Assembly (NCBI GenBank): GCA_016190215.1
Contig: JACPRA010000026.1
Location: forward strand, 1 to 51,645
Source: Candidatus Omnitrophota bacterium
GTDB taxonomy: Bacteria; Omnitrophota; Gorgyraeia; Aquiviventales; Aquiviventaceae
DNA length: 51,645 bases
Direction: 5' to 3'
Positions 1 through 51,645 of the stretch are shown here, in pieces. The notes under the pieces were generated by a model, which searched no databases, was not told the DNA's origin, and worked only from the letters and a program-made list of their open reading frames with translations. Position 1 is the first letter of the stretch. Each line of letters opens with the position of its first letter. Position numbers and translations under genes: made by a program.

Positions 1-1
1 C

Positions 2-163
2 GCGGAGTCCGGCGCGTTCCATTTGATGGAAACCCTAGCGGAGCAGGTGGCCGCGCTCCTCTTGAAGGAAACCGGCTGCCGCGAAGTGACCGTCCGGGTC
101 ACGAAGCGGGCGCTGCCCAACGTGGAGTCTGCGGCTGTCGATATCACCCGCCCGCCGCGCTGA
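2..163 (+). CDS. folB: Dihydroneopterin aldolase FolB, C-terminal end (partial)
   Basis: The open frame enters from the left edge and stops at TGA 161-163, so only the last 53 residues are visible. They contain the FolB-type tail: an ESGAFHLMETLAEQ helix (family form 'NLIETLAE'), then VTVRVTKRALPN and ESAAVDITR, matching the 'V.V.KP.A.....V.V.I.R' ending of the family. FolB cleaves dihydroneopterin to 6-hydroxymethyl-dihydropterin in folate synthesis. The pterin-related genes at 1519-2657 fit this context. The catalytic N-terminal half lies outside the window. Confidence 0.75.
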   Translation, partial: AESGAFHLMETLAEQVAALLLKETGCREVTVRVTKRALPNVESAAVDITRPPR

Positions 164-164
164 G

Positions 165-404
165 CCGGCCGGGCCGGTCCGGCGTCGCATCGAAGTCCGC
201 GTCACCCCCAAGGCCAGCCGGCCGGGAATCGAGCCATCCTCGGACGGGCCCTGGCGGGTGCGGGTGCATGAACCGGCCGAAGGCGGCCGGGCGAATGCCG
301 CCGTCATCCGCGCGCTGGCAGGGTATTTCCAGGTCCCGCCTTCGAGCGTGGTCATCGTGCGCGGTGCGGCCGGCCGGATCAAGCTGATTGAATTGCGGGC
401 ATGA
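165..404 (+). CDS. DUF167/YggU family protein, start codon not identifiable
   Basis: The frame ending at TGA 402-404 encodes a near-complete DUF167 domain: IEVRVTPKAS, then WRVRVHEPAEGGRANAAVI, then a VIVRGAAGRIKLIEL ending. The role of this small family is unknown. The frame is open back to a stop at 87-89, yet there is no ATG, GTG or TTG upstream of the domain; only CTG (129, 135) or ATA (141) is available. The start shown is arbitrary. Either a non-canonical start, translational coupling to the folB stop at 163, or a small sequence error explains this. The next gene begins 30 bp downstream. Confidence 0.6.
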   Translation, partial: PAGPVRRRIEVRVTPKASRPGIEPSSDGPWRVRVHEPAEGGRANAAVIRALAGYFQVPPSSVVIVRGAAGRIKLIELRA

Positions 405-421
405 GGGCGAACGCGCTCTGC

Positions 422-427
422 TATAAT
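422..427 (+). promoter_or_regulatory. Extended -10 box of a leaderless promoter
   Basis: TGCTATAAT (419-427) is an extended -10 element. It ends exactly 6 nt before ATG 434, which puts the expected transcription start on the A of the start codon. No Shine-Dalgarno sequence is present between them. Confidence 0.55.
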
Positions 428-433
428 GCGGCC

Positions 434-1534
434 ATGCGTCGCCGCCGTTCTCCCTCCCGCGCGCTCGCGCGGCTGGCCGCCTGCAGCGCCCTCCTCCTGG
501 CCGCCGGCGGATGCCGGTGGAGCTACTCCCCGGTGCGCCGTCCTAGCTCGACCCTGTGGGTGGCCGCGCCCAATCCGTCGCAGCGCATCCAGCTGCCCTC
601 GCGCGCCGTCACCGAGTATCCGCTGGTGGTGCGCGAAGGCCCCATCACCGTCGGCGTGGACATCGTGGACGCTGTTCGATCGCGGGAATACTTCGGCGCC
701 GATCTGCTCCGGCGCGGGATTCAGCCGCTGCTGCTGGTAGTGGCGAACGACGGCGACCGGCCCTACGCGCTGCCGCCGGCGTTCGTGAGCGCGCGGATCG
801 TTCCCGCGCAGCGCGCCTCCGCGTATGCCTCGCAGACCGTGGCGGGCCGGGTGGGCCGGCACATCCAATGGCTGGCGTTCTTCGTCCCCGGCCTGGTGTT
901 TTCCTCCGTGATCGAGCCGCTGACCACGTTGGACTTTCCAGGCATCCAAGACGCGTCCGCGCGGCCCGTCCGCTCGGCCAACCGGGAGATCCGGCAGGAT
1001 TTTGTGTCGCATGAGCTGGCACCCGGTCCGATTGAGCCGGGCGCCGCGCGCAGCGGGGTGGTCTATGTCCGGCGGCTGCCGTCGGGCTCGATCCTGACGC
1101 TGAGCCTCAACGATCCCCAGGGCGGGGAGCCGCTGCAGGTGCGGGTGCCGCTTCCGCTGGAGCCGGTGGACGCGCAGTGGCACGTCTATGCGGCCTCAAA
1201 AGATGACGCCTGGAAAGCGGTGGCGGCCACGGCTGCCAAGATCGGCAGTTGGCGCGTGCTCGCGACCGATCCGGATGCCGGCACGATCCGGGTGCAGAAG
1301 GGCGTGAGGTGGCTGGGGATTGGCAATCGCATGCAGATCACCCTGATGGTGCAGCCGCAGGAGGGAGGCCGCGTGCAGGTCGGGGCGCAGACCGAGCTGC
1401 CCGGGGGGCAGGCCGCGTCAGTGGGCGCGTCGAGAAGCCTGCAGCGCTTCTTCACCGAGCTGGACCTGAAACTCGCGCCGTGGGTCGCGCCCGAACCGCC
1501 GCCGGAGCCGGCCGCGCCTCAAGCCGGCCGGTAA
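434..1534 (+). CDS. Predicted lipoprotein of unknown function
   Basis: A 366-residue protein. I chose ATG 434 over the in-frame ATG 401 because it starts a typical lipoprotein signal: four arginines, a hydrophobic stretch LAACSALLLAAGG and a lipobox cysteine at residue 27. It should therefore be lipid-anchored in the envelope. The C-terminal part (about residues 250-350) has an alpha/beta pattern with 'DDAWKAVAATAAKIGSWRVL' and 'GIGNRMQITLMV', resembling the modified-residue-binding domains often seen in outer-membrane lipoproteins, but I do not recognise the family. The tail is Pro/Ala-rich. It is convergent with the QueD-like gene and overlaps its end by 16 bp. Confidence 0.7.
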   Translation: MRRRRSPSRALARLAACSALLLAAGGCRWSYSPVRRPSSTLWVAAPNPSQRIQLPSRAVTEYPLVVREGPITVGVDIVDAVRSREYFGADLLRRGIQPLLLVVANDGDRPYALPPAFVSARIVPAQRASAYASQTVAGRVGRHIQWLAFFVPGLVFSSVIEPLTTLDFPGIQDASARPVRSANREIRQDFVSHELAPGPIEPGAARSGVVYVRRLPSGSILTLSLNDPQGGEPLQVRVPLPLEPVDAQWHVYAASKDDAWKAVAATAAKIGSWRVLATDPDAGTIRVQKGVRWLGIGNRMQITLMVQPQEGGRVQVGAQTELPGGQAASVGASRSLQRFFTELDLKLAPWVAPEPPPEPAAPQAGR

Positions 1535-1923
1535 ACCGCGCAGGACGACGCCGTCTCCCACAGGCGGACGGACGTCACCGGAAACCTCAAGCGTTTGACT
1601 TCGTCGTAGATCAGCCTCGCCAGGTGCTCGGCGGTGGGATTCTGCTCCACCACGAACACCGGCTCCTTCAATTGCCGGAGTGCTGGCAGCACCGGGTCGT
1701 CCTGGCACAGGATCATCTTGTGGTCCAGGTGGGTGTCAATCCAGCCCTTGATGGCCTGCTTGATCGTGGTGAAGTCCTTCACCATCCCCAGCGCGTCCAG
1801 CTCCGCCGAGCTGAGCTCGATCTCGACGATGCCGTTGTGCCCGTGCAGGTCGCGGCATTTGCCGTGGTAGCGCAGCAGCCGGTGGCCGTAGCAGAAATGC
1901 AGGGTGGTCGTGACTTGGTACAT
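1519..1923 (-). CDS. queD: 6-pyruvoyl-tetrahydropterin synthase / QueD family protein
   Basis: A 134-residue protein of the PTPS/QueD fold. Zinc-ligand histidines are at H14 (CYGHRL), H27 and H29 (LHGHN), with the catalytic cysteine C23 in GKCRDLHGH. The later PTAEHLARLIYDEV and WETASSCAVY match the family. QueD makes 6-carboxytetrahydropterin from dihydroneopterin triphosphate for queuosine; PTPS makes 6-pyruvoyl-tetrahydropterin. The gene is translationally coupled to the upstream SDR (TGATG overlap), and that SDR looks like a pteridine reductase, so a pterin role is as likely as queuosine. queC lies divergently just beyond. Confidence 0.85.
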   Translation of the reverse strand: MYQVTTTLHFCYGHRLLRYHGKCRDLHGHNGIVEIELSSAELDALGMVKDFTTIKQAIKGWIDTHLDHKMILCQDDPVLPALRQLKEPVFVVEQNPTAEHLARLIYDEVKRLRFPVTSVRLWETASSCAVYRPA

Positions 1924-2657
1924 CAGCCGATCGTTCTTCCGCCATCAACGGTGATCGTGGCGCCGGTTATGAAGTCCGTACCCTCGATGGCGAACACCAC
2001 CGCGTTCGCGATATCGTCCGGCTGCCCCCACCGCCGCAGCGGCAGCGACCGGACCACCCGGGCTTGTAGGGCGGCCGTCATCCCCGGCGGCGGCAGCATC
2101 GGGCCCGGCGAGATGGCGATGACCTGGATCGCCGGGGCCAGCTCCGCCGCCAGCGCCTTGGTCAAGCCCAGGACCCCCGCCTTCGACACGCAGTAGGGCA
2201 GGTAGTTCCGGTAGGGGCGCTCGCCGGCCCAGTCGGCGATGTTGATGATTTTCCCCTCGCCGCGGCGCTGCATCAGACGGCTGGCGTGCAGCGCGCACAG
2301 GAACGGCCCGGTCAGGTTGGCAGAGATGTGGGCGTCCCATTGGCGGGGTGTCAGCGCCGAAAACGGCGTGCGCTCAAAGCGGGCGGCGTTGTTGACCAGC
2401 ACGTCCACGCGCCGGTACCGGCGCTGGATGCGCTGCATCAGGCGGCGGACATCCGCATCGTTGGACACGTCCGCCCGGATCGCCTCGGCGCGGCTGCCCA
2501 GCGCGCGCAGCTCTGTTGCCGTGGTTTCCGCCTCGGCGCGGGACGAGCGGTAGGAAATCACCACGTCGGCGCCGCGCTTCGCCAGCGCGATCGCCACGGC
2601 GCGGCCGATGCGCACGCCTCCCCCCGTGACCAACGCGACTCGTCCTCTCAGTGTCAT
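1923..2657 (-). CDS. SDR oxidoreductase of the pteridine reductase (PTR1/FolM-like) type
   Basis: A 244-residue short-chain dehydrogenase. The start ATG 2657 places the nucleotide-binding motif at residues 11-18. That motif is TGGGVRIG, the TGX3RXG form typical of pteridine reductases rather than TGX3GXG. The usual catalytic Ser is replaced by Asp (D142 in NIAD), followed 13 residues later by Y155 and 17 later by K159. This is the same spacing as the Asp/Tyr/Lys of trypanosomatid PTR1, including the Pro and Tyr between them. It probably reduces dihydropterins or dihydrofolate with NADPH. It shares a transcript with the QueD/PTPS gene. An ORF extension to 2702 exists but lacks family similarity. 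Confidence 0.8.
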   Translation of the reverse strand: MTLRGRVALVTGGGVRIGRAVAIALAKRGADVVISYRSSRAEAETTATELRALGSRAEAIRADVSNDADVRRLMQRIQRRYRRVDVLVNNAARFERTPFSALTPRQWDAHISANLTGPFLCALHASRLMQRRGEGKIINIADWAGERPYRNYLPYCVSKAGVLGLTKALAAELAPAIQVIAISPGPMLPPPGMTAALQARVVRSLPLRRWGQPDDIANAVVFAIEGTDFITGATITVDGGRTIG

Positions 2658-2666
2658 GATGAGAGC

Positions 2667-2672
2667 AGTATA
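2667..2672 (-). promoter_or_regulatory. Extended -10 box of a near-leaderless promoter
   Basis: On the minus strand TGTTATACT is an extended -10 that ends 9 nt before ATG 2657, predicting a 5' UTR of about 3 nt. No Shine-Dalgarno sequence is visible. Confidence 0.5.
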
Positions 2673-2739
2673 ACAATCCTCTCCCCGCAGCGTCCACTTC
2701 ATTGACTTTTCTGCGGAGCTTTGTTAATCTCGGAAGAGC

Positions 2740-3435
2740 TTGTCGTCGTTCAAGATGCCGCCTACTCGTCGCTGTTCGTCGCGCCAGGATCGCGTGGTGG
2801 CCTTAGTCAGCGGCGGGATGGAAAGCTGTTCCCTGGTTGCGCGCTTGCTGGGCCGCGGCCGAACGGTATGGCCGGTCTACGTGCGCTGCGGATTGCGGTG
2901 GGACACGCACGAGCTGCGCAGCGTTCGCCGATGGCTCGCGCAGTTGAGGCATCGTCGGCTCCATCCGCTGCAGGTCATTGACGCGCCGGTGCGCTCCCTC
3001 TATGGAGGGCATTGGAGCGTCACCGGACGACGCGTTCCGGGGGCGTCCAGTTCCGACGCTGCGGTCTATTTGCCGGGGCGCAACGTGCTGCTGCTGGGGC
3101 AGGCGGCCGTGTACGCCGCGCAGCACGGCGCCTCGCGGCTGGCCGTGGGGACCTTGGCCGGCAATCCATTTGGCGACGCTTCGCGCGGATTTTTCACGCG
3201 ATTCAGCCGGTGCCTGAGCGAGGCGCTGGCGGTTCCGATGCAGGTTGAGGCTCCGTTTCATCAAATGACGAAACCGCAGGTGATCGCCGCGCATGCCGCG
3301 CTGCCGTTCCATCTGACCTGGTCCTGCATCCGTCCGTCCGGACAGCGGCACTGCGGCTGGTGCAACAAGTGCGCGGAGCGCCGCCGCGCGTTCCGGCTCG
3401 CGCGCGTGCCCGACCCGACGGCGTATGTTCGATGA
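2740..3435 (+). CDS. queC: 7-cyano-7-deazaguanine synthase (QueC-like)
   Basis: A 231-residue PP-loop ATPase. The loop reads SGGMES (residues 24-29), with Glu where QueC usually has Asp. The QueC substrate region is present as 'YLPGRN' with 'GTLAGNPFGD'. The C-terminal zinc site is C...CGWCNKC. QueC converts 7-carboxy-7-deazaguanine to preQ0, with ammonia and ATP, in queuosine biosynthesis. The start is TTG 2740; ATG 2755 is an alternative. A weak TTGACT (2702-2707) lies upstream. It is divergent from the SDR/QueD pair; QueE and Tgt are not in the window. Confidence 0.8.
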   Translation: MSSFKMPPTRRCSSRQDRVVALVSGGMESCSLVARLLGRGRTVWPVYVRCGLRWDTHELRSVRRWLAQLRHRRLHPLQVIDAPVRSLYGGHWSVTGRRVPGASSSDAAVYLPGRNVLLLGQAAVYAAQHGASRLAVGTLAGNPFGDASRGFFTRFSRCLSEALAVPMQVEAPFHQMTKPQVIAAHAALPFHLTWSCIRPSGQRHCGWCNKCAERRRAFRLARVPDPTAYVR

Positions 3436-3477
3436 ACCAGGCTCAACCAAGAATGTCTCGGGTTGTTAGAGCAGTTC

Positions 3478-3508
3478 CTGTCTGCTGTGTGCTGTGTGCT
3501 GTGTGCTG
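3478..3508 (-). repeat. Heptamer array, copy 1 (abuts sdhC start)
   Basis: Four tandem 7-mers plus 3 nt of the form CTGTCTG then CTGTGTG three times. It reads as GCACACA units on the minus strand. The array ends one base before ATG 3509 of sdhC, so the space where a ribosome binding site should lie is made of repeat. Its outer flank is GTTCCTGTCTG, similar to the inner flanks of the copies near 22320 and 50478. Confidence 0.85.
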
Positions 3509-3865
3509 ATGCGGTACCGCGGCGGCGTGGGGCAGTGGTCGTGGATGTTCCACCGGCTCACCGGGGTGGGCGTCCTGATTTTCTTGTGCCTCCACATCAT
3601 TGATACCTTCCTCATCGTCCTCGGCCCGGAGCATTACAATACCGTCATCGGCTGGTACCGGTACCCGCTGTTCCGAATCTCCGAGGTGGGGCTCTTTGCC
3701 TGCGTCTTGTATCATGCGCTCAACGGGCTGCGGATCATCCTCTTTGAGGCGTGGACCAGCCTGGTCCGCTGGCACCGGCAGATGTTTTACGTGCAAATGG
3801 CGCTCTTTGCCGCGCTCATGCTGCCGGTCACCTATCTGATGCTGCGTCCGGTCTTCAGCCGCTGA
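3509..3865 (+). CDS. sdhC: Succinate dehydrogenase cytochrome b subunit SdhC
   Basis: A 118-residue integral membrane protein with three hydrophobic helices. The opening MRYRGGVGQWSWMFHRLTG is typical of SdhC, followed by a 'CLHIIDTFLIVLG' helix with a candidate heme-ligating His and 'LYHALNGLRI'. It anchors the complex in the inner membrane and takes part in quinone reduction. The first gene of sdhCDA(-vapBC-)sdhB, it shares the A of its TGA with the sdhD ATG. ATG 3509 was chosen because the protein begins at the family N-terminus; no Shine-Dalgarno precedes it, only the heptamer array. Confidence 0.9.
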   Translation: MRYRGGVGQWSWMFHRLTGVGVLIFLCLHIIDTFLIVLGPEHYNTVIGWYRYPLFRISEVGLFACVLYHALNGLRIILFEAWTSLVRWHRQMFYVQMALFAALMLPVTYLMLRPVFSR

Positions 3866-4277
3866 TGGCCGCGCCTCCCGCTCTGTCCAGCGCGTACGGC
3901 CGCCCCAAACCCATCGGCGGGATGGACCTCTGGTCGTGGTACTTCATGCGCGTCTCCGGCCTCGCGCTCCTGCTGTTGGCGCTGGGCCATCTCGTCATCA
4001 TGCACCTGATCAACTCGGTGGACGTGATTGATTACGACTTCGTCGCGCGGCGCTACGTCGGCTGGTTTTGGCGCGGCTACGACCTGCTTCTGCTGGTGCT
4101 GGCGATGATCCACGGCCTCAACGGCATGCGCGTCATCGTGGACGATTATCTGCACCAGCCCGCCCAGCGCCGGGTCGCGGCGTGGCTGTTGCACGGCCTC
4201 GGCACGATCCTGATCGTGCTGGGAGTCGTTGCGGTCGTGACGTTCCGCCCGCCTGTAACGCCTGTCGGGGTGGGGCA

Positions 4278-4281
<4 letters not shown>
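3865..4281 (+). CDS. sdhD: Succinate dehydrogenase membrane anchor subunit SdhD
   Basis: A 138-residue membrane protein with three hydrophobic helices. '[19 protein letters not shown]' and '[15 protein letters not shown]' match the SdhC/SdhD superfamily. It pairs with SdhC to hold heme b and the quinone site. It starts inside the sdhC stop (TGATG) and ends with ATGA overlapping the sdhA start, so the three genes are translationally coupled. Confidence 0.88.
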
Positions 4282-6010
<1,729 letters not shown>

Positions 6011-6014
<4 letters not shown>

Positions 6015-6039
6015 CATAAAAACATATTTATGGTAATAT
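6011..6039 (+). promoter_or_regulatory. Consensus sigma70-type promoter of vapBC
   Basis: TTGACA (6011-6016), a 17-nt AT-rich spacer and TAATAT (6034-6039). It overlaps the sdhA stop. With GGAGG at 6051-6055, 8 nt before ATG 6064, it gives the toxin-antitoxin pair its own promoter, which may also serve sdhB. The repeated ACATATT segments in the spacer could be an operator for the antitoxin. Confidence 0.75.
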
Positions 6040-6063
6040 CGGAATTACACGGAGGTGAGGCTG

Positions 6064-6309
6064 ATGCATCGGACCACGGTGGATTTGGACGACCAGTTGT
6101 ATCGTGCCGTGAAACGGAAGGCTGTGGACCAAGGGCAGTCCATGCGGACCGTCATGGAAGAAGCGTTGCGAACGTACTTAGGGATGATCCTTGGGTCTCG
6201 CCGGAGACCTCAGCCAAAATTTGGGGTCTATGATGTTCGGATTCGAAGTTCCTTGCGGAGGGAGGATATCTACGCAGAACGTCTCAGGCAGAAGATATCC
6301 GGGTCCTAA
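6064..6309 (+). CDS. vapB: VapB-type antitoxin (ribbon-helix-helix)
   Basis: An 81-residue protein. The N-terminus MHRTTVDLDDQLYRAVKRKA is a ribbon-helix-helix strand and helix, followed by 'SMRTVMEEALRTYL', the second helix of the CopG/VapB fold. The C-terminal part, with 'EDIYAERLRQK', should wrap the toxin. ATG 6064 is preferred over GTG 6055 because GGAGG lies 8 nt upstream. Two bases separate it from vapC. It would bind and neutralise VapC and repress the promoter at 6011. It is less GC-rich than the sdh genes around it. Confidence 0.85.
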   Translation: MHRTTVDLDDQLYRAVKRKAVDQGQSMRTVMEEALRTYLGMILGSRRRPQPKFGVYDVRIRSSLRREDIYAERLRQKISGS

Positions 6310-6311
6310 TC

Positions 6312-6755
6312 ATGGTGCTGTTTGATACCAATCTGCTCGTGCATGCCCACGTCATCAGCTCTCCGTATCACGCGATTGCCAGGCGACTCCGAGATGAAGC
6401 GTCCGTCGGACGCCTTGAGGCCTGTCTCAGTCCGCAGGTTTTGTGTGAGTTTGTCACGGTCTGCACCAATCCACGGGTGATTCAGCCGGCTTTGACACTG
6501 GCGGAAGCCAGAGGAGAAGTATCGGCCTATTGGACCTCCAGCGGATTCAAAAAAGTGTTGCCAAAAGAGACCACCATCATGCGGATGCTCCACCTCATGA
6601 CGAAGATCACGACGTCTCGAGTGGATGTGTTTGATATCTTCCTTGCCGCGACGATGCTGGATAACGATGTGCGCACGATTTACACTCAAAACGTCAAGGA
6701 TTTCGTCGTCTTCAAAGAACTCGAGGTCATCAACCCCTTTCTGAGCCAGGGATGA
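6312..6755 (+). CDS. vapC: VapC-type toxin, PIN domain ribonuclease
   Basis: A 147-residue PIN-domain protein. The four-acid metal site is suggested by LFDTN (D5), CEFV, and the DVFD pair in 'SRVDVFDIFLAATML'; 'IYTQNVKDF' is the usual C-terminal strand ('TxNxxDF'). VapC toxins cleave tRNA or rRNA. It sits directly after vapB, and sdhB starts 18 bp downstream, so the module splits the sdh operon without breaking any gene. Base composition is more AT-rich than the neighbours, which suggests transfer. Confidence 0.85.
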   Translation: MVLFDTNLLVHAHVISSPYHAIARRLRDEASVGRLEACLSPQVLCEFVTVCTNPRVIQPALTLAEARGEVSAYWTSSGFKKVLPKETTIMRMLHLMTKITTSRVDVFDIFLAATMLDNDVRTIYTQNVKDFVVFKELEVINPFLSQG

Positions 6756-6773
6756 ACACAACATGACGCGGCC

Positions 6774-7499
6774 ATGCCGGTACGGTTGAGAATTCAACGC
6801 TTCAATCCTGAGACGGACTCGGCACCGCAGTGGCGCGAGTACACGGTGGAGGTGGAGCCGACGGACCGGGTGCTCGACGCGCTCCACGCGGTCAAATGGC
6901 ACTGCGACGGCAGCCTGGCGTTCCGCCGCTCCTGCGCGCACGGCGTGTGCGGCTCCGACGCCATGATGATCAACGGCAAGAACCGCCTCGCCTGCAAACT
7001 GCTCATCAAGGACGTGAAGCAGCCCATCGTCGTCGAGCCGATGCGGGGCTTCGCCGTGGTGAAAGACTTGATCGTGGACCAAACGAAGTTCTTCGAAAAG
7101 TACCGCGCGGTCAAACCGTATCTCATCGCGGCCGAGCCGCCGCCGAAGACCGAGCGGCTCCAAAGCCCGAAGCAGCAGGAGCGGTTCGAGGACACGACCA
7201 AGTGCATTCTCTGCGGGGCCTGCACCACCTCATGCCCGTCGTTCTGGGCCAACGGCGAATACGTGGGGCCGGCGGCCATCGTGCAGGCGCATCGCTTCTT
7301 GTTCGACAGCCGCGACCAGGGCGCGGCGGAGCGCCTGCCGGTGCTCAACGAAGCCAACGGGGTGTGGCGCTGCCGCACGATCTTCAACTGCACCGACGCC
7401 TGCCCCCGCGGCATCAACGTCACCAAAGCCATCGTGGAAGTCCAAAACTTGCTCGTGGCGCGCGCCAAAGACCCGCGAGGTTCCGATGCAGCGCAATGA
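6774..7499 (+). CDS. sdhB: Succinate dehydrogenase iron-sulfur subunit SdhB
   Basis: A 241-residue protein. The [2Fe-2S] ligands lie in SCAHGVCGSDAMMINGKNRLAC, the [4Fe-4S] site in CILCGACTTSCPS, and the [3Fe-4S] plus last cysteine in CRTIFNCTDACPRGI. It passes electrons from SdhA to the membrane anchor. It follows vapC instead of sdhA. ATG 6774 is at the family N-terminus; no strong Shine-Dalgarno is seen. The 3' end overlaps the next gene by 14 bp. Confidence 0.95.
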   Translation: MPVRLRIQRFNPETDSAPQWREYTVEVEPTDRVLDALHAVKWHCDGSLAFRRSCAHGVCGSDAMMINGKNRLACKLLIKDVKQPIVVEPMRGFAVVKDLIVDQTKFFEKYRAVKPYLIAAEPPPKTERLQSPKQQERFEDTTKCILCGACTTSCPSFWANGEYVGPAAIVQAHRFLFDSRDQGAAERLPVLNEANGVWRCRTIFNCTDACPRGINVTKAIVEVQNLLVARAKDPRGSDAAQ

Positions 7500-8013
7500 G
7501 ACCGCTCCTGACTTTTCGCTCAAGGGCGTGGATGGGAAGACCTACCGCCTCGCGGATTTCAGCGACAAAGCGGTGCTGTGCGTCATCTTCATGTGCAACC
7601 ACTGCCCCTACGTGAAGGCCACCATTGACCGGATGATTGAGCTGCAGCGGGACTACGCCGGCAAGGGGGTGCAGCTCATCGGCATCAACTCCAACGATGC
7701 CAAGAATTATCCGGAAGACAGCTTCGAGCAGATGGCCGCGTGGGCGAAGGAGAAGCGCTTCAACTTCCCGTACCTGCACGACGAGACGCAGCAGGTGGCG
7801 CGCGCCTACGGCGCCGAGCGCACGCCGCACATCTTCCTCTTCGACCAGCAGCGCGTGATGCGCTACACCGGCGCCATTGACGACAACACCAAGGACCCCT
7901 CCCAGGTAAAGCGCCGCTACCTGCGCGAAGCCATTGACGCGCTCCTGGCGAAAGCTCAGATCACGGAAACCGAAACCCCCGCCATCGGCTGCACCGTCAA
8001 ATGGGCGAGTTAA
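7486..8013 (+). CDS. Redoxin (AhpC/TSA-like thioredoxin-fold) protein
   Basis: A 175-residue thioredoxin-fold protein with NETAPDFSLKGVDGKTY at the N-terminus, the active site CNHCPYVK (a CxxCP-type motif) and a 'TPHIFLFD' cis-proline segment. Members of this peroxiredoxin-like family end in a 'GCTVKW' segment, present here. There is no signal peptide, so it is cytoplasmic. A secreted paralog with the same layout is at 32971-33615. The exact substrate is unknown. It overlaps sdhB and is probably co-transcribed. Confidence 0.85.
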   Translation: MQRNETAPDFSLKGVDGKTYRLADFSDKAVLCVIFMCNHCPYVKATIDRMIELQRDYAGKGVQLIGINSNDAKNYPEDSFEQMAAWAKEKRFNFPYLHDETQQVARAYGAERTPHIFLFDQQRVMRYTGAIDDNTKDPSQVKRRYLREAIDALLAKAQITETETPAIGCTVKWAS

Positions 8014-8053
8014 TCTTGGTGTCACGTGATTAAATGATTCACGTCGGAGCCTC

Positions 8054-8383
8054 ATGATTTCGAAGCAGATTCAGGAACGGTTTCTCAAAGATCCGCTGCC
8101 GGTCAGGTTGGGCGGATTGGCGGCAGACCTCGCGCGCATCTCTTCCTTCAGCGAAAACCCGGCCAATCGGCAAGCCGTGGCAAGCTTGCTGGAAGAAGGG
8201 AAGTATTTTGCCGAGTGGGCTGCCCCGGATGCGCCGCTTGAAACCCAAGCCGTGCTTGCTGAAATCCAAATCGAGCTTGCCGTGTGGCAGCGCCGGTGGA
8301 TCAGCGGCCAGCCGATTCCAAATTTGCGCTCCGAAGCGGAACGACGGGCCGATGAACTGCTCACAATTGCGGGGCTCGTGTAA
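8054..8383 (+). CDS. Hypothetical protein
   Basis: A 109-residue, largely alpha-helical, soluble protein. I do not recognise it. The N-terminal half has 'QIQERFLKDPLPVRLGGLAADLARI' and the C-terminal half a 'VLAEIQIELAVWQRRW' helix. It contains no cysteine and no signal. It sits 40 bp after the redoxin and 3 bp before the dehydrogenase, so it is likely part of that transcript. Confidence 0.65.
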   Translation: MISKQIQERFLKDPLPVRLGGLAADLARISSFSENPANRQAVASLLEEGKYFAEWAAPDAPLETQAVLAEIQIELAVWQRRWISGQPIPNLRSEAERRADELLTIAGLV

Positions 8384-8386
8384 GCG

Positions 8387-9283
8387 ATGAGCCGGGAACG
8401 GGTGGCGTTTTTGGGATTGGGGACGATGGGGGCGCCGATGGCGGCGCACATCGCCAAGGCGGGCTACCCGCTCATCGTCTGGAACCGCACGCCGGCCAAA
8501 GCGCGGCCGCTGATCACGCTCGGCGCGAAAGCCGCGAAGAGCCCGGCGCACGCGGCGGCGGAAGCGGACGTGGTGATCACGATGGTCTCCCGGCCGCAGG
8601 ACGTCGAGGACGTGGTGCTGGGGCCCTCCGGCGCGCTGGAAGGATTGCAGGCCGGGGCGGTGCTGGTGGATATGAGCACCGTCAGCCCGGTCACGTCGCG
8701 CAAGCTGGCCGGGGCGGTGGCGACCAAGCATGCGGAATTTCTGGACGCGCCGGTCGTCGGCTCCAAAGGCCCGGCCACCGACGGCACGCTGGTCATCCTC
8801 GTCGGCGGCCTGCCGCCGACGCTGAAGCGCTGCGAGCCGATCTTGCGGACGATGGGGAAGACGATCATCCATGCCGGCAACGTCGGCTGCGGCTCCGCGT
8901 TGAAGCTGGCGACGAACTTGATGCTGGGGCACCTCTCCGCCGGTTTTGTGGAAGCGCTCATCCTCGTGCAGGCTGCCGGGTTGGATCCACAGCGGTTCTT
9001 GGAAGTGGTGCACGCCAGTCCCTTCGCCTCGCCGTGGTATCAGACGAAAGGTGTTGGCATGCTCAAGGGGGATTTCACCCCCCATTTTGCCCTGAAGCAT
9101 ATGCGAAAAGACTTTGAGCTGATGTGCGGTCTGGCGAAGGAGACGCGCGCTGCCGTGCCGGTGACGGAGGCGATCCGGAAGCTCTTTGCCGAGGCGGAAA
9201 GTGCCGGCAAGGGCGAGCTGGATTATTCCGCGATCCTGGCCCATCTCCAGGGCAACGCTCCCGCAGTGGTCACTCCCTCATGA
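8387..9283 (+). CDS. NAD(P)-dependent beta-hydroxyacid dehydrogenase (3-hydroxyisobutyrate dehydrogenase family)
   Basis: A 298-residue protein with an N-terminal Rossmann motif FLGLGTMGAPMAAH, a 'VDMSTVSP' segment, 'FLDAPVVGSKGPA' (the substrate-binding signature of the family) and the catalytic lysine in 'GCGSALKLATNLML'. The C-terminal helical domain is present. The sequence flavour, with GxLxxxxxD and 'FALKHMRKDFEL', is close to the glyoxylate/succinic semialdehyde reductase branch, but substrate is not decided. Its TGA overlaps the ppc ATG. Confidence 0.88.
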   Translation: MSRERVAFLGLGTMGAPMAAHIAKAGYPLIVWNRTPAKARPLITLGAKAAKSPAHAAAEADVVITMVSRPQDVEDVVLGPSGALEGLQAGAVLVDMSTVSPVTSRKLAGAVATKHAEFLDAPVVGSKGPATDGTLVILVGGLPPTLKRCEPILRTMGKTIIHAGNVGCGSALKLATNLMLGHLSAGFVEALILVQAAGLDPQRFLEVVHASPFASPWYQTKGVGMLKGDFTPHFALKHMRKDFELMCGLAKETRAAVPVTEAIRKLFAEAESAGKGELDYSAILAHLQGNAPAVVTPS

Positions 9284-12078
9284 AAAACGGCGCGAAATTC
9301 ACTCCAGCCGACGAGCGCAAGCTCCGCCCGCTGCGCGAGGACGTCCGCTTGTTGGGCGAGCTGCTGGGTGAAGTCTTGATCCAGCAGGAAGGCCGCGGGC
9401 TGTTCGACACCGAAGAGCGCATCCGCACCGCCGCCATCACGGCGCGGCGCAACGGCGGCACCGCCCTCCAGGCCCGCCTCGCCACGCGGCTGGCGGAGCT
9501 GGACCTGCCCACCGCCGTCAAGATCATCCGGGCCTTCTCCGTCTATTTCCAATTGGCCAACATCGCCGAGGAGAACCACCGGCTCCGCCGCAAGCGCCAC
9601 TACGAAGCGCTGCCCGGGTTCCATCCGCAGCGCGGCTCGATCGAGGACGTGGTCTACCGGCTCCGGCGCGCGCGGGTGCCGGCGAAGGAGATCAGCCGCC
9701 ATCTCCAGTCGCTCTCCGTTAACCTGGTGCTGACCGCGCACCCCACCCAGGCGCTGCCCCCGGCGGTGCTGCGCAAGCACCATCAGATTTGGGACCGGCT
9801 GCTCCAGCGGGAGCTGATGCGCCCCACGCCGAAAGAAGAGCGGCGGATCCGCCGGGACATCTTCGAAGAGATCATGGCGCTCTGGCAGACGGACGAATTG
9901 CGCCCGCATCGCCCCACCGTCGAGGATGAGGTGGACCACGGCCTCTACTATCTCTCCTCGGTGCTCTACGACGCGCTGCCCGACACCCTGATGGCCTTCC
10001 AGGACGAGCTCTCGCGGGTCTACAAGCGCCCGTTGGAGGTCGGCCCGGTGATCCGCTTCGGTACCTGGATGGGCGGCGACAAGGACGGCAACCCCTCCGT
10101 GACCCACGAGACGCTGCGCTGGGCGCTCCTGCGCTACCGCCATGCGATCATCAGCAAATACCTGGAGACGATGGAGCGGCTGCGGGACCGCCTGACGCAA
10201 TCCGATCAGCTCTGCACAGTGTCGCCGGCCCTCGTGAAATCCGTGGCGCACGACCGGCGCAATTTCCCCGCGTTGTCCGAGTCGCTGGATGCCGCCTACC
10301 CGCACCAGCCCTACCGGCAGAAGCTGGCTATCATGGTCCATCGCCTGCGGCAGATGCTGCGGCCCGCCGGAGAGGGCGGCTATGCCGGCGCGCAAGAGCT
10401 GCGCCGGGATTTGGAGCTGATCAAGCGCAGCTTGGTGTTCCATCGCGCGGACCCGGTGGCCCGGCATGAAGTGGGGCGCGCCCTCATGCAAGCGCAGGTA
10501 TTCGGGTTTTCCTTCGCGACCGTGGATGTGCGGGACCACAGCCAGAAACACTTGGACGCGTTCGCGGAGCTCGCGATGGCGCACGGCTGGTGCTCAACCG
10601 ACCCCCGGCTGCTGCCGGAGTCGGAGCGGTGCGAGCTGCTCGGGCGCTTGCTGGCGCGGCCGCAATACGTCGAGCTGCTGCGCGGCGCCTCGCCCGCCAC
10701 CCGCGAAGTCGTGCGCACCTTCCAGGTGATGGGGGAGCACCTGGAGCAGGTGGACCCCTCGGCCATCGACGGCTACATCATCAGCATGACCCACCACGCC
10801 AGCGACGTGCTGACCGTCCTGTGGTTTTTCCAGCAGGCCGACCTGTTCCGGCGGACCACCCGCGGGTGGGAGAGCGCGGTGAACATCATCCCCTTGCTGG
10901 AAGGCATCGAAGATTTGCGCGCGGCGCATGACGTGATGGCCGCGCTGTACCGCCAGCCGAGCTACCAGCAGCACCTGAAGGCGCGCGGGCGGCTCCAGCA
11001 GATCATGCTGGGCTACTCGGACTCCAACAAAGACGGCGGGTTCTTCACCGCCAACTGGGAGCTCTATCAGACCCAGCGCCGCCTGCACGAGACGTCTCAG
11101 GCCCACCGCGTGCGGCTGCAACTCTTCCACGGGCGCGGCGGCACCATCGGCCGCGGCGGCGGCCCGCTGCACCAGGCGATCCTCGCCCAGCCGCGCGGCA
11201 CGCTGGGAGGGCGCATCAAGATCACCGAGCAGGGCGAAGTCGTCGCCTCGAAATATGGCAACGCGTCCATGGCGGTACGCAACCTGGAGCTGGTGTTGTC
11301 GGCCGTGCTGGAAGCGACCCTGCTGCCCTCCCAGGACTCGCATCAGGCCGAGTGGGAAGGGCAAATGGAGCAATTGTCCCAAGCCGCTTACCGGCAGTAC
11401 CGCCGCACCGTGTTCGAAGACCCGGCGTTCCTGCAGTATTTTGAGCAGGCCACCCCCATTGACGCGATTGAGCAGTTCCGCATCGGCTCGCGCCCGTCCC
11501 AGCGCCCGGGCGGGGGACGGGCAACAGGCCGCGCGTCGCCGCGGCGCATCGAATCGCTGCGGGCGATCCCCTGGGTGTTCAGTTGGATCCAAAGCCGCCA
11601 CGTCCTGCCGAGCTGGTTTCCCTTCGGCAGCGCGGTGGTGGACCTCACCGGCCGCCACCCCCGGGGCCTGCAGGAGCTGCAGCGGCTGTACGCGCAGATG
11701 CCGTGGTTCCACGTGATGGTGGATTTCATTCAGATGAGCCTTGGCATGGCCGACATGCAGATCGCCCGCCAGTATGCCGGTTTGGTCCGGCCCGCATCAG
11801 TGGGCCGGCGCATCTTCGGGGCGCTTACCGCCGAATACGAGCTGACCAAGCGCGTGGTGCTCGGCATCACGCGGCAAAAGGTGCTGCTGGAATCCAACTA
11901 CGTGCTGCAGAACGCGATCCGCCTGCGCAACCCGTACGTGGATCCGCTGAGCTTGCTGCAGGTCCACCTGCTGCGGCAGTGGCGCGGCAGCCGCGATCCC
12001 AAGCGCCGGGAGATGCTGCAGCGGGCGCTGGCCTTGACCATCAACGGCATCGCCGCCGGGATGCGGCATACAGGGTAA
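9280..12078 (+). CDS. ppc: Phosphoenolpyruvate carboxylase
   Basis: A 932-residue protein. Active-site segments are [11 protein letters not shown] (catalytic His), [37 protein letters not shown], and the C-terminal [11 protein letters not shown]. It makes oxaloacetate from PEP and bicarbonate, feeding the TCA cycle with the nearby sdh genes. The start ATG 9280 overlaps the previous stop. Between 'IGSRPSQRP' and '[13 protein letters not shown]' (around 11500-11550) there are roughly ten extra Gly/Arg-rich residues not typical of the family, in a GC-rich stretch. Confidence 0.95.
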
Positions 12079-12081
12079 CAT

Positions 12082-12105
12082 CAGCACACAGCCAACAGCA
12101 CACAG
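12082..12105 (+). repeat. Heptamer array, copy 2 (between ppc and VKOR gene)
   Basis: Three 7-mers plus 3 nt: CAGCACA, CAGCCAA, CAGCACA, CAG, followed by the common inner flank AGAAG. It begins 3 bp after the ppc stop and ends 12 bp before ATG 12118. The middle variant unit with CCAA recurs in the reverse-strand copy at 22323-22350, so those two arrays are close relatives. Confidence 0.8.
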
Positions 12106-12117
12106 AAGGTGACGTGA

Positions 12118-13389
12118 ATGCGACGACAAGCTGGAGCCGCGCTCTGCGCGCTGTTGAGCCTGATCGGCTTGGGTATCTGCGTCTATCTGGAAATCGTCCA
12201 TCTGGGCTTATTGCGCGGCGATTTGATCGGCGGCTCGGCCTGCAGCGCGGCGGGCACGGCGTTCAACTGCCATGCCGTCACGACCAGCCCGATCGGCACC
12301 GTCCTCGGATTGCCCTTGGCGCTGTGGGGCGCGGTGGGCTACCTGGTGATGCTCGGCCTCGCCATCGTGGCGTGGCGGGTCGAGGCAGACGCGCCGCGCG
12401 CGTTCGCCGCCCTCTTCGGCCTCAGCCTGGCGTGCGTGATCGCGGATGCGGCGCTGCTAGCGGTCATGCTGCTGTCTATTCATTACCTCTGCCCGCTCTG
12501 TTTGGGGACCTACGCGGTGAATGTCCTGATGGTCGTGGTGTCGTACGCGGCGCTGCGCCAACCGTGGTCCGCGCTGTCGGGCCAATGGGTGCGGTCGTTG
12601 AGTTCGCTCACGCCGGACCGGCGCGCCCCGGTCACGTGGGTGATCTGGGCGGTCGGCTTGACCGGGCTCGTGGGCGCATTCTCCGTGCAGTACGCCGCGG
12701 CATTTGCGGTGTACGGCCCCCCGGGCAACCTGCGCAAGCAGATGACGCAGTTCGTCTCCAAGCAGCCGCGCGTGACGGTGGACACGGCGCGCGATCCGCA
12801 GAAGGGGGCAGCCGATGGCGCCCTCCGGCTGGTTGAATTCAGCGATTTCTTTTGCCCATCCTGCCAGCGCGCGTCACAGCTGATGCCGGTCCTCTTGAGC
12901 GCCCACCACGATGCCGCGTTTTCGTTCAAAAATTTTCCGCTCGATCCTGAATGTAACAGGAGCGTCACCCACGCGGGCCATGCCAAGGCCTGCCGCGTGG
13001 CGGCTGCCGGGGAATGCGCGCATGAGCAAGGCAAGTTCTGGCCGTTCCATGACCTGGTGTTTCAGGAGACGCCGAATTACAAGGCCGCCAACGTGGAGCG
13101 CGACGCCCAGCGCGCCGGGCTGGATGTGGCGGCATTCCGCGCGTGCATGGACAGCGGCCGGGGAATGGCGGCGGTCGCGCGGGACGTGGAAGACGGCATC
13201 GCCATCGGCGTGAGCAGCACGCCGACGTTCGTGGTGAACGGCGTGCCGGTCACCGGTGTCATGGCGCCCGCCACCTTCGCCACCTTCGTCAGCGTCGTGC
13301 GCAGCACGCCGCCCCCGGCGCCGGTTGCCGCCCCCGCTCAGGCTCCTGCGCCGGACGGGCACGTGCACGAGCCGTCCGCCTCGCCGTGA
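12118..13389 (+). CDS. Vitamin K epoxide reductase (VKOR) - DsbA-like thioredoxin fusion
   Basis: A 423-residue membrane protein. The first 190 residues form about five hydrophobic helices with the VKOR cysteines: C42 and C51 in the loop, and the CPLC pair C125/C128. After a linker, a thioredoxin domain carries FFCPSC (C246/C249) and a cis-Pro segment STPTFVVNG. The domain pair makes a self-contained disulfide-forming system in which the DsbA-like part oxidises substrate proteins in the periplasm and VKOR passes electrons to quinone. The C-terminal tail is Pro/Ala-rich and ends in His-containing residues. GTGA overlap couples it to the DUF309 gene. Confidence 0.9.
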   Translation: MRRQAGAALCALLSLIGLGICVYLEIVHLGLLRGDLIGGSACSAAGTAFNCHAVTTSPIGTVLGLPLALWGAVGYLVMLGLAIVAWRVEADAPRAFAALFGLSLACVIADAALLAVMLLSIHYLCPLCLGTYAVNVLMVVVSYAALRQPWSALSGQWVRSLSSLTPDRRAPVTWVIWAVGLTGLVGAFSVQYAAAFAVYGPPGNLRKQMTQFVSKQPRVTVDTARDPQKGAADGALRLVEFSDFFCPSCQRASQLMPVLLSAHHDAAFSFKNFPLDPECNRSVTHAGHAKACRVAAAGECAHEQGKFWPFHDLVFQETPNYKAANVERDAQRAGLDVAAFRACMDSGRGMAAVARDVEDGIAIGVSSTPTFVVNGVPVTGVMAPATFATFVSVVRSTPPPAPVAAPAQAPAPDGHVHEPSASP

Positions 13390-13757
13390 CGCGGCCTGCG
13401 GACGCGCCTGATCCGCACCTGGCTGAGGGAGTCGCGCTCTTCAATCAGGGGCGGTTCTTCGAGTGCCACGAGGTGCTCGAGCGGCGATGGCTCACGCTGG
13501 AAGGGCCCCGCAAAGAGTGTTACAAGGGGTTGATTCAATTAGCGGTCGCGTACTACCATTGGTCGCGCAACAACCGCGCCGGGGCGCTGCGCGTGGCGCG
13601 GTCCGGGTTGCGGTACTTGAAGAGCGCCACCCCGGCGATATGCGACCGGGTGGACGTCAGGCGCGTCGTCAGGGAGCACGAGGAGCTGTTCGGATGGCTG
13701 GAGCAACACCCGCAGCGGTTCGATCCGCAGTTGGTGCGGCCGATCCGGTATACCTGA
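13386..13757 (+). CDS. DUF309 domain protein
   Basis: A 123-residue all-helical protein. 'GVALFNQGRFFECHEVLERRW' followed by 'CYKGLIQLAVAYYHWSRNN' is the DUF309 signature, with the HE and Y-H residues conserved. The function of the family is unknown. It starts at GTG 13386, overlapping the VKOR stop by 4 bp, and ends one base before mtnA. Confidence 0.85.
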   Translation: MTRPADAPDPHLAEGVALFNQGRFFECHEVLERRWLTLEGPRKECYKGLIQLAVAYYHWSRNNRAGALRVARSGLRYLKSATPAICDRVDVRRVVREHEELFGWLEQHPQRFDPQLVRPIRYT

Positions 13758-13758
13758 A

Positions 13759-14844
13759 ATGAAGGTCAACGGCCGGCCCTATCAGACCGTGTGGCTGGAC
13801 GGCTCGACGGTCAAGCTGATCGAGCAACGGAAGCTGCCGCACGTGTTTGAGGTGGCCTCCTACGCCACCCATCACGAGACGGCCCGCGCCATCCAGGAGA
13901 TGGTGGTGCGCGGCGCCGGAGCGATCGGCGCGGCCGCCGGCTACGCCATGGCGCAGGCCGCGCTGCACGCGCCCGAGGCGCGCTTCCATGACGCGCTGGA
14001 TAAGGCGGCCGGGGTGATCCGCGCCACCCGCCCGACGGCGCACGACCTGTTTTACGCCGTGGACCGGGTGTGCCGGGCGGCCTCCTGCGCGAACAGTGTC
14101 GAGTCGGCCCGGATGGCCGCGGTCCGCGCCGCCACCGCGCTGGCGCAGGACAATGCCCGCGCCTGCCAAGCGATGGGCCGCGCCGGATTGCCGCTGATGA
14201 CGCCGGGCCTGCGGATGCTCACGCATTGCAACGCCGGATGGCTGGCCTTCGTGGATTGGGGCAGCGCCCTCGCCCCGGTCTACGCGGCGCAGGAGGCCGG
14301 CATTGAGGTCTTCGTCTATGCCACCGAAACGCGCCCCCGCTCGCAGGGGGCCAAGCTGACGGAGTGGGAGCTGGCCCAGGCCGACGTGCCGCATCAATTG
14401 ATTGCGGACACCGCGGCCGGGTCCCTGTTCCAGCGCGGCGAGATCGGCTTGGTGATCGTCGGCGCGGACCGCATCGCCGCCAACGGCGACACGGCCAACA
14501 AAATCGGCACCTACACGCTGGCCGTCCTGGCCCGGCGCCACAACGTGCCGTTCTACGTGGCGGCCTCGCGCTCCACCTTTGATCTCGCCACGCCGGACGG
14601 CTCGGCCATCCCCATCGAGCAGCGCAGCGAAGACGAAGTGCTCTACGTGTGGGGCCGCGCCGACGACGGCTCGCTGCAGCGGGTGCGGATCGCCGGGCCG
14701 GACGCGCGGGCGTTGAACCCCGCGTTCGACGTCACCCCGGCGGAGCTGATCCGCGGCTTCATCACCGACCAGGGCATCCTGCCGGCCACCCCGGACGCCG
14801 TGGCCGCTTACATGCGCGAGCCTGAGGCATCGCCGGCGGCATGA
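13759..14844 (+). CDS. mtnA: S-methyl-5-thioribose-1-phosphate isomerase MtnA
   Basis: A 361-residue protein with 'VVRGAGAIGAAAGYAMA', the catalytic cysteine in 'LTHCNAGWLA', the 'ETRPRSQGAKLTEWEL' motif and the catalytic aspartate in 'VGADRIAANGDTANKIGT'. It isomerises methylthioribose-1-phosphate to methylthioribulose-1-phosphate in methionine salvage. No other mtn genes are in the window, so it may act in a partial salvage or MTA-isoprenoid-type shunt. The start is 1 bp after the DUF309 stop; the end overlaps the next gene by 4 bp. Confidence 0.93.
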   Translation: MKVNGRPYQTVWLDGSTVKLIEQRKLPHVFEVASYATHHETARAIQEMVVRGAGAIGAAAGYAMAQAALHAPEARFHDALDKAAGVIRATRPTAHDLFYAVDRVCRAASCANSVESARMAAVRAATALAQDNARACQAMGRAGLPLMTPGLRMLTHCNAGWLAFVDWGSALAPVYAAQEAGIEVFVYATETRPRSQGAKLTEWELAQADVPHQLIADTAAGSLFQRGEIGLVIVGADRIAANGDTANKIGTYTLAVLARRHNVPFYVAASRSTFDLATPDGSAIPIEQRSEDEVLYVWGRADDGSLQRVRIAGPDARALNPAFDVTPAELIRGFITDQGILPATPDAVAAYMREPEASPAA

Positions 14845-15446
14845 TCCCCTCCCGCTTGGACGCCGTGCTGCGCCGGATTGACGAGCTGAACCGCCAAGAC
14901 CCGAACACGGACGTCGTCGCCGGCGCGTCCCAGCCGCATGAGCTGGCCTACGCGCAGCGCCTGACGGACTGGGTGCTGCGCTTGAACCCGAATGCCTCAG
15001 AGATCCTGCGCATCGCCGCCCGCGGGCAGCACGTCCAGCGCTGGACCATCCCGCGCTCCCGCTATCCGATGAACCGCGCGGGCTATCTCAAATGGCGCGA
15101 AGTCTTGAAAGCCTTTCACATCGAGACGGTCCAACGGCTCATGCGGGAGTCCGGTTACGACGAGGCGTCGTGCGCGCAGGTGGGGCTGATCATGAGCAAG
15201 AAGGCGTTGGGCGCCGATCCGGACACGCAAACGCTGGAAGACGCGCTCTGCCTGGTCTTTCTCGAGACGCAATTCGACGAGCTGCGGCGCAAGACCCCGG
15301 ACGACAAGATGCGCGTGATCGTGCAGAAGACGTGGCTGAAGCTCAGCCCGCAGGGGCGCGCCGCGGCGCTGGCCCTGCCGTTTGGCGCCGAGGATCAGCG
15401 CTGGCTGGCGCGCGCGGTGGGCGGGTCGGAGAGCTCGTCGCGGTAA
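14841..15446 (+). CDS. DUF4202 domain protein
   Basis: A 201-residue soluble protein. 'ELAYAQRLTDWVLRLNP', 'AARGQHVQRWTIPRSRYPMN' and 'LEDALCLVFLETQF' match DUF4202 as I know it; the conserved H, R and D residues suggest an HD-like metal site, but no function is established. It is coupled to mtnA (ATGA). Its last 52 bp overlap the convergent nth gene. Confidence 0.8.
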   Translation: MIPSRLDAVLRRIDELNRQDPNTDVVAGASQPHELAYAQRLTDWVLRLNPNASEILRIAARGQHVQRWTIPRSRYPMNRAGYLKWREVLKAFHIETVQRLMRESGYDEASCAQVGLIMSKKALGADPDTQTLEDALCLVFLETQFDELRRKTPDDKMRVIVQKTWLKLSPQGRAAALALPFGAEDQRWLARAVGGSESSSR

Positions 15447-16093
15447 GCGGGGCAGAGGCCGGCCCCGATGGGGCACTCGCGGCACTTGGGGGAGGCGGCT
15501 GTGCAGATGGAGCGGCCGTGCTGGATCATCTGATGGCCGAACTTCGTCCACTGCGATTGGGGGACGAGCCGGATCAAATCCTGCTCGATCTTGTCCCGGT
15601 CGGTGTGCGCGCTCAGGCCCAGCCGCTGGCTCAGGCGCATGACGTGCGTGTCCACGACGATGCCGCTGGAGATTCCGAACGCGTTGCCCAGCACCACGTT
15701 GGCCGTCTTGCGCGCCACGCCATGCAGGGTCACCAAGTCTTCCATCCGGTTCGGCAGCTTGCCGCGGAAGCGCTCGACAATGGTCCGGCAGGCTTGTTTG
15801 ATGCTCTTGGCTTTGTTGCGGTAAAAATTCACTCTCGCGACGGCGCGCTCCAGTTCTTCAACCGGCGCTTCGGCGTAATTGGCCGGGGTGCGGTACCGCC
15901 GGAAGAGCGCCGGGGTCACGGTGTTGACCAGCGCATCCGTACACTGCGCGGAGAGGATCGTGGCGACGAGCAGCTCCAGCGGTGTTGCGTAATTCAGGGA
16001 GCACGTCGCGTCGGGGTAGGCGTGCTCGAGCGCCTTCACAATCTTGCCGATGCGCTTGGCAGCCGGCGGCAGGGGCGACGCGGTCTTGGCCAT
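15395..16093 (-). CDS. nth: Endonuclease III
   Basis: A 232-residue DNA glycosylase/AP lyase. It has the helix-hairpin-helix LVTLHGVARKTANVV with the catalytic Lys (RKTA), the catalytic Asp in 'GIVVDTHVMRLSQRL', and a C-terminal [4Fe-4S] loop C-x6-C-x2-C-x5-C (CTAASPKCRECPIGAGLC). It repairs oxidised pyrimidines. A minus-strand extended -10 sits 9 nt before its ATG. It overlaps the 3' end of the DUF4202 gene and is divergent from the next SDR. Confidence 0.93.
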   Translation of the reverse strand: MAKTASPLPPAAKRIGKIVKALEHAYPDATCSLNYATPLELLVATILSAQCTDALVNTVTPALFRRYRTPANYAEAPVEELERAVARVNFYRNKAKSIKQACRTIVERFRGKLPNRMEDLVTLHGVARKTANVVLGNAFGISSGIVVDTHVMRLSQRLGLSAHTDRDKIEQDLIRLVPQSQWTKFGHQMIQHGRSICTAASPKCRECPIGAGLCPAYRDELSDPPTARASQR

Positions 16094-16102
16094 CGTGGAA
16101 AA

Positions 16103-16108
16103 ATTGTA
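16103..16108 (-). promoter_or_regulatory. Extended -10 box of nth, near-leaderless
   Basis: On the minus strand TGCTACAAT ends 9 nt before the nth ATG (16093), predicting a leader of about 3 nt with no ribosome binding site. Confidence 0.5.
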
Positions 16109-16113
16109 GCATA

Positions 16114-16848
16114 ATGAGACTGCGCGATACAGTGGCCATCGTCACCGGGGCCGGGCGGGGGTTGGGCGAAGCGGTGGCGCTGCGGTTTGCCCGGGAAGGG
16201 GCGCGCCTGGTGCTCTGCGGCCGGCACGCGCCGGCGGTGGAGCGCGTGGCCCAACAGATCCGGCGCGCCAAGGGCGACGCGGTGGCGATCAAAGCGGACG
16301 TCTCTCTGGAGCACGACGTGGACCGATTGGCGAAGACCGCGCTCAAGACCTTCGGCCGCATTGACGCGCTCGTGAACAACGCCGGCGTGCTGACGCCCAA
16401 GGGGCCGCTTCAGCACGTCCGGGCGGCGGAGTGGGACGCGGTGATGGCCGCCAACGTGCGCGGACCCTTCTTGTGCATGCGGGCGGCGCTGCCGGCGATG
16501 CTCGCGCAGCGCAGCGGCTCCATCATGACGGTATCCTCCGGAGCGGGCAAGCGCGAGGCGCCGCTGTGGGGGCCGTACGCCGTCTCCAAGTTCGCGGTGG
16601 AGGGTCTGACCCTCGTGGCGGCGGGAGAAACCCGCGGCGCCGGCGTGCGGGTCAATGCCGTCAATCCCGGCGCGGTGCGCACCGCCATGCGGGCGGCCGC
16701 GTATCCGCACGAGGATCCGATGACGCTCCCGCTTCCGGAGGCGGTCGCGGGCCTGTTTGTCTACCTGGCCTCGGAGGCATCGCAAGGTGTGACCGGGCAA
16801 TCCATTGACGCGCCGGCCTGGCTGTCGGAGCATCCGGAATGGCGGTGA
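16114..16848 (+). CDS. SDR family oxidoreductase
   Basis: A 244-residue classical short-chain dehydrogenase: TGAGRGLG nucleotide-binding motif near residue 11, 'DALVNNAG', catalytic Ser in 'MTVSSGAG', and Y-A-V-S-K. The loss of the usual 'GG...I' end is replaced by 'TGQSIDAPAWLSEH'. The substrate is unknown. It is divergent from nth with only 20 bp between them, and its end overlaps the PilZ gene by 10 bp. I see no Shine-Dalgarno. Confidence 0.85.
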   Translation: MRLRDTVAIVTGAGRGLGEAVALRFAREGARLVLCGRHAPAVERVAQQIRRAKGDAVAIKADVSLEHDVDRLAKTALKTFGRIDALVNNAGVLTPKGPLQHVRAAEWDAVMAANVRGPFLCMRAALPAMLAQRSGSIMTVSSGAGKREAPLWGPYAVSKFAVEGLTLVAAGETRGAGVRVNAVNPGAVRTAMRAAAYPHEDPMTLPLPEAVAGLFVYLASEASQGVTGQSIDAPAWLSEHPEWR

Positions 16849-17447
16849 TGCCGGAGGTCCAACTCGAGCGGCGCGGCGCGCTTCGCCTGCCCTGGGTCAA
16901 GCGGGTGGAGGTGAACCGTCAGGGCGCCGTCCCGGTCGCCGTGGACTCCGTGAACCTCAGCGAGGCCGGCCTGTGCGTCAGGCTGCGCGAGACCTTGGAG
17001 ATCAGCTCGGCGGTGACGCTGCGCCTCTTCGCCGAGGCGCGCAAGCCGCCGGTCACCTGCGCCGGCCGCGTGGCGTGGGTGGTCCAGCGGCTGGATCTGC
17101 GCAGCCGCCCGCCGTTCCTCTACGATGTGGGGGTGGAATTCGTGAATCCGCCCGGCCCCGTGCGCCGGCTGGCCGTCCGCCTGGGGACCTCGAGCCCGGC
17201 GTCCTCCAGGGCGGCGCGCGCGCCGTCGTCGAGCCGCGGTGTCGAGTCCCTCATGATTCGCGGCCGCTGCTACCTGCCGCGGTTGCAGAAAGAAGGCAGC
17301 CGGCAGGGCGCGTGGCATTTGATCGTCTGGGTTGATGGGGTTCCATGCTTCAGCCGCCGCTATGCTTCCGAGCGGGAGGGGGTCGCCGGCTGGAAGCAGT
17401 TCAAACGCGCAGCCTCGCCATTGGCGGGCAGAAAGGTGGGCACATGA
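16839..17447 (+). CDS. PilZ domain protein with an uncharacterised C-terminal extension
   Basis: A 202-residue protein. Residues 10-110 look like PilZ: 'ERRGALRLPW' (RxxxR-like), 'VNLSEAGLCVRL' (the D/NxSxxG motif) and 'VGVEFVNPP'. PilZ domains bind cyclic di-GMP, though the first motif here is not canonical. After a Ser/Ala/Arg linker, residues 135-200 form a second, unrecognised part with 'RGRCYLPRLQK' and 'HLIVWVDGVPCF'. The gene overlaps the SDR before it and shares ATGA with the ACT gene after it. Confidence 0.75.
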   Translation: MAVMPEVQLERRGALRLPWVKRVEVNRQGAVPVAVDSVNLSEAGLCVRLRETLEISSAVTLRLFAEARKPPVTCAGRVAWVVQRLDLRSRPPFLYDVGVEFVNPPGPVRRLAVRLGTSSPASSRAARAPSSSRGVESLMIRGRCYLPRLQKEGSRQGAWHLIVWVDGVPCFSRRYASEREGVAGWKQFKRAASPLAGRKVGT

Positions 17448-17833
17448 TCGCCATTCAGAAGCAACTGTCGGTCTTCCTCGATAACCGTCCAGGGGTGCTG
17501 GCGCGCACGTGCCAGGCCCTGGCCAAAGAGGGCATCAACATCCTCGCCCTCTCCATCTCCGACACGGTGGACCATGCCGTCGTCCGGCTGCTGGTGAGCG
17601 ATCCGCCCAAAGCCGCCGCTCTCCTGCAGCGGCTGCACCACACCGTCCACGAAAGAGACGTCCTGCTGCTGGAGGTGCCCAACGCGCCCGGCGCCTTGGC
17701 GGGCATCGCCGAGAAGCTGGCGGGCGCGGGCATCAACATTGAGTACGCGTATTGCACGTCCGCCTCCCAAGCTGTCGGGAATCTCGTGCTGAGGACGAGC
17801 GATTTGGAAGCCACGATCGACGCCCTGGGATAA
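17444..17833 (+). CDS. Tandem ACT domain protein
   Basis: A 129-residue protein made of two ACT domains: 'VFLDNRPGVLARTCQALAKEGINI' at the start and 'VPNAPGALAGIAEKLAGAGINIEY' in the second half. ACT domains bind amino acids and regulate enzymes; stand-alone pairs like this act as small regulators, but the partner is unknown. An AAAGGTGG sequence lies before ATG 17444. Confidence 0.88.
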   Translation: MIAIQKQLSVFLDNRPGVLARTCQALAKEGINILALSISDTVDHAVVRLLVSDPPKAAALLQRLHHTVHERDVLLLEVPNAPGALAGIAEKLAGAGINIEYAYCTSASQAVGNLVLRTSDLEATIDALG

Positions 17834-17839
17834 TACGCC

Positions 17840-18871
17840 ATGAAAGCCGTCCTCTTTCGCGCCCACGGCGGCCCTGAGGCGCTCGAGTACGCCGACGCGC
17901 CGGACCCGGTCCCCGGGCCGGGCGAGGTCGTCGTCCGCGTCAAGGCGTGCGCGCTCAACCACCTGGACATCTGGATCCGCCAGGGCATCCCGGCTTACAA
18001 GATCAGCTTGCCGCACATTTCCGGCTGCGACGTCGCCGGGGTCGTCGAGCGCGTCGGGCCTGACGCCGGCGATGCGCGCGTCGGAGCGCCGGTGGTCCTG
18101 GCACCCGGCCTGAGCTGTTTCCGCTGCCGCTGGTGCCACGCCGGCCTCGACAACCTGTGCGAGTCGTACGGCATCCGGGGCGCCAAAACCGACGGCGGCT
18201 ATGCCCAGCTCGTCACGGCGCGGGCGCAGGATCTGCTGCCGATGCCGGAGGGGGTGTCGTTCGAACAGGCGGCGGCCTACCCGCTGGTCTTCCTCACCGC
18301 TTGGCACATGCTGATCACGCGCGCGGCGCTGCGGCCGGGCGACACCGTCCTCGTCCACGCGGCCGGCAGCGGGGTCGGGCACGCCGCCATCCAGATCGCC
18401 AAGCTCGCCGGCGCCTCGGCGGTCTACACCACCGTCGGCAGCGACGCCAAATCCGCCAAGGCCAAAGCGCTGGGCGCCGATGCCGTCATCGTCCACCAGC
18501 GCGAGGACGTGGTTGCGCGCGTGCAGGAGCTCACCGGCGGGCAGGGCGTGGATGTCGTCGTCGAGCATATCGGCCCGGCCACGTGGGAGGGCAGCGTGAA
18601 ATCCCTCAAGAAGTACGGGCGGCTGGTCACCTGCGGCTCCACCGCCGGCCCCAGCGCCCCGCTGGATTTTCGCTACGTTTTTTCCCGCCAGTTGACCATC
18701 CTGGGTTCGATGATGGGCACGCGCAGCGAGCTGCTGGCCGTGACCCAGCTCGTTGGGCAGCGCCGCCTCACCCCCGTGGTGGACACCGTCTTCCCGCTGC
18801 GCGACGCGCGCGCCGCCCAGGAGCGGATGCTCGCCCGGGACGTCTTTGGCAAGCTCGTGCTGCAACCCTAA
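17840..18871 (+). CDS. Zinc-dependent alcohol dehydrogenase family protein
   Basis: A 343-residue medium-chain dehydrogenase. The structural zinc lobe is CFRCRWCHAGLDNLC, the catalytic domain starts 'MKAVLFRAHGGPEALEY', and the Rossmann motif is 'VLVHAAGSGVGHAAIQIAKL'. The 'HISGCDVAGVVERVG' segment is typical of the zinc-binding/quinone-oxidoreductase-like branch. The substrate is not evident. It lies 6 bp after the ACT gene and 14 bp before the PfpI gene. Confidence 0.88.
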   Translation: MKAVLFRAHGGPEALEYADAPDPVPGPGEVVVRVKACALNHLDIWIRQGIPAYKISLPHISGCDVAGVVERVGPDAGDARVGAPVVLAPGLSCFRCRWCHAGLDNLCESYGIRGAKTDGGYAQLVTARAQDLLPMPEGVSFEQAAAYPLVFLTAWHMLITRAALRPGDTVLVHAAGSGVGHAAIQIAKLAGASAVYTTVGSDAKSAKAKALGADAVIVHQREDVVARVQELTGGQGVDVVVEHIGPATWEGSVKSLKKYGRLVTCGSTAGPSAPLDFRYVFSRQLTILGSMMGTRSELLAVTQLVGQRRLTPVVDTVFPLRDARAAQERMLARDVFGKLVLQP

Positions 18872-18885
18872 TTGCGGAGGATCGC

Positions 18886-19404
18886 ATGGCACTCACCGGC
18901 AAGCGTGTCGCCATTCTGGTGGAAGACCTCTACCAGGACCAGGAAGTCTGGTATCCGTATTTCCGGCTGATCGAGGCGGGTGTCGAGGCGCTGGTGGTGG
19001 GCACCAACAAGAAAGAGTTCAAATCCAAGCACGGCTATCCGATCACCGCCAACGTCACCGTGGACAAAGTCTCCTCCAAGCAGTTCGACGCGCTGATCGT
19101 CCCCGGCGGCTACGCCCCCGACATCCTGCGCCGCTATCCGGAGGTGATCACGCTGGTCAAAGAGATGGACCGCGAGGGCAAACTCATCGGCGCCATCTGC
19201 CACGCCGGCTGGGTGCTCTGCTCGGCCGACGTGCTGCGCGGCAAAACCGCCACCTGCTTCTTCGCCATCAAAGACGACCTCGTCAACGCTGGGGCCACCT
19301 ACGTGGACCGCGACGTCGTCCGCGATCGCAACCTCATCACCTCCCGCAAGCCCGAAGACCTCCCCGCCTTCATGCGCACCTTCCTCGCTGCTCTTGCTGA
19401 ATAG
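18886..19404 (+). CDS. DJ-1/PfpI family protein (YhbO-like deglycase/protease-like)
   Basis: A 172-residue protein with 'RVAILVEDLYQDQEVWYPYFRL' including the conserved glutamate region, 'ALIVPGGYAPDILRR', and the nucleophile cysteine in 'GAICHAGWVL'. Members act as stress proteins, described as deglycases or intracellular proteases. GCGGAGG lies 7 nt before ATG 18886. The inverted-repeat element begins 21 bp after its stop. Confidence 0.9.
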   Translation: MALTGKRVAILVEDLYQDQEVWYPYFRLIEAGVEALVVGTNKKEFKSKHGYPITANVTVDKVSSKQFDALIVPGGYAPDILRRYPEVITLVKEMDREGKLIGAICHAGWVLCSADVLRGKTATCFFAIKDDLVNAGATYVDRDVVRDRNLITSRKPEDLPAFMRTFLAALAE

Positions 19405-19424
19405 CTTTTCCTTCCCTGACAGGA

Positions 19425-19592
19425 GCGGTGTGGGAGTGTTGGAGCGGCACGTTCGAAATTTCGAGCGGGCATGGTGTCCCGCCGCAGGCGGGACGAGCGA
19501 GAAATTTCGCCGAGCGCAGCGAGCCACCCCGGCCCGTCAGGCAATCCTCGCGCCGGGGAGCAAGCGGTGCCGCTCCAACACTCCCACACCGC
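19425..19592. mobile_element. 168-bp MITE-like inverted-repeat element with internal hairpins
   Basis: Perfect 26-bp terminal inverted repeats (19425-19450 and 19567-19592, starting GCGGTGTGGGAG) enclose 116 bp. Inside there is a nested hairpin, arms CGAAATTTC...GTCCCGC and GCGGGAC...GAAATTTCG (19453-19510), and a GC hairpin CCCCGGC...GCCGGGG (about 19533-19564). The GC hairpin is also present in ispA (25156-25187), identical at 26 of 32 positions with only transitions between them. There is no coding frame of note and no clear target duplication. It fills the gap between the PfpI gene and the Rrf2 promoter and could also act as a terminator. Confidence 0.75.
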
Positions 19593-19601
19593 GACGCAAC
19601 G

Positions 19602-19633
19602 TATTTGACAAGTTTAGTAGGGTATCATACACT
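19602..19633 (+). promoter_or_regulatory. Promoter and likely Rrf2/IscR-type operator
   Basis: TTGACA (19605-19610), 17-nt spacer, TACACT (19628-19633). The -35 and spacer, ATTTGACAAGTTTAGTAGGG followed by TAT, resemble the E. coli IscR type 1 site (ATAGTTGACC...ACTCGGG), so the downstream Rrf2 protein probably controls itself here. The predicted leader is only about 6 nt. Confidence 0.6.
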
Positions 19634-19645
19634 GGCGTCACTCCC

Positions 19646-20098
19646 ATGAAATTGTCCACCCGCTCCACCTACGGCCTGCGCGCCCTCGTCGAGCTCGGTC
19701 TCGGCGCCGGCGGCGTGCCGTTGTCCGCCTCGGTCATCGCCAAGCAGCAAAGCCTCTCCACCGCCTACCTGGAACAACTGTTGCATCGCCTCAAGTTGCG
19801 CGGCCTGGTGTTGAGCATCCGCGGCCCCAAGGGCGGCTACCTGCTCGCCAAAAAACCGCAGCATCTGACGATCGCGGAAGTCGTGCATGTGCTCGACGGG
19901 ACGCCGCCCGCAAAAAACGGCAACGGCAAGAGCAAAGACACCCCCCGCCATGCCCAGCGCATCGCCCTGGCGGTGTTCCACTGCGTGCATGAGCGGCTGC
20001 TGAAGTCCCTGGATGAGGTGACGTTGAAGGATTTATGCGATGAGGTGCGCGAGCAGGACGGCGAAGCGCTCGACCACCGGTATGTGTTCCATATCTGA
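19646..20098 (+). CDS. Rrf2 family transcriptional regulator lacking the Fe-S cysteines
   Basis: A 150-residue winged-helix protein: 'MKLSTRSTYGLRALVELGLG', 'LSTAYLEQLLHRLKLRGLVLSIRGPKGGYLLAK' and 'ITIAEVV'-like region match Rrf2/IscR. IscR holds an iron-sulfur cluster through three cysteines after the wing; here that region (about 85-110) is Lys/Asn/Gly-rich and has none, leaving one cysteine further on. So it may sense something else or act cluster-free. ATG 19646 starts at the family N-terminus. An IscR-like site lies in its promoter. The 5-FCL gene follows 5 bp downstream. Confidence 0.85.
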   Translation: MKLSTRSTYGLRALVELGLGAGGVPLSASVIAKQQSLSTAYLEQLLHRLKLRGLVLSIRGPKGGYLLAKKPQHLTIAEVVHVLDGTPPAKNGNGKSKDTPRHAQRIALAVFHCVHERLLKSLDEVTLKDLCDEVREQDGEALDHRYVFHI

Positions 20099-20103
20099 CG
20101 TGA

Positions 20104-20649
20104 ATGACCAAGCAGGCATTACGAACGTCGTTGTTACGACGGCTACAACAGCAGAAGGAGAACGAACGCCTTCGGAAGAGCGCACATGTGCGACGGAGAC
20201 TGGCTCGTGTCGGAGCATTTCGGCGGGCGAAGACGGTGTGTTGTTACGTCGCCTTGCCGTATGAAGTCGAGACGCGGCGGTTAATGACACAGATGCTGGA
20301 GACAGGCAAGCGCGTGGTGGTGCCGTTGGTGCGGGGAACGCGCCTCGTGCTCTCGGAGCTGCGGGATCTGGACACAGATCTCGCGCCGGGGGCCTACGGG
20401 GTGTGGGAGCCTGTGCGCTCCGCGGTGCGCCCGGTGCCCGTGAAGGACGTGGACCTGGTGCTCGTGCCGGGGCTGGGATTCGACCGGCGCGGCCATCGCC
20501 TGGGCCACGGCCTGGGGTATTATGACCGGCTGCTCGCGCGCCTGCCCAAGACGACGGCCACCATCGGCCTGTGCTTCGATTTCCAGCAGCTTGACCGCCT
20601 GCCGACCGCTCCGCACGATCACGCGGTGCAGCGGGTGCTTGCCGCCTAG
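20104..20649 (+). CDS. 5-formyltetrahydrofolate cyclo-ligase
   Basis: A 181-residue protein. The family signature is clear: 'VDLVLVPGLGFDRRGHRLGHGLGYYDRLL', with basic N-terminal helices (MTKQALRTSLLRRLQQQK) that bind ATP. It converts 5-formyl-THF to 5,10-methenyl-THF, recycling the folate pool. It is downstream of the Rrf2 gene and 53 bp before rny. Confidence 0.9.
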   Translation: MTKQALRTSLLRRLQQQKENERLRKSAHVRRRLARVGAFRRAKTVCCYVALPYEVETRRLMTQMLETGKRVVVPLVRGTRLVLSELRDLDTDLAPGAYGVWEPVRSAVRPVPVKDVDLVLVPGLGFDRRGHRLGHGLGYYDRLLARLPKTTATIGLCFDFQQLDRLPTAPHDHAVQRVLAA

Positions 20650-20702
20650 CCGCTCCGTCCTTCCGAACGTGTTGCTCGCCCCACGGGAAGGAGTAACGCG
20701 CC

Positions 20703-22259
20703 ATGATAGGGTTGCTTTTCAGTGTATTGGCCGGGCTCGTCGGCGGGGTGGCCCTCGGGTTTGCCCTCAAAGCGGTCCTCGGCCGCCGGCAGCTTGACAG
20801 CGCCGAGCTGAAATCCAAGCAGGTCATCGAAGAGGCCGCGCGCCAGGCGGAGGCCGTCCGGAAACAGGCCCAGGTGGAGGCCAAGGACGTGCTGCACAGC
20901 GTGCGGCAGGAGTTCGAGGAGAAGACCAAGGGCCGCCGCGACGAGCTGAGCCAGCAAGAGCGCCGGCTGCACCAGCGCGAAGAGTCGCTGGACCGCAAGA
21001 TCGAGGCGCTGGACCGCAAGGACAAGGAGTTGGCCGACCGCCTGCGCCAGTTCGCGGCGCGCGAGCAGGGCCTCAAGGCCAAGGAAGACGATCTCGACCG
21101 CGTGATCGCCGAGGAGAAGGAAAAGCTCAAGGCCGTCTCCGGGCTCAGCGTGGAGGAGGCCAAGCAGCGGCTGGTCGCCCAGGTGGAGCAGGAGTGCCGC
21201 TCGGAAAGCGGCATGGTGATCAAGCGCATCGAGGAGGAAACGCAGCGCGACGCCCAGGCGATCGCCAAGAAGATCATCGTGGATACGATGCAGCGCTGCG
21301 CTTCGGAGTTCACGGTGGAAACCACCACCTCCACCATCCATCTCCCGAGCGAGGAAATGAAGGGCCGCATCATCGGGCGCGAGGGCCGCAACATCAAGGC
21401 CTTCGAGCTGGCCACCGGGGTGGATCTGATCGTGGATGACACGCCGGACGTCGTGACCTTGTCGTCCTTCGACGTGATGCGGCGCGAAGTCGCCCGCATC
21501 TCGCTCCAACGGCTGATGTCGGACGGCCGCATCCACCCCGCCCGCATCGAGGAGATCGTCGAGCGGGTCAAGCGGGAAGTGGAGCAGGTGGTCGTGCAGG
21601 AAGGGGAGAAGGCCATCCAGGAGCTGGGCCTCCAGGGCATGCATCCGGAGCTGGTCAAGCTGCTCGGGCGCCTGAAGTTCCGCACCAGCTACGGGCAGAA
21701 CGTGCTGATGCACCTGAAAGAATCCGCGCACCTGTGCGGCATGCTCGCGGCCGAGCTGGGCCTGAACCAGCGGCTGGCGAAGCGCTGCGCGCTGCTGCAC
21801 GACATCGGCAAGGCGGTCAGCCACGAGGTGGAAGGGCCGCACGCCTTGATCGGGGCGGAGCTGGCCAAGCGCTACGGCGAGGTGCCGGAGGTGGTGCATT
21901 CCATCGAAGCGCACCATGAGGACGTGGTGGCCTCCAACATCTACGCCGTGCTCACCATCGCCGCGGATTCCATCAGCGGCTCGCGGCCCGGGGCGCGCGG
22001 CGACACGCTGGAAGCCTACGTCAAGCGGCTGCACACGCTGGAAACCATTTGCGACTCCTTCGCCGGGGTCGAAAAGGCCTACGCGATCCAGGCCGGCCGG
22101 GAAGTGCGGGTGATCGTCCAGCCCGAGCGCGTGACCGACTTGGAAGCCATCTCGCTGGCCCGCGAGATGAAGAAGAAAGTGGAAGGCTCCATCGAGTTCC
22201 CCGGCCAGATCAAGATCACCGTCGTCCGGGAAACCCGCGCCGTGGAGTACGCTCGATAA
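20703..22259 (+). CDS. rny: Ribonuclease Y
   Basis: A 518-residue protein. One N-terminal membrane helix (residues 2-25), a long coiled coil rich in Glu/Lys/Arg/Gln (about 35-190), a KH domain with 'GRIIGREGRNIKAFE', and an HD domain with 'RCALLHDIGKAVSHE' and 'EAHHEDV'. It is a membrane-tethered endoribonuclease that starts mRNA decay. GGAAGGAG lies upstream of ATG 20703. The order rny then ymdB is common in several phyla; a heptamer hairpin separates them here. Confidence 0.95.
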   Translation: MIGLLFSVLAGLVGGVALGFALKAVLGRRQLDSAELKSKQVIEEAARQAEAVRKQAQVEAKDVLHSVRQEFEEKTKGRRDELSQQERRLHQREESLDRKIEALDRKDKELADRLRQFAAREQGLKAKEDDLDRVIAEEKEKLKAVSGLSVEEAKQRLVAQVEQECRSESGMVIKRIEEETQRDAQAIAKKIIVDTMQRCASEFTVETTTSTIHLPSEEMKGRIIGREGRNIKAFELATGVDLIVDDTPDVVTLSSFDVMRREVARISLQRLMSDGRIHPARIEEIVERVKREVEQVVVQEGEKAIQELGLQGMHPELVKLLGRLKFRTSYGQNVLMHLKESAHLCGMLAAELGLNQRLAKRCALLHDIGKAVSHEVEGPHALIGAELAKRYGEVPEVVHSIEAHHEDVVASNIYAVLTIAADSISGSRPGARGDTLEAYVKRLHTLETICDSFAGVEKAYAIQAGREVRVIVQPERVTDLEAISLAREMKKKVEGSIEFPGQIKITVVRETRAVEYAR

Positions 22260-22269
22260 CTCACATGAA

Positions 22270-22350
22270 GCAGACAGCAGACAGCACACAGTACACAGAA
22301 GAAGCGGTTCGCCGCTTTGTTCTGTCTGCTGTGTGCTGTTGGCTGTGTGC
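22270..22350. mobile_element. Heptamer-array hairpin (copies 3 and 4), candidate internally deleted element
   Basis: Forward array GCAGACA x2, GCACACA, GTACACA (22270-22298) and reverse array TGTCTGC, TGTGTGC, TGTTGGC, TGTGTGC (22323-22350) face each other. Between them lies AAGCGG-TTCG-CCGCTT, a perfect tetraloop stem, so the whole unit folds into one long imperfect hairpin. The inner flanks (CACAGAAG and GCTTTGTTCTGTCTG) resemble those of the arrays around the four-helix-bundle gene at 50040-50506. It fills almost all of the rny-ymdB gap. Confidence 0.75.
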
Positions 22351-22359
22351 CGAGGAGTA

Positions 22360-23166
22360 ATGAAGGTCCTGTTCATCGGCGACATCGTGGGCCGCCCGGG
22401 CCGGGTGGCGGTGGAGCGCTTCGTGCCGTCGTTGCGCGAGGAGCGCGGCATTGACTTCGTCGTCGCCAACTGTGAAAATGCTGCAGGTGGGGCGGGGATC
22501 ACGCCGTCGGTGGCGGACGAGCTCTTCCGCGCCGGGGTGGATGCGCTCACGTCCGGCAACCACGTCTGGCGCGTGAAAGAAGGCATTGAGCTGCTCAAGC
22601 TGGATCCCCGCGTGCTGCGCCCGGCCAACTATCCCGACCGCGCGCCGGGCGCCGGGTCCGTGGTGCTGGAAACCTTGGGCGGCGTGAAAGTCGGCCTGCT
22701 CAACCTGCAGGGCCGCGTGTTCATGGACCCGGTGGTGGACTGTCCCTTCCGCACCGCGGAACGGGAAGTCCAGCGGCTGCGCCTGTCTACCTCCATCATC
22801 CTGGTGGACATGCACGGGGAGGCCACCAGCGAGAAGGTGGCGCTGGGCTGGTTCCTCGACGGCACAGTGTCCTGCATCGTCGGCACGCACACGCACATCC
22901 AGACGGCCGATGAGCGCATCTTGCCCAAAGGCACGGGATTCTTGACCGACCTGGGCATGACCGGCCCGTACGATTCAGTGATCGGCCGCGACACACAGGC
23001 GATTTTGGACCGCTTCCTCTCCGGCGTGCCGGGAAAGGCCGAGGTGGCCTCCAGCAATATCCAACTGCGCGGCGCGCTCGTGGAGATTGACCGCGCGACC
23101 GGCAAGGCGACACAGATTGAGCGCGTCGCCCTGGCGTTAAAAGAATCGGTGAAAGATGTCCGCTGA
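22360..23166 (+). CDS. ymdB: TIGR00282 family metallophosphoesterase (YmdB-like)
   Basis: A 268-residue phosphodiesterase. Metal-site motifs: FIGDIVGRPGR, NCENAAGG, SGNHVW, DMHGEATSEK and GTHTHIQTADE. YmdB-type enzymes cleave cyclic nucleotides such as 2',3'-cAMP in Bacillus and often follow rny. CGAGGAG lies just before ATG 22360, 9 bp after the heptamer unit. Its end overlaps xseA by 11 bp. Confidence 0.92.
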   Translation: MKVLFIGDIVGRPGRVAVERFVPSLREERGIDFVVANCENAAGGAGITPSVADELFRAGVDALTSGNHVWRVKEGIELLKLDPRVLRPANYPDRAPGAGSVVLETLGGVKVGLLNLQGRVFMDPVVDCPFRTAEREVQRLRLSTSIILVDMHGEATSEKVALGWFLDGTVSCIVGTHTHIQTADERILPKGTGFLTDLGMTGPYDSVIGRDTQAILDRFLSGVPGKAEVASSNIQLRGALVEIDRATGKATQIERVALALKESVKDVR

Positions 23167-24430
23167 GATCGCAGCCATCACCATCCAGTCGGCCCCGGCC
23201 GCCGCGCCCCAGGCGCTGACCGTCGCGCAGGTCGTCGCCCATATCCGCGATGCCGTCGCGAGCCGGTTTCCCGCCGCGCTGTGGATTGAGGGGGAAGTGT
23301 CCAACTGCACCTACCACGCCTCCGGCCACATCTACTTCAGCCTCGTGGACGAGCAGGTCACCGACCGGTTCGGCCAGCGCCTGGTCCTGCCGTGCGCGTT
23401 CTTCCGGGGGGCCAACCAGGGGCTCAAATTCAAGATCACCGACGGGCTCAAGGTGCTCGCTCTGGGCCAGGTGATGCTCTATGAAAGCCGCGGGCAATAC
23501 CAGCTTCGCGTGCTGCGGGTGGAGCCCAAAGGTGTCGGCGCGCTGCAACTGGCCTTCGACCAGCTCAAGAAGCGCCTCAGCGCCGAAGGGCTCTTCAGCG
23601 AGGAACGCAAGCGCCCCCTTCCCGCCCTCCCGAACCGCATCGGCATCATCAACTCGCGCTCCGGCTCCGCCGTCCATGACATGGTGAGCAAGCTGCGCGG
23701 GTGGTTCGACGTCGTGATCCTCGCCTGCAAAGTGCAGGGCGACGGCGCGGCCGACGACATCGCCGCCTGCCTGGACATGGCCAACACGCTCAACGTGGCG
23801 GACGTGCTCATCGTCGGGCGCGGCGGCGGCAGCGTCGAAGACCTCTGGGCGTTCAACGAAGAGCCGGTCGCGCGCGCCATTGCGCGCTCGCGCATCCCGG
23901 TCATGTCCGCCGTCGGCCATCAGGATGACTGGACCATTGCCGATTACGTGGCCGACCACCGCGCCTCCACCCCCACCGACGCCGCCAAGCTGCTGGTGAA
24001 CGAGCGCCAGCAGCTCCTGGAGCGCGCCCGGCAGCTTGCCGGCGAGCTGGTGGGCGGCATGGAGCAGTACCTCGCCCTGCAGACGCATGAAGTGCAGGGC
24101 CTCACGGACCGGCTGGACCTGCTCCATCCGGCCCAGCAGCTCGCCGAGGCGCGGCGCCGGGTCGAGCAATGGCAATCCCAGTTGGTGCAGGGCATGACCT
24201 ACGCGCTGGACCGCGACGAACAGCGCTTGGGCGCGCTGGCCGGGCGGCTGCAGGCCTTGAGCCCGCTCGCGGTGCTGGCGCGCGGCTACAGCATCACCTT
24301 CCGCTTGCCGGACCGGCGCGTGGTGACGGACCCCTCGGCGGTCCACGCCGGGGACCGGCTGGAAACGCAGGTGGCGCGCGGCACGATCCTCAGCGCGGTG
24401 ATGGAAACCACTCACATGGAGCGAGCCTGA
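23156..24430 (+). CDS. xseA: Exodeoxyribonuclease VII large subunit
   Basis: A 424-residue protein with an N-terminal OB-fold ('LWIEGEVSNCTYHASGHIYFSLVDE') and the catalytic region 'NRIGIINSRSGSAVHDMV', 'VLIVGRGGGSVEDLWAFNEE', 'VMSAVGHQDDWTIADYVADHRASTPT'. Near the end, 'SPLAVLARGYSIT' is the family tail. Where most homologs read GHETD the sequence is GHQDD, a small change beside the active site. With XseB it degrades single-stranded DNA. It shares TGATG with xseB. Confidence 0.94.
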   Translation: MSAEIAAITIQSAPAAAPQALTVAQVVAHIRDAVASRFPAALWIEGEVSNCTYHASGHIYFSLVDEQVTDRFGQRLVLPCAFFRGANQGLKFKITDGLKVLALGQVMLYESRGQYQLRVLRVEPKGVGALQLAFDQLKKRLSAEGLFSEERKRPLPALPNRIGIINSRSGSAVHDMVSKLRGWFDVVILACKVQGDGAADDIAACLDMANTLNVADVLIVGRGGGSVEDLWAFNEEPVARAIARSRIPVMSAVGHQDDWTIADYVADHRASTPTDAAKLLVNERQQLLERARQLAGELVGGMEQYLALQTHEVQGLTDRLDLLHPAQQLAEARRRVEQWQSQLVQGMTYALDRDEQRLGALAGRLQALSPLAVLARGYSITFRLPDRRVVTDPSAVHAGDRLETQVARGTILSAVMETTHMERA

Positions 24431-24708
24431 TGTCGGCAGAGATCAAATACGAAGACGCCCTCAAGAAACTGGAGCGCCTGGTGACGGAGCTGGATAAGTC
24501 CGACCTCGACCTCGAGGCGCGCCTGAAGAAGTTCGAGGAAGGCACCAAACTGGCCCGGCTGCTGTTGAAAAAGCTGGACCAGGCGAAGAAGAAAGTGCAG
24601 ATCCTGGTGAAGACCAACGTCGGCGATCCGGCGCTGGCTTCAGCGGACGACGAGTTTGGGAATGCCGAAGATGACGAATCGCCTGAAGCGTCTGACCGCG
24701 CGGGTTGA
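24430..24708 (+). CDS. xseB: Exodeoxyribonuclease VII small subunit
   Basis: A 92-residue helical protein with the family core 'KYEDALKKLERLVTELDKSDLDLE' and 'FEEGTKLARLLLKKLDQAKKKVQIL'. The tail (residues 65-92) is acidic. It binds the XseA coiled coil. It overlaps both xseA (TGATG) and the start of ispA. Confidence 0.92.
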   Translation: MSAEIKYEDALKKLERLVTELDKSDLDLEARLKKFEEGTKLARLLLKKLDQAKKKVQILVKTNVGDPALASADDEFGNAEDDESPEASDRAG

Positions 24709-25534
24709 CGCCGCGCTCGCCGAGGCGCTGAAGCCTCGCGACGGCGCGCCGGTCATGCTGTACGAAGCGATGGCCTATTGCGTCTCGGGCGGCGGCAAGC
24801 GGTTCCGGCCGCTGCTGTGCCTGGGCGGGTCCCTGGCCGTCGGCGGCTCGCCCGCGCAGACGCTGCCGGTGGCCTGCGCCATTGAGCTGATCCATACCTA
24901 TTCATTGGTGCACGACGATTTGCCGGCGATGGACAACGCCGATGAGCGCCGCGGCCGGCCGGCCTGCCACAAACGCTTTGGCGAAGCCGAGGCGATCCTG
25001 GTGGGCGATGCGCTGCTCACGCGGTCATTTGAGCTGCTGGCGTCGTCCCGGCTGCCCAACGCGCCGGCGGTGCTGCGCGCGCTGGGCCGGGCCAGCGGCA
25101 CGGAAGGCTTGATCGGCGGCCAGGTGCTAGATTTAGCACACAGCAGACAGCACACCCCGGCCCGCCGGATAGTTCTCGCGCCGGGGCGGGCAGCACACAG
25201 GGCGAAAAAGATCGAGGAGATTGCGAAGCGCAAGACCGGGGCGTTGATCCGGGCCAGCGTCGTCGCCGGCGGATTGGCCGGCGGAGCCGACCGGGCGGCG
25301 CTCAACCGCCTCTCGCGCTACGGCGAGCGGCTGGGGCTGGCGTTTCAGTTGGTGGACGACCTGCACGATCGCGACGGGGCGGTGGCCGTCGTCGGCGAGC
25401 AGCGCGTGCGGCAGCGGGCCGAACGATGCATTGCGCAAGCGATGCAGCAGGTGGAACCGTGGGGACGCCGGGCCTGGCTCCTCACCGCATTGGCGGAGTG
25501 GCTAACAAGGAACGCGAATGACACGACTGCTTGA
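24662..25534 (+). CDS. ispA: Polyprenyl (farnesyl/geranylgeranyl) diphosphate synthase with an in-frame repeat insertion
   Basis: A 290-residue trans-prenyltransferase. The first Asp-rich motif is HDDLPAMDNADERRGRP, preceded by the GGKRFRP substrate loop; the second is QLVDDLHDRDG. The normal segment between 'GGQVLDL' and 'KIEEIAKRKTGALI' is replaced by about 23 residues (AHSRQHTPARRIVLAPGR and following) encoded by a heptamer array plus a GC hairpin at 25136-25200. The frame is kept and both catalytic motifs remain, so the enzyme may still work. It starts inside xseB at ATG 24662 (or 24671) and overlaps dxs by 17 bp; both enzymes serve isoprenoid synthesis. Confidence 0.9.
   Translation: MPKMTNRLKRLTARVDAALAEALKPRDGAPVMLYEAMAYCVSGGGKRFRPLLCLGGSLAVGGSPAQTLPVACAIELIHTYSLVHDDLPAMDNADERRGRPACHKRFGEAEAILVGDALLTRSFELLASSRLPNAPAVLRALGRASGTEGLIGGQVLDLAHSRQHTPARRIVLAPGRAAHRAKKIEEIAKRKTGALIRASVVAGGLAGGADRAALNRLSRYGERLGLAFQLVDDLHDRDGAVAVVGEQRVRQRAERCIAQAMQQVEPWGRRAWLLTALAEWLTRNANDTTA
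25136..25200 (+). repeat. Heptamer array plus GC hairpin inserted in ispA (copy 5)
   Basis: GCACACA, GCAGACA, GCACAC (25136-25155), then CCCCGGC...GCCGGGG (25156-25187), then CAGCACACAG (25191-25200). The hairpin matches the inner hairpin of the 19425-19592 element at 26 of 32 bases. The insertion is entirely within the coding frame of ispA. Confidence 0.8.
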
Positions 25535-27506
25535 GACCATTGACAGCCCCCAGGATTTGCGCCGGCTGGCCATGAGCCAGCTCCCGCGCGTGGCCCAGGA
25601 AGTCCGCGACGAGCTCCTACGGGTCATCTCCGGCTTGGGCGGGCACTTGGCCTCCAGCCTCGGGGCGGTCGAGCTGTGCTTGGCGCTGCACTACGTCTTT
25701 GACGCCCCCAGCGACAAGCTGATCTGGGACATGGGCTACCAGGCCTACACCCACAAGATGCTCACCGGCCGCCGCAAGATGATCCACACCCTCAAGCAGT
25801 TCAAGGGTTTGACCGGTTTCAACAACAAGGACGAAAGCCCCTACGACCTCTTCACCACCGGCCACGGCGGCACCTGCCTCTCGACGGCCATGGGCATCGC
25901 CATCGCGCGGGACCACGCCCATGCCGCGCACCAGGTGGTCGCCATCATCGGCGACGCCAGCCTGGGGGAAGGGATGGCGCTCGAGGCGCTCAACCACATC
26001 GGCCACGTCAAGCCCAACATGCTCGTCATCTTGAACGACAACAAGATGTCCATCGCCCAGCCGGTGGGGGGCCTGAGCCGCTACTTGAACCGCATCATCA
26101 CCGACCCGCTCTACAACCGCATCCGCCGCAAGCTGGAGGCCGGCGTCGAGCGCCTGCCCAAAGGCGTCAAGCTCGTCAAGATGGGCCACAAAGTCGAAGA
26201 GTCGCTCAAGGGACTGCTGGTGCCGGGCCTGATTTTCGAGGAGCTGGGCTTCCGCTACGTCGGCCCGATTGACGGCCACAACCTGCCGGAGCTGATCGCC
26301 ACCCTGCGCAACGTCAAGCGCCTGAAAGGCCCGATCCTGCTCCACGTGCAAACGCTCAAGGGCAAAGGCTACACGCCCGCCGAGCAAGACCCGGAGACAT
26401 TCCACAAAATCGAGCCCTTCGACGTGCCCACCGGCCAGTTAAAGGGGCAGGGGGCGCGGGGCAAGGGGCCGGGGTCGAGAACGAAATCCGCGCCGTCCAC
26501 CCCCCACCCTTCACCAAGTTTTACCGATGCGTTTGGCGCCGAGCTGGTGCAATTGGCGCAGACCGACGAGCGCATCATCGCCATCACCGCCGCCATGCCG
26601 GAAGGCACCGGCCTGGCCGAGTTCGGACGCCGCTTCCCGCAGCGCTACTTTGACGTCGGCATGGCCGAGCAGCATGCCATCGGCCTCGCCGCCGGCCTGG
26701 CGCGCGCCGGCTTGCGCCCGGTCTTCGGCATCTACTCCTCGTTCCTGCAGCGCGCCTATGACCAAGTGATGCATGAGATGTGCCTGCAAAAACTTCCCGT
26801 GGTGCTGGCCATTGACCGCGCCTGTCTCGTCGGGGAAGACGGCCCCACCCACCACGGCTTGTTCGACGTGGCGGCGCTTCGGGTGCTTCCGCACCTCGTG
26901 ATGCTTTCGCCCAAAGATCCGGATGAGCTGCGCGCCATGCTGCGCTGGTCGCTGGATTGCGGCCGCCCGGTGGCCCTCCGCTACGCGCGCGGCGGGCCGG
27001 CCGGCGAGCCGCTGGGCCGCGGCACCCGCATTGCGCTGGGCCGGGGCGAGTTGTTGCAGCAGGGAGAGGATCTGGCGATCTTGGCCGTGGGCAGCATGGT
27101 CTACCCGGCCATGGGGGCGGCCGAGCAGCTTCGCCGCGAGGGCATCCGTGCCAGCGTCATCAACGCCCGGTTCATCAAGCCGGTGGACCGCCGGCTCATC
27201 CGCCACGCCGCCATGCAGACCGGCGCCATCGTCACCGTCGAGGAAGCGCAAATCTCCGGCGGGTTCGGCAGCGCGATCTCCGAGGCGCTGGAAAGTTTGA
27301 ACCTGTCCCACGTGCCGTTCTGCCGCATCGGCCTGCCGGATGAGTTCGTCGAGCACGGCACCCGCGCGCAGCTCCTGAAGCTCTGCCAACTCGACGCCGA
27401 CGGGCTCTTCCGCCGCATCAGCGCTTGGTTCCAGGCCGTGCAGAAGCCCGGCTCGCTGGCGTTGCCGTCGGAAGCCTGGCGCAGTGTGGGCGAAGCCGCC
27501 TCATGA
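25518..27506 (+). CDS. dxs: 1-deoxy-D-xylulose-5-phosphate synthase
   Basis: A 662-residue thiamine diphosphate enzyme. Motifs: 'TTGHGGTCLSTAMGIA' (family GHxST variant), 'GDASLGEGMALEALNH' and 'ILNDNKMSIAQPVGGLS' for ThDP/Mg binding, 'FDVGMAEQHAIGLAAGLA', and 'DRACLVGEDGPTHHGLFD'. It condenses pyruvate and glyceraldehyde-3-phosphate for the MEP pathway. The N-terminal ThDP motifs depart from the textbook forms but the C-terminal ones are typical. The linker between domains 1 and 2 (about residues 305-335) is encoded by G-rich heptamers. Confidence 0.92.
   Translation: MTRLLETIDSPQDLRRLAMSQLPRVAQEVRDELLRVISGLGGHLASSLGAVELCLALHYVFDAPSDKLIWDMGYQAYTHKMLTGRRKMIHTLKQFKGLTGFNNKDESPYDLFTTGHGGTCLSTAMGIAIARDHAHAAHQVVAIIGDASLGEGMALEALNHIGHVKPNMLVILNDNKMSIAQPVGGLSRYLNRIITDPLYNRIRRKLEAGVERLPKGVKLVKMGHKVEESLKGLLVPGLIFEELGFRYVGPIDGHNLPELIATLRNVKRLKGPILLHVQTLKGKGYTPAEQDPETFHKIEPFDVPTGQLKGQGARGKGPGSRTKSAPSTPHPSPSFTDAFGAELVQLAQTDERIIAITAAMPEGTGLAEFGRRFPQRYFDVGMAEQHAIGLAAGLARAGLRPVFGIYSSFLQRAYDQVMHEMCLQKLPVVLAIDRACLVGEDGPTHHGLFDVAALRVLPHLVMLSPKDPDELRAMLRWSLDCGRPVALRYARGGPAGEPLGRGTRIALGRGELLQQGEDLAILAVGSMVYPAMGAAEQLRREGIRASVINARFIKPVDRRLIRHAAMQTGAIVTVEEAQISGGFGSAISEALESLNLSHVPFCRIGLPDEFVEHGTRAQLLKLCQLDADGLFRRISAWFQAVQKPGSLALPSEAWRSVGEAAS
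26444..26478 (+). repeat. G-rich heptamer array in the dxs interdomain linker
   Basis: Five 7-mers: GGGGCAG, GGGGCGC, GGGGCAA, GGGGCCG, GGGTCGA. It codes for a flexible Gly/Arg/Lys linker in DXS. The unit differs from the GCACACA family but has the same 7-bp period. Confidence 0.65.
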
Positions 27507-28804
27507 TCGCAGGCGTCCGCACGCGGTTTGCGCCAAGCCCAACCGGCACGCTCCACGTCGGCTCGGCCCGGACCGCGCTCTTCAACTGGCTCTTCGCCAA
27601 GCACCACCACGGCACCTTCATCCTCCGCATCGAGGACACCGACCAGAAGCGCTCCCAGTCCATCTTCCTCAAGGACATCCAGGAGAGCCTCGAGTATCTC
27701 GGCATCAGAGCCGATGAAGGCCCCTTTTTCCAAAGCCAACGCGCGCCCGTCTATCAGCAGGCGGTCGAGCGGCTGCTCAGCTCCGGCCACGCCATCCACC
27801 ACGAAGGCGCCGTGGTCTTTCAAACGCCCCCGCAGCCCGTCAGCTTCAACGACATGCTCCACGGCACGATCACCGTGGATACCTCGCTCTTCGAGCGCCT
27901 GGTGCTCATCAAATCCGACGGCACGCCGACCTACAACTTCGCCTGCGTGGTGGACGACGCCGACATGCGCATCACCCACGTCATCCGCGGCGACGACCAC
28001 ATCGCCAACACACCCAAGCAGATCGAGCTCTACCAAGCGCTGGGGCTCACTCCGCCGCAGTTCGCCCACATCCCGCTCATCGTCGGCGCCGACCGCGCGC
28101 GCCTCTCCAAGCGCACCGGGGCCACCGCCGTGGCGGACTACCGGGCGGTGGGCTATCTGCCGGAAGCCTTCGTCAACTACTTGGCGCTGCTGGGCTGGTC
28201 GCCGGGCGGCAACCGCGAGCTGATGCCCCCGGATGAGATGGTCCAGTGTTTCGACCTGGCCCGCGTGCGCAAATCCGCCGCGCAGTTCGATCAGCAGAAG
28301 CTCGACTGGCTCAACGGCCAATACCTCAAGCGCGCCTCGGCGGAGCGGTTGGCCGTGCTGTTCGAGGAGCGGCTGCGCAGCCACGGGCTGCTCTCCAATC
28401 ACGTGGACCGCGCCTGGCTGGCGCGGATCGCCGCCCTCCTGAAAGACCGCATGAAGACGCTGCAGGACCTGGAAGAGGAGCACACCTTCTTCTTCGTCGA
28501 GATGCCGCAGTATCAGGAAGAGGCGGTGGCGCAATTCCTCCGCAAGCCGGGCATCGCGCAATTTCTCGGCCAGCTCAAAGAGCGCCTCGCCGGCCTCTCC
28601 ACGTTCGACACCCAGGCGGTTGAAGCCGCCACCCGCGGCCTGATCGCCGAGCGGCAGTTGCAGCCCAAAGAGGCCATCCACCCGGTTCGCGTGGCCCTCA
28701 CCGGCCGCCAAGTCAGCCCGCCGCTCTTCGAAACCATGTCCATTCTGGGCAGGGAACGGGTGCTCAACCGCCTGGACCACGCCGCCACCACGCTGGCCGC
28801 CTAG
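27503..28804 (+). CDS. gltX: Glutamyl-tRNA synthetase
   Basis: A 433-residue class I synthetase. 'TRFAPSPTGTLHVGSARTALFNWLFA' contains the HIGH-type signature (HVGS), 'FILRIEDTD' follows, and the KMSKS-type loop is RLSKRTGA. The anticodon-binding domain is short. It charges tRNA-Glu, and may be non-discriminating and also charge tRNA-Gln; a tRNA-Gln gene lies 380 bp downstream, and no glnS or gatCAB is visible here. ATGA overlaps the dxs stop. Confidence 0.93.
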   Translation: MIAGVRTRFAPSPTGTLHVGSARTALFNWLFAKHHHGTFILRIEDTDQKRSQSIFLKDIQESLEYLGIRADEGPFFQSQRAPVYQQAVERLLSSGHAIHHEGAVVFQTPPQPVSFNDMLHGTITVDTSLFERLVLIKSDGTPTYNFACVVDDADMRITHVIRGDDHIANTPKQIELYQALGLTPPQFAHIPLIVGADRARLSKRTGATAVADYRAVGYLPEAFVNYLALLGWSPGGNRELMPPDEMVQCFDLARVRKSAAQFDQQKLDWLNGQYLKRASAERLAVLFEERLRSHGLLSNHVDRAWLARIAALLKDRMKTLQDLEEEHTFFFVEMPQYQEEAVAQFLRKPGIAQFLGQLKERLAGLSTFDTQAVEAATRGLIAERQLQPKEAIHPVRVALTGRQVSPPLFETMSILGRERVLNRLDHAATTLAA

Positions 28805-28806
28805 CG

Positions 28807-29148
28807 ATGCAAGAACGCCGCACCCATATCCGCGTGACCACCCCGGTGCTGATCGAGTTCCCGCACCCGGTGACGATGAAAACGGAGCGCAGCTTCACCT
28901 ACGACGTCAGCGAAGGCGGCTTGCGGTTTCCCACCGAGGTCAAGCTGCCCATCGGCCGCGACCTGCCGATGACGCTCTCGCTGCCGTTCCAGAACTCCAC
29001 CTTCCATGCCGTCGCCGAGGTGATGTGGGTGCGCGAGATCGCCCGCATCGGCGCCACGCAGTATGAGATCGGCGTGCGCTTCCGCTGGCTCGAGGACCCC
29101 GACCGCCAGCGCCTCAGCCACCACCTACGCGCCATCTCCGGGGTGTGA
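28807..29148 (+). CDS. PilZ domain protein
   Basis: A 113-residue single-domain protein. 'QERRTHIRVTTPVLIEF' carries the RxxxR motif and 'TYDVSEGGLRF' the DxSxxG motif, both needed for cyclic di-GMP binding; 'EIGVRFRWLED' ends the barrel. It is a better match than the PilZ protein at 16839. It lies 2 bp after gltX. Confidence 0.88.
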   Translation: MQERRTHIRVTTPVLIEFPHPVTMKTERSFTYDVSEGGLRFPTEVKLPIGRDLPMTLSLPFQNSTFHAVAEVMWVREIARIGATQYEIGVRFRWLEDPDRQRLSHHLRAISGV

Positions 29149-29154
29149 TAGAAT
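29149..29154 (+). promoter_or_regulatory. Candidate -10 box for tRNA-Gln
   Basis: TGATAGAAT (29146-29154) is a plausible extended -10 overlapping the PilZ stop; its predicted start at about 29161 leaves a leader of roughly 24 nt before the tRNA. Confidence 0.35.
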
Positions 29155-29184
29155 AAAGGCTGTCCTTTTTCCTTCCGTTTTCAC

Positions 29185-29258
29185 TGCCCTGTCGGCTAAT
29201 GGTAGGCCACGAGACTCTGGATCTCGGCGTCGTGGTTCGAATCCACGCGGGGCAGCCA
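29185..29258 (+). tRNA. tRNA-Gln (anticodon CUG), CCA encoded
   Basis: The cloverleaf is complete. Acceptor 5' TGCCCTG pairs with 3' CGGGGCA; D-arm GGCT/GGCC around AATGGTA; anticodon stem CGAGA/TCTCG with loop CTCTGGA, giving anticodon CTG; T-arm CGTGG-TTCGAAT-CCACG; discriminator G and encoded CCA. It reads CAG codons. The AT-richer accessory region starts straight after it. Confidence 0.95.
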
Positions 29259-29269
29259 TCTTTGATAAA

Positions 29270-29301
29270 GAGGCGTTCCTTTATGGGGCGCCTCCTTTTT
29301 T
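29270..29301 (+). terminator. Rho-independent terminator after tRNA-Gln
   Basis: GAGGCG (29270-29275) pairs with CGCCTC (29289-29294), followed by CTTTTTT. It ends the tRNA transcript before the accessory region. Confidence 0.75.
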
Positions 29302-29340
29302 ATGATTTCCATGCCGTAAAATCGAAAACGAGGTGCTCAT

Positions 29341-29634
29341 ATGGATCCAGAACTTAAGGGCATTTTAGAATTTCTGGAGAAACACGAAATTCGAGCAACC
29401 TATCAAGCGGTGGGCGAGGCGATTAGCGTTTCGGCTCGTGCTGTGGGGGCGATGCTGGGAGAACGCAATCCCAAGGCTTCCTGGGTCGTAGCTAGCAATA
29501 CAGGAAAGCCGACTGGTTATAAGTCTGAAGAAGAGCATCCAACTCTATATAAAAACCCTCGGATTATCCGGACTGGTTCTGACTTAATGCAGTATATGAA
29601 TTTTGAGGGCGCTCAAGTAATACTGCCCAGCTGA
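29341..29634 (+). CDS. Small protein resembling the DNA-binding domain of MGMT/ATL proteins
   Basis: A 97-residue protein. 'ATYQAVGEAI' followed by 'ARAVGAMLGERNP' and later 'GKPTGY' parallels the C-terminal domain of O6-alkylguanine transferases ('TYGE...RAVG.A...NP...G..GGY'), but the reactive PCHR motif is absent, as in alkyltransferase-like proteins or further away. The role may be DNA binding; this is an inference. It is the first gene after tRNA-Gln and is much more AT-rich than the genes before the tRNA. GAGG lies upstream of ATG 29341. Confidence 0.65.
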   Translation: MDPELKGILEFLEKHEIRATYQAVGEAISVSARAVGAMLGERNPKASWVVASNTGKPTGYKSEEEHPTLYKNPRIIRTGSDLMQYMNFEGAQVILPS

Positions 29635-29685
29635 TTGGGCTGGCGTATTGAAGAAATCAGCTGAACCTGGTTCTATTTTTTCTAG

Positions 29686-30411
29686 ATGAAACTCCCTAGC
29701 TCAATTCCATTAGAAACTTTTGACCCCACAGCATTTATAGCAGATGAATCTATTCCTCAAGAAGTTTGTAATTTTGTCCTTGCGCTTGCTCTTGCTTACA
29801 ACGACATCAAGGATGTAACAGAAGTGCATTTGCGTTTAAAAGAGCAACGTCCTCTAGGCGTGTTTCAAAAGCGGGTTGATTTTGGTATGCACGGAGGCCG
29901 CACAGTGCATTTAATACGTTATCAGATTGGGCTTGTTCACGAGCTTTGTGAGCTTATTCGAAATAATGAGCGCATTATCAGTCACCCATTGCTTCAAGCT
30001 ATTATTAGCCAGATGCCTAAAAAATCTCGAATAGCCTGGCAATCGTTGGTAGATACCGCAACTGGAAAACTACGTGTAGGACCTCTGGCACAGGCTGTAA
30101 TTAGAATTCGCCAAAAAGTAGTGTTTCACTATGATACTGAGGAAATTTTCAATGGATACAAACGCCATTTTTTAAATGGCGCCGTAGCTAAAGAGCTGGC
30201 CTATATATCGCGGGGAAGCACAATGGCTGAATCTCGATTTTACTTTGCAGATGCTGCTGCTGAAAGCTACCTATCTGCTCGAGCAGACCAAAGACAAGCG
30301 ACAGAACTTGCTCAAAGTATCATCGGAGCTATGAAAGATGCGAATTTTGCGATCAGGCATCTAGTGAATGGTTTTATCCAAAAACGTTTTGGGTACACAC
30401 TAGTCAGTTGA
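29686..30411 (+). CDS. Protein of unknown function (accessory region)
   Basis: A 241-residue, mostly helical, soluble protein that I do not recognise. It has many conserved-looking polar helices (for example 'VHELCELIRNNERI' and 'GYKRHFLNGAVAKELAYI'), no signal peptide and no nuclease or ATPase motif. It is AT-rich relative to the core genes, with no clear Shine-Dalgarno before ATG 29686. It lies between the MGMT-like gene and a membrane protein 16 bp downstream; the last two probably form one unit. Confidence 0.6.
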   Translation: MKLPSSIPLETFDPTAFIADESIPQEVCNFVLALALAYNDIKDVTEVHLRLKEQRPLGVFQKRVDFGMHGGRTVHLIRYQIGLVHELCELIRNNERIISHPLLQAIISQMPKKSRIAWQSLVDTATGKLRVGPLAQAVIRIRQKVVFHYDTEEIFNGYKRHFLNGAVAKELAYISRGSTMAESRFYFADAAAESYLSARADQRQATELAQSIIGAMKDANFAIRHLVNGFIQKRFGYTLVS

Positions 30412-30426
30412 GGAGAAACAGAAAAC

Positions 30427-31269
30427 GTGCCCAATAATACCGCCTCACCAATGGGCCGGGGTAATTGGAACGCCTCCCGCTTTTTCATGAGATCACGAAA
30501 AAGTCTTAATAGTCCTTGGGTTGCCACGCCTCTGATTTATGTCGGACTTTCATTTTTGTGGCAAAAAGTTCGACCAGGGTGGCACGAGAGATCCGACTTG
30601 TTCAAAGGCGCAGCGCTTGGCGTCATTGTCTCTGCCACTGCGGGTTTTGCGGTCTATCTGCTGACGCAGTATTTTGACCGTCGTGTGAAGCGCTATAATG
30701 CCCTTTGCCATCTTGAGTTAACTTTGAATCACTTGTTAACCAATTTGAGCGATAACCAGTTGCAGCTTAAAAAGTCGATCGATAGCGATAATCCAACCCT
30801 GCTTTTCCCGGCGCGACTAACTCTATCTGAGCCAGATATTAGAGAAATTGGCAGAGTTAAGTTGAAGAACAAGCTGCTAAATACTTTGATTGATTGTGAA
30901 AAATATAGTCACGATTTGGAAGCAGTGATAGCGATTTCCGAACGTAATATTCAGATGAACAAAGAACTTTATCTTCACCGATCATCGGATCCGCAGTATA
31001 TTCAGCAAATTCTGAAAGACATTCATCGTCAATCCAAGGCACAGTTGAAAGAGCTGCATGGATTTGGCGATCTAGTAAACGAATCCATCAAAGATACCTT
31101 GGTTGATGTGCGGTTCTTTGCCCAGATAGACCGGCCAGCGTTCGTTGGTCTCGCCCCATATTACGGCAAAAGTGAACTTGAAGACTGGCGGGTTAGGGAC
31201 CTAAAGAAACTTGAGACAGAAATGGCTCAGACCGCGACTGAAGATGAAGCACGTAGGAAAACTACGTAA
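30427..31269 (+). CDS. Membrane protein of unknown function (accessory region)
   Basis: A 280-residue protein from GTG 30427, with GGAG 12-15 nt upstream; ATG 30451 and 30487 are alternatives. There are two hydrophobic segments (about residues 31-47 and 63-85), then a cytoplasmic, strongly helical region of about 190 residues with coiled-coil character and an acidic end. No domain is recognised. With the preceding gene it forms a two-gene unit 3' of tRNA-Gln, a layout common for defence or other accessory cargo, but nothing in the residues proves such a role. Confidence 0.6.
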   Translation: MPNNTASPMGRGNWNASRFFMRSRKSLNSPWVATPLIYVGLSFLWQKVRPGWHERSDLFKGAALGVIVSATAGFAVYLLTQYFDRRVKRYNALCHLELTLNHLLTNLSDNQLQLKKSIDSDNPTLLFPARLTLSEPDIREIGRVKLKNKLLNTLIDCEKYSHDLEAVIAISERNIQMNKELYLHRSSDPQYIQQILKDIHRQSKAQLKELHGFGDLVNESIKDTLVDVRFFAQIDRPAFVGLAPYYGKSELEDWRVRDLKKLETEMAQTATEDEARRKTT

Positions 31270-31284
31270 AATCGGTGCCGTCCT

Positions 31285-31429
31285 AAATAGTACCGCCTAG
31301 CTCAGGAAGCCGGAGGCGTTCCAAATAGCGCCGTCTACTATATAAGTAAAGGAAACGGCTAGTCCGTCCATGGAAGCTGGAAAGCCGGAAGAAAGCCGGA
31401 GGCGTCCCAAATAGTACCGCCTAGCTCAG
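31285..31429. repeat. 21-bp perfect direct repeats and GGAAGCCGGAGGCGTTCC-type repeats
   Basis: AAATAGTACCGCCTAGCTCA plus G occurs at 31285-31305 and 31409-31429. Each is linked to a GGAAGCCGGAGGCGTTCCAA-like segment (31305-31325; variant 31393-31410). Related segments stand at 32914-32931 and 35775-35803. The stretch 31270-31425 holds no gene. It looks like decayed insertion or REP-type sequence. Confidence 0.7.
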
Positions 31430-31587
31430 TGCGTTGCGGGAGGGTCGTTCGCTTGACGGTTTTTCTTCATCGTATGGAGTGCGGCTCGGACGTAGCGCTT
31501 GACCGCCGTCTTGCTGGCGGCTGATCGCCACTCACCTCGCTCCACAGACTTCAGAAGCTCGCGTTCCTCAGGATTCAGTCGCGCCAT
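31426..31587 (-). pseudogene. Remnant of a CopG/BrnA-like antitoxin (N-terminal part)
   Basis: A 53-codon frame starting at ATG 31587 with GAGGAACG just upstream. 'MARLNPEERELLKSVERGEW' followed by 'RYVRAAL' resembles the N-terminus of a common antitoxin family ('LTxEEQxLLESVExGEW...Y...A...'), which continues into an RHH domain ('NIRIS...'). Here the frame diverges after the lysines and stops, inside the 21-bp direct repeat, so the DNA-binding end is missing. No toxin partner is next to it. It could instead be a short intact protein. Confidence 0.5.
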
Positions 31588-31689
31588 TTCTCGTTCCTCT
31601 TTTGTTCAAGTTTCTCACGTTACGTGTCTTTTATCACATCCTTATGGGAGAGCCAGGAAAGGGGAAGTTGGGACGGTTCCAATGTTCAG

Positions 31690-32856
31690 TTAATCTGCTG
31701 TGCGCAGTTTGATCAGGTCGAGTTGCTGAATAGGGACGACGGAGACGTGTGTGTTGAGATCGTAAGGTGTGGGGCCGGGATAGACCACCCAGAGGTGTGA
31801 GAGGGACAATTCTTCCACGGCCGCGTGCATGGTTTTGGTCAGTGTGGGGGCATCGCTGTACTTGGCTTCAAGGCCCCATCGTTTTCCTTGATGCTGAAAC
31901 ACGAGATCAAGTTCCGCCCCCGTGTGCACCGCCCAAAAGAATACGTCCTGCTCCCGCAGTCCCAGGCGCTGGATCGCTTGTTCCAGCGCAAACCCTTCCC
32001 AGGACGCTCCAAGTTGCGGGTGGCCCAGGAGATCCCCGCGATCCTTGAGGGAGAGCAGGGCGTGCAGCAATCCGGAATCTCGGAAGTAGAGCTTGGGCCG
32101 TTTCACCAGCCGCTTGTGCGTATTATAGAACCAGGGCGCCACCTGCCGAATTACAAACGTGCCCGCCAGGATATCCAAATAACGCTTGGCCGTCACATCT
32201 GAAATGGACAGGCTCCGGCCGATTTCCGTGGCGTTGAAAATCTGCCCATGATAGTGGGCCAGCATCATCCAGAACCGCCGCAGGGTCTGAGGCGGAATGC
32301 GGATGCCAAGGTTGGGGACATCCCGTTCTAAAAAGGTGGTGATGAAGTCCTGCCGCCATTGAAAGGACCCGTCCGCGCTGGAGGCGAGATAGGATCGAGG
32401 AAACCCCCCTCGGATCCATAGCTGCTCCGTAGCCTTGGGCGGCAGCATATCAAGTGAAAAGCCTCCCAGCTCGAGGTAGCTGATGCGTCCTGCCAGCGAT
32501 TCGGAGCTTTGCGCGAGCAAGTCTCGGGAGGCGCTGCCGAGGATGAGGTATTTGGTGGTCGGGTGTTTGTCCACCAGCACCCGCAACACCGGAAACAGCT
32601 CCGGCCGGCGCTGCACTTCGTCAATAATCACTAGCCCGTGAAGCCCCTCCAGCGCTAACATGGGTTGATCCAGCTTCGCGAGGTCCCGCGGGTCTTCCAG
32701 ATCGAATCGGTGGACGGGATTGGCGTGTTCGCGGCGGGAGAATTGCTGAGCCAGCGTGGTCTTGCCGCACTGCCGGGGTCCCAGAATGGCGACGACCGGG
32801 GTTTCCTTCAGCCGTGTCGCAAGGAGATGCAGTTCTTTCGTGCGAGGGATGTCCAT
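31690..32856 (-). CDS. AAA ATPase of the AAA_14/DUF4143 family
   Basis: A 388-residue protein. Walker A is GPRQCGKTTL, Walker B GLVIIDEVQ, and a sensor segment 'LILGSASRDLL' follows. The DUF4143 region includes a winged helix ('SLSISDVTAKRYLDIL') and a C-terminal 'AELDLVFQHQGKRWGLEAKYS', which resembles a restriction-endonuclease-like ELD-x-ExK core. These ATPases are frequent in variable regions; their role is unsettled. It stands alone between repeat-bearing gaps, convergent to the accessory pair, consistent with a transferred gene. Confidence 0.9.
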   Translation of the reverse strand: MDIPRTKELHLLATRLKETPVVAILGPRQCGKTTLAQQFSRREHANPVHRFDLEDPRDLAKLDQPMLALEGLHGLVIIDEVQRRPELFPVLRVLVDKHPTTKYLILGSASRDLLAQSSESLAGRISYLELGGFSLDMLPPKATEQLWIRGGFPRSYLASSADGSFQWRQDFITTFLERDVPNLGIRIPPQTLRRFWMMLAHYHGQIFNATEIGRSLSISDVTAKRYLDILAGTFVIRQVAPWFYNTHKRLVKRPKLYFRDSGLLHALLSLKDRGDLLGHPQLGASWEGFALEQAIQRLGLREQDVFFWAVHTGAELDLVFQHQGKRWGLEAKYSDAPTLTKTMHAAVEELSLSHLWVVYPGPTPYDLNTHVSVVPIQQLDLIKLRTAD

Positions 32857-32913
32857 AGCAAAGAAAGTATACCATGAAATATCAAAGTCATATATCGGAA
32901 TTTCATGGTTTGC

Positions 32914-32944
32914 GGAAGCCGAAGGCGTTCCTCCATGGAACGCC
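32914..32944. repeat. Dispersed repeat copy with hairpin
   Basis: GGAAGCCGAAGGCGTTCC (32914-32931) belongs to the same family as the 31.3-kb and 35.8-kb copies. GGCGTTCC (32924-32931) and GGAACGCC (32937-32944) form an 8-bp stem just before the redoxin gene. Confidence 0.6.
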
Positions 32945-32970
32945 GATTCTCTAGAAGGGAGGGCCGGAAG

Positions 32971-33615
32971 ATGAGACAGAGCGGAATAGCCAGCGCGCTG
33001 GTCGGCGTGGTGCTGGCGGCGGGGACGGTCTTTGCCGCGTCAACCGAGGGGAAGGGCGGCCTGCTGCCGATGGGCAGCCCGGCTCCGGCGTTTCGTCTGC
33101 CGGATGTCGTGTCCGGCCGCACCGTGTCGCTGGAGGACTTCGCCGGCCGCACAGGGCTGCTGATCATGGTCGCCTGCCGCCACTGTCCCTACGTGCAGCA
33201 CGTGCGGGAGGGCATGGCGACGCTGGCTCGGGACTACGAAGGGCAAGACGTCGGGATCATCGCGATCAGCGCCAATGATCCGGCCGGCTACTCAGAGGAC
33301 GCGCCGGAGAGCCTGAAAGAGATGGCGGTGGAATCGGAGTTCATCTTCCCGCTGCTCTTCGACGAGACGCAGGAGACAGCCAAGGCCCTGACCGCCGTGG
33401 CGACACCGGACTTTTTCCTCTTCGGCCGGGAGCGGCGGTTGGTGTATCGCGGCCAATTTGATGGCAGCCGCCCCGGCAACGACACGCCGGTGACAGGGCA
33501 GGACGTGCGCGCCGCCCTGGATGCGCTGCTGGCCGATCAGCCGATTCCGGAGCCGCAGCACGCCGCCTTCGGCTGCTCCATCAAGTGGAAGCCCGGCAAC
33601 GCGCCGGCGTATTAG
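32971..33615 (+). CDS. Exported redoxin (AhpC/TSA-like), paralog of 7486-8013
   Basis: A 214-residue protein. ATG 32971 follows GGGAGGG and opens a signal peptide (residues 1-25, ending in VFAAS). The mature part has 'GSPAPAFRLPDVVSGRTV', the active site CRHCPYVQ, 'ATPDFFLFG' and the terminal 'GCSIKWKPG' that the cytoplasmic paralog also has. It is probably a periplasmic thiol peroxidase or reductase. It opens a run of redox-related genes. Confidence 0.85.
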   Translation: MRQSGIASALVGVVLAAGTVFAASTEGKGGLLPMGSPAPAFRLPDVVSGRTVSLEDFAGRTGLLIMVACRHCPYVQHVREGMATLARDYEGQDVGIIAISANDPAGYSEDAPESLKEMAVESEFIFPLLFDETQETAKALTAVATPDFFLFGRERRLVYRGQFDGSRPGNDTPVTGQDVRAALDALLADQPIPEPQHAAFGCSIKWKPGNAPAY

Positions 33616-33645
33616 CACCCCACCAAGCCCACATAACCTGGCCCC

Positions 33646-33676
33646 TTGACAGGCCGATAATAGGTGTATATACTCC
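33646..33676 (+). promoter_or_regulatory. Promoter and likely operator of the MarR gene
   Basis: TTGACA (33646-33651), 17-nt spacer, TATACT (33669-33674). The -10 overlaps GTGTATATACTC (33665-33676), which resembles GTGTATCTACAC found before the nitroreductase gene, so the MarR protein probably binds both. The leader is only about 5 nt. Confidence 0.65.
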
Positions 33677-33685
33677 TTTTACAGC

Positions 33686-34138
33686 ATGGCAACGACCAAA
33701 CGGGGAATCGCAAAACAGGAGTGCCTCTGTGCCTGCACGTGCCTGCGGAAGGCGGCGCGGGCGGTGACCCAGCTCTATGACGAGGCGTTTCGCCCGCTCG
33801 GCTACCGGGCGACCCAGGTGGGCATTCTGACCGCGCTGGCGCAGACCGGGCCGGTGACGCTCAGCGCCTTGGCCGAGCAGACCGTGACCGACCGTACGAC
33901 ACTGACCCGGAACCTGCGCCTCTTGGAGCGCAAGGGGCTGGTGCGCGCCGAGGCGGGCGCCGACCGGCGGGAACGGCGGATCGGCGTCACCGCGCACGGC
34001 CGGGACGTGGTCAAGGCCGCCTACCCCGCCTGGTCCGCCGTGCAGCGGCGGATGATCGTCCGGCTGGGGAAAGCGCAGTTTACGCGGATGATGCAGGATT
34101 TATCGAAGATGGTGGCGGCAGCGCGGGTGTGCTGCTGA
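33686..34138 (+). CDS. MarR family transcriptional regulator, Cys-rich N-terminus
   Basis: A 150-residue winged-helix protein: 'LYDEAFRPLGYRATQVGILTAL', 'LSALAEQTVTDRTTLTRNLRLLERKGLV' (recognition helix) and 'DRRERRIGVTAHG' (wing). The N-terminus has CLCACTCLR, four cysteines within ten residues, and the protein ends in CC. That arrangement suggests a thiol or metal switch, as in redox-sensing MarR proteins, which is an inference. The nitroreductase gene follows after 42 bp and shares its likely operator. Confidence 0.9.
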   Translation: MATTKRGIAKQECLCACTCLRKAARAVTQLYDEAFRPLGYRATQVGILTALAQTGPVTLSALAEQTVTDRTTLTRNLRLLERKGLVRAEAGADRRERRIGVTAHGRDVVKAAYPAWSAVQRRMIVRLGKAQFTRMMQDLSKMVAAARVCC

Positions 34139-34156
34139 ATTTTTTTCGGGCGATAT

Positions 34157-34168
34157 GTGTATCTACAC
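34157..34168 (+). promoter_or_regulatory. Palindromic operator before the nitroreductase gene
   Basis: GTGTA-TC-TACAC, perfect 5-bp arms, 12 bp before ATG 34181. It matches the site overlapping the MarR -10 box, so binding here would control the nitroreductase directly. Confidence 0.55.
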
Positions 34169-34180
34169 GAGGAGGCAGTG

Positions 34181-34849
34181 ATGGCAGTAGCGGAGCAGGC
34201 CGGGGTCGTGACCCCCGGCGAACTGGTGCAACAGTTGCGCTGGCGGTACGCGACGAAGAAATTCGATCCGGCTCGAAAGATTCCCGCGGATCGCTGGGAC
34301 GCGCTGGAGCAGGCGCTGGTGCTGAGCCCCTCATCATTCGGGTTGCAGCCGTGGAAATTCATCGTGGTGACCGATCCGGCCGTGCGCGAGCGGCTGCGGC
34401 CGGCGTCCTGGAACCAGCCGCAGATTACGGACGCATCGCATGTGGTGGTGTTTGCCCACCGGAAGGATGTGAGCGTGGCCGACGTCGAACGGTATGTGCG
34501 GCACATCGCGGCGGTGCGGGGGATCCCTGAGGAGTCCCTGGAGGGCTACAAGCAGATGATGGCGGGATTCGTCAGCCGGGCCGGCCAGGGATTGGACATC
34601 AATGCGTGGGCGGCGCGCCAGCTCTACATTGCGCTGGGAACGTTTTTGACATCCGCCGCGCTCCTGGGGATTGACGCCTGCCCGATGGAAGGCATTGATC
34701 CGAAGCAATATGATGAGATCCTGGGTTTGGACGCGGAAGGCTACCGCACGGTGGTCGTGGCCACGGCCGGGTACCGGGCGGAGGACGATGCCTACGCGAC
34801 GTTGGCAAAAGTGCGCTATGCCTCGACGGAGGTCGTGGCGCACCGGTGA
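34181..34849 (+). CDS. NAD(P)H-dependent nitroreductase family oxidoreductase
   Basis: A 222-residue FMN enzyme: 'LRWRYATKKFDP', 'LSPSSFGLQPWKFIVV', 'AARQLYIALGTFLTSAALLGIDACPMEG' and 'TVVVATAGYRAEDD' are the NfsB-like landmarks. It reduces nitro-compounds or quinones. ATG 34181 was chosen for the GAGGAGG before it; a longer frame from 34157 would run over the operator. The MarR gene upstream is its likely regulator. Confidence 0.9.
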   Translation: MAVAEQAGVVTPGELVQQLRWRYATKKFDPARKIPADRWDALEQALVLSPSSFGLQPWKFIVVTDPAVRERLRPASWNQPQITDASHVVVFAHRKDVSVADVERYVRHIAAVRGIPEESLEGYKQMMAGFVSRAGQGLDINAWAARQLYIALGTFLTSAALLGIDACPMEGIDPKQYDEILGLDAEGYRTVVVATAGYRAEDDAYATLAKVRYASTEVVAHR

Positions 34850-34876
34850 GGAACGCGATCAACAGAGGAGGCCGTC

Positions 34877-35002
34877 ATGGCTGAAGAAAAGGGCATGAAG
34901 CAAGAGAAGGAGCAACGCAAGAAGCGGGGCCAGCAGCAGAAGGAGAAGGGCGCGCCAAAGGAGCAAGGTCCAGGCAAGTCCAGCTGCTGTAGTTGTTGCT
35001 AA
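34877..35002 (+). CDS. Small Lys/Gln-rich protein ending in SSCCSCC
   Basis: A 41-residue protein from ATG 34877, with GAGGAGG 6 nt upstream and a strong terminator 18 bp after its stop. About half the residues are Lys, Glu or Gln; the C-terminus is Ser-Ser-Cys-Cys-Ser-Cys-Cys, a possible metal- or thiol-binding tail. No family is recognised. It sits 27 bp after the nitroreductase gene, so it is probably made under the same MarR control. The ribosome binding site and the terminator argue that it is a real gene. Confidence 0.65.
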   Translation: MAEEKGMKQEKEQRKKRGQQQKEKGAPKEQGPGKSSCCSCC

Positions 35003-35020
35003 GCTTACGAAGCTTACCGG

Positions 35021-35056
35021 ACAGGGGCGCCTCGAACGAGGCGCCCCTGTTCTTTT
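35021..35056 (+). terminator. Strong Rho-independent terminator
   Basis: Perfect 14-bp stem ACAGGGGCGCCTCG / CGAGGCGCCCCTGT around AA (35021-35050), followed by TCTTTT. It ends the MarR-nitroreductase-small protein unit. Confidence 0.85.
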
Positions 35057-35173
35057 CCTGATCATGGTAGGATACAGCTGGCACCGGCGGGCCGGCCGTC
35101 ATGCGGAAGCCGCGCGCCACCTATTCACCGGTACACGGAAGGGAGGCAGCTATGGCTGCTTGATCAATACGCG

Positions 35174-35383
35174 ATGCATCGGGATGCCCCTCCAGGGTGC
35201 GAGAATGAGGTTCGCGTTCGCGTGGTGATTGAGAGCCGGTTCGCGATCCTGATGATCTTGTACCATTTGCCGAACGTCGCGGAAGCCTATCGCCAGTTCG
35301 CGCAGCGCATCGCCATTGAGCTTGACTGTAACGATGACCCCTGCGCCGCTCCACCCCCTCCAACAACCACCGGGGGCCACTAA
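35174..35383 (+). CDS. Small hypothetical protein, possibly frameshifted at its start
   Basis: A 69-residue frame with 'VVIESRFAILMILYHLPNVAEAYRQ' and a tail CAAPPPPTTTGGH. A good ribosome binding site (GGGAGG) stands before ATG 35152, but that frame stops after MAA; deleting one T would join it to this frame (MAA-DQYA-MHRD). So either the start is 35174 or a one-base shift is present. The tail resembles that of the next protein (CAAPPPPPTPT). Function unknown. The rest of 35057-35405 shows nothing else. Confidence 0.4.
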   Translation: MHRDAPPGCENEVRVRVVIESRFAILMILYHLPNVAEAYRQFAQRIAIELDCNDDPCAAPPPPTTTGGH

Positions 35384-35405
35384 CAACGTGAGAAGGAGTC
35401 ACATC

Positions 35406-35768
35406 ATGCCGGAACAGCTGCCATGCGGGTTTGACGGGGTGAGATCGTTTAAGGCCGGCGGGGAGGGATACGGTCGGACGCGACAGCAGGCTTTTGACAA
35501 TGCTTGGGCCCAGGCTTCCCTGCAGATTGACTTGCAGGTGGCGAACCTCAAATGTCCAGAGCCATGTCCAGGAGGAGCGGTGGCAGATCCTGAGGAGCCC
35601 GATCATAATTGTGACCTAGCGCCTCGCTATCACGCTATCCCTGACTCGGCAGGGTACCGATGCACCTTGACGCTCTGCCGGGTGGTGCGGTTTACCTGCG
35701 CCGCGCCGCCTCCCCCGCCGACTCCAACGGACAAGAGCGCCGCTCGGAACGAACCTCACCGAGGATAA
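35406..35768 (+). CDS. Small hypothetical protein with Cys pairs and Pro-rich tail
   Basis: A 120-residue protein from ATG 35406 with GAAGGAG upstream. It has seven cysteines, including a C-x3-C pair (CPEPC) and C-x5-C (CTLTLC), and 'AFDNAWAQASLQIDLQVANLKC' as a helix. The tail is CAAPPPPPTPT, like the preceding small protein. No signal peptide and no recognised family. Confidence 0.55.
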   Translation: MPEQLPCGFDGVRSFKAGGEGYGRTRQQAFDNAWAQASLQIDLQVANLKCPEPCPGGAVADPEEPDHNCDLAPRYHAIPDSAGYRCTLTLCRVVRFTCAAPPPPPTPTDKSAARNEPHRG

Positions 35769-35774
35769 CACCAG

Positions 35775-35803
35775 GGAAACCGGAGACGTTCCAAACAGTA
35801 TTG
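35775..35803 (+). repeat. Dispersed repeat copy
   Basis: GGAAACCGGAGACGTTCC followed by AAACAGTATTG (35775-35803) is the fourth copy of the family seen at 31305, 31393 and 32914. It lies between the small Cys protein and the exported protein. Confidence 0.6.
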
Positions 35804-35848
35804 TCGTCACAAGGCCGTGGCGGCCTGACATCACAGGAGGCAGGGAAG

Positions 35849-36241
35849 ATGAAGCGCGTGGTACGAGGGGTGGTGGCAGTATGGCTGCTCACGAGTCCGG
35901 TGGTCGTGTGGGCCCAGGAGGCGCATGAGCATGACCATGCACACGAGATGGGTGTGCAGGAGATCACCATCAAAGGGGAGCTGGTGGACTCGCTCTGCTA
36001 TGTCGCGATGAATGCGAAGGGGGCCGGGCACAAGCAGTGCGCCATTGACTGCGCGAAGGCCGGCATTCCGATCAGCATCGTGGAAGACGGCACGGGCAAG
36101 CTGTACACCGTGCTGCCCAAGCAAGACAAAACCGGCTATCCCGAGAGCGTGATCGCTCGCCTGGGTGATGCAGTGACCCTGAAAGGCGATCTGTATGAGG
36201 CGGGCGGGAATCGGTACGTTGCCGTCGAGTCGGTCGAGTAA
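35849..36241 (+). CDS. Exported small protein with His-rich and Cys segments
   Basis: A 130-residue protein. CAGGAGG precedes ATG 35849; residues 1-22 are a signal peptide ending in VWAQ. The mature start AHEHDHAHE is His-rich. 'IKGELVDSLCYVAMNAKGAGHKQCAIDCAKAG' contains the C...H-x2-C-x3-C pattern, then a small beta part with 'SIVEDGTGKLYTVLP'. I recall such proteins as unnamed periplasmic proteins in environmental genomes; metal binding is plausible but unproven. The DUF2231 membrane gene follows 5 bp later. Confidence 0.7.
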   Translation: MKRVVRGVVAVWLLTSPVVVWAQEAHEHDHAHEMGVQEITIKGELVDSLCYVAMNAKGAGHKQCAIDCAKAGIPISIVEDGTGKLYTVLPKQDKTGYPESVIARLGDAVTLKGDLYEAGGNRYVAVESVE

Positions 36242-36246
36242 GAGCC

Positions 36247-36717
36247 ATGTTTCCCGGGGCGCAGCACCTGCAGAATATCCATCCGTTGATCGTGCACTTT
36301 CCGATCGCGTTTCTGATGGGTGCTGCGCTCCTATATGTTGCCGCGTGGTTGTTGAAGCGCGAGCGCCTCGCGCACTCGGCGTGTGTGGTGCTGGTGCTGG
36401 GAGCCTTGTCCCTGTCGGTGGCTGTGGCAACCGGCCTCTACGCCGAGCAGGGGGTGATGCTGGCCCTCTCGGTTCGTGACCGGCTGCTTGAGCCGCATGA
36501 GCGTGCGATGCTGGCGACCTCCGCGATCTGTGCGGTGCTGACCGCCTGGGCCGTACTGGCCCGGCCCTTTCCAACGAAAGGGCGGTGGCTCTTTCTATCC
36601 CTGTTGCTCGTGATGGTCGGCGTGATGGCGGTGGGAGCCGATTTCGGCGGGCGGATGGTGTATGACTACAACGCCGGCGGCACCGCGTGCCGCCAACCCA
36701 TCCCCTTTGCCAAATAA
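36247..36717 (+). CDS. DUF2231 domain membrane protein
   Basis: A 156-residue protein with four hydrophobic helices. '[22 protein letters not shown]' is the hallmark of DUF2231 (conserved HP...HFP), and '[11 protein letters not shown]' and '[12 protein letters not shown]' follow. The function is unknown; the family often accompanies cytochromes and heme or copper handling. It is in the same orientation as the His/Cys exported protein before it. Confidence 0.85.
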
Positions 36718-36788
36718 GGCAGGCAGCGGGAAGAGCGGCGCCTCTCCCGCGAAGCGCCTGTACGCCGTCTTTGGTACAATGGCCGGGG

Positions 36789-36794
36789 TATACT
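36789..36794 (+). promoter_or_regulatory. -10 box of msrA, leaderless
   Basis: TATACT ends 6 nt before ATG 36801, so transcription should begin on the start codon. No ribosome binding site fits in the gap. Confidence 0.55.
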
Positions 36795-36800
36795 TCTCGT

Positions 36801-37370
36801 ATGAAACCTCGACGGAGCGTGCTGCTGGGAGTGGCGCTGATCGGAAGCATGTCGGTGGCGTGCGCTGAGACGGAGCCTGAGATGCGGAAGGAGCAAGCCA
36901 TCTTTGCCGCCGGCTGTTTCTGGGGAGTTGAAGCGGCGTTCCGGCAGGTGAAGGGCGTCACCAATACCGCCGTCGGCTATACCGGCGGCCATACCCCCAA
37001 CCCCACCTACGAGCAAGTCTGCAGCCATGCCACCGGCCATGCCGAGGCGGTGGAAGTGGACTACGATCCCGCGCAGGTGTCCTACGAGGAGCTGCTGGAC
37101 GTCTTCTGGAGCATCCACAACCCGACGACGCTGAACCGGCAGGGCCCGGACGTAGGCGACCAGTACCGCTCGGCGATCTTCTACCACACGCCGGAGCAGC
37201 ACGCGCTCGCGGAGGCGTCGAAGGAGCGCCTGCAGCGCAGCGGCCGCTATGACGACCCGGTGGTCACCGAAATCACGCAGGCCCCCGCCTTCTACCGGGC
37301 CGAAGAGTACCACCAGCGCTATTTCGAAAAGAACGGCGGCGGACAATGCCACATCCCTATCGGACGCTGA
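36801..37370 (+). CDS. msrA: Peptide methionine sulfoxide reductase MsrA, exported
   Basis: A 189-residue enzyme. Residues 1-22 form a signal ([21 protein letters not shown]), with the cysteine a possible lipidation site. The active site is [10 protein letters not shown], followed by '[29 protein letters not shown]' and '[11 protein letters not shown]'. It reduces the S form of methionine sulfoxide in envelope proteins. It overlaps msrB by 25 bp. Confidence 0.93.
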
Positions 37371-37924
37371 TTGCATGCGCCGGCATCTTGCTGATGTTCG
37401 GGTGTCCCGCATCCGCTAAATCGGAGGACCAATCCATGACGCCCACGCCGCTATCCTCAGGGCCCGATCCGGAGCAATGCCCCCTCCCCGTGAGCGAGGA
37501 GGAGTTCAAGAAGCGCCTCAGCCAGGAGCAGTATTACGTGATGCGCGAAGGCGGCACCGAGCGCCCCTTCGCCAACGCCTATTGGAACAACAAGCACCCC
37601 GGCTTGTACGTGGACCCGGTGAGCGGGGAAGCGCTCTTTGCCTCGACCGACAAGTTCGACTCGCGCACCGGCTGGCCCAGCTTCACCCGCCCGGTGAAGC
37701 CGGACGCGGTGCTGGAGCACTCCGACACCGGCCATGGGATGACGCGCACCGAGGTCCGCGCCAAGCGGTCCGGTTCGCACCTGGGGCATGTCTTCGACGA
37801 CGGCCCGGGTCCCACCGGCTTGCGCTACTGCATCAATTCCGCCGCCTTGAAATTCATCCCGCTGGAGGAGTTGGAGAAGGAAGGCTACGGCCGATACCGT
37901 TCGCTGTTCGAGGTGCCGCATTAA
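37346..37924 (+). CDS. msrB: Peptide methionine sulfoxide reductase MsrB, lipoprotein-type signal
   Basis: A 192-residue enzyme. The N-terminus [20 protein letters not shown] is a lipoprotein signal with cysteine at residue 20. The MsrB core has '[21 protein letters not shown]', '[13 protein letters not shown]', '[12 protein letters not shown]' and the catalytic Cys in RYCINSAAL. The structural zinc CxxC pairs of many MsrB proteins are absent, as in a known subgroup. It reduces the R form of methionine sulfoxide, complementing MsrA in the envelope. Confidence 0.93.
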
Positions 37925-37937
37925 GACGCCGGCCTGG

Positions 37938-38189
37938 GTGGTCTACCTGCTGCAGTGCGCGCACGGCTACTGCTACACCGGCGTGACCACCGACGTCGCC
38001 CGCCGTTACCGGGAGCATCGCAACGGCACCGGCGGCCGCTTCACCCGCGCCAACCCGCCGCTAAAACTGCTCTACACGGAAGCCTGCCGGTCTGAACGCG
38101 ACGCCAAGCGGCGGGAAGCCGAGATCAAGCGCTGGCCTCGCCGGAAGAAAGCCGCGCTCTGGAGGTCAACTGTGAGGACTCGAAACTGA
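37938..38189 (+). CDS. GIY-YIG nuclease family protein (UPF0213-like)
   Basis: An 83-residue single-domain protein from GTG 37938. 'VYLLQCAHGYCYTGVTTDVARRYREH' is the GIY-YIG core with R and Y-R-E-H residues, then 'GGRFTRANPPLKLLYTEAC' and 'RDAKRREAEIKRW' match the YhbQ/UPF0213 form. Cellular role not settled. TGATGA-type overlap with the next gene at 38187-38191. Confidence 0.9.
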   Translation: MVYLLQCAHGYCYTGVTTDVARRYREHRNGTGGRFTRANPPLKLLYTEACRSERDAKRREAEIKRWPRRKKAALWRSTVRTRN

Positions 38190-38590
38190 TGAGCGAGCCG
38201 AAGAACGTGCAGATCGTGCAGCAGATCTATGCCGCGTTCGGGCGGGGGGACATTCCGTCGGTCCTGGCGGCGCTGTCGGATGACATCGAGTGGCAGGTGA
38301 CCGGGCCGGCCGAGGTGGCCTATGCGGGCGCGCGGCGCGGCAGACCGCAGGTGCTTGAGTTTTTCACGGCGCTGGGGCAGACCGTGGACGTCGAACGCTT
38401 CGAGCCGCAGCAGTTCATCGCGCAGGAGGACACGGTCGTCGTCCTCGGGGTGGAGCGGCTGAAGATCAAAGCCACCGGGCGCGCGGCGGAGAATTCCTGG
38501 GTCATGGTTTTTACGCTGCGCGAGGGACGGGTCGTGCGCTTCCGTGAATACGACGATACGGCCTCCGTCGCCGCCGCGTTTCGCCGCTGA
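38189..38590 (+). CDS. Nuclear transport factor 2 / SnoaL-like protein
   Basis: A 133-residue cone-shaped fold protein: 'VQQIYAAFGRGDIPSVLAALSDDIEWQVTG', 'GRPQVLEFFTALGQ' and 'VRFREYDDTASVAAAF' are typical of the ketosteroid-isomerase-like SnoaL group. The substrate is not predictable. It overlaps the GIY-YIG stop by one base. Confidence 0.88.
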   Translation: MSEPKNVQIVQQIYAAFGRGDIPSVLAALSDDIEWQVTGPAEVAYAGARRGRPQVLEFFTALGQTVDVERFEPQQFIAQEDTVVVLGVERLKIKATGRAAENSWVMVFTLREGRVVRFREYDDTASVAAAFRR

Positions 38591-38595
38591 GGACG

Positions 38596-39240
38596 ATGCG
38601 CCGCCTCGCGCGCAGTCTCAGCCTGGGAGTGGCGCTGCTCGGGCTTGGCGCCCCGGTGCTGGCGGGGACGATTGACACCACGGCGCTCGAAGGAGCCTGG
38701 CCCAAGCAGCGGGTCCGCAACTATGAAGTCTGGCGCTACATGGTGCGGTGGCGGGAGCGGGCGTCCTCGCGGGAGGGCATCTTTGCCGGGGCGGAGTTCA
38801 CGGCCCCCGCCGTGCCGGCGTCGGTCTGGGACGTGTCGGAGGACTACACCGACCTGGGGCGCATGACGCCGGGGATCGAGTCAGTCACGGTGCTGGAGCA
38901 GAGCCCCACCCGGCAGGTCGTGCAGACCGACATCAAAGTGCTCTGGAAGACGCTGCGCTTGACGTTCGAGATCGAGCAAGACCCTCCGCGCGCCATCCGG
39001 TTTCGGCTGATCAATGACGCCATCGGGGAATACCTCGGCGTGTGCCGGTTTTCGCCCCATGAGCAGGGCACCGCGGTGGAGATGGCCACCTGGCTGCGCC
39101 CGGCCATCAAGATCGCTCCAGGGCTGATCTTGCTGGGCCAGCGGATCGTCATGCTGCGCGGCATCCGGCAGTTCTTGAAGGCTTGCGAGGAGGCGGCTGC
39201 CCTTGACAAAGCCGGCCCCGCCGGTATACTACCTCGGTAA
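38596..39240 (+). CDS. Exported SRPBCC (START-like) domain protein
   Basis: A 214-residue protein with a signal peptide (residues 1-23, ending VLAG). The remainder resembles the polyketide-cyclase/SRPBCC fold: 'FTAPAVPASVWDVSEDYTDLGRMTPGIESVTVLEQ', then 'FEIEQDPPRAIRFRLIND' and 'GTAVEMATWLRPAIK'. A hydrophobic helix follows at 'IAPGLILLGQRIVM'. Lipid binding is likely in this family. A strong promoter for the next gene lies inside its 3' end. Confidence 0.75.
   Translation: MRRLARSLSLGVALLGLGAPVLAGTIDTTALEGAWPKQRVRNYEVWRYMVRWRERASSREGIFAGAEFTAPAVPASVWDVSEDYTDLGRMTPGIESVTVLEQSPTRQVVQTDIKVLWKTLRLTFEIEQDPPRAIRFRLINDAIGEYLGVCRFSPHEQGTAVEMATWLRPAIKIAPGLILLGQRIVMLRGIRQFLKACEEAAALDKAGPAGILPR
39203..39230 (+). 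promoter_or_regulatory. Sigma70-type promoter inside the preceding gene's end
   Basis: TTGACA (39203-39208), 16-nt spacer, TATACT (39225-39230). It drives the exported protein at 39287, which has an ideal GGAGGTGA at 39274-39281. Confidence 0.75.
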
Positions 39241-39286
39241 TACCCTCACGCAGAATCCAACGCCAATCACTATGGAGGTGAATGAC

Positions 39287-39820
39287 ATGCGCCAGTGGCT
39301 TATTCGAGGGATGATGGCGGTCAGTATGCTCGGAGCGTGCAGCGGGCCGGTGTCCGCCGCGGAAGACGCCCCCCGGGCGCTGCCGACCCTGTTGATCAAA
39401 GGCGAGGTGGTGTCCGTGGATGTCAGCGACCCGAACGCTTCCTTGCTCAAGGTGAAGGACCGCTACGGGTTCGAAACCCCGATCTACCTCACCTCCACCA
39501 CCAAGATTTCGCAAGGCGACCAGGCGCTGACCGCGTCCGGCGTCCAGCAAGGCTCCACCGTCGAGGTGGAGTACAACTTCGACGTCAACACGGCCAAGCG
39601 GCACGCGGTTGCGGTGAAGGTCACCGCCGCCGTCGCAGCCCCGGCCGCCGCGGCTGAGCCGGCGACGTCTCAAGCGCAAGCCGGCGTGTCCGTGGAAACC
39701 GCAGCCCCGGTTGCCGAGGCTGCGCCTGAGCCGGCAGCCTCCGGAACGGAACCAGCCGCTTCTTCGGACGCTTCGGCTCCGGCTTCCGACGCCACCACGC
39801 AGGAACCGACCGCGCCCTGA
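39287..39820 (+). CDS. Exported protein with small beta domain and Ala/Pro/Glu-rich tail
   Basis: A 177-residue protein. ATG 39287 has GGAGGTGA 5 nt upstream; residues 1-25 are a signal with MLGACSG, which could be lipidated. Residues 35-115 form a beta-rich domain, 'LLIKGEVVSVDVSDPNASLLKVKD' and 'STVEVEYNFDVNTAKRHAVAVKV', like the small DUF5666-type domains. The tail (115-177) is low-complexity Ala/Glu/Pro/Ser. It has its own strong promoter and is followed by a hairpin terminator. Confidence 0.7.
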   Translation: MRQWLIRGMMAVSMLGACSGPVSAAEDAPRALPTLLIKGEVVSVDVSDPNASLLKVKDRYGFETPIYLTSTTKISQGDQALTASGVQQGSTVEVEYNFDVNTAKRHAVAVKVTAAVAAPAAAAEPATSQAQAGVSVETAAPVAEAAPEPAASGTEPAASSDASAPASDATTQEPTAP

Positions 39821-39845
39821 GGTTGACTTCTTGAACGGCAACTCG

Positions 39846-39874
39846 CACGGCGGCATCATGTTGGTGCCGCCGTG
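39846..39874 (+). terminator. Probable Rho-independent terminator
   Basis: CACGGCGGCA (39846-39855) pairs perfectly with TGCCGCCGTG (39865-39874), followed by TGTGTTTGT. The T-tract is weak. Confidence 0.55.
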
Positions 39875-39895
39875 TGTGTTTGTCCGGACACCCAC

Positions 39896-40951
39896 ATGAC
39901 CGCATTCGCCTACCGTAAACCCATCCGCGGCTCCCTCATCTGGTGGTTGAGGGTGCTGGGCATGATCGCCCTGGTCGTGCTCTTGTTCCGGCTGCCGAAG
40001 TCCCGGGACCTGGAGCTGACCCACGTGGATTTGCGCTGGCTGGGCTGGTGCATGCTGCTGACGTTCCTCCAACTATTGCTGGAAGCCGCGGTGTGGCGTC
40101 GGCTCCTGGCCGCCCAGCACATCCACTACCCCTATCCCAAAACGATCCTCTCCTATCTGGCGAGCCAGTATCTCGGGCTGGTGACGCCGGGCCATGTGGG
40201 GGAGTTCCTGGGCGCGGCGTACATCTCCTCCGATACCGGCATTACCATGGGGTACGCGCTCTCCAGCGTTGTGATGAAGAAGGTCCTCACCTGGGTGACG
40301 GTGGTGAGTTTCGGGCTCTGGGGGCTGCCGCTGCTGACCTCGGTGCCGCTGCTGCACGGGATCAAGAACGTCGCGTGGGGCGCGGCGATCGTGGTGGTGG
40401 TGCTGTCGTTGGCGGTTGTGGTGTGGGGGATCTCGCTGCGGCGCTTGGCCAAGAAATGGCGCAAGCTCTCGCCGTGGCAGGTGGACATGACCGAGCTGCG
40501 CTCAGGCCTGCGCCACCTGTGCTCCATCAAGCTGGCGTGGCCGCTGGTGCTGGCGGCTGCGGCCTTCAGCCTGCTGTTTCTTCAGGTGGATGCGCTGCTG
40601 CGGTCGCTGGGGATCGTCGTGCCGCTGCTGCTGATCGCCAAGATCGTGGCGCTCAGCCGCATCGCGGCGCGCATCGTCCCGCTGTCGCTGGCCGGGTTCG
40701 GGTCAAAAGACGCCGCGCTGATCCTGCTGCTGGCGCAGTCCGGGCTGACGGTGTCCGTCGGCATCACCGTGACGGCGCTGATGTTCGTCTGCGTCTACCT
40801 GCCCACGCTGCTCTTGAGCGGATTGTGCTGGTGGATCAAGCCGCTGATGGTGCGTCGCGCTCAAGCAGCCAGCTCGCCAGGTAGCGGGTGGCCGGAAGCT
40901 GCAGAATCCACGGGTGGTCGGAAGCCTGCGTCCACTGGTCGCAAACGGTAA
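39896..40951 (+). CDS. UPF0104/lysylphosphatidylglycerol synthase-type membrane protein
   Basis: A 351-residue protein with about eight hydrophobic helices. 'LASQYLGLVTPGHVGEFLGAAYI' carries the conserved PG..GE motif of the LPG_synthase_TM/UPF0104 group, and 'RIVPLSLAGFGSKDAALILLL' its second G-rich motif. There is no C-terminal synthase domain, so it is probably a flippase-like part or a distinct transporter. The last about 38 residues are read from the antisense of the convergent methyltransferase gene (116-bp overlap), and look like a non-family tail. Confidence 0.82.
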   Translation: MTAFAYRKPIRGSLIWWLRVLGMIALVVLLFRLPKSRDLELTHVDLRWLGWCMLLTFLQLLLEAAVWRRLLAAQHIHYPYPKTILSYLASQYLGLVTPGHVGEFLGAAYISSDTGITMGYALSSVVMKKVLTWVTVVSFGLWGLPLLTSVPLLHGIKNVAWGAAIVVVVLSLAVVVWGISLRRLAKKWRKLSPWQVDMTELRSGLRHLCSIKLAWPLVLAAAAFSLLFLQVDALLRSLGIVVPLLLIAKIVALSRIAARIVPLSLAGFGSKDAALILLLAQSGLTVSVGITVTALMFVCVYLPTLLLSGLCWWIKPLMVRRAQAASSPGSGWPEAAESTGGRKPASTGRKR

Positions 40952-42026
40952 GCCGCACGTCGTCGTCTCCCGCCGCGATCCGCACGATCTCTTCCAGGTC
41001 TCTCAGCAGGTGATACGTGCACACGCTGAGCAGCATCCGTCCCTCGGGTGCCAGCGCGCGCAACCCCTGGACCAGCAGATGGTGCAGCGCCCGCCGCCCT
41101 TGCTGCGTGGCGGCCTTGCTCTTCGCCAGGGCCGGGGGATCCAGCACCACCCAATCGTAGCGTGAGGGGCCCTTCGCCTGGGCGTCCAGCCAGTAAAACG
41201 CGTTGCCCGCGACAAACTCCATCCGGTCCGCGACACCGTTGAGCTTGGCGTTCTCCTTCGCCAGCTCGACAAACGGCTCCTGCTGCTCGACGCACACCAC
41301 CCGCGCCCCGCGCGTGGCCGCCGCAATGCCCATGGAGCCGGTGTAGCTAAAGGTATCCAGCACCCGGTGGTTCGGCTCCACGGCCTGACGGAGCTTCTGC
41401 CGGGTGAGGCGCTGGTCCAGGTAAAAGCCGGTCTTGAGTCCATGGTGCGGATCCACCCAGAACTGCCAAGGCTCCTCCCGGATCAAGATGCGCTCTGGAA
41501 CGGCGCCGCGCAGCACGCCCGCGGTCGGGGCCAGCCCCTCTTCCTGGCGGAATTCCTTGTCGCTGCGCTCCAGAATGCCGGACGGTTGGAGCTGCTCGTG
41601 CAGGAGGTCCACCATGAGGTCGCGCAGCCGCTCCATGCCTGCGGTGCGGATCTGGATGACGAGAGCGGTGCCATATTGGTCCGCGATCAGCCCGGGCAGG
41701 CCGTCCGCTTCGCTGAAGACCAGCCGCTTGGCGTCGGTGCCGGTGATCCGGGCGCGCTTCGCGACGGCGCGCGCCAGCCGCCGAGCCAGCCAGGCGCGGT
41801 CAATCGTATCGCCCGAGGTCGTCGTGAAAACGCGCAGGGGGATGTGCGATGCCGGGTTGAACGCGCAGGTCGCCGCGAATCCGCCGCGGTCGGTGACGGC
41901 CTCGACCAGCTCGCCGGCCGGTAGGCCCTCCGGGGCGCGGACAATCTCGTCCCGGAAAATCCACCCGTCATGGTGGCGGACGCGCTTGGCCGCGTGAGGC
42001 TGAATGACCACCTGGGGCAAGGCCAT
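40836..42026 (-). CDS. Class I SAM-dependent rRNA methyltransferase (RlmI/RlmK-like, PUA domain)
   Basis: A 396-residue protein. The N-terminal PUA-like part begins 'PQVVIQPHAAKRVRHHDGWIFRDEI'. The methyltransferase has motif I 'VLDTFSYTGSMGIAAATRGARVVCVEQQ', motif IV 'VVLDPPALAKSK', and 'DHHPHGLKTGFYLDQR'-type residues before it. RlmI makes m5C in 23S rRNA; the substrate base is not decided here. It lies 21 bp after the membrane gene of the B12-riboswitch operon and may be its last member. The 3' end overlaps the convergent membrane-protein gene. Confidence 0.9.
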   Translation of the reverse strand: MALPQVVIQPHAAKRVRHHDGWIFRDEIVRAPEGLPAGELVEAVTDRGGFAATCAFNPASHIPLRVFTTTSGDTIDRAWLARRLARAVAKRARITGTDAKRLVFSEADGLPGLIADQYGTALVIQIRTAGMERLRDLMVDLLHEQLQPSGILERSDKEFRQEEGLAPTAGVLRGAVPERILIREEPWQFWVDPHHGLKTGFYLDQRLTRQKLRQAVEPNHRVLDTFSYTGSMGIAAATRGARVVCVEQQEPFVELAKENAKLNGVADRMEFVAGNAFYWLDAQAKGPSRYDWVVLDPPALAKSKAATQQGRRALHHLLVQGLRALAPEGRMLLSVCTYHLLRDLEEIVRIAAGDDDVRLTVCDQWTQASDHPWILQLPATRYLASWLLERDAPSAA

Positions 42027-42047
42027 GGGAGACGAGGGACGCGGGCG

Positions 42048-42728
42048 CTACTGGCTCAGCCGGGCGATGTGGAAGGCCGCCCACAGCGCCGCCAGGGCCA
42101 GCATTTCGGAGAAGAGAAACGGGCGCTCGACCCACCCTCCGGTGAGGAGCGACAAGCCGTCAATCGCCAGCGCGGCATAGGCCGCCAGCAGGCCTGCCAG
42201 GGCCAGGCGGATGGGCAATGAGGTCAGCCGGCGCCATAGCACGGCGCAGAGGCCGAACACGCCCGCGACAAACACCGTGTCGGCGAGGATGAGCGGTCCC
42301 AGCCCGAACCACCCGAGCGTGGGGCGGAGTCCGATGAGCGGATCGCTCACCAGTTGAATGCGTCCGAAGAGTAACACCAGCAGGAACACGCCGAAAAACG
42401 GCGCATACCAGCGCAGCAGGAGGCGCGGGGTCACGGCCGGATGGCGCACCAGTTGGTCCAGCGCCACCAGTGTGGGAAAGGTCAGTCCGATGGTGCTGCC
42501 GAACCAGAACCGGTGGAGCCAGAAGGAGTTCGGCGGGGTCAGCAACAGGGCCAGCGACGTCATGCACAGGTAGCGGAGGATCATCAGCATGCCGCAGCCG
42601 AGGAGCATCCAGCGCAGCCATCGCGGCGAGACCGCGAGGTACGCGCTCATGGCCAGCACCGCCAGTCCCGCAGCCAGCCCGAGGCAAAACAGGTACCAGC
42701 CGCCGGCCGGGGACATGGCGATGATCAT
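42048..42728 (-). CDS. Integral membrane protein of unknown function in the B12-riboswitch operon
   Basis: A 226-residue protein with six or seven hydrophobic helices and few charged residues. 'LRYLCMTSLALLLTPPNSFWLHRFWFGSTIGL' and 'LIGLRPTLGWFGLGPLILAD' are distinctive. No family is recognised. It starts 7 bp after the DUF6580 gene on the same strand, so it should be transcribed under the cobalamin riboswitch. That makes a role in corrinoid uptake or use a reasonable guess, not more. MSPAGG at 42716 is an alternative start. Confidence 0.7.
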   Translation of the reverse strand: MIIAMSPAGGWYLFCLGLAAGLAVLAMSAYLAVSPRWLRWMLLGCGMLMILRYLCMTSLALLLTPPNSFWLHRFWFGSTIGLTFPTLVALDQLVRHPAVTPRLLLRWYAPFFGVFLLVLLFGRIQLVSDPLIGLRPTLGWFGLGPLILADTVFVAGVFGLCAVLWRRLTSLPIRLALAGLLAAYAALAIDGLSLLTGGWVERPFLFSEMLALAALWAAFHIARLSQ

Positions 42729-42735
42729 GCGGAAC

Positions 42736-43281
42736 TTACCGGGAAACCGCCATGGCCGGGACGCCGAGGCGCCGGCTCATCCACGCGTACGCGGCGAAGA
42801 GCGATCCGGTATAGATCAGGTCGGCCACCAGCGCGTTGCGGTAGAACGGCACGGCCGCGGCGTAACAGGACCACAGGCCCTCGAGGGTCTTGGGATACAT
42901 GGCGCCGTGGCTGCCGACCAGCCACACCCCGAAGTTGGTCAGGAGGAAAAACATCGTCGAGCCGATCAGTGACGCCCGCACGATGCGCCCCGGCCGCGGC
43001 TCGCGGCGGACCCACCAGCCCAGCACGGCCGTCAGCGCGACACCGGCCCACGTGAAGAGGATCACGTCGTGGAAGCCGATCAGCGCGTCGCTGATGGCGA
43101 TGCTGGCCAGGGGCACGATGAGCGACCAGCGTTTGGGCAGCGCCGTGCCGCCGAACAGGGCGATGGCGCTCAGGAGCGTCACGTTCGGCGGATGGGGCAG
43201 CGCGCGCGCCGTGATGGCGGCCGCCATCAGCGCCCAGGCGAGGTGCCGCTGCGCGCGCAGGGAATCGGATGAAGAGTGCAT
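42736..43281 (-). CDS. DUF6580 family putative transport protein
   Basis: A 181-residue membrane protein with about five helices. 'RALPHPPNVTLLSAIALFGG' near the start, 'SDALIGFHDVILFTWAGVALTAVLGWW' and 'GSTMFFLLTNFGVWL' match DUF6580, which resembles S-components of ECF transporters. It follows the TonB-dependent receptor by 15 bp with GGAGG before its ATG. Together they suggest outer-membrane capture and inner-membrane uptake of a corrinoid, but no ECF ATPase is in the window. Confidence 0.8.
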   Translation of the reverse strand: MHSSSDSLRAQRHLAWALMAAAITARALPHPPNVTLLSAIALFGGTALPKRWSLIVPLASIAISDALIGFHDVILFTWAGVALTAVLGWWVRREPRPGRIVRASLIGSTMFFLLTNFGVWLVGSHGAMYPKTLEGLWSCYAAAVPFYRNALVADLIYTGSLFAAYAWMSRRLGVPAMAVSR

Positions 43282-43296
43282 GTGGTCCTCCTGTGG

Positions 43297-45267
43297 TTAA
43301 AACTTCGTGCGGATGCCGGCCACGACGTGCAGCGGCGGCATCGGGTTTTCGCCCGCCCCGCTCAAATCCGTGGCGTTGCTGGACTGAAACGACACGTATT
43401 CCTCATTCGTCACGTTGTAGAACGTCAGGAACGCGCGGCCCCAAGAGCGCTCGTAGGCCAGCGTCAAATTCAACACGCCGTAGTTATCCGCCTTCGGCAG
43501 CGCGTTGTTGAAATCGTTGATCAGGTAAAAATCGTTCACGAGCTGCCAATCCAGGTCCACCCACCATCCGGGCAGGGGAGACACCCCCACACCGGCGCTG
43601 AGCTGTTGCGCCGGGGTGCCGGGAATCCGGTTGCCGTCAAAGGCGCCTTTGTGGAACGAGGCGTCCACCACCGTGTAGCTGGTGTAGCCGCGCGCGTGTG
43701 CCGACGAGGCTCTGACGCTCATCTCGGCGCCGAGGCGGCGCGTGTCGTAATTTTGGTTTTGGAAAGCCACCCGGTTGAAGAGAATTTCGTCCTGGGTCTT
43801 CAGGTAGAAGCCTGTGATCCCCGCCTCAACCGGCCCCGGCGTGATGCGCGTGCCGACTTCATAAGTATCGGCCTGTTGGGGCCTTAAGTCAACATTGCCG
43901 GCAAACTGCGCCACCTGGGCGGAGAAATCGTCCACGCTGGGCGCCTTGAACGGGCGGCTGTAGGACGCAAACACGTCCCAGACCCCCGGCAGCACGGCAT
44001 ACCGCGTGCCGACTTTCGGGCTGAATCCCTCGAAGCGCAGCGTGCCTTCAAACGCCGGAAAGCTCATGGCTTCCGTGTACCGGAACCGGTCATAACGCAG
44101 TCCGCTGACCAGCGACAGGCGCTGGTTCAGCGTCGTCGTGTTCTCGGCGTAGAGGCCGTACCCGCTCCGGTTGGACTCATCCGCCGGGCCGAAGGGCGAG
44201 CCGCGGGTGCCGATGGTGGCTTTGTCGTCGGTCAGCTCGATGCCGCTGATCACGGTGCTGCGGAGCGCGTCATCGCCCCACTCGTAGTTGCCCCGCAGGC
44301 TCAGGCCGCGCGAGGGCGCGAGCGTGAAGAGCCCGGACATCAGCGAATCCACGTTCCGGTTGCGCCAGAAGACATTGGCCGCGCCGGAAAGCCCCTCCCA
44401 GGGGCCCAGGATCAGGTCGGCGGAGACCTGGTCCGTCTGGTCGTCGAAGATCCCCACGCGGCTCATGTCGGCCTGCCGGCGGCGGTATTCGGCTTGAGCC
44501 GGGGTCAGCCCGCCGGGAAACGCGGTGGTGTCTTCGCTGTGCAGCACGTGGAGCTGCAGCGTGGCCGCCGGGTGCATCTCGATGCCGAGGTGGGAGGTGA
44601 CCGTGGTATTGCGGGATTGGGAGAACTCGCGGTAGCCGGTCAGGAGCCGGCGATGATAGCTGGTGCCGTAGGTGAAGCGGTCCGACCGGCCGCGCGCCGC
44701 CAGGTGGTACTGCTGCCAGCCGAACGAGCCGAATTCCACGCCCTGCTCGGTCTCCAGCGGTGTGTCGCTGCTCTGCTTGGTGAGGATGTTGATGACGCCG
44801 GCGAAGGCGCCTTCGCCGTACATCATGCCGCCGCCGCCCCGGACGATTTCAATCCGCTCGATATCTTCGACGGGGATGGACTGCCAGTGGACTTCGTCGC
44901 CGCTGATGCGGTTCTGGCGCACGCCGTCCACCAGCACGAGCACGTTGCTGCGCGAGCTGTTGACCACCCCGCGCAGGTTGACCGAGCCGTCGGCGCCGAG
45001 GCCGAAGCCGGTGGTGCTGAGGACGGTGACGCCTTCCACTTTCTGCAAGGCGTCTTCCACGGTCGCGACACCCGAGCCTTCCAGCTCCTTCGAGGTGAGC
45101 ACCGTCACGTTGGCCGGCACGGTGCGCTCGTCCGTCATCAGGCCGGGGATGCGCCGCGGTGTCATGAGGCGGCGGGTTGGTTCCGCGGACTCCGCGTTGG
45201 CGAGTGCTGCCGGCGCCGCCATCACCAGTGCGATTGCCACCCCGGCTCGTGCCCAGATGTTGCCCAT
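43297..45267 (-). CDS. TonB-dependent outer-membrane receptor (likely cobalamin/corrinoid, BtuB-like)
   Basis: A 656-residue protein from ATG 45267 (GGAGG 7 nt upstream); a longer frame runs into the riboswitch and is not used. Residues 1-26 are a signal peptide. The plug has 'VTVLTSKELEGSGVATVEDALQKVEGVTVLS', 'SVNLRGVVN', 'VLVDGVRQN' and 'EDIERIEIVRGGGGMMYGEGAFAGVINILTK'. The rest is a 22-strand-type beta barrel ending in RTKF. The cobalamin riboswitch and terminator in its leader point to a corrinoid ligand. First gene of a four-gene minus-strand run. Confidence 0.92.
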   Translation of the reverse strand: MGNIWARAGVAIALVMAAPAALANAESAEPTRRLMTPRRIPGLMTDERTVPANVTVLTSKELEGSGVATVEDALQKVEGVTVLSTTGFGLGADGSVNLRGVVNSSRSNVLVLVDGVRQNRISGDEVHWQSIPVEDIERIEIVRGGGGMMYGEGAFAGVINILTKQSSDTPLETEQGVEFGSFGWQQYHLAARGRSDRFTYGTSYHRRLLTGYREFSQSRNTTVTSHLGIEMHPAATLQLHVLHSEDTTAFPGGLTPAQAEYRRRQADMSRVGIFDDQTDQVSADLILGPWEGLSGAANVFWRNRNVDSLMSGLFTLAPSRGLSLRGNYEWGDDALRSTVISGIELTDDKATIGTRGSPFGPADESNRSGYGLYAENTTTLNQRLSLVSGLRYDRFRYTEAMSFPAFEGTLRFEGFSPKVGTRYAVLPGVWDVFASYSRPFKAPSVDDFSAQVAQFAGNVDLRPQQADTYEVGTRITPGPVEAGITGFYLKTQDEILFNRVAFQNQNYDTRRLGAEMSVRASSAHARGYTSYTVVDASFHKGAFDGNRIPGTPAQQLSAGVGVSPLPGWWVDLDWQLVNDFYLINDFNNALPKADNYGVLNLTLAYERSWGRAFLTFYNVTNEEYVSFQSSNATDLSGAGENPMPPLHVVAGIRTKF

Positions 45268-45323
45268 CAGATCCTCCATGTCCCGAGTCGCGCGGGACGT
45301 GAGCGGCGCGAGGGGAGGGCAAC

Positions 45324-45351
45324 AAAAAACCCCGACGAAGTATCGTCGGGG
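45324..45351 (-). terminator. Terminator of the cobalamin riboswitch expression platform
   Basis: On the minus strand CCCCGACGA-TACT-TCGTCGGGG followed by TTTTTT. The 9-bp stem sits between the aptamer and the receptor gene, so B12-dependent premature termination is the likely mechanism. Confidence 0.85.
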
Positions 45352-45391
45352 ATACAGTCCCAGTTTCCTTGGACCCTCGACTCGCGCCGCG

Positions 45392-45429
45392 AAGCGTTGG
45401 GAAGAACGCTTGGCTTCGTGCCAAGCGTT
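45392..45429 (-). promoter_or_regulatory. Alternative pairing segment between aptamer and terminator
   Basis: AACGCTTGGC and GCCAAGCGTT (45405-45429) form a 10-bp hairpin, while a nearby AAGCGTT (45392-45398) can pair with the same middle segment. These exclusive pairings may be part of the switch. Confidence 0.35.
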
Positions 45430-45610
45430 TCGATGTCGGGTAGGTCTTCTGGCTCTCCCCATCCTAGCGCCTTCCCATCCCAAAACTTGCGGGACAGTGG
45501 CTATCAGCTAGGACCGTGTCGCGGGGATCACAGCGGCGGGTCCGCGCCTGAATTCCACAGGCTTCCCTGTTACCTCCACCCTTAGGCGGAGACCCCAAGC
45601 ATCGGTCAAA
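45430..45610 (-). promoter_or_regulatory. Cobalamin riboswitch (aptamer)
   Basis: Read on the minus strand: a GGTAACAGGGAAGCCTGTG core near 45575-45555, CCCGCCGCTGTGATCCCCGC, TAGCCACTGTCCCGC, GGGAAGGCGC, and the B12 box GAGCCAGAAGACCTACC (45455-45439). The order and spacing are those of the cobalamin element. It controls the TonB-dependent receptor and probably the genes after it. Confidence 0.93.
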
Positions 45611-45665
45611 TTATGGGAGTCAGCCTAGCTTGCGCCGTCACACTTGTCAAGCCAAGAAAAGCAAG

Positions 45666-45721
45666 AAAAGTGTCAGACACTTTTTGTGCGGGGAAAATGT
45701 CGAAAAGTGTCAGACACTTTT
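45666..45721. repeat. Two identical 19-bp palindromes (REP-like), possible terminators
   Basis: AAAAGTGTCAGACACTTTT at 45666-45684 and 45703-45721, 37 bp apart. Each has 9-bp arms and one central base. The second overlaps the stop codon of the TIGR04073-like gene by one base. This sequence type recurs in many environmental genomes next to REP-associated elements. As hairpins ending in T runs they could stop transcription from the minus strand. Confidence 0.75.
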
Positions 45722-46158
45722 CACTGCTGGCCCATGCAGATCGGGCAGTCGGTGGCCAGCGGGGGAGGAGGATTCTTCGATTGCTTTGGCGTCCAGAACG
45801 TGAGCAGCTCGCCCAGGCCGCGGCCGGTGCGGGTCATCGCGGCGACGACGCCTTTGCCGACACCGGTCGCCAGGTTGCCGCCGGCTTTGACCTCGGCGGC
45901 GGGCTGGAGGATCAGCTCCGTCCAGCCGAAGGCGGTGTTCGAGGCGCCTCGCACCAGCAGGAGCCCGGCTTTTTCCGGGTAGGGCACATCCGCTTGATTC
46001 ACGCGGTGGCAGATGGGGCAGATGACCGTGCGGGTTTGCGTAGGAGCGGGGGGTGTCGGGCTCTGCGCGGATTCGGCGGCCTCTCCCGACGAGGCGCCGC
46101 TCAGCCCCAGACAGCTTCCGACGACCGCAAGAGCAATCACGTGCCGCAGTGTCCGCAT
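45721..46158 (-). CDS. TIGR04073-like exported protein with two CPIC motifs
   Basis: A 145-residue protein with a signal peptide (residues 1-27). The central 'NTAFGWTELILQPAAEVKAGGNLATGVGKGVVAAMTRTGRGLGELLTFWTP' follows the pattern of TIGR04073 (exosortase-associated) proteins. It is flanked by two CxxC units, ICPICH and DCPICMG, which together could bind one zinc; I do not know these from the family. The ATG 46158 has a TATAAT box only 9 nt upstream, so it is probably leaderless. Confidence 0.7.
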   Translation of the reverse strand: MRTLRHVIALAVVGSCLGLSGASSGEAAESAQSPTPPAPTQTRTVICPICHRVNQADVPYPEKAGLLLVRGASNTAFGWTELILQPAAEVKAGGNLATGVGKGVVAAMTRTGRGLGELLTFWTPKQSKNPPPPLATDCPICMGQQ

Positions 46159-46167
46159 GGAAGCCTT

Positions 46168-46173
46168 ATTATA
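46168..46173 (-). promoter_or_regulatory. Extended -10 box, near-leaderless
   Basis: On the minus strand TGGTATAAT ends 9 nt before ATG 46158. Confidence 0.55.
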
Positions 46174-46189
46174 CCAGACGGTGCCGCAA

Positions 46190-46218
46190 TTGACAGCCCT
46201 GGGACCTCATGCTAGCAT
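46190..46218 (+). promoter_or_regulatory. Promoter of the DUF151 gene
   Basis: TTGACA (46190-46195), 17-nt spacer, TAGCAT (46213-46218). GGGAGG lies before ATG 46250. It is back to back with the minus-strand promoter at 46168. Confidence 0.65.
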
Positions 46219-46249
46219 TCTCTGACCCAATTCACCGTCGGGAGGACGC

Positions 46250-46696
46250 ATGAGTTCGCCGTCGAATCCGCCACCCCCAGCCAACGGGCTGGTCGAAATG
46301 GAAGTGAGCAAGATCCGCATTGACGAGCGGCGGGGGGAGCAGGTCATCGTGCTGAAGGAGCGCAACGGCAGCCGCATGCTGCCGATCATCATCGGCATTT
46401 CCGAGGTGACGGCCATCAAAATGAAGATCAGCGGCATCCAGCCGCCGCGCCCGCTCACGCATGACCTGCTGCGGGACACCATCACCACGCTCAAGGCGAA
46501 ACTGACGCGCGTGATCATCAACAAGCTGGAATTCAACACGTTCTTCGCCAGCCTGGTTCTCCAGACCAAGGAAGGGGCGGCGGCGGAAGTGGATGCGCGT
46601 CCGTCGGATTCGATTGCGCTGGCCCTGCGGTCGGATGCGCCGATCTTCGTGGCGGAAGACGTCCTGAATCAAGTCGCGTCCAGCTACGGCCTCTAG
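46250..46696 (+). CDS. Bifunctional nuclease family protein (DUF151)
   Basis: A 148-residue protein: 'LVEMEVSKIRIDERRGEQVIVLKERNG', 'LPIIIGISEVTAIKMKI', 'LTHDLLRDTITTLKAKLTRVIINKLEFNTFFASL' and 'VDARPSDSIALALRSDAPIFVAEDVL' match DUF151 along its whole length. A plant homolog has RNase/DNase activity; bacterial roles are unclear. It has its own promoter and ribosome binding site. Confidence 0.92.
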   Translation: MSSPSNPPPPANGLVEMEVSKIRIDERRGEQVIVLKERNGSRMLPIIIGISEVTAIKMKISGIQPPRPLTHDLLRDTITTLKAKLTRVIINKLEFNTFFASLVLQTKEGAAAEVDARPSDSIALALRSDAPIFVAEDVLNQVASSYGL

Positions 46697-46729
46697 TTTT
46701 TCCTGCCAGGATTGATTGAAGGAGCCCGC

Positions 46730-47407
46730 ATGAAACTCTATTTGGTTCGTCATGCCCAGACGCTGTGGAACCGGGACAACCGGCTCCAAGGGTATTCGGA
46801 TACGCCGCTGAGCCCGGCCGGTGTGGCGCAGGCCGCTTCGGTGGGCGCCTATTTTGCCCGGCAGCCGATCGCCGCGCTCTACACCAGCCACTTGCCGCGC
46901 ACCATCCGCACGGCGGAGCCGATCGCGCGCGCCCTCGGCTGCGCGCCGCAGGCTGAGCCGGCGCTGGGCGAAATCGGGCTGGGGGACTGGGAGGGGCTGA
47001 CCCCGGAGGAAATCAATACCCGCTACGCCGGCGCGTTCGAGCGGTGGCGCAGCACGCCCTCCACGACGGTGATCCCCGGCGGAGAGCCGCTGGCGGCATT
47101 CCGCGAGCGTGTGCGAAAGGGCATTGAGCGCATCATGGCGCGCCACCAAAGCGGCCCGGTGGTCGTGGTGACGCACGGCGGAGTGATTTCCGCGCTGCTG
47201 GCCGATTGGCTGGAGGCCAGCTACGATCACCTCTTGCGGCGGCTGGTCTTGGATAACGGGGGGATTTCCGCGCTCAACATCCGCGCGCTGCCGCCGGACG
47301 TGTTGTGGGTGAATGCCACCCACCACTTGCCGGTGACGGTCGCGAGCGTGGGGCAGATCGCGTCCGGCGCGGAGTCGCCGCAGGCGGCGTCCTCCAGCGC
47401 CGGGTAA
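46730..47407 (+). CDS. Histidine phosphatase family protein
   Basis: A 225-residue protein from ATG 46730 with AAGGAG upstream. Motifs: YLVRHAQTLWNRDNRLQG (catalytic His), SDTPLSPAG, 'LGEIGLGDWEG' (Glu acid) and 'VVVTHGGVI' (second His). Candidates are a phosphoglycerate-mutase-like or alpha-ribazole phosphatase (CobC) role; the latter would fit the B12 theme but is not proven. The tail after residue 205 is Ala/Ser-rich. It is convergent with the YbaK gene (7 bp gap). Confidence 0.88.
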   Translation: MKLYLVRHAQTLWNRDNRLQGYSDTPLSPAGVAQAASVGAYFARQPIAALYTSHLPRTIRTAEPIARALGCAPQAEPALGEIGLGDWEGLTPEEINTRYAGAFERWRSTPSTTVIPGGEPLAAFRERVRKGIERIMARHQSGPVVVVTHGGVISALLADWLEASYDHLLRRLVLDNGGISALNIRALPPDVLWVNATHHLPVTVASVGQIASGAESPQAASSSAG

Positions 47408-47414
47408 CTCGACA

Positions 47415-48035
47415 CTATCTCCGCTTCTTCTGTGCGCTCTTGGCCGGTTTGCGCGCCGGTTTGCGGGCGGCGGGTGTGCGCTTGGCTGGGGCGCGCTTGG
47501 CGGCGGGTTTTTTCTTCGCGGTTTTCTTCGATGTTGTGGCCGGTTGCGCGGCTCCAGCCTTCTTGGCCACGTGCAGGCCGAACACTCCCACCTTCGGGTT
47601 CACCAACCGGGCATAGTCGGCATAGCGCAGGCTGATCGTGTCCGTGTGGCTTCCCCCGTTGCAGACAATCTCTTCCGCCTCGGCCAGGGCGGCGTCCACC
47701 ACGGTCGGCACGCGATAGAGGTTGCCGAAGGGCGGCATGGCGCCTACTTCCGCGTCGGGGAACGCCTGTTTGATGTCCGCTTCGCTGGCTAGCTTCACGC
47801 GTGCGGCCTTGAGGAGTTGCTTCAGCTTGGCGAAATCCACCAGGTGGGTGGCGGGCAGCACGGCCAGGCAGAGGCCGGCGTTGGTCTTGATCACCACGCA
47901 CTTGGCTAATTTCCGGCCCGGCACGTGCTGGGCGGCGGCCAGCTCTTGCGCCGTGTAGGCGACGGCATGTTTGTGGGCGGTATACGAAATGCGCTGCTGG
48001 TCCAAGTACGATTTGAGAGCCGCTGAGATCGACAT
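47415..48035 (-). CDS. YbaK/EbsC-type aminoacyl-tRNA deacylase with a histone-like tail
   Basis: A 206-residue protein. Residues 1-155 are the YbaK/aa-tRNA editing domain: 'VPGRKLAKCVVIKTNAG' (catalytic Lys region), 'GAMPPFGNLYRVPTVVDAALAEAEEIVCNGGSHTDTISLRYADY'. Residues 158-206 are a run of Lys, Ala, Pro and Arg (AKKKPAAKRAPAKR and similar), like histone H1 or AlgP tails. The tail should bind nucleic acid. Free-standing editing proteins clear mischarged tRNAs. Confidence 0.88.
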   Translation of the reverse strand: MSISAALKSYLDQQRISYTAHKHAVAYTAQELAAAQHVPGRKLAKCVVIKTNAGLCLAVLPATHLVDFAKLKQLLKAARVKLASEADIKQAFPDAEVGAMPPFGNLYRVPTVVDAALAEAEEIVCNGGSHTDTISLRYADYARLVNPKVGVFGLHVAKKAGAAQPATTSKKTAKKKPAAKRAPAKRTPAARKPARKPAKSAQKKRR

Positions 48036-48109
48036 GCCGTTCCTCCGGGCTGATCAGGTTGCGCCGCCGAACACCACGTTGTGGCCTATCCTAATCGAAC
48101 GGCCGACGG

Positions 48110-48139
48110 TTGACAAGTCTTCCCGGCCCGGCGTAACAT
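48110..48139 (+). promoter_or_regulatory. Promoter of the methyltransferase gene
   Basis: TTGACA (48110-48115), 18-nt spacer, TAACAT (48134-48139). ATGACC occurs three times downstream (48138, 48153, 48167), only the last opening the gene; no Shine-Dalgarno is visible. Confidence 0.6.
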
Positions 48140-48166
48140 GACCGCCACTCACATGACCCAGCGCCC

Positions 48167-48901
48167 ATGACCCAAGCTCAAGCGGACGCCAGCCTGTGCG
48201 GCATGATTCCCGAGGAGACCGAGCCTCGGTTTTTTGCCCAGCACCTTTGCGCCTACGAGTTTGCCCGTCCGCATCTGCTCGGCAAGCGGGTCTTGGAAGT
48301 GGGGTTTGGGGAAGGATATGGCAGCCATTGGATGGCGGACCTGGCCCGCGAGGTCGTGGGCATTGACATCGTGGCCGGCAACGTGCCCCGCGCGCAAGCC
48401 CGCTACCAGCGCCCGAACCTGCAGTTCCGCCATATGGATGCCACAGCCTTGGACTTTCCCTCCGGCTCCTTCGACGTCGTCTGCTCGTTCCAGGTCATCG
48501 AGCACGTGCCGGAGCCGCAGCTCCTGGCCTATCTGCGGGAGATCTTCCGCGTCTTGACACCGCAGGGCGTCTTCTGCGTGTCGACCCTCAACCTGGCCAA
48601 CAGCATGAAGCCGGGCCGGCCGTACCAGAAGCTGATCTATCACGAAAAAGAGTTCACCGGGCCGGAGCTTGACGCGCTGCTGCGGCAGGTGTTTCCCTCG
48701 GTGGACATGCGCGGGCTCTTCCTCAGCCCCATGCAGCGCGTCGTCCAGCGGTTCAAGCGGTGGGGGCTGCACCGCCTGGGCCCGCCCCAGTGGAACCCCA
48801 TTGCGCGGGCTTACCACCAGGCGTCTACACGGGACTTCGTGGTACGGCCTTGCGTGACCCGCTCCAGCCTCGACCTCTTCGCCCTCTGCCGCAAGGCGTG
48901 A
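48167..48901 (+). CDS. Class I SAM-dependent methyltransferase
   Basis: A 244-residue Methyltransf_11/25-type protein. Motif I 'VLEVGFGEGYGSHWMADLAREVVGIDI', 'DATALDFPSGSFDVVCSFQVIEHV' (motifs II-III) and 'LREIFRVLTPQGVFCVSTLN' are clear. The start MTQAQADASLCGMIPEETEPRFF and 'FARPHLLGKRVLEV' fit enzymes acting on lipids or sugars, but the substrate is unknown. It ends immediately before the convergent secreted-protein gene. Confidence 0.9.
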   Translation: MTQAQADASLCGMIPEETEPRFFAQHLCAYEFARPHLLGKRVLEVGFGEGYGSHWMADLAREVVGIDIVAGNVPRAQARYQRPNLQFRHMDATALDFPSGSFDVVCSFQVIEHVPEPQLLAYLREIFRVLTPQGVFCVSTLNLANSMKPGRPYQKLIYHEKEFTGPELDALLRQVFPSVDMRGLFLSPMQRVVQRFKRWGLHRLGPPQWNPIARAYHQASTRDFVVRPCVTRSSLDLFALCRKA

Positions 48902-49255
48902 TCACTCGATCCCGAGGATCTGCTCCACCCGGGCCACCCGGTCTTCCAGCGTCGTCGGAGTCTTGCGTTTGGACGGCGTGGGAGTGTGCGCCGCAATCAC
49001 GGCCTGCACCGCAGCCTCATCCGCATCCTCCGGCAGCGTGAGCAGCACTTTCGATCCGTTGCTCTCGACTTGCAGCGTGGGGTTCGTGAATTTTCCATCC
49101 GCCCGCTTTGTCCCCTGCCACTGAGGGAAGCGCGCCAGCAGTTCTTCATGGAGCTGGCCGACCTCGATCGTCCCGCGCGGCACGTCTTTCGATTTGGCCC
49201 ATGCCGTCGTCGAGCCTATCCCGCTGGCAATCACCACCCAGATCAGCGCGCGCAT
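48902..49255 (-). CDS. Small exported protein of unknown function
   Basis: A 117-residue protein from ATG 49255 (GGAG upstream), with a signal peptide to about residue 19 (TTAWAK). The mature part contains 'GTIEVGQLHEELLARFPQWQG' and 'SNGSKVLLTLPEDADEAAVQAVIAAH', ending in a charged helix 'LEDRVARVEQILGIE'. Not recognised. It is coupled to the C1q-like secreted protein 14 bp upstream, so both belong to one transcript. Confidence 0.65.
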   Translation of the reverse strand: MRALIWVVIASGIGSTTAWAKSKDVPRGTIEVGQLHEELLARFPQWQGTKRADGKFTNPTLQVESNGSKVLLTLPEDADEAAVQAVIAAHTPTPSKRKTPTTLEDRVARVEQILGIE

Positions 49256-49269
49256 GCGTGTCTCCTCTC

Positions 49270-50103
49270 TCATGGAACTTTCACCATGGTGAACGACGGG
49301 CTGAACGGGCCGCTGGCATTGATGTTCCGCGCGGCGCCGGAATCCTGGTAGACGAACAGCTCCACGTAATCGTTCACCGCCAGGGTATAGTGCGCCACGA
49401 TGAACATCTGCCCGCTGACCGCGCTGCCCGGCAGGTTCATGCTGGCCACATCCGTGGCGCCGTTCACGCGGACGGTGAGGTTGCGCACGCCGCCCGCGTA
49501 GCCCGCCCAGTTGACGTTGCCGAGGATCAAGTACTTGCCGGCGGTCTTGGCGACCAGCCGGGTGGCGCTCGTCGCCGTGCTGTGCAGATCCCCGGTATCG
49601 TAGACTTCGCTGTCGAACGGCAACGCCAGCTCCGTGTTGTTCGGGACCGAGACCGCATTGCTGTTGTACGCGCGCACCGACACATCCGCGGCGGAGCCGG
49701 CCAGGCGTTCGGCGGTTTCCGCGCGCAGCGCCAGCGGCACGGCCGTGATCCGCTGCCGCGGGCTCAGCTCGGCTTCCGCGCCCACCTGCAGCGACAGCCA
49801 GGACGGCGCGCTCCAGTCGGTGGTGAAGGGCGCCACCTGCCCCAGCAGCACGCTGAATTGGCCGGAGCTGATCGGCACGCTGGTCTGGGTTTCTTCCCAA
49901 ATTTTCGTGCCTGCGGTTTCCGCGTCGTACAGCCGGAACGTCAGCGTGTACGGACCTTCCAGCGGCACGCCGTTGGCATCCAGAGCCTGTCCTTGGTAGC
50001 GGATCAGCTTGGGGATGTCGCCAGAAGCAAGCGCTGGCAGCAGACAGCTGACAGCACACAGCATACAGAACGATCTAAACCAATACCTGGAACCCCTAAC
50101 CAT
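49270..50103 (-). CDS. Secreted protein with a C1q/TNF-like C-terminal domain
   Basis: A 277-residue protein. After a signal peptide (1-27) comes 'IPKLIRYQGQALDANGVPLEGPYTLTFRLYDAE' and 'SGQFSVLLGQV', a beta domain common in surface proteins of this kind of bacterium. Residues 150-277 have a jelly-roll pattern with 'NNTELALPFDSEVYDTGDLHS', 'AGKYLILGNVNWAG' and 'NDYVELFVYQDSG', like C1q/TNF-type trimers. The signal peptide hydrophobic core (FCMLCAVSCLLPAL) is read from the heptamer array at 50040-50068. The ATG lies within the end of the four-helix-bundle gene. Confidence 0.75.
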   Translation of the reverse strand: MVRGSRYWFRSFCMLCAVSCLLPALASGDIPKLIRYQGQALDANGVPLEGPYTLTFRLYDAETAGTKIWEETQTSVPISSGQFSVLLGQVAPFTTDWSAPSWLSLQVGAEAELSPRQRITAVPLALRAETAERLAGSAADVSVRAYNSNAVSVPNNTELALPFDSEVYDTGDLHSTATSATRLVAKTAGKYLILGNVNWAGYAGGVRNLTVRVNGATDVASMNLPGSAVSGQMFIVAHYTLAVNDYVELFVYQDSGAARNINASGPFSPSFTMVKVP

Positions 50104-50506
50104 GACGCACCTCCCGTGTGACGTGCACTTTCAGGCCGTTGAGCATCTTGCCTACCTCTTCGACAAGGATTGCGGCCTCCGGCTTGCTTGAATCGAGATA
50201 ACCAAGGTCTTTCGTCAGAAGATAGTAGTACTTCAACTCGTCGAGAGAACCATGCGCAATGCTGAGAAATTGCAAGAATTCATGCTTACTCCGTCGCTGA
50301 TGACCTTCCGTGATATTCGCTGCTACTGAAACAGCCGCGCGCCTCATCTGTTGGAGCAGGCCATACCGTTCTTCTTTGGGGAGCTGTTGGGTTAGTTGAT
50401 ATGTGTGCATAACCAACTCATGCGCTTTCTGCCAAACTAACAACTTTTGGAACGTCCTCATGTGTTGCTGAGCTTTTCTGTTTGCTGTGTGCTGTCTGCT
50501 GTGTGC
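50040..50506. mobile_element. Heptamer-flanked four-helix-bundle unit (copies 6 and 7)
   Basis: A forward array GCAGACA, GCTGACA, GCACACA, GCATACA, G (50040-50068) and a reverse array TGTTTGC, TGTGTGC, TGTCTGC, TGTGTGC (50479-50506) enclose the four-helix-bundle gene as inverted repeats. The inner flanks (TACAGAAC and GCTTTTCTGTTTG) resemble those of the 22270-22350 hairpin. The left array is inside a secreted-protein gene, and the right array carries the stop codon of the Ig-like protein gene. No transposase is visible. Confidence 0.7.
50096..50461 (-). CDS. Four-helix-bundle protein (23S rRNA intervening-sequence protein / S23 family)
   Basis: A 121-residue all-helical protein from ATG 50461. 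'FQKLLVWQKAHELVMHTYQLTQQLPKEERYGLLQQMRRAAVSVAANITEG' is the family signature, followed by 'EFLQFLSIAHGSLDELKYYYLLTKDLGYLD' and a last helix. The family includes proteins coded in 23S rRNA insertions and is structurally related to Avd of diversity-generating retroelements; its activity is not known, though nucleic-acid binding is likely. It is less GC-rich than the neighbours. The stop overlaps the start of the secreted protein gene. No reverse transcriptase or template/variable repeat is present. Confidence 0.9.
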   Translation of the reverse strand: MRTFQKLLVWQKAHELVMHTYQLTQQLPKEERYGLLQQMRRAAVSVAANITEGHQRRSKHEFLQFLSIAHGSLDELKYYYLLTKDLGYLDSSKPEAAILVEEVGKMLNGLKVHVTREVRHG

Positions 50507-51645
50507 TATTGAGGAACGACGGGTTTGCGGAGCACGAATATCTGCCGCTGCGCGACGGCGTCTCCTCCCAAACCATCTCGCGCTCGAATCTCCAATGTAT
50601 GCGGTCCTGCCTGTCCTGAGGTGGGCTGCCACGCATAGGACGCGTTGCTGCTCCACTCCATCAGCACGCCGCCGTCCAGCCGGACTTGATACTGGATCGG
50701 GTCCTGCTGCTGATCTGACGCGATGATGGAAATGGCGGTCGGATCATTCGCATACAGCTTTTCGCCTTGAGCCGGCGCTATGGACATGATGGCCGGCGCC
50801 GTGCCTCGCATGACGCTGAGAGTGCGCGTCGCGTGCAGATCGTTCGGGCTGGTTGCGACGATGGTCAGCGTGTTCGCACCTGCGGCCAAAGGCACGTCTG
50901 CCTGAAACGCCGTCCCGGTTTGCGCGGCGCGGACACCGTTGACGTCCACCGTGGTCAGGTGATCGTCCACCGTGCCGCTGACGGTGAGCGGCGTCAGGTT
51001 CGTGACGGCCGGCGCCGTGACGGTGATGACCGGCGCCAGGTTGTCCACGACGATGGTCCGGGTCACCTGGGCGCTGACGTGTCCCATCGCGTCTTGAGTC
51101 ACGATGGTCAAGACGTTGTCGCCTTCCTGCAGCGCCACCGACGCGCTCCAGGTGGTCAGCGCATCCGCGGGAACCCGCTCCACACCGTTGATCCACACGG
51201 CTGTGCCCGGCGTCTTCGTGCCGCTCACCGTGTGGCTGTTGCCGCTTGCCAGCTCCGGCATGCTAGCCAGGGTCGGGCGCGCCGGCGGCAGGGTGCACAG
51301 GCGCACCGTCACCTGCCGGGTGGTGTGGTTGCCGGCGGCATCGGTGGCGACTGCAGTGATCAGGTTGGAGCCTTCCCGCAGGCGGATGCCCGGCGCTTGA
51401 AACGCCGTGCCGGTAAGCGTGGCGGCGATGCCGTTGACCGTCACGGAGCTGTTCGCTTCACTCACCGTGCCGGTCACTGTCACCAGTTGGCTGCCGCCCA
51501 GCGGGGCGGATGAAGCCGCCGACGCCCCCGTCTGCACCGTGAGGGCGGCCTGCGCCATCCGCCCGCCGATGGGCTCCCCGAGCGCGACGATCACCCGCAT
51601 CGGATTGCCGGAGCCGGCCGTGCCGCCTCCGGACACCACCTGCTC
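50506..51645 (-). CDS. Secreted Ig-like repeat protein, C-terminal part (partial)
   Basis: The frame is open to the right edge of the window, so only the last about 379 residues are seen; GTG 51639 is probably not the start. It contains at least four tandem beta-sandwich units with the pattern 'LTVSGTVDD...VDVNG...G..F...VPLAAGANTLTIVAT', typical of bacterial Ig-like (glucodextranase_B-like) adhesion modules, and a last domain with 'YQVRLDGGVLMEWSSNASYAWQPTSG'. The stop TAG lies in the edge of a heptamer array, so the element may have set the C-terminus. Confidence 0.75.
   Translation of the reverse strand, partial: EQVVSGGGTAGSGNPMRVIVALGEPIGGRMAQAALTVQTGASAASSAPLGGSQLVTVTGTVSEANSSVTVNGIAATLTGTAFQAPGIRLREGSNLITAVATDAAGNHTTRQVTVRLCTLPPARPTLASMPELASGNSHTVSGTKTPGTAVWINGVERVPADALTTWSASVALQEGDNVLTIVTQDAMGHVSAQVTRTIVVDNLAPVITVTAPAVTNLTPLTVSGTVDDHLTTVDVNGVRAAQTGTAFQADVPLAAGANTLTIVATSPNDLHATRTLSVMRGTAPAIMSIAPAQGEKLYANDPTAISIIASDQQQDPIQYQVRLDGGVLMEWSSNASYAWQPTSGQAGPHTLEIRARDGLGGDAVAQRQIFVLRKPVVPQ

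Follow-up and report, generated by a model that had tools for sequence, protein, structure and literature searches.

What kind of unit is formed by a small four-helix-bundle gene and the inverted arrays of 7-bp repeats that bracket it near one end of a 51,645-nucleotide stretch of Candidatus Omnitrophota DNA (hereafter the window)? An earlier note, made from the letters alone, placed a candidate mobile unit at 50040–50506, limits that were essentially exact, as we mapped the two arrays, or arms, to 50033–50506. We consider it likely that this unit belongs to a widespread class of minimal mobile elements that seems not to have been described. A member of this class would be about 0.4–0.5 kb long and contain a single S23-family gene, flanked on either side by an arm of about four 7-bp repeats, with the two arms in inverted orientation. 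It would insert as one unit, mostly between operon genes and beside a stop codon, and would leave a short target duplication, which is 5 bp where cleanly readable. The gene-bearing element would also yield palindromic gene-less copies (four heptamers, 11–115 bp, four inverted heptamers), which would multiply in the fashion of MITEs.

The sole gene of the window element (50096–50461, minus strand) encodes a 121-residue protein beginning MRTFQKLLVW, which matched Pfam 23S_rRNA_IVP (PF05635) with an E-value of 9e-37 and 126 bits (curated cut-off 33.8) and NCBIfam TIGR02436 with a score of 120 (cut-off 24), and which is thus an S23-family member by the curated cut-offs of both collections. Solved structures of S23 relatives (PDB 2gsc, XCC0516 of Xanthomonas campestris, and 2rld) contain five chains each. 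Residues Q38, R41, N49, E52, S72, and E75, numbered as in the window protein, are conserved. As the earlier note had stated, the gene differs in composition from its surroundings (50% GC, compared to 66–67% in both neighbours) and is accompanied by no transposase, as the only Pfam matches in the unit were to PF05635 and bAvd. The arms are oppositely oriented. The 5′ arm in the S23 sense (50479–50506, minus strand) consists of the four heptamers GCACACA GCAGACA GCACACA GCAAACA, and the inverted 3′ arm (50033–50067, plus strand) reads GCTGGCA GCAGACA GCTGACA GCACACA GCATACA, or (GCWSACA)4–5. The arms base-pair with each other in the predicted fold of 50030–50510.

Both edges of the element reach into other genes, again as proposed. 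The upstream gene (50506–51645, minus strand), which encodes Ig/cadherin-like repeats and is truncated by the window end, has its TAG stop codon directly at the outer end of the 5′ arm. On the other side, the ATG of the downstream gene (49270–50103, minus strand, 277 residues) overlaps the S23 stop codon, and the 3′ arm, read on the minus strand, encodes the hydrophobic core of the signal peptide of the downstream protein (CMLCAVSCLLPALA; LCAVSCLLPALA). At the orthologous site in genome G021, a different heptamer likewise encodes the hydrophobic core of a signal peptide (LLCAMCYLLP). Co-option of the repeat at both sites is possible, and the window copy may be old and partly co-opted.

Multiple comparisons of sites with and without the element bear on its mobility. 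First, in G001, a genome of the same genus, the two genes that flank the window element (74% identical for the upstream gene, 61% for the downstream one) are immediate neighbours, and the short spacer between them contains neither S23 nor arrays. The same junction holds a different S23 gene in G026 and an S23 gene with 63% identity and TAGCACA/TAGCAGA arms in G021 (locus L125). The window and L125 copies are one orthologous insertion, and the same C-to-T change distinguishes all units of both arms, which suggests concerted turnover of the repeats. Second, an element occupies the gspE/gspF junction of G000 and G026; G001 has none there, and G023 has a gene-less pair whose heptamers belong to a different family. 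The sequence GATGC at this junction is compatible with a 5-bp duplication. Third, four sites on complete cyanobacterial plasmids (A, B, C, and D) have both filled and empty alleles. Site A is filled in Trichormus and Scytonema and empty in Microchaete and Nostoc carneum, with about 98% identity, and the four homologous 50-kb plasmid stretches define the element with an exact 5-bp overlap, GTAAT. These plasmid alleles show that S23 and its arms insert as one unit. Site A is the only site with a clean target duplication: TTCTA at site B is compatible with a 5-bp duplication and overlaps the array, site D matches at four of five positions and is also compatible, and site C is not clean. The downstream gene has had its original start replaced, which makes the duplication of the window copy unreadable. 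Finally, related elements occupy three different junctions on cyanobacterial plasmids, and one genome has two element copies with unrelated flanks.

In the site A insertion (L036, L073), the Trichormus copy has a five-unit 5′ arm and the Scytonema copy a three-unit one, so unit number changes quickly. In Nostoc edaphicum, two ribonucleotide reductase genes flank an S23 element in antisense orientation (plasmid pNe_5, L169, 1401–1960), and co-directional placement is therefore a tendency and no rule. Three candidate lines of evidence were set aside. A TACAA 5-bp duplication at site E (L170, 640–1000, plasmid pC052_A of Nostoc C052) belongs to a conventional MITE whose inverted ends are 13 bp long (CCCGGATTTCTCA); nested inside this MITE are a heptamer element that has lost its S23 gene and another heptamer pair. 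The clostridial loci L054–L056 and L065, which had the appearance of separate insertions, share one common site and do not demonstrate mobility. Paralogues L243 and L246, with saturated synonymous sites, are old and attest only to copying as a unit.

The window heptamer family recurs elsewhere in the window at four places, two of them weak, which falls short of the "at least five" that had been claimed. One is an inverted pair at 22269–22350 (two sets of four heptamers in opposite orientation, about 25 bp apart), which folds into a single long hairpin (–56.7 kcal/mol, z –8.5) and represents a gene-less derivative. The others are a lone four-unit array at 3478–3508 (minus strand), for which a search found no inverted partner, and weak three-unit arrays at 12084–12104 and 25136–25156 (both plus strand). 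Chance does not account for such arrays, as 431 kb of the same genome contained 63 period-7 arrays compared to 3 in a Markov control, and a comparable excess was found at no period other than 7 and its double, 14. The array pattern had 225 matches in this genome, and the reversed control pattern had none.

Seventeen inverted heptamer pairs were found in the same 431 kb. Two enclose a gene, S23 in both cases, and the search of this sequence revealed no further kind of cargo. One of the 17 joins, by chance, arms of two adjacent elements, and the remainder are gene-less, with 11–115 bp between the arms. Copies of the GCACACA family have a fixed layout of four heptamers, GA...TTC, and four inverted heptamers, and the gene-less copies share the frame of the gene-bearing window copy. 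All three gene-less pairs that we folded form long hairpins, far below shuffled sequences. This family had 113 exact matches in G000 and none in its congener G001; the matches ranged from 39 to 143 in G014, G016, G017, and G024 (58 in G017, 143 in G024), and most other genomes had none. Several genomes, all incomplete assemblies, have many GCACACA arrays but no window-type S23 gene. The earlier proposal of an autonomous-looking unit with empty derivatives is supported, as it withstood both checks that the note had set for itself: relatives without the unit at the same place exist (G001 and the empty plasmid alleles at several sites), and arrays accompany S23 genes elsewhere, including all three in this genome. 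In Nostoc plasmid pNPM1 (L079, 950–1670), an S23 gene is interrupted by a gene-less heptamer element, likewise of the TCAGAAT family. No duplication surrounds the nested copy, and its interior presumably resembles IS200/IS605-type hairpins.

Arms accompany S23 genes well beyond the window. Three S23 genes were found in the assembly that contains it (979 kb, 79% complete); all have heptamer arms, each with a different heptamer. At the gspE/gspF junction (L003), the arms are GTCGCTC/GTTGCTN and form a near-perfect 29-bp inverted repeat; at L002, they are of the GGGGCAA type, and a contig end cuts the array on one side. In relatives, the mean lag-7 self-match was 12.6 in the 220-bp flanks of S23 genes and 4.9 in flanks farther away; within the range of lags 4 to 12, an excess of this order was confined to lag 7. 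The lag-7 pattern was also present at S23 loci of Acidobacteria, Bacteroidota, Marinimicrobia, WOR-3, Omnitrophota, Clostridia, and Verrucomicrobia and on complete cyanobacterial plasmids. A matched inverted pair was present at 61 of 127 S23 loci, an unmatched or one-sided array at 39, and no array at 27, so that 100 of the 127 have arrays. In controls, pairs occurred in 1 of 135 windows near the same loci and at 3 of 1500 random places in the window's own genome. Four was the most frequent number of units per arm (37/70 and 40/74), and certain arrays were very long. Searches with tblastn found no S23 relatives in phage records, and none of the S23 loci that we fetched contained a conserved 23S motif. 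Host phyla are intermixed in the S23 tree, and array-less genes are partly clustered and may mark domesticated lineages. One supported clade (L030, L031, L207, L211, and L212) has no heptamer arrays and may have been domesticated for a role in the host.

Beyond anything claimed earlier, the heptamer differs between elements and tracks the S23 lineage, and the phenomenon spans phyla. Across 88 loci, S23 identity correlated with heptamer similarity (Mantel r=0.34, with shared descent not fully removed), and the correlation persisted after removal of base composition (r=0.29), for S23 identities below 60% only (r=0.18), and for between-collection pairs only (r=0.24); 0 of 2000 permutations were as high in each case. 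TCAGAAG-like arms are common to cyanobacteria, Bacteroidota, and Acidobacteria at 59–67% protein identity, and AGTAG-type arms are common to Marinimicrobia, Omnitrophota, and Verrucomicrobia. S23 is under purifying selection, with dN/dS values of 0.03–0.3 where computable, and in close S23 pairs the arms remain alike at near-saturated synonymous sites. Joint inheritance alone should have allowed the arms to drift. Because their likeness persists at this divergence and across phyla, the arms are probably recognised by S23, a reading from sequence that the residual shared descent in the Mantel test keeps at the level of inference.

How might such an element move? On the most economical model, an S23 oligomer, plausibly a ring, would bind the arms as DNA or bind their hairpin in single-stranded DNA or RNA, and the arm-bound ring would draw the two element ends close to each other. 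At this point S23 might exert an unrecognised catalytic function or might pass the paired ends to general host machinery. We put forward only tentatively, and at clearly less than even confidence, that the transposase is S23 itself. On this reading, a small ring protein of the four-helix-bundle type, with no catalytic fold known so far, would recognise four tandem heptamers at each end and move both the element and its gene-less copies. We know of no catalytic motif in S23.

The strongest competitor, which we regard as unlikely, is that S23 is cargo or a regulator and that an ordinary transposase encoded elsewhere (of the DDE, Y1/RAYT, or reverse-transcriptase type) moves the arms and gene-less copies. 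DDE transposases typically produce 5-bp duplications, mobilisation in trans is the usual case for MITE-like derivatives, and S23 is distantly related to Avd, the partner of a reverse transcriptase. This explanation does not, however, predict that heptamer sequence follows the S23 lineage, and S23 is the only cargo found in the pairs of the searched 431 kb. Moreover, searches of the window's own genome (79% complete) found no RVT_1, DDE_Tnp_1, rve, or Transposase_mut match and one Y1 match, and all five families were missing from two genomes with abundant arrays, G017 (93% complete, with 58 array matches) and G024 (with 143), both of which have S23. We therefore rejected these families as a common source of activity; within the limits of incomplete assemblies, a shared helper from among them is unlikely.

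Less probable still is a host module in which S23 binds structured heptamer RNA, as a regulator, as part of a pair resembling a type III toxin-antitoxin system, or as an RNase III target, with the scattered gene-less hairpins as its regulon. The long RNA hairpins, the intergenic and mostly co-directional placement, and the action of the homologous rRNA intervening sequence at the RNA level (PMC4990558) would all fit such a module, but it sits poorly with precise presence or absence of the unit with a short direct repeat, with 113 versus 0 copies within a single genus, with different heptamers for the families of one genome, and with an array inside a signal-peptide sequence. Slippage of tandem repeats near a conserved gene, with an accidental inverted layout, could produce very long arrays and site A alleles of five and three units but can practically be discarded, as the arms are inverted copies with unit variants in near-identical order, enrichment is confined to period 7 (and 14), pairs are roughly 50-fold or more above controls, and the filled and empty alleles already refute it.

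The mobile element with S23 and heptamer arms appears to be a previously undescribed class; the open literature, which takes in only a small part of subscription journals and preprints, yielded no report that links S23 genes to heptamer arrays outside rRNA or names the unit as a mobile class. Such a class would explain the abundance of 7-letter repeats between bacterial genes, and joining S23 genes to heptamer repeats offers a testable explanation for both. It would also provide an example of a mobile element without a recognised transposase and a possible origin for the S23-bearing intervening sequences of rRNA. If S23 were the transposase, it would define a new class of enzyme for DNA mobility and would stand behind a large part of bacterial heptamer repeats as well as the rRNA intervening sequences.

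The element shares features with several known systems. First, like insertion sequences with MITE derivatives, it combines an autonomous-looking gene copy with gene-less palindromes that have common ends, and inverted ends with unit insertion and a target duplication were observed at site A (GTAAT), the duplication of the window copy being unreadable. Unlike insertion sequences, it has no known transposase domain, and its ends are 7-bp repeat arrays whose sequence varies by lineage. Second, as in REP/REPIN-RAYT systems, many intergenic palindromes per genome accompany a single gene lineage with matching sequence, but S23 is no Y1 HUH transposase, G017 and G024 combine S23 and many arrays with no Y1 match, direct repeats form at insertion, and the repeats are tandem heptamers rather than REP hairpins. 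Third, the Avd protein of diversity-generating retroelements is a homologous four-helix-bundle protein (bAvd, E=3.5e-11). The window S23 protein matched DivGenRetAVD at E=1.1e-13, below the curated cut-off, and scored 51 bits against NF033474 (cut-off 80); no retroelement parts lie beside its gene, and RVT_1 was not found in its genome. Fourth, published intergenic heptamers, including GGGAATC in Xanthomonas and Nostoc (PMC4692102), TAACTGA (PMC4679880), and those of a heptamer repeat survey (PMC6344855), likewise have a period of 7, lie between genes, mostly have four units, and form many close inverted pairs in Xanthomonas; these papers make no link to S23 and give the function as unknown or as quadruplex-related or regulatory.

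Finally, the closest parallel is with the intervening sequences with S23 ORFs in the 23S rRNA of Coxiella, Leptospira, and others (PMC4990558). These also have a single S23-family gene in a terminal inverted repeat (about 28 bp there), their unit number varies by strain, and they were earlier proposed to be remnants of mobile elements, a 1993 suggestion that they were once mobile being cited in PMC4990558. In the 23S work consulted, heptamer arms are not presented as a general trait. In contrast, the present elements lie between protein genes, as the window unit does, and not in rRNA, and every family is marked by a heptamer and gene-less copies of its own. The window S23 ORF lies within a stem-forming terminal inverted repeat (fold of 50030–50510), and the Coxiella intervening sequence has the same parts: an S23 ORF, tandem heptamers (GACAGAT) before it, and a 28-bp stem (PMC4990558). 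By this analogy, S23-bearing 23S rRNA intervening sequences would be copies that landed in rRNA genes, where the stem between the arms would be cleaved by RNase III, and they are probably one instance of the element class described here.
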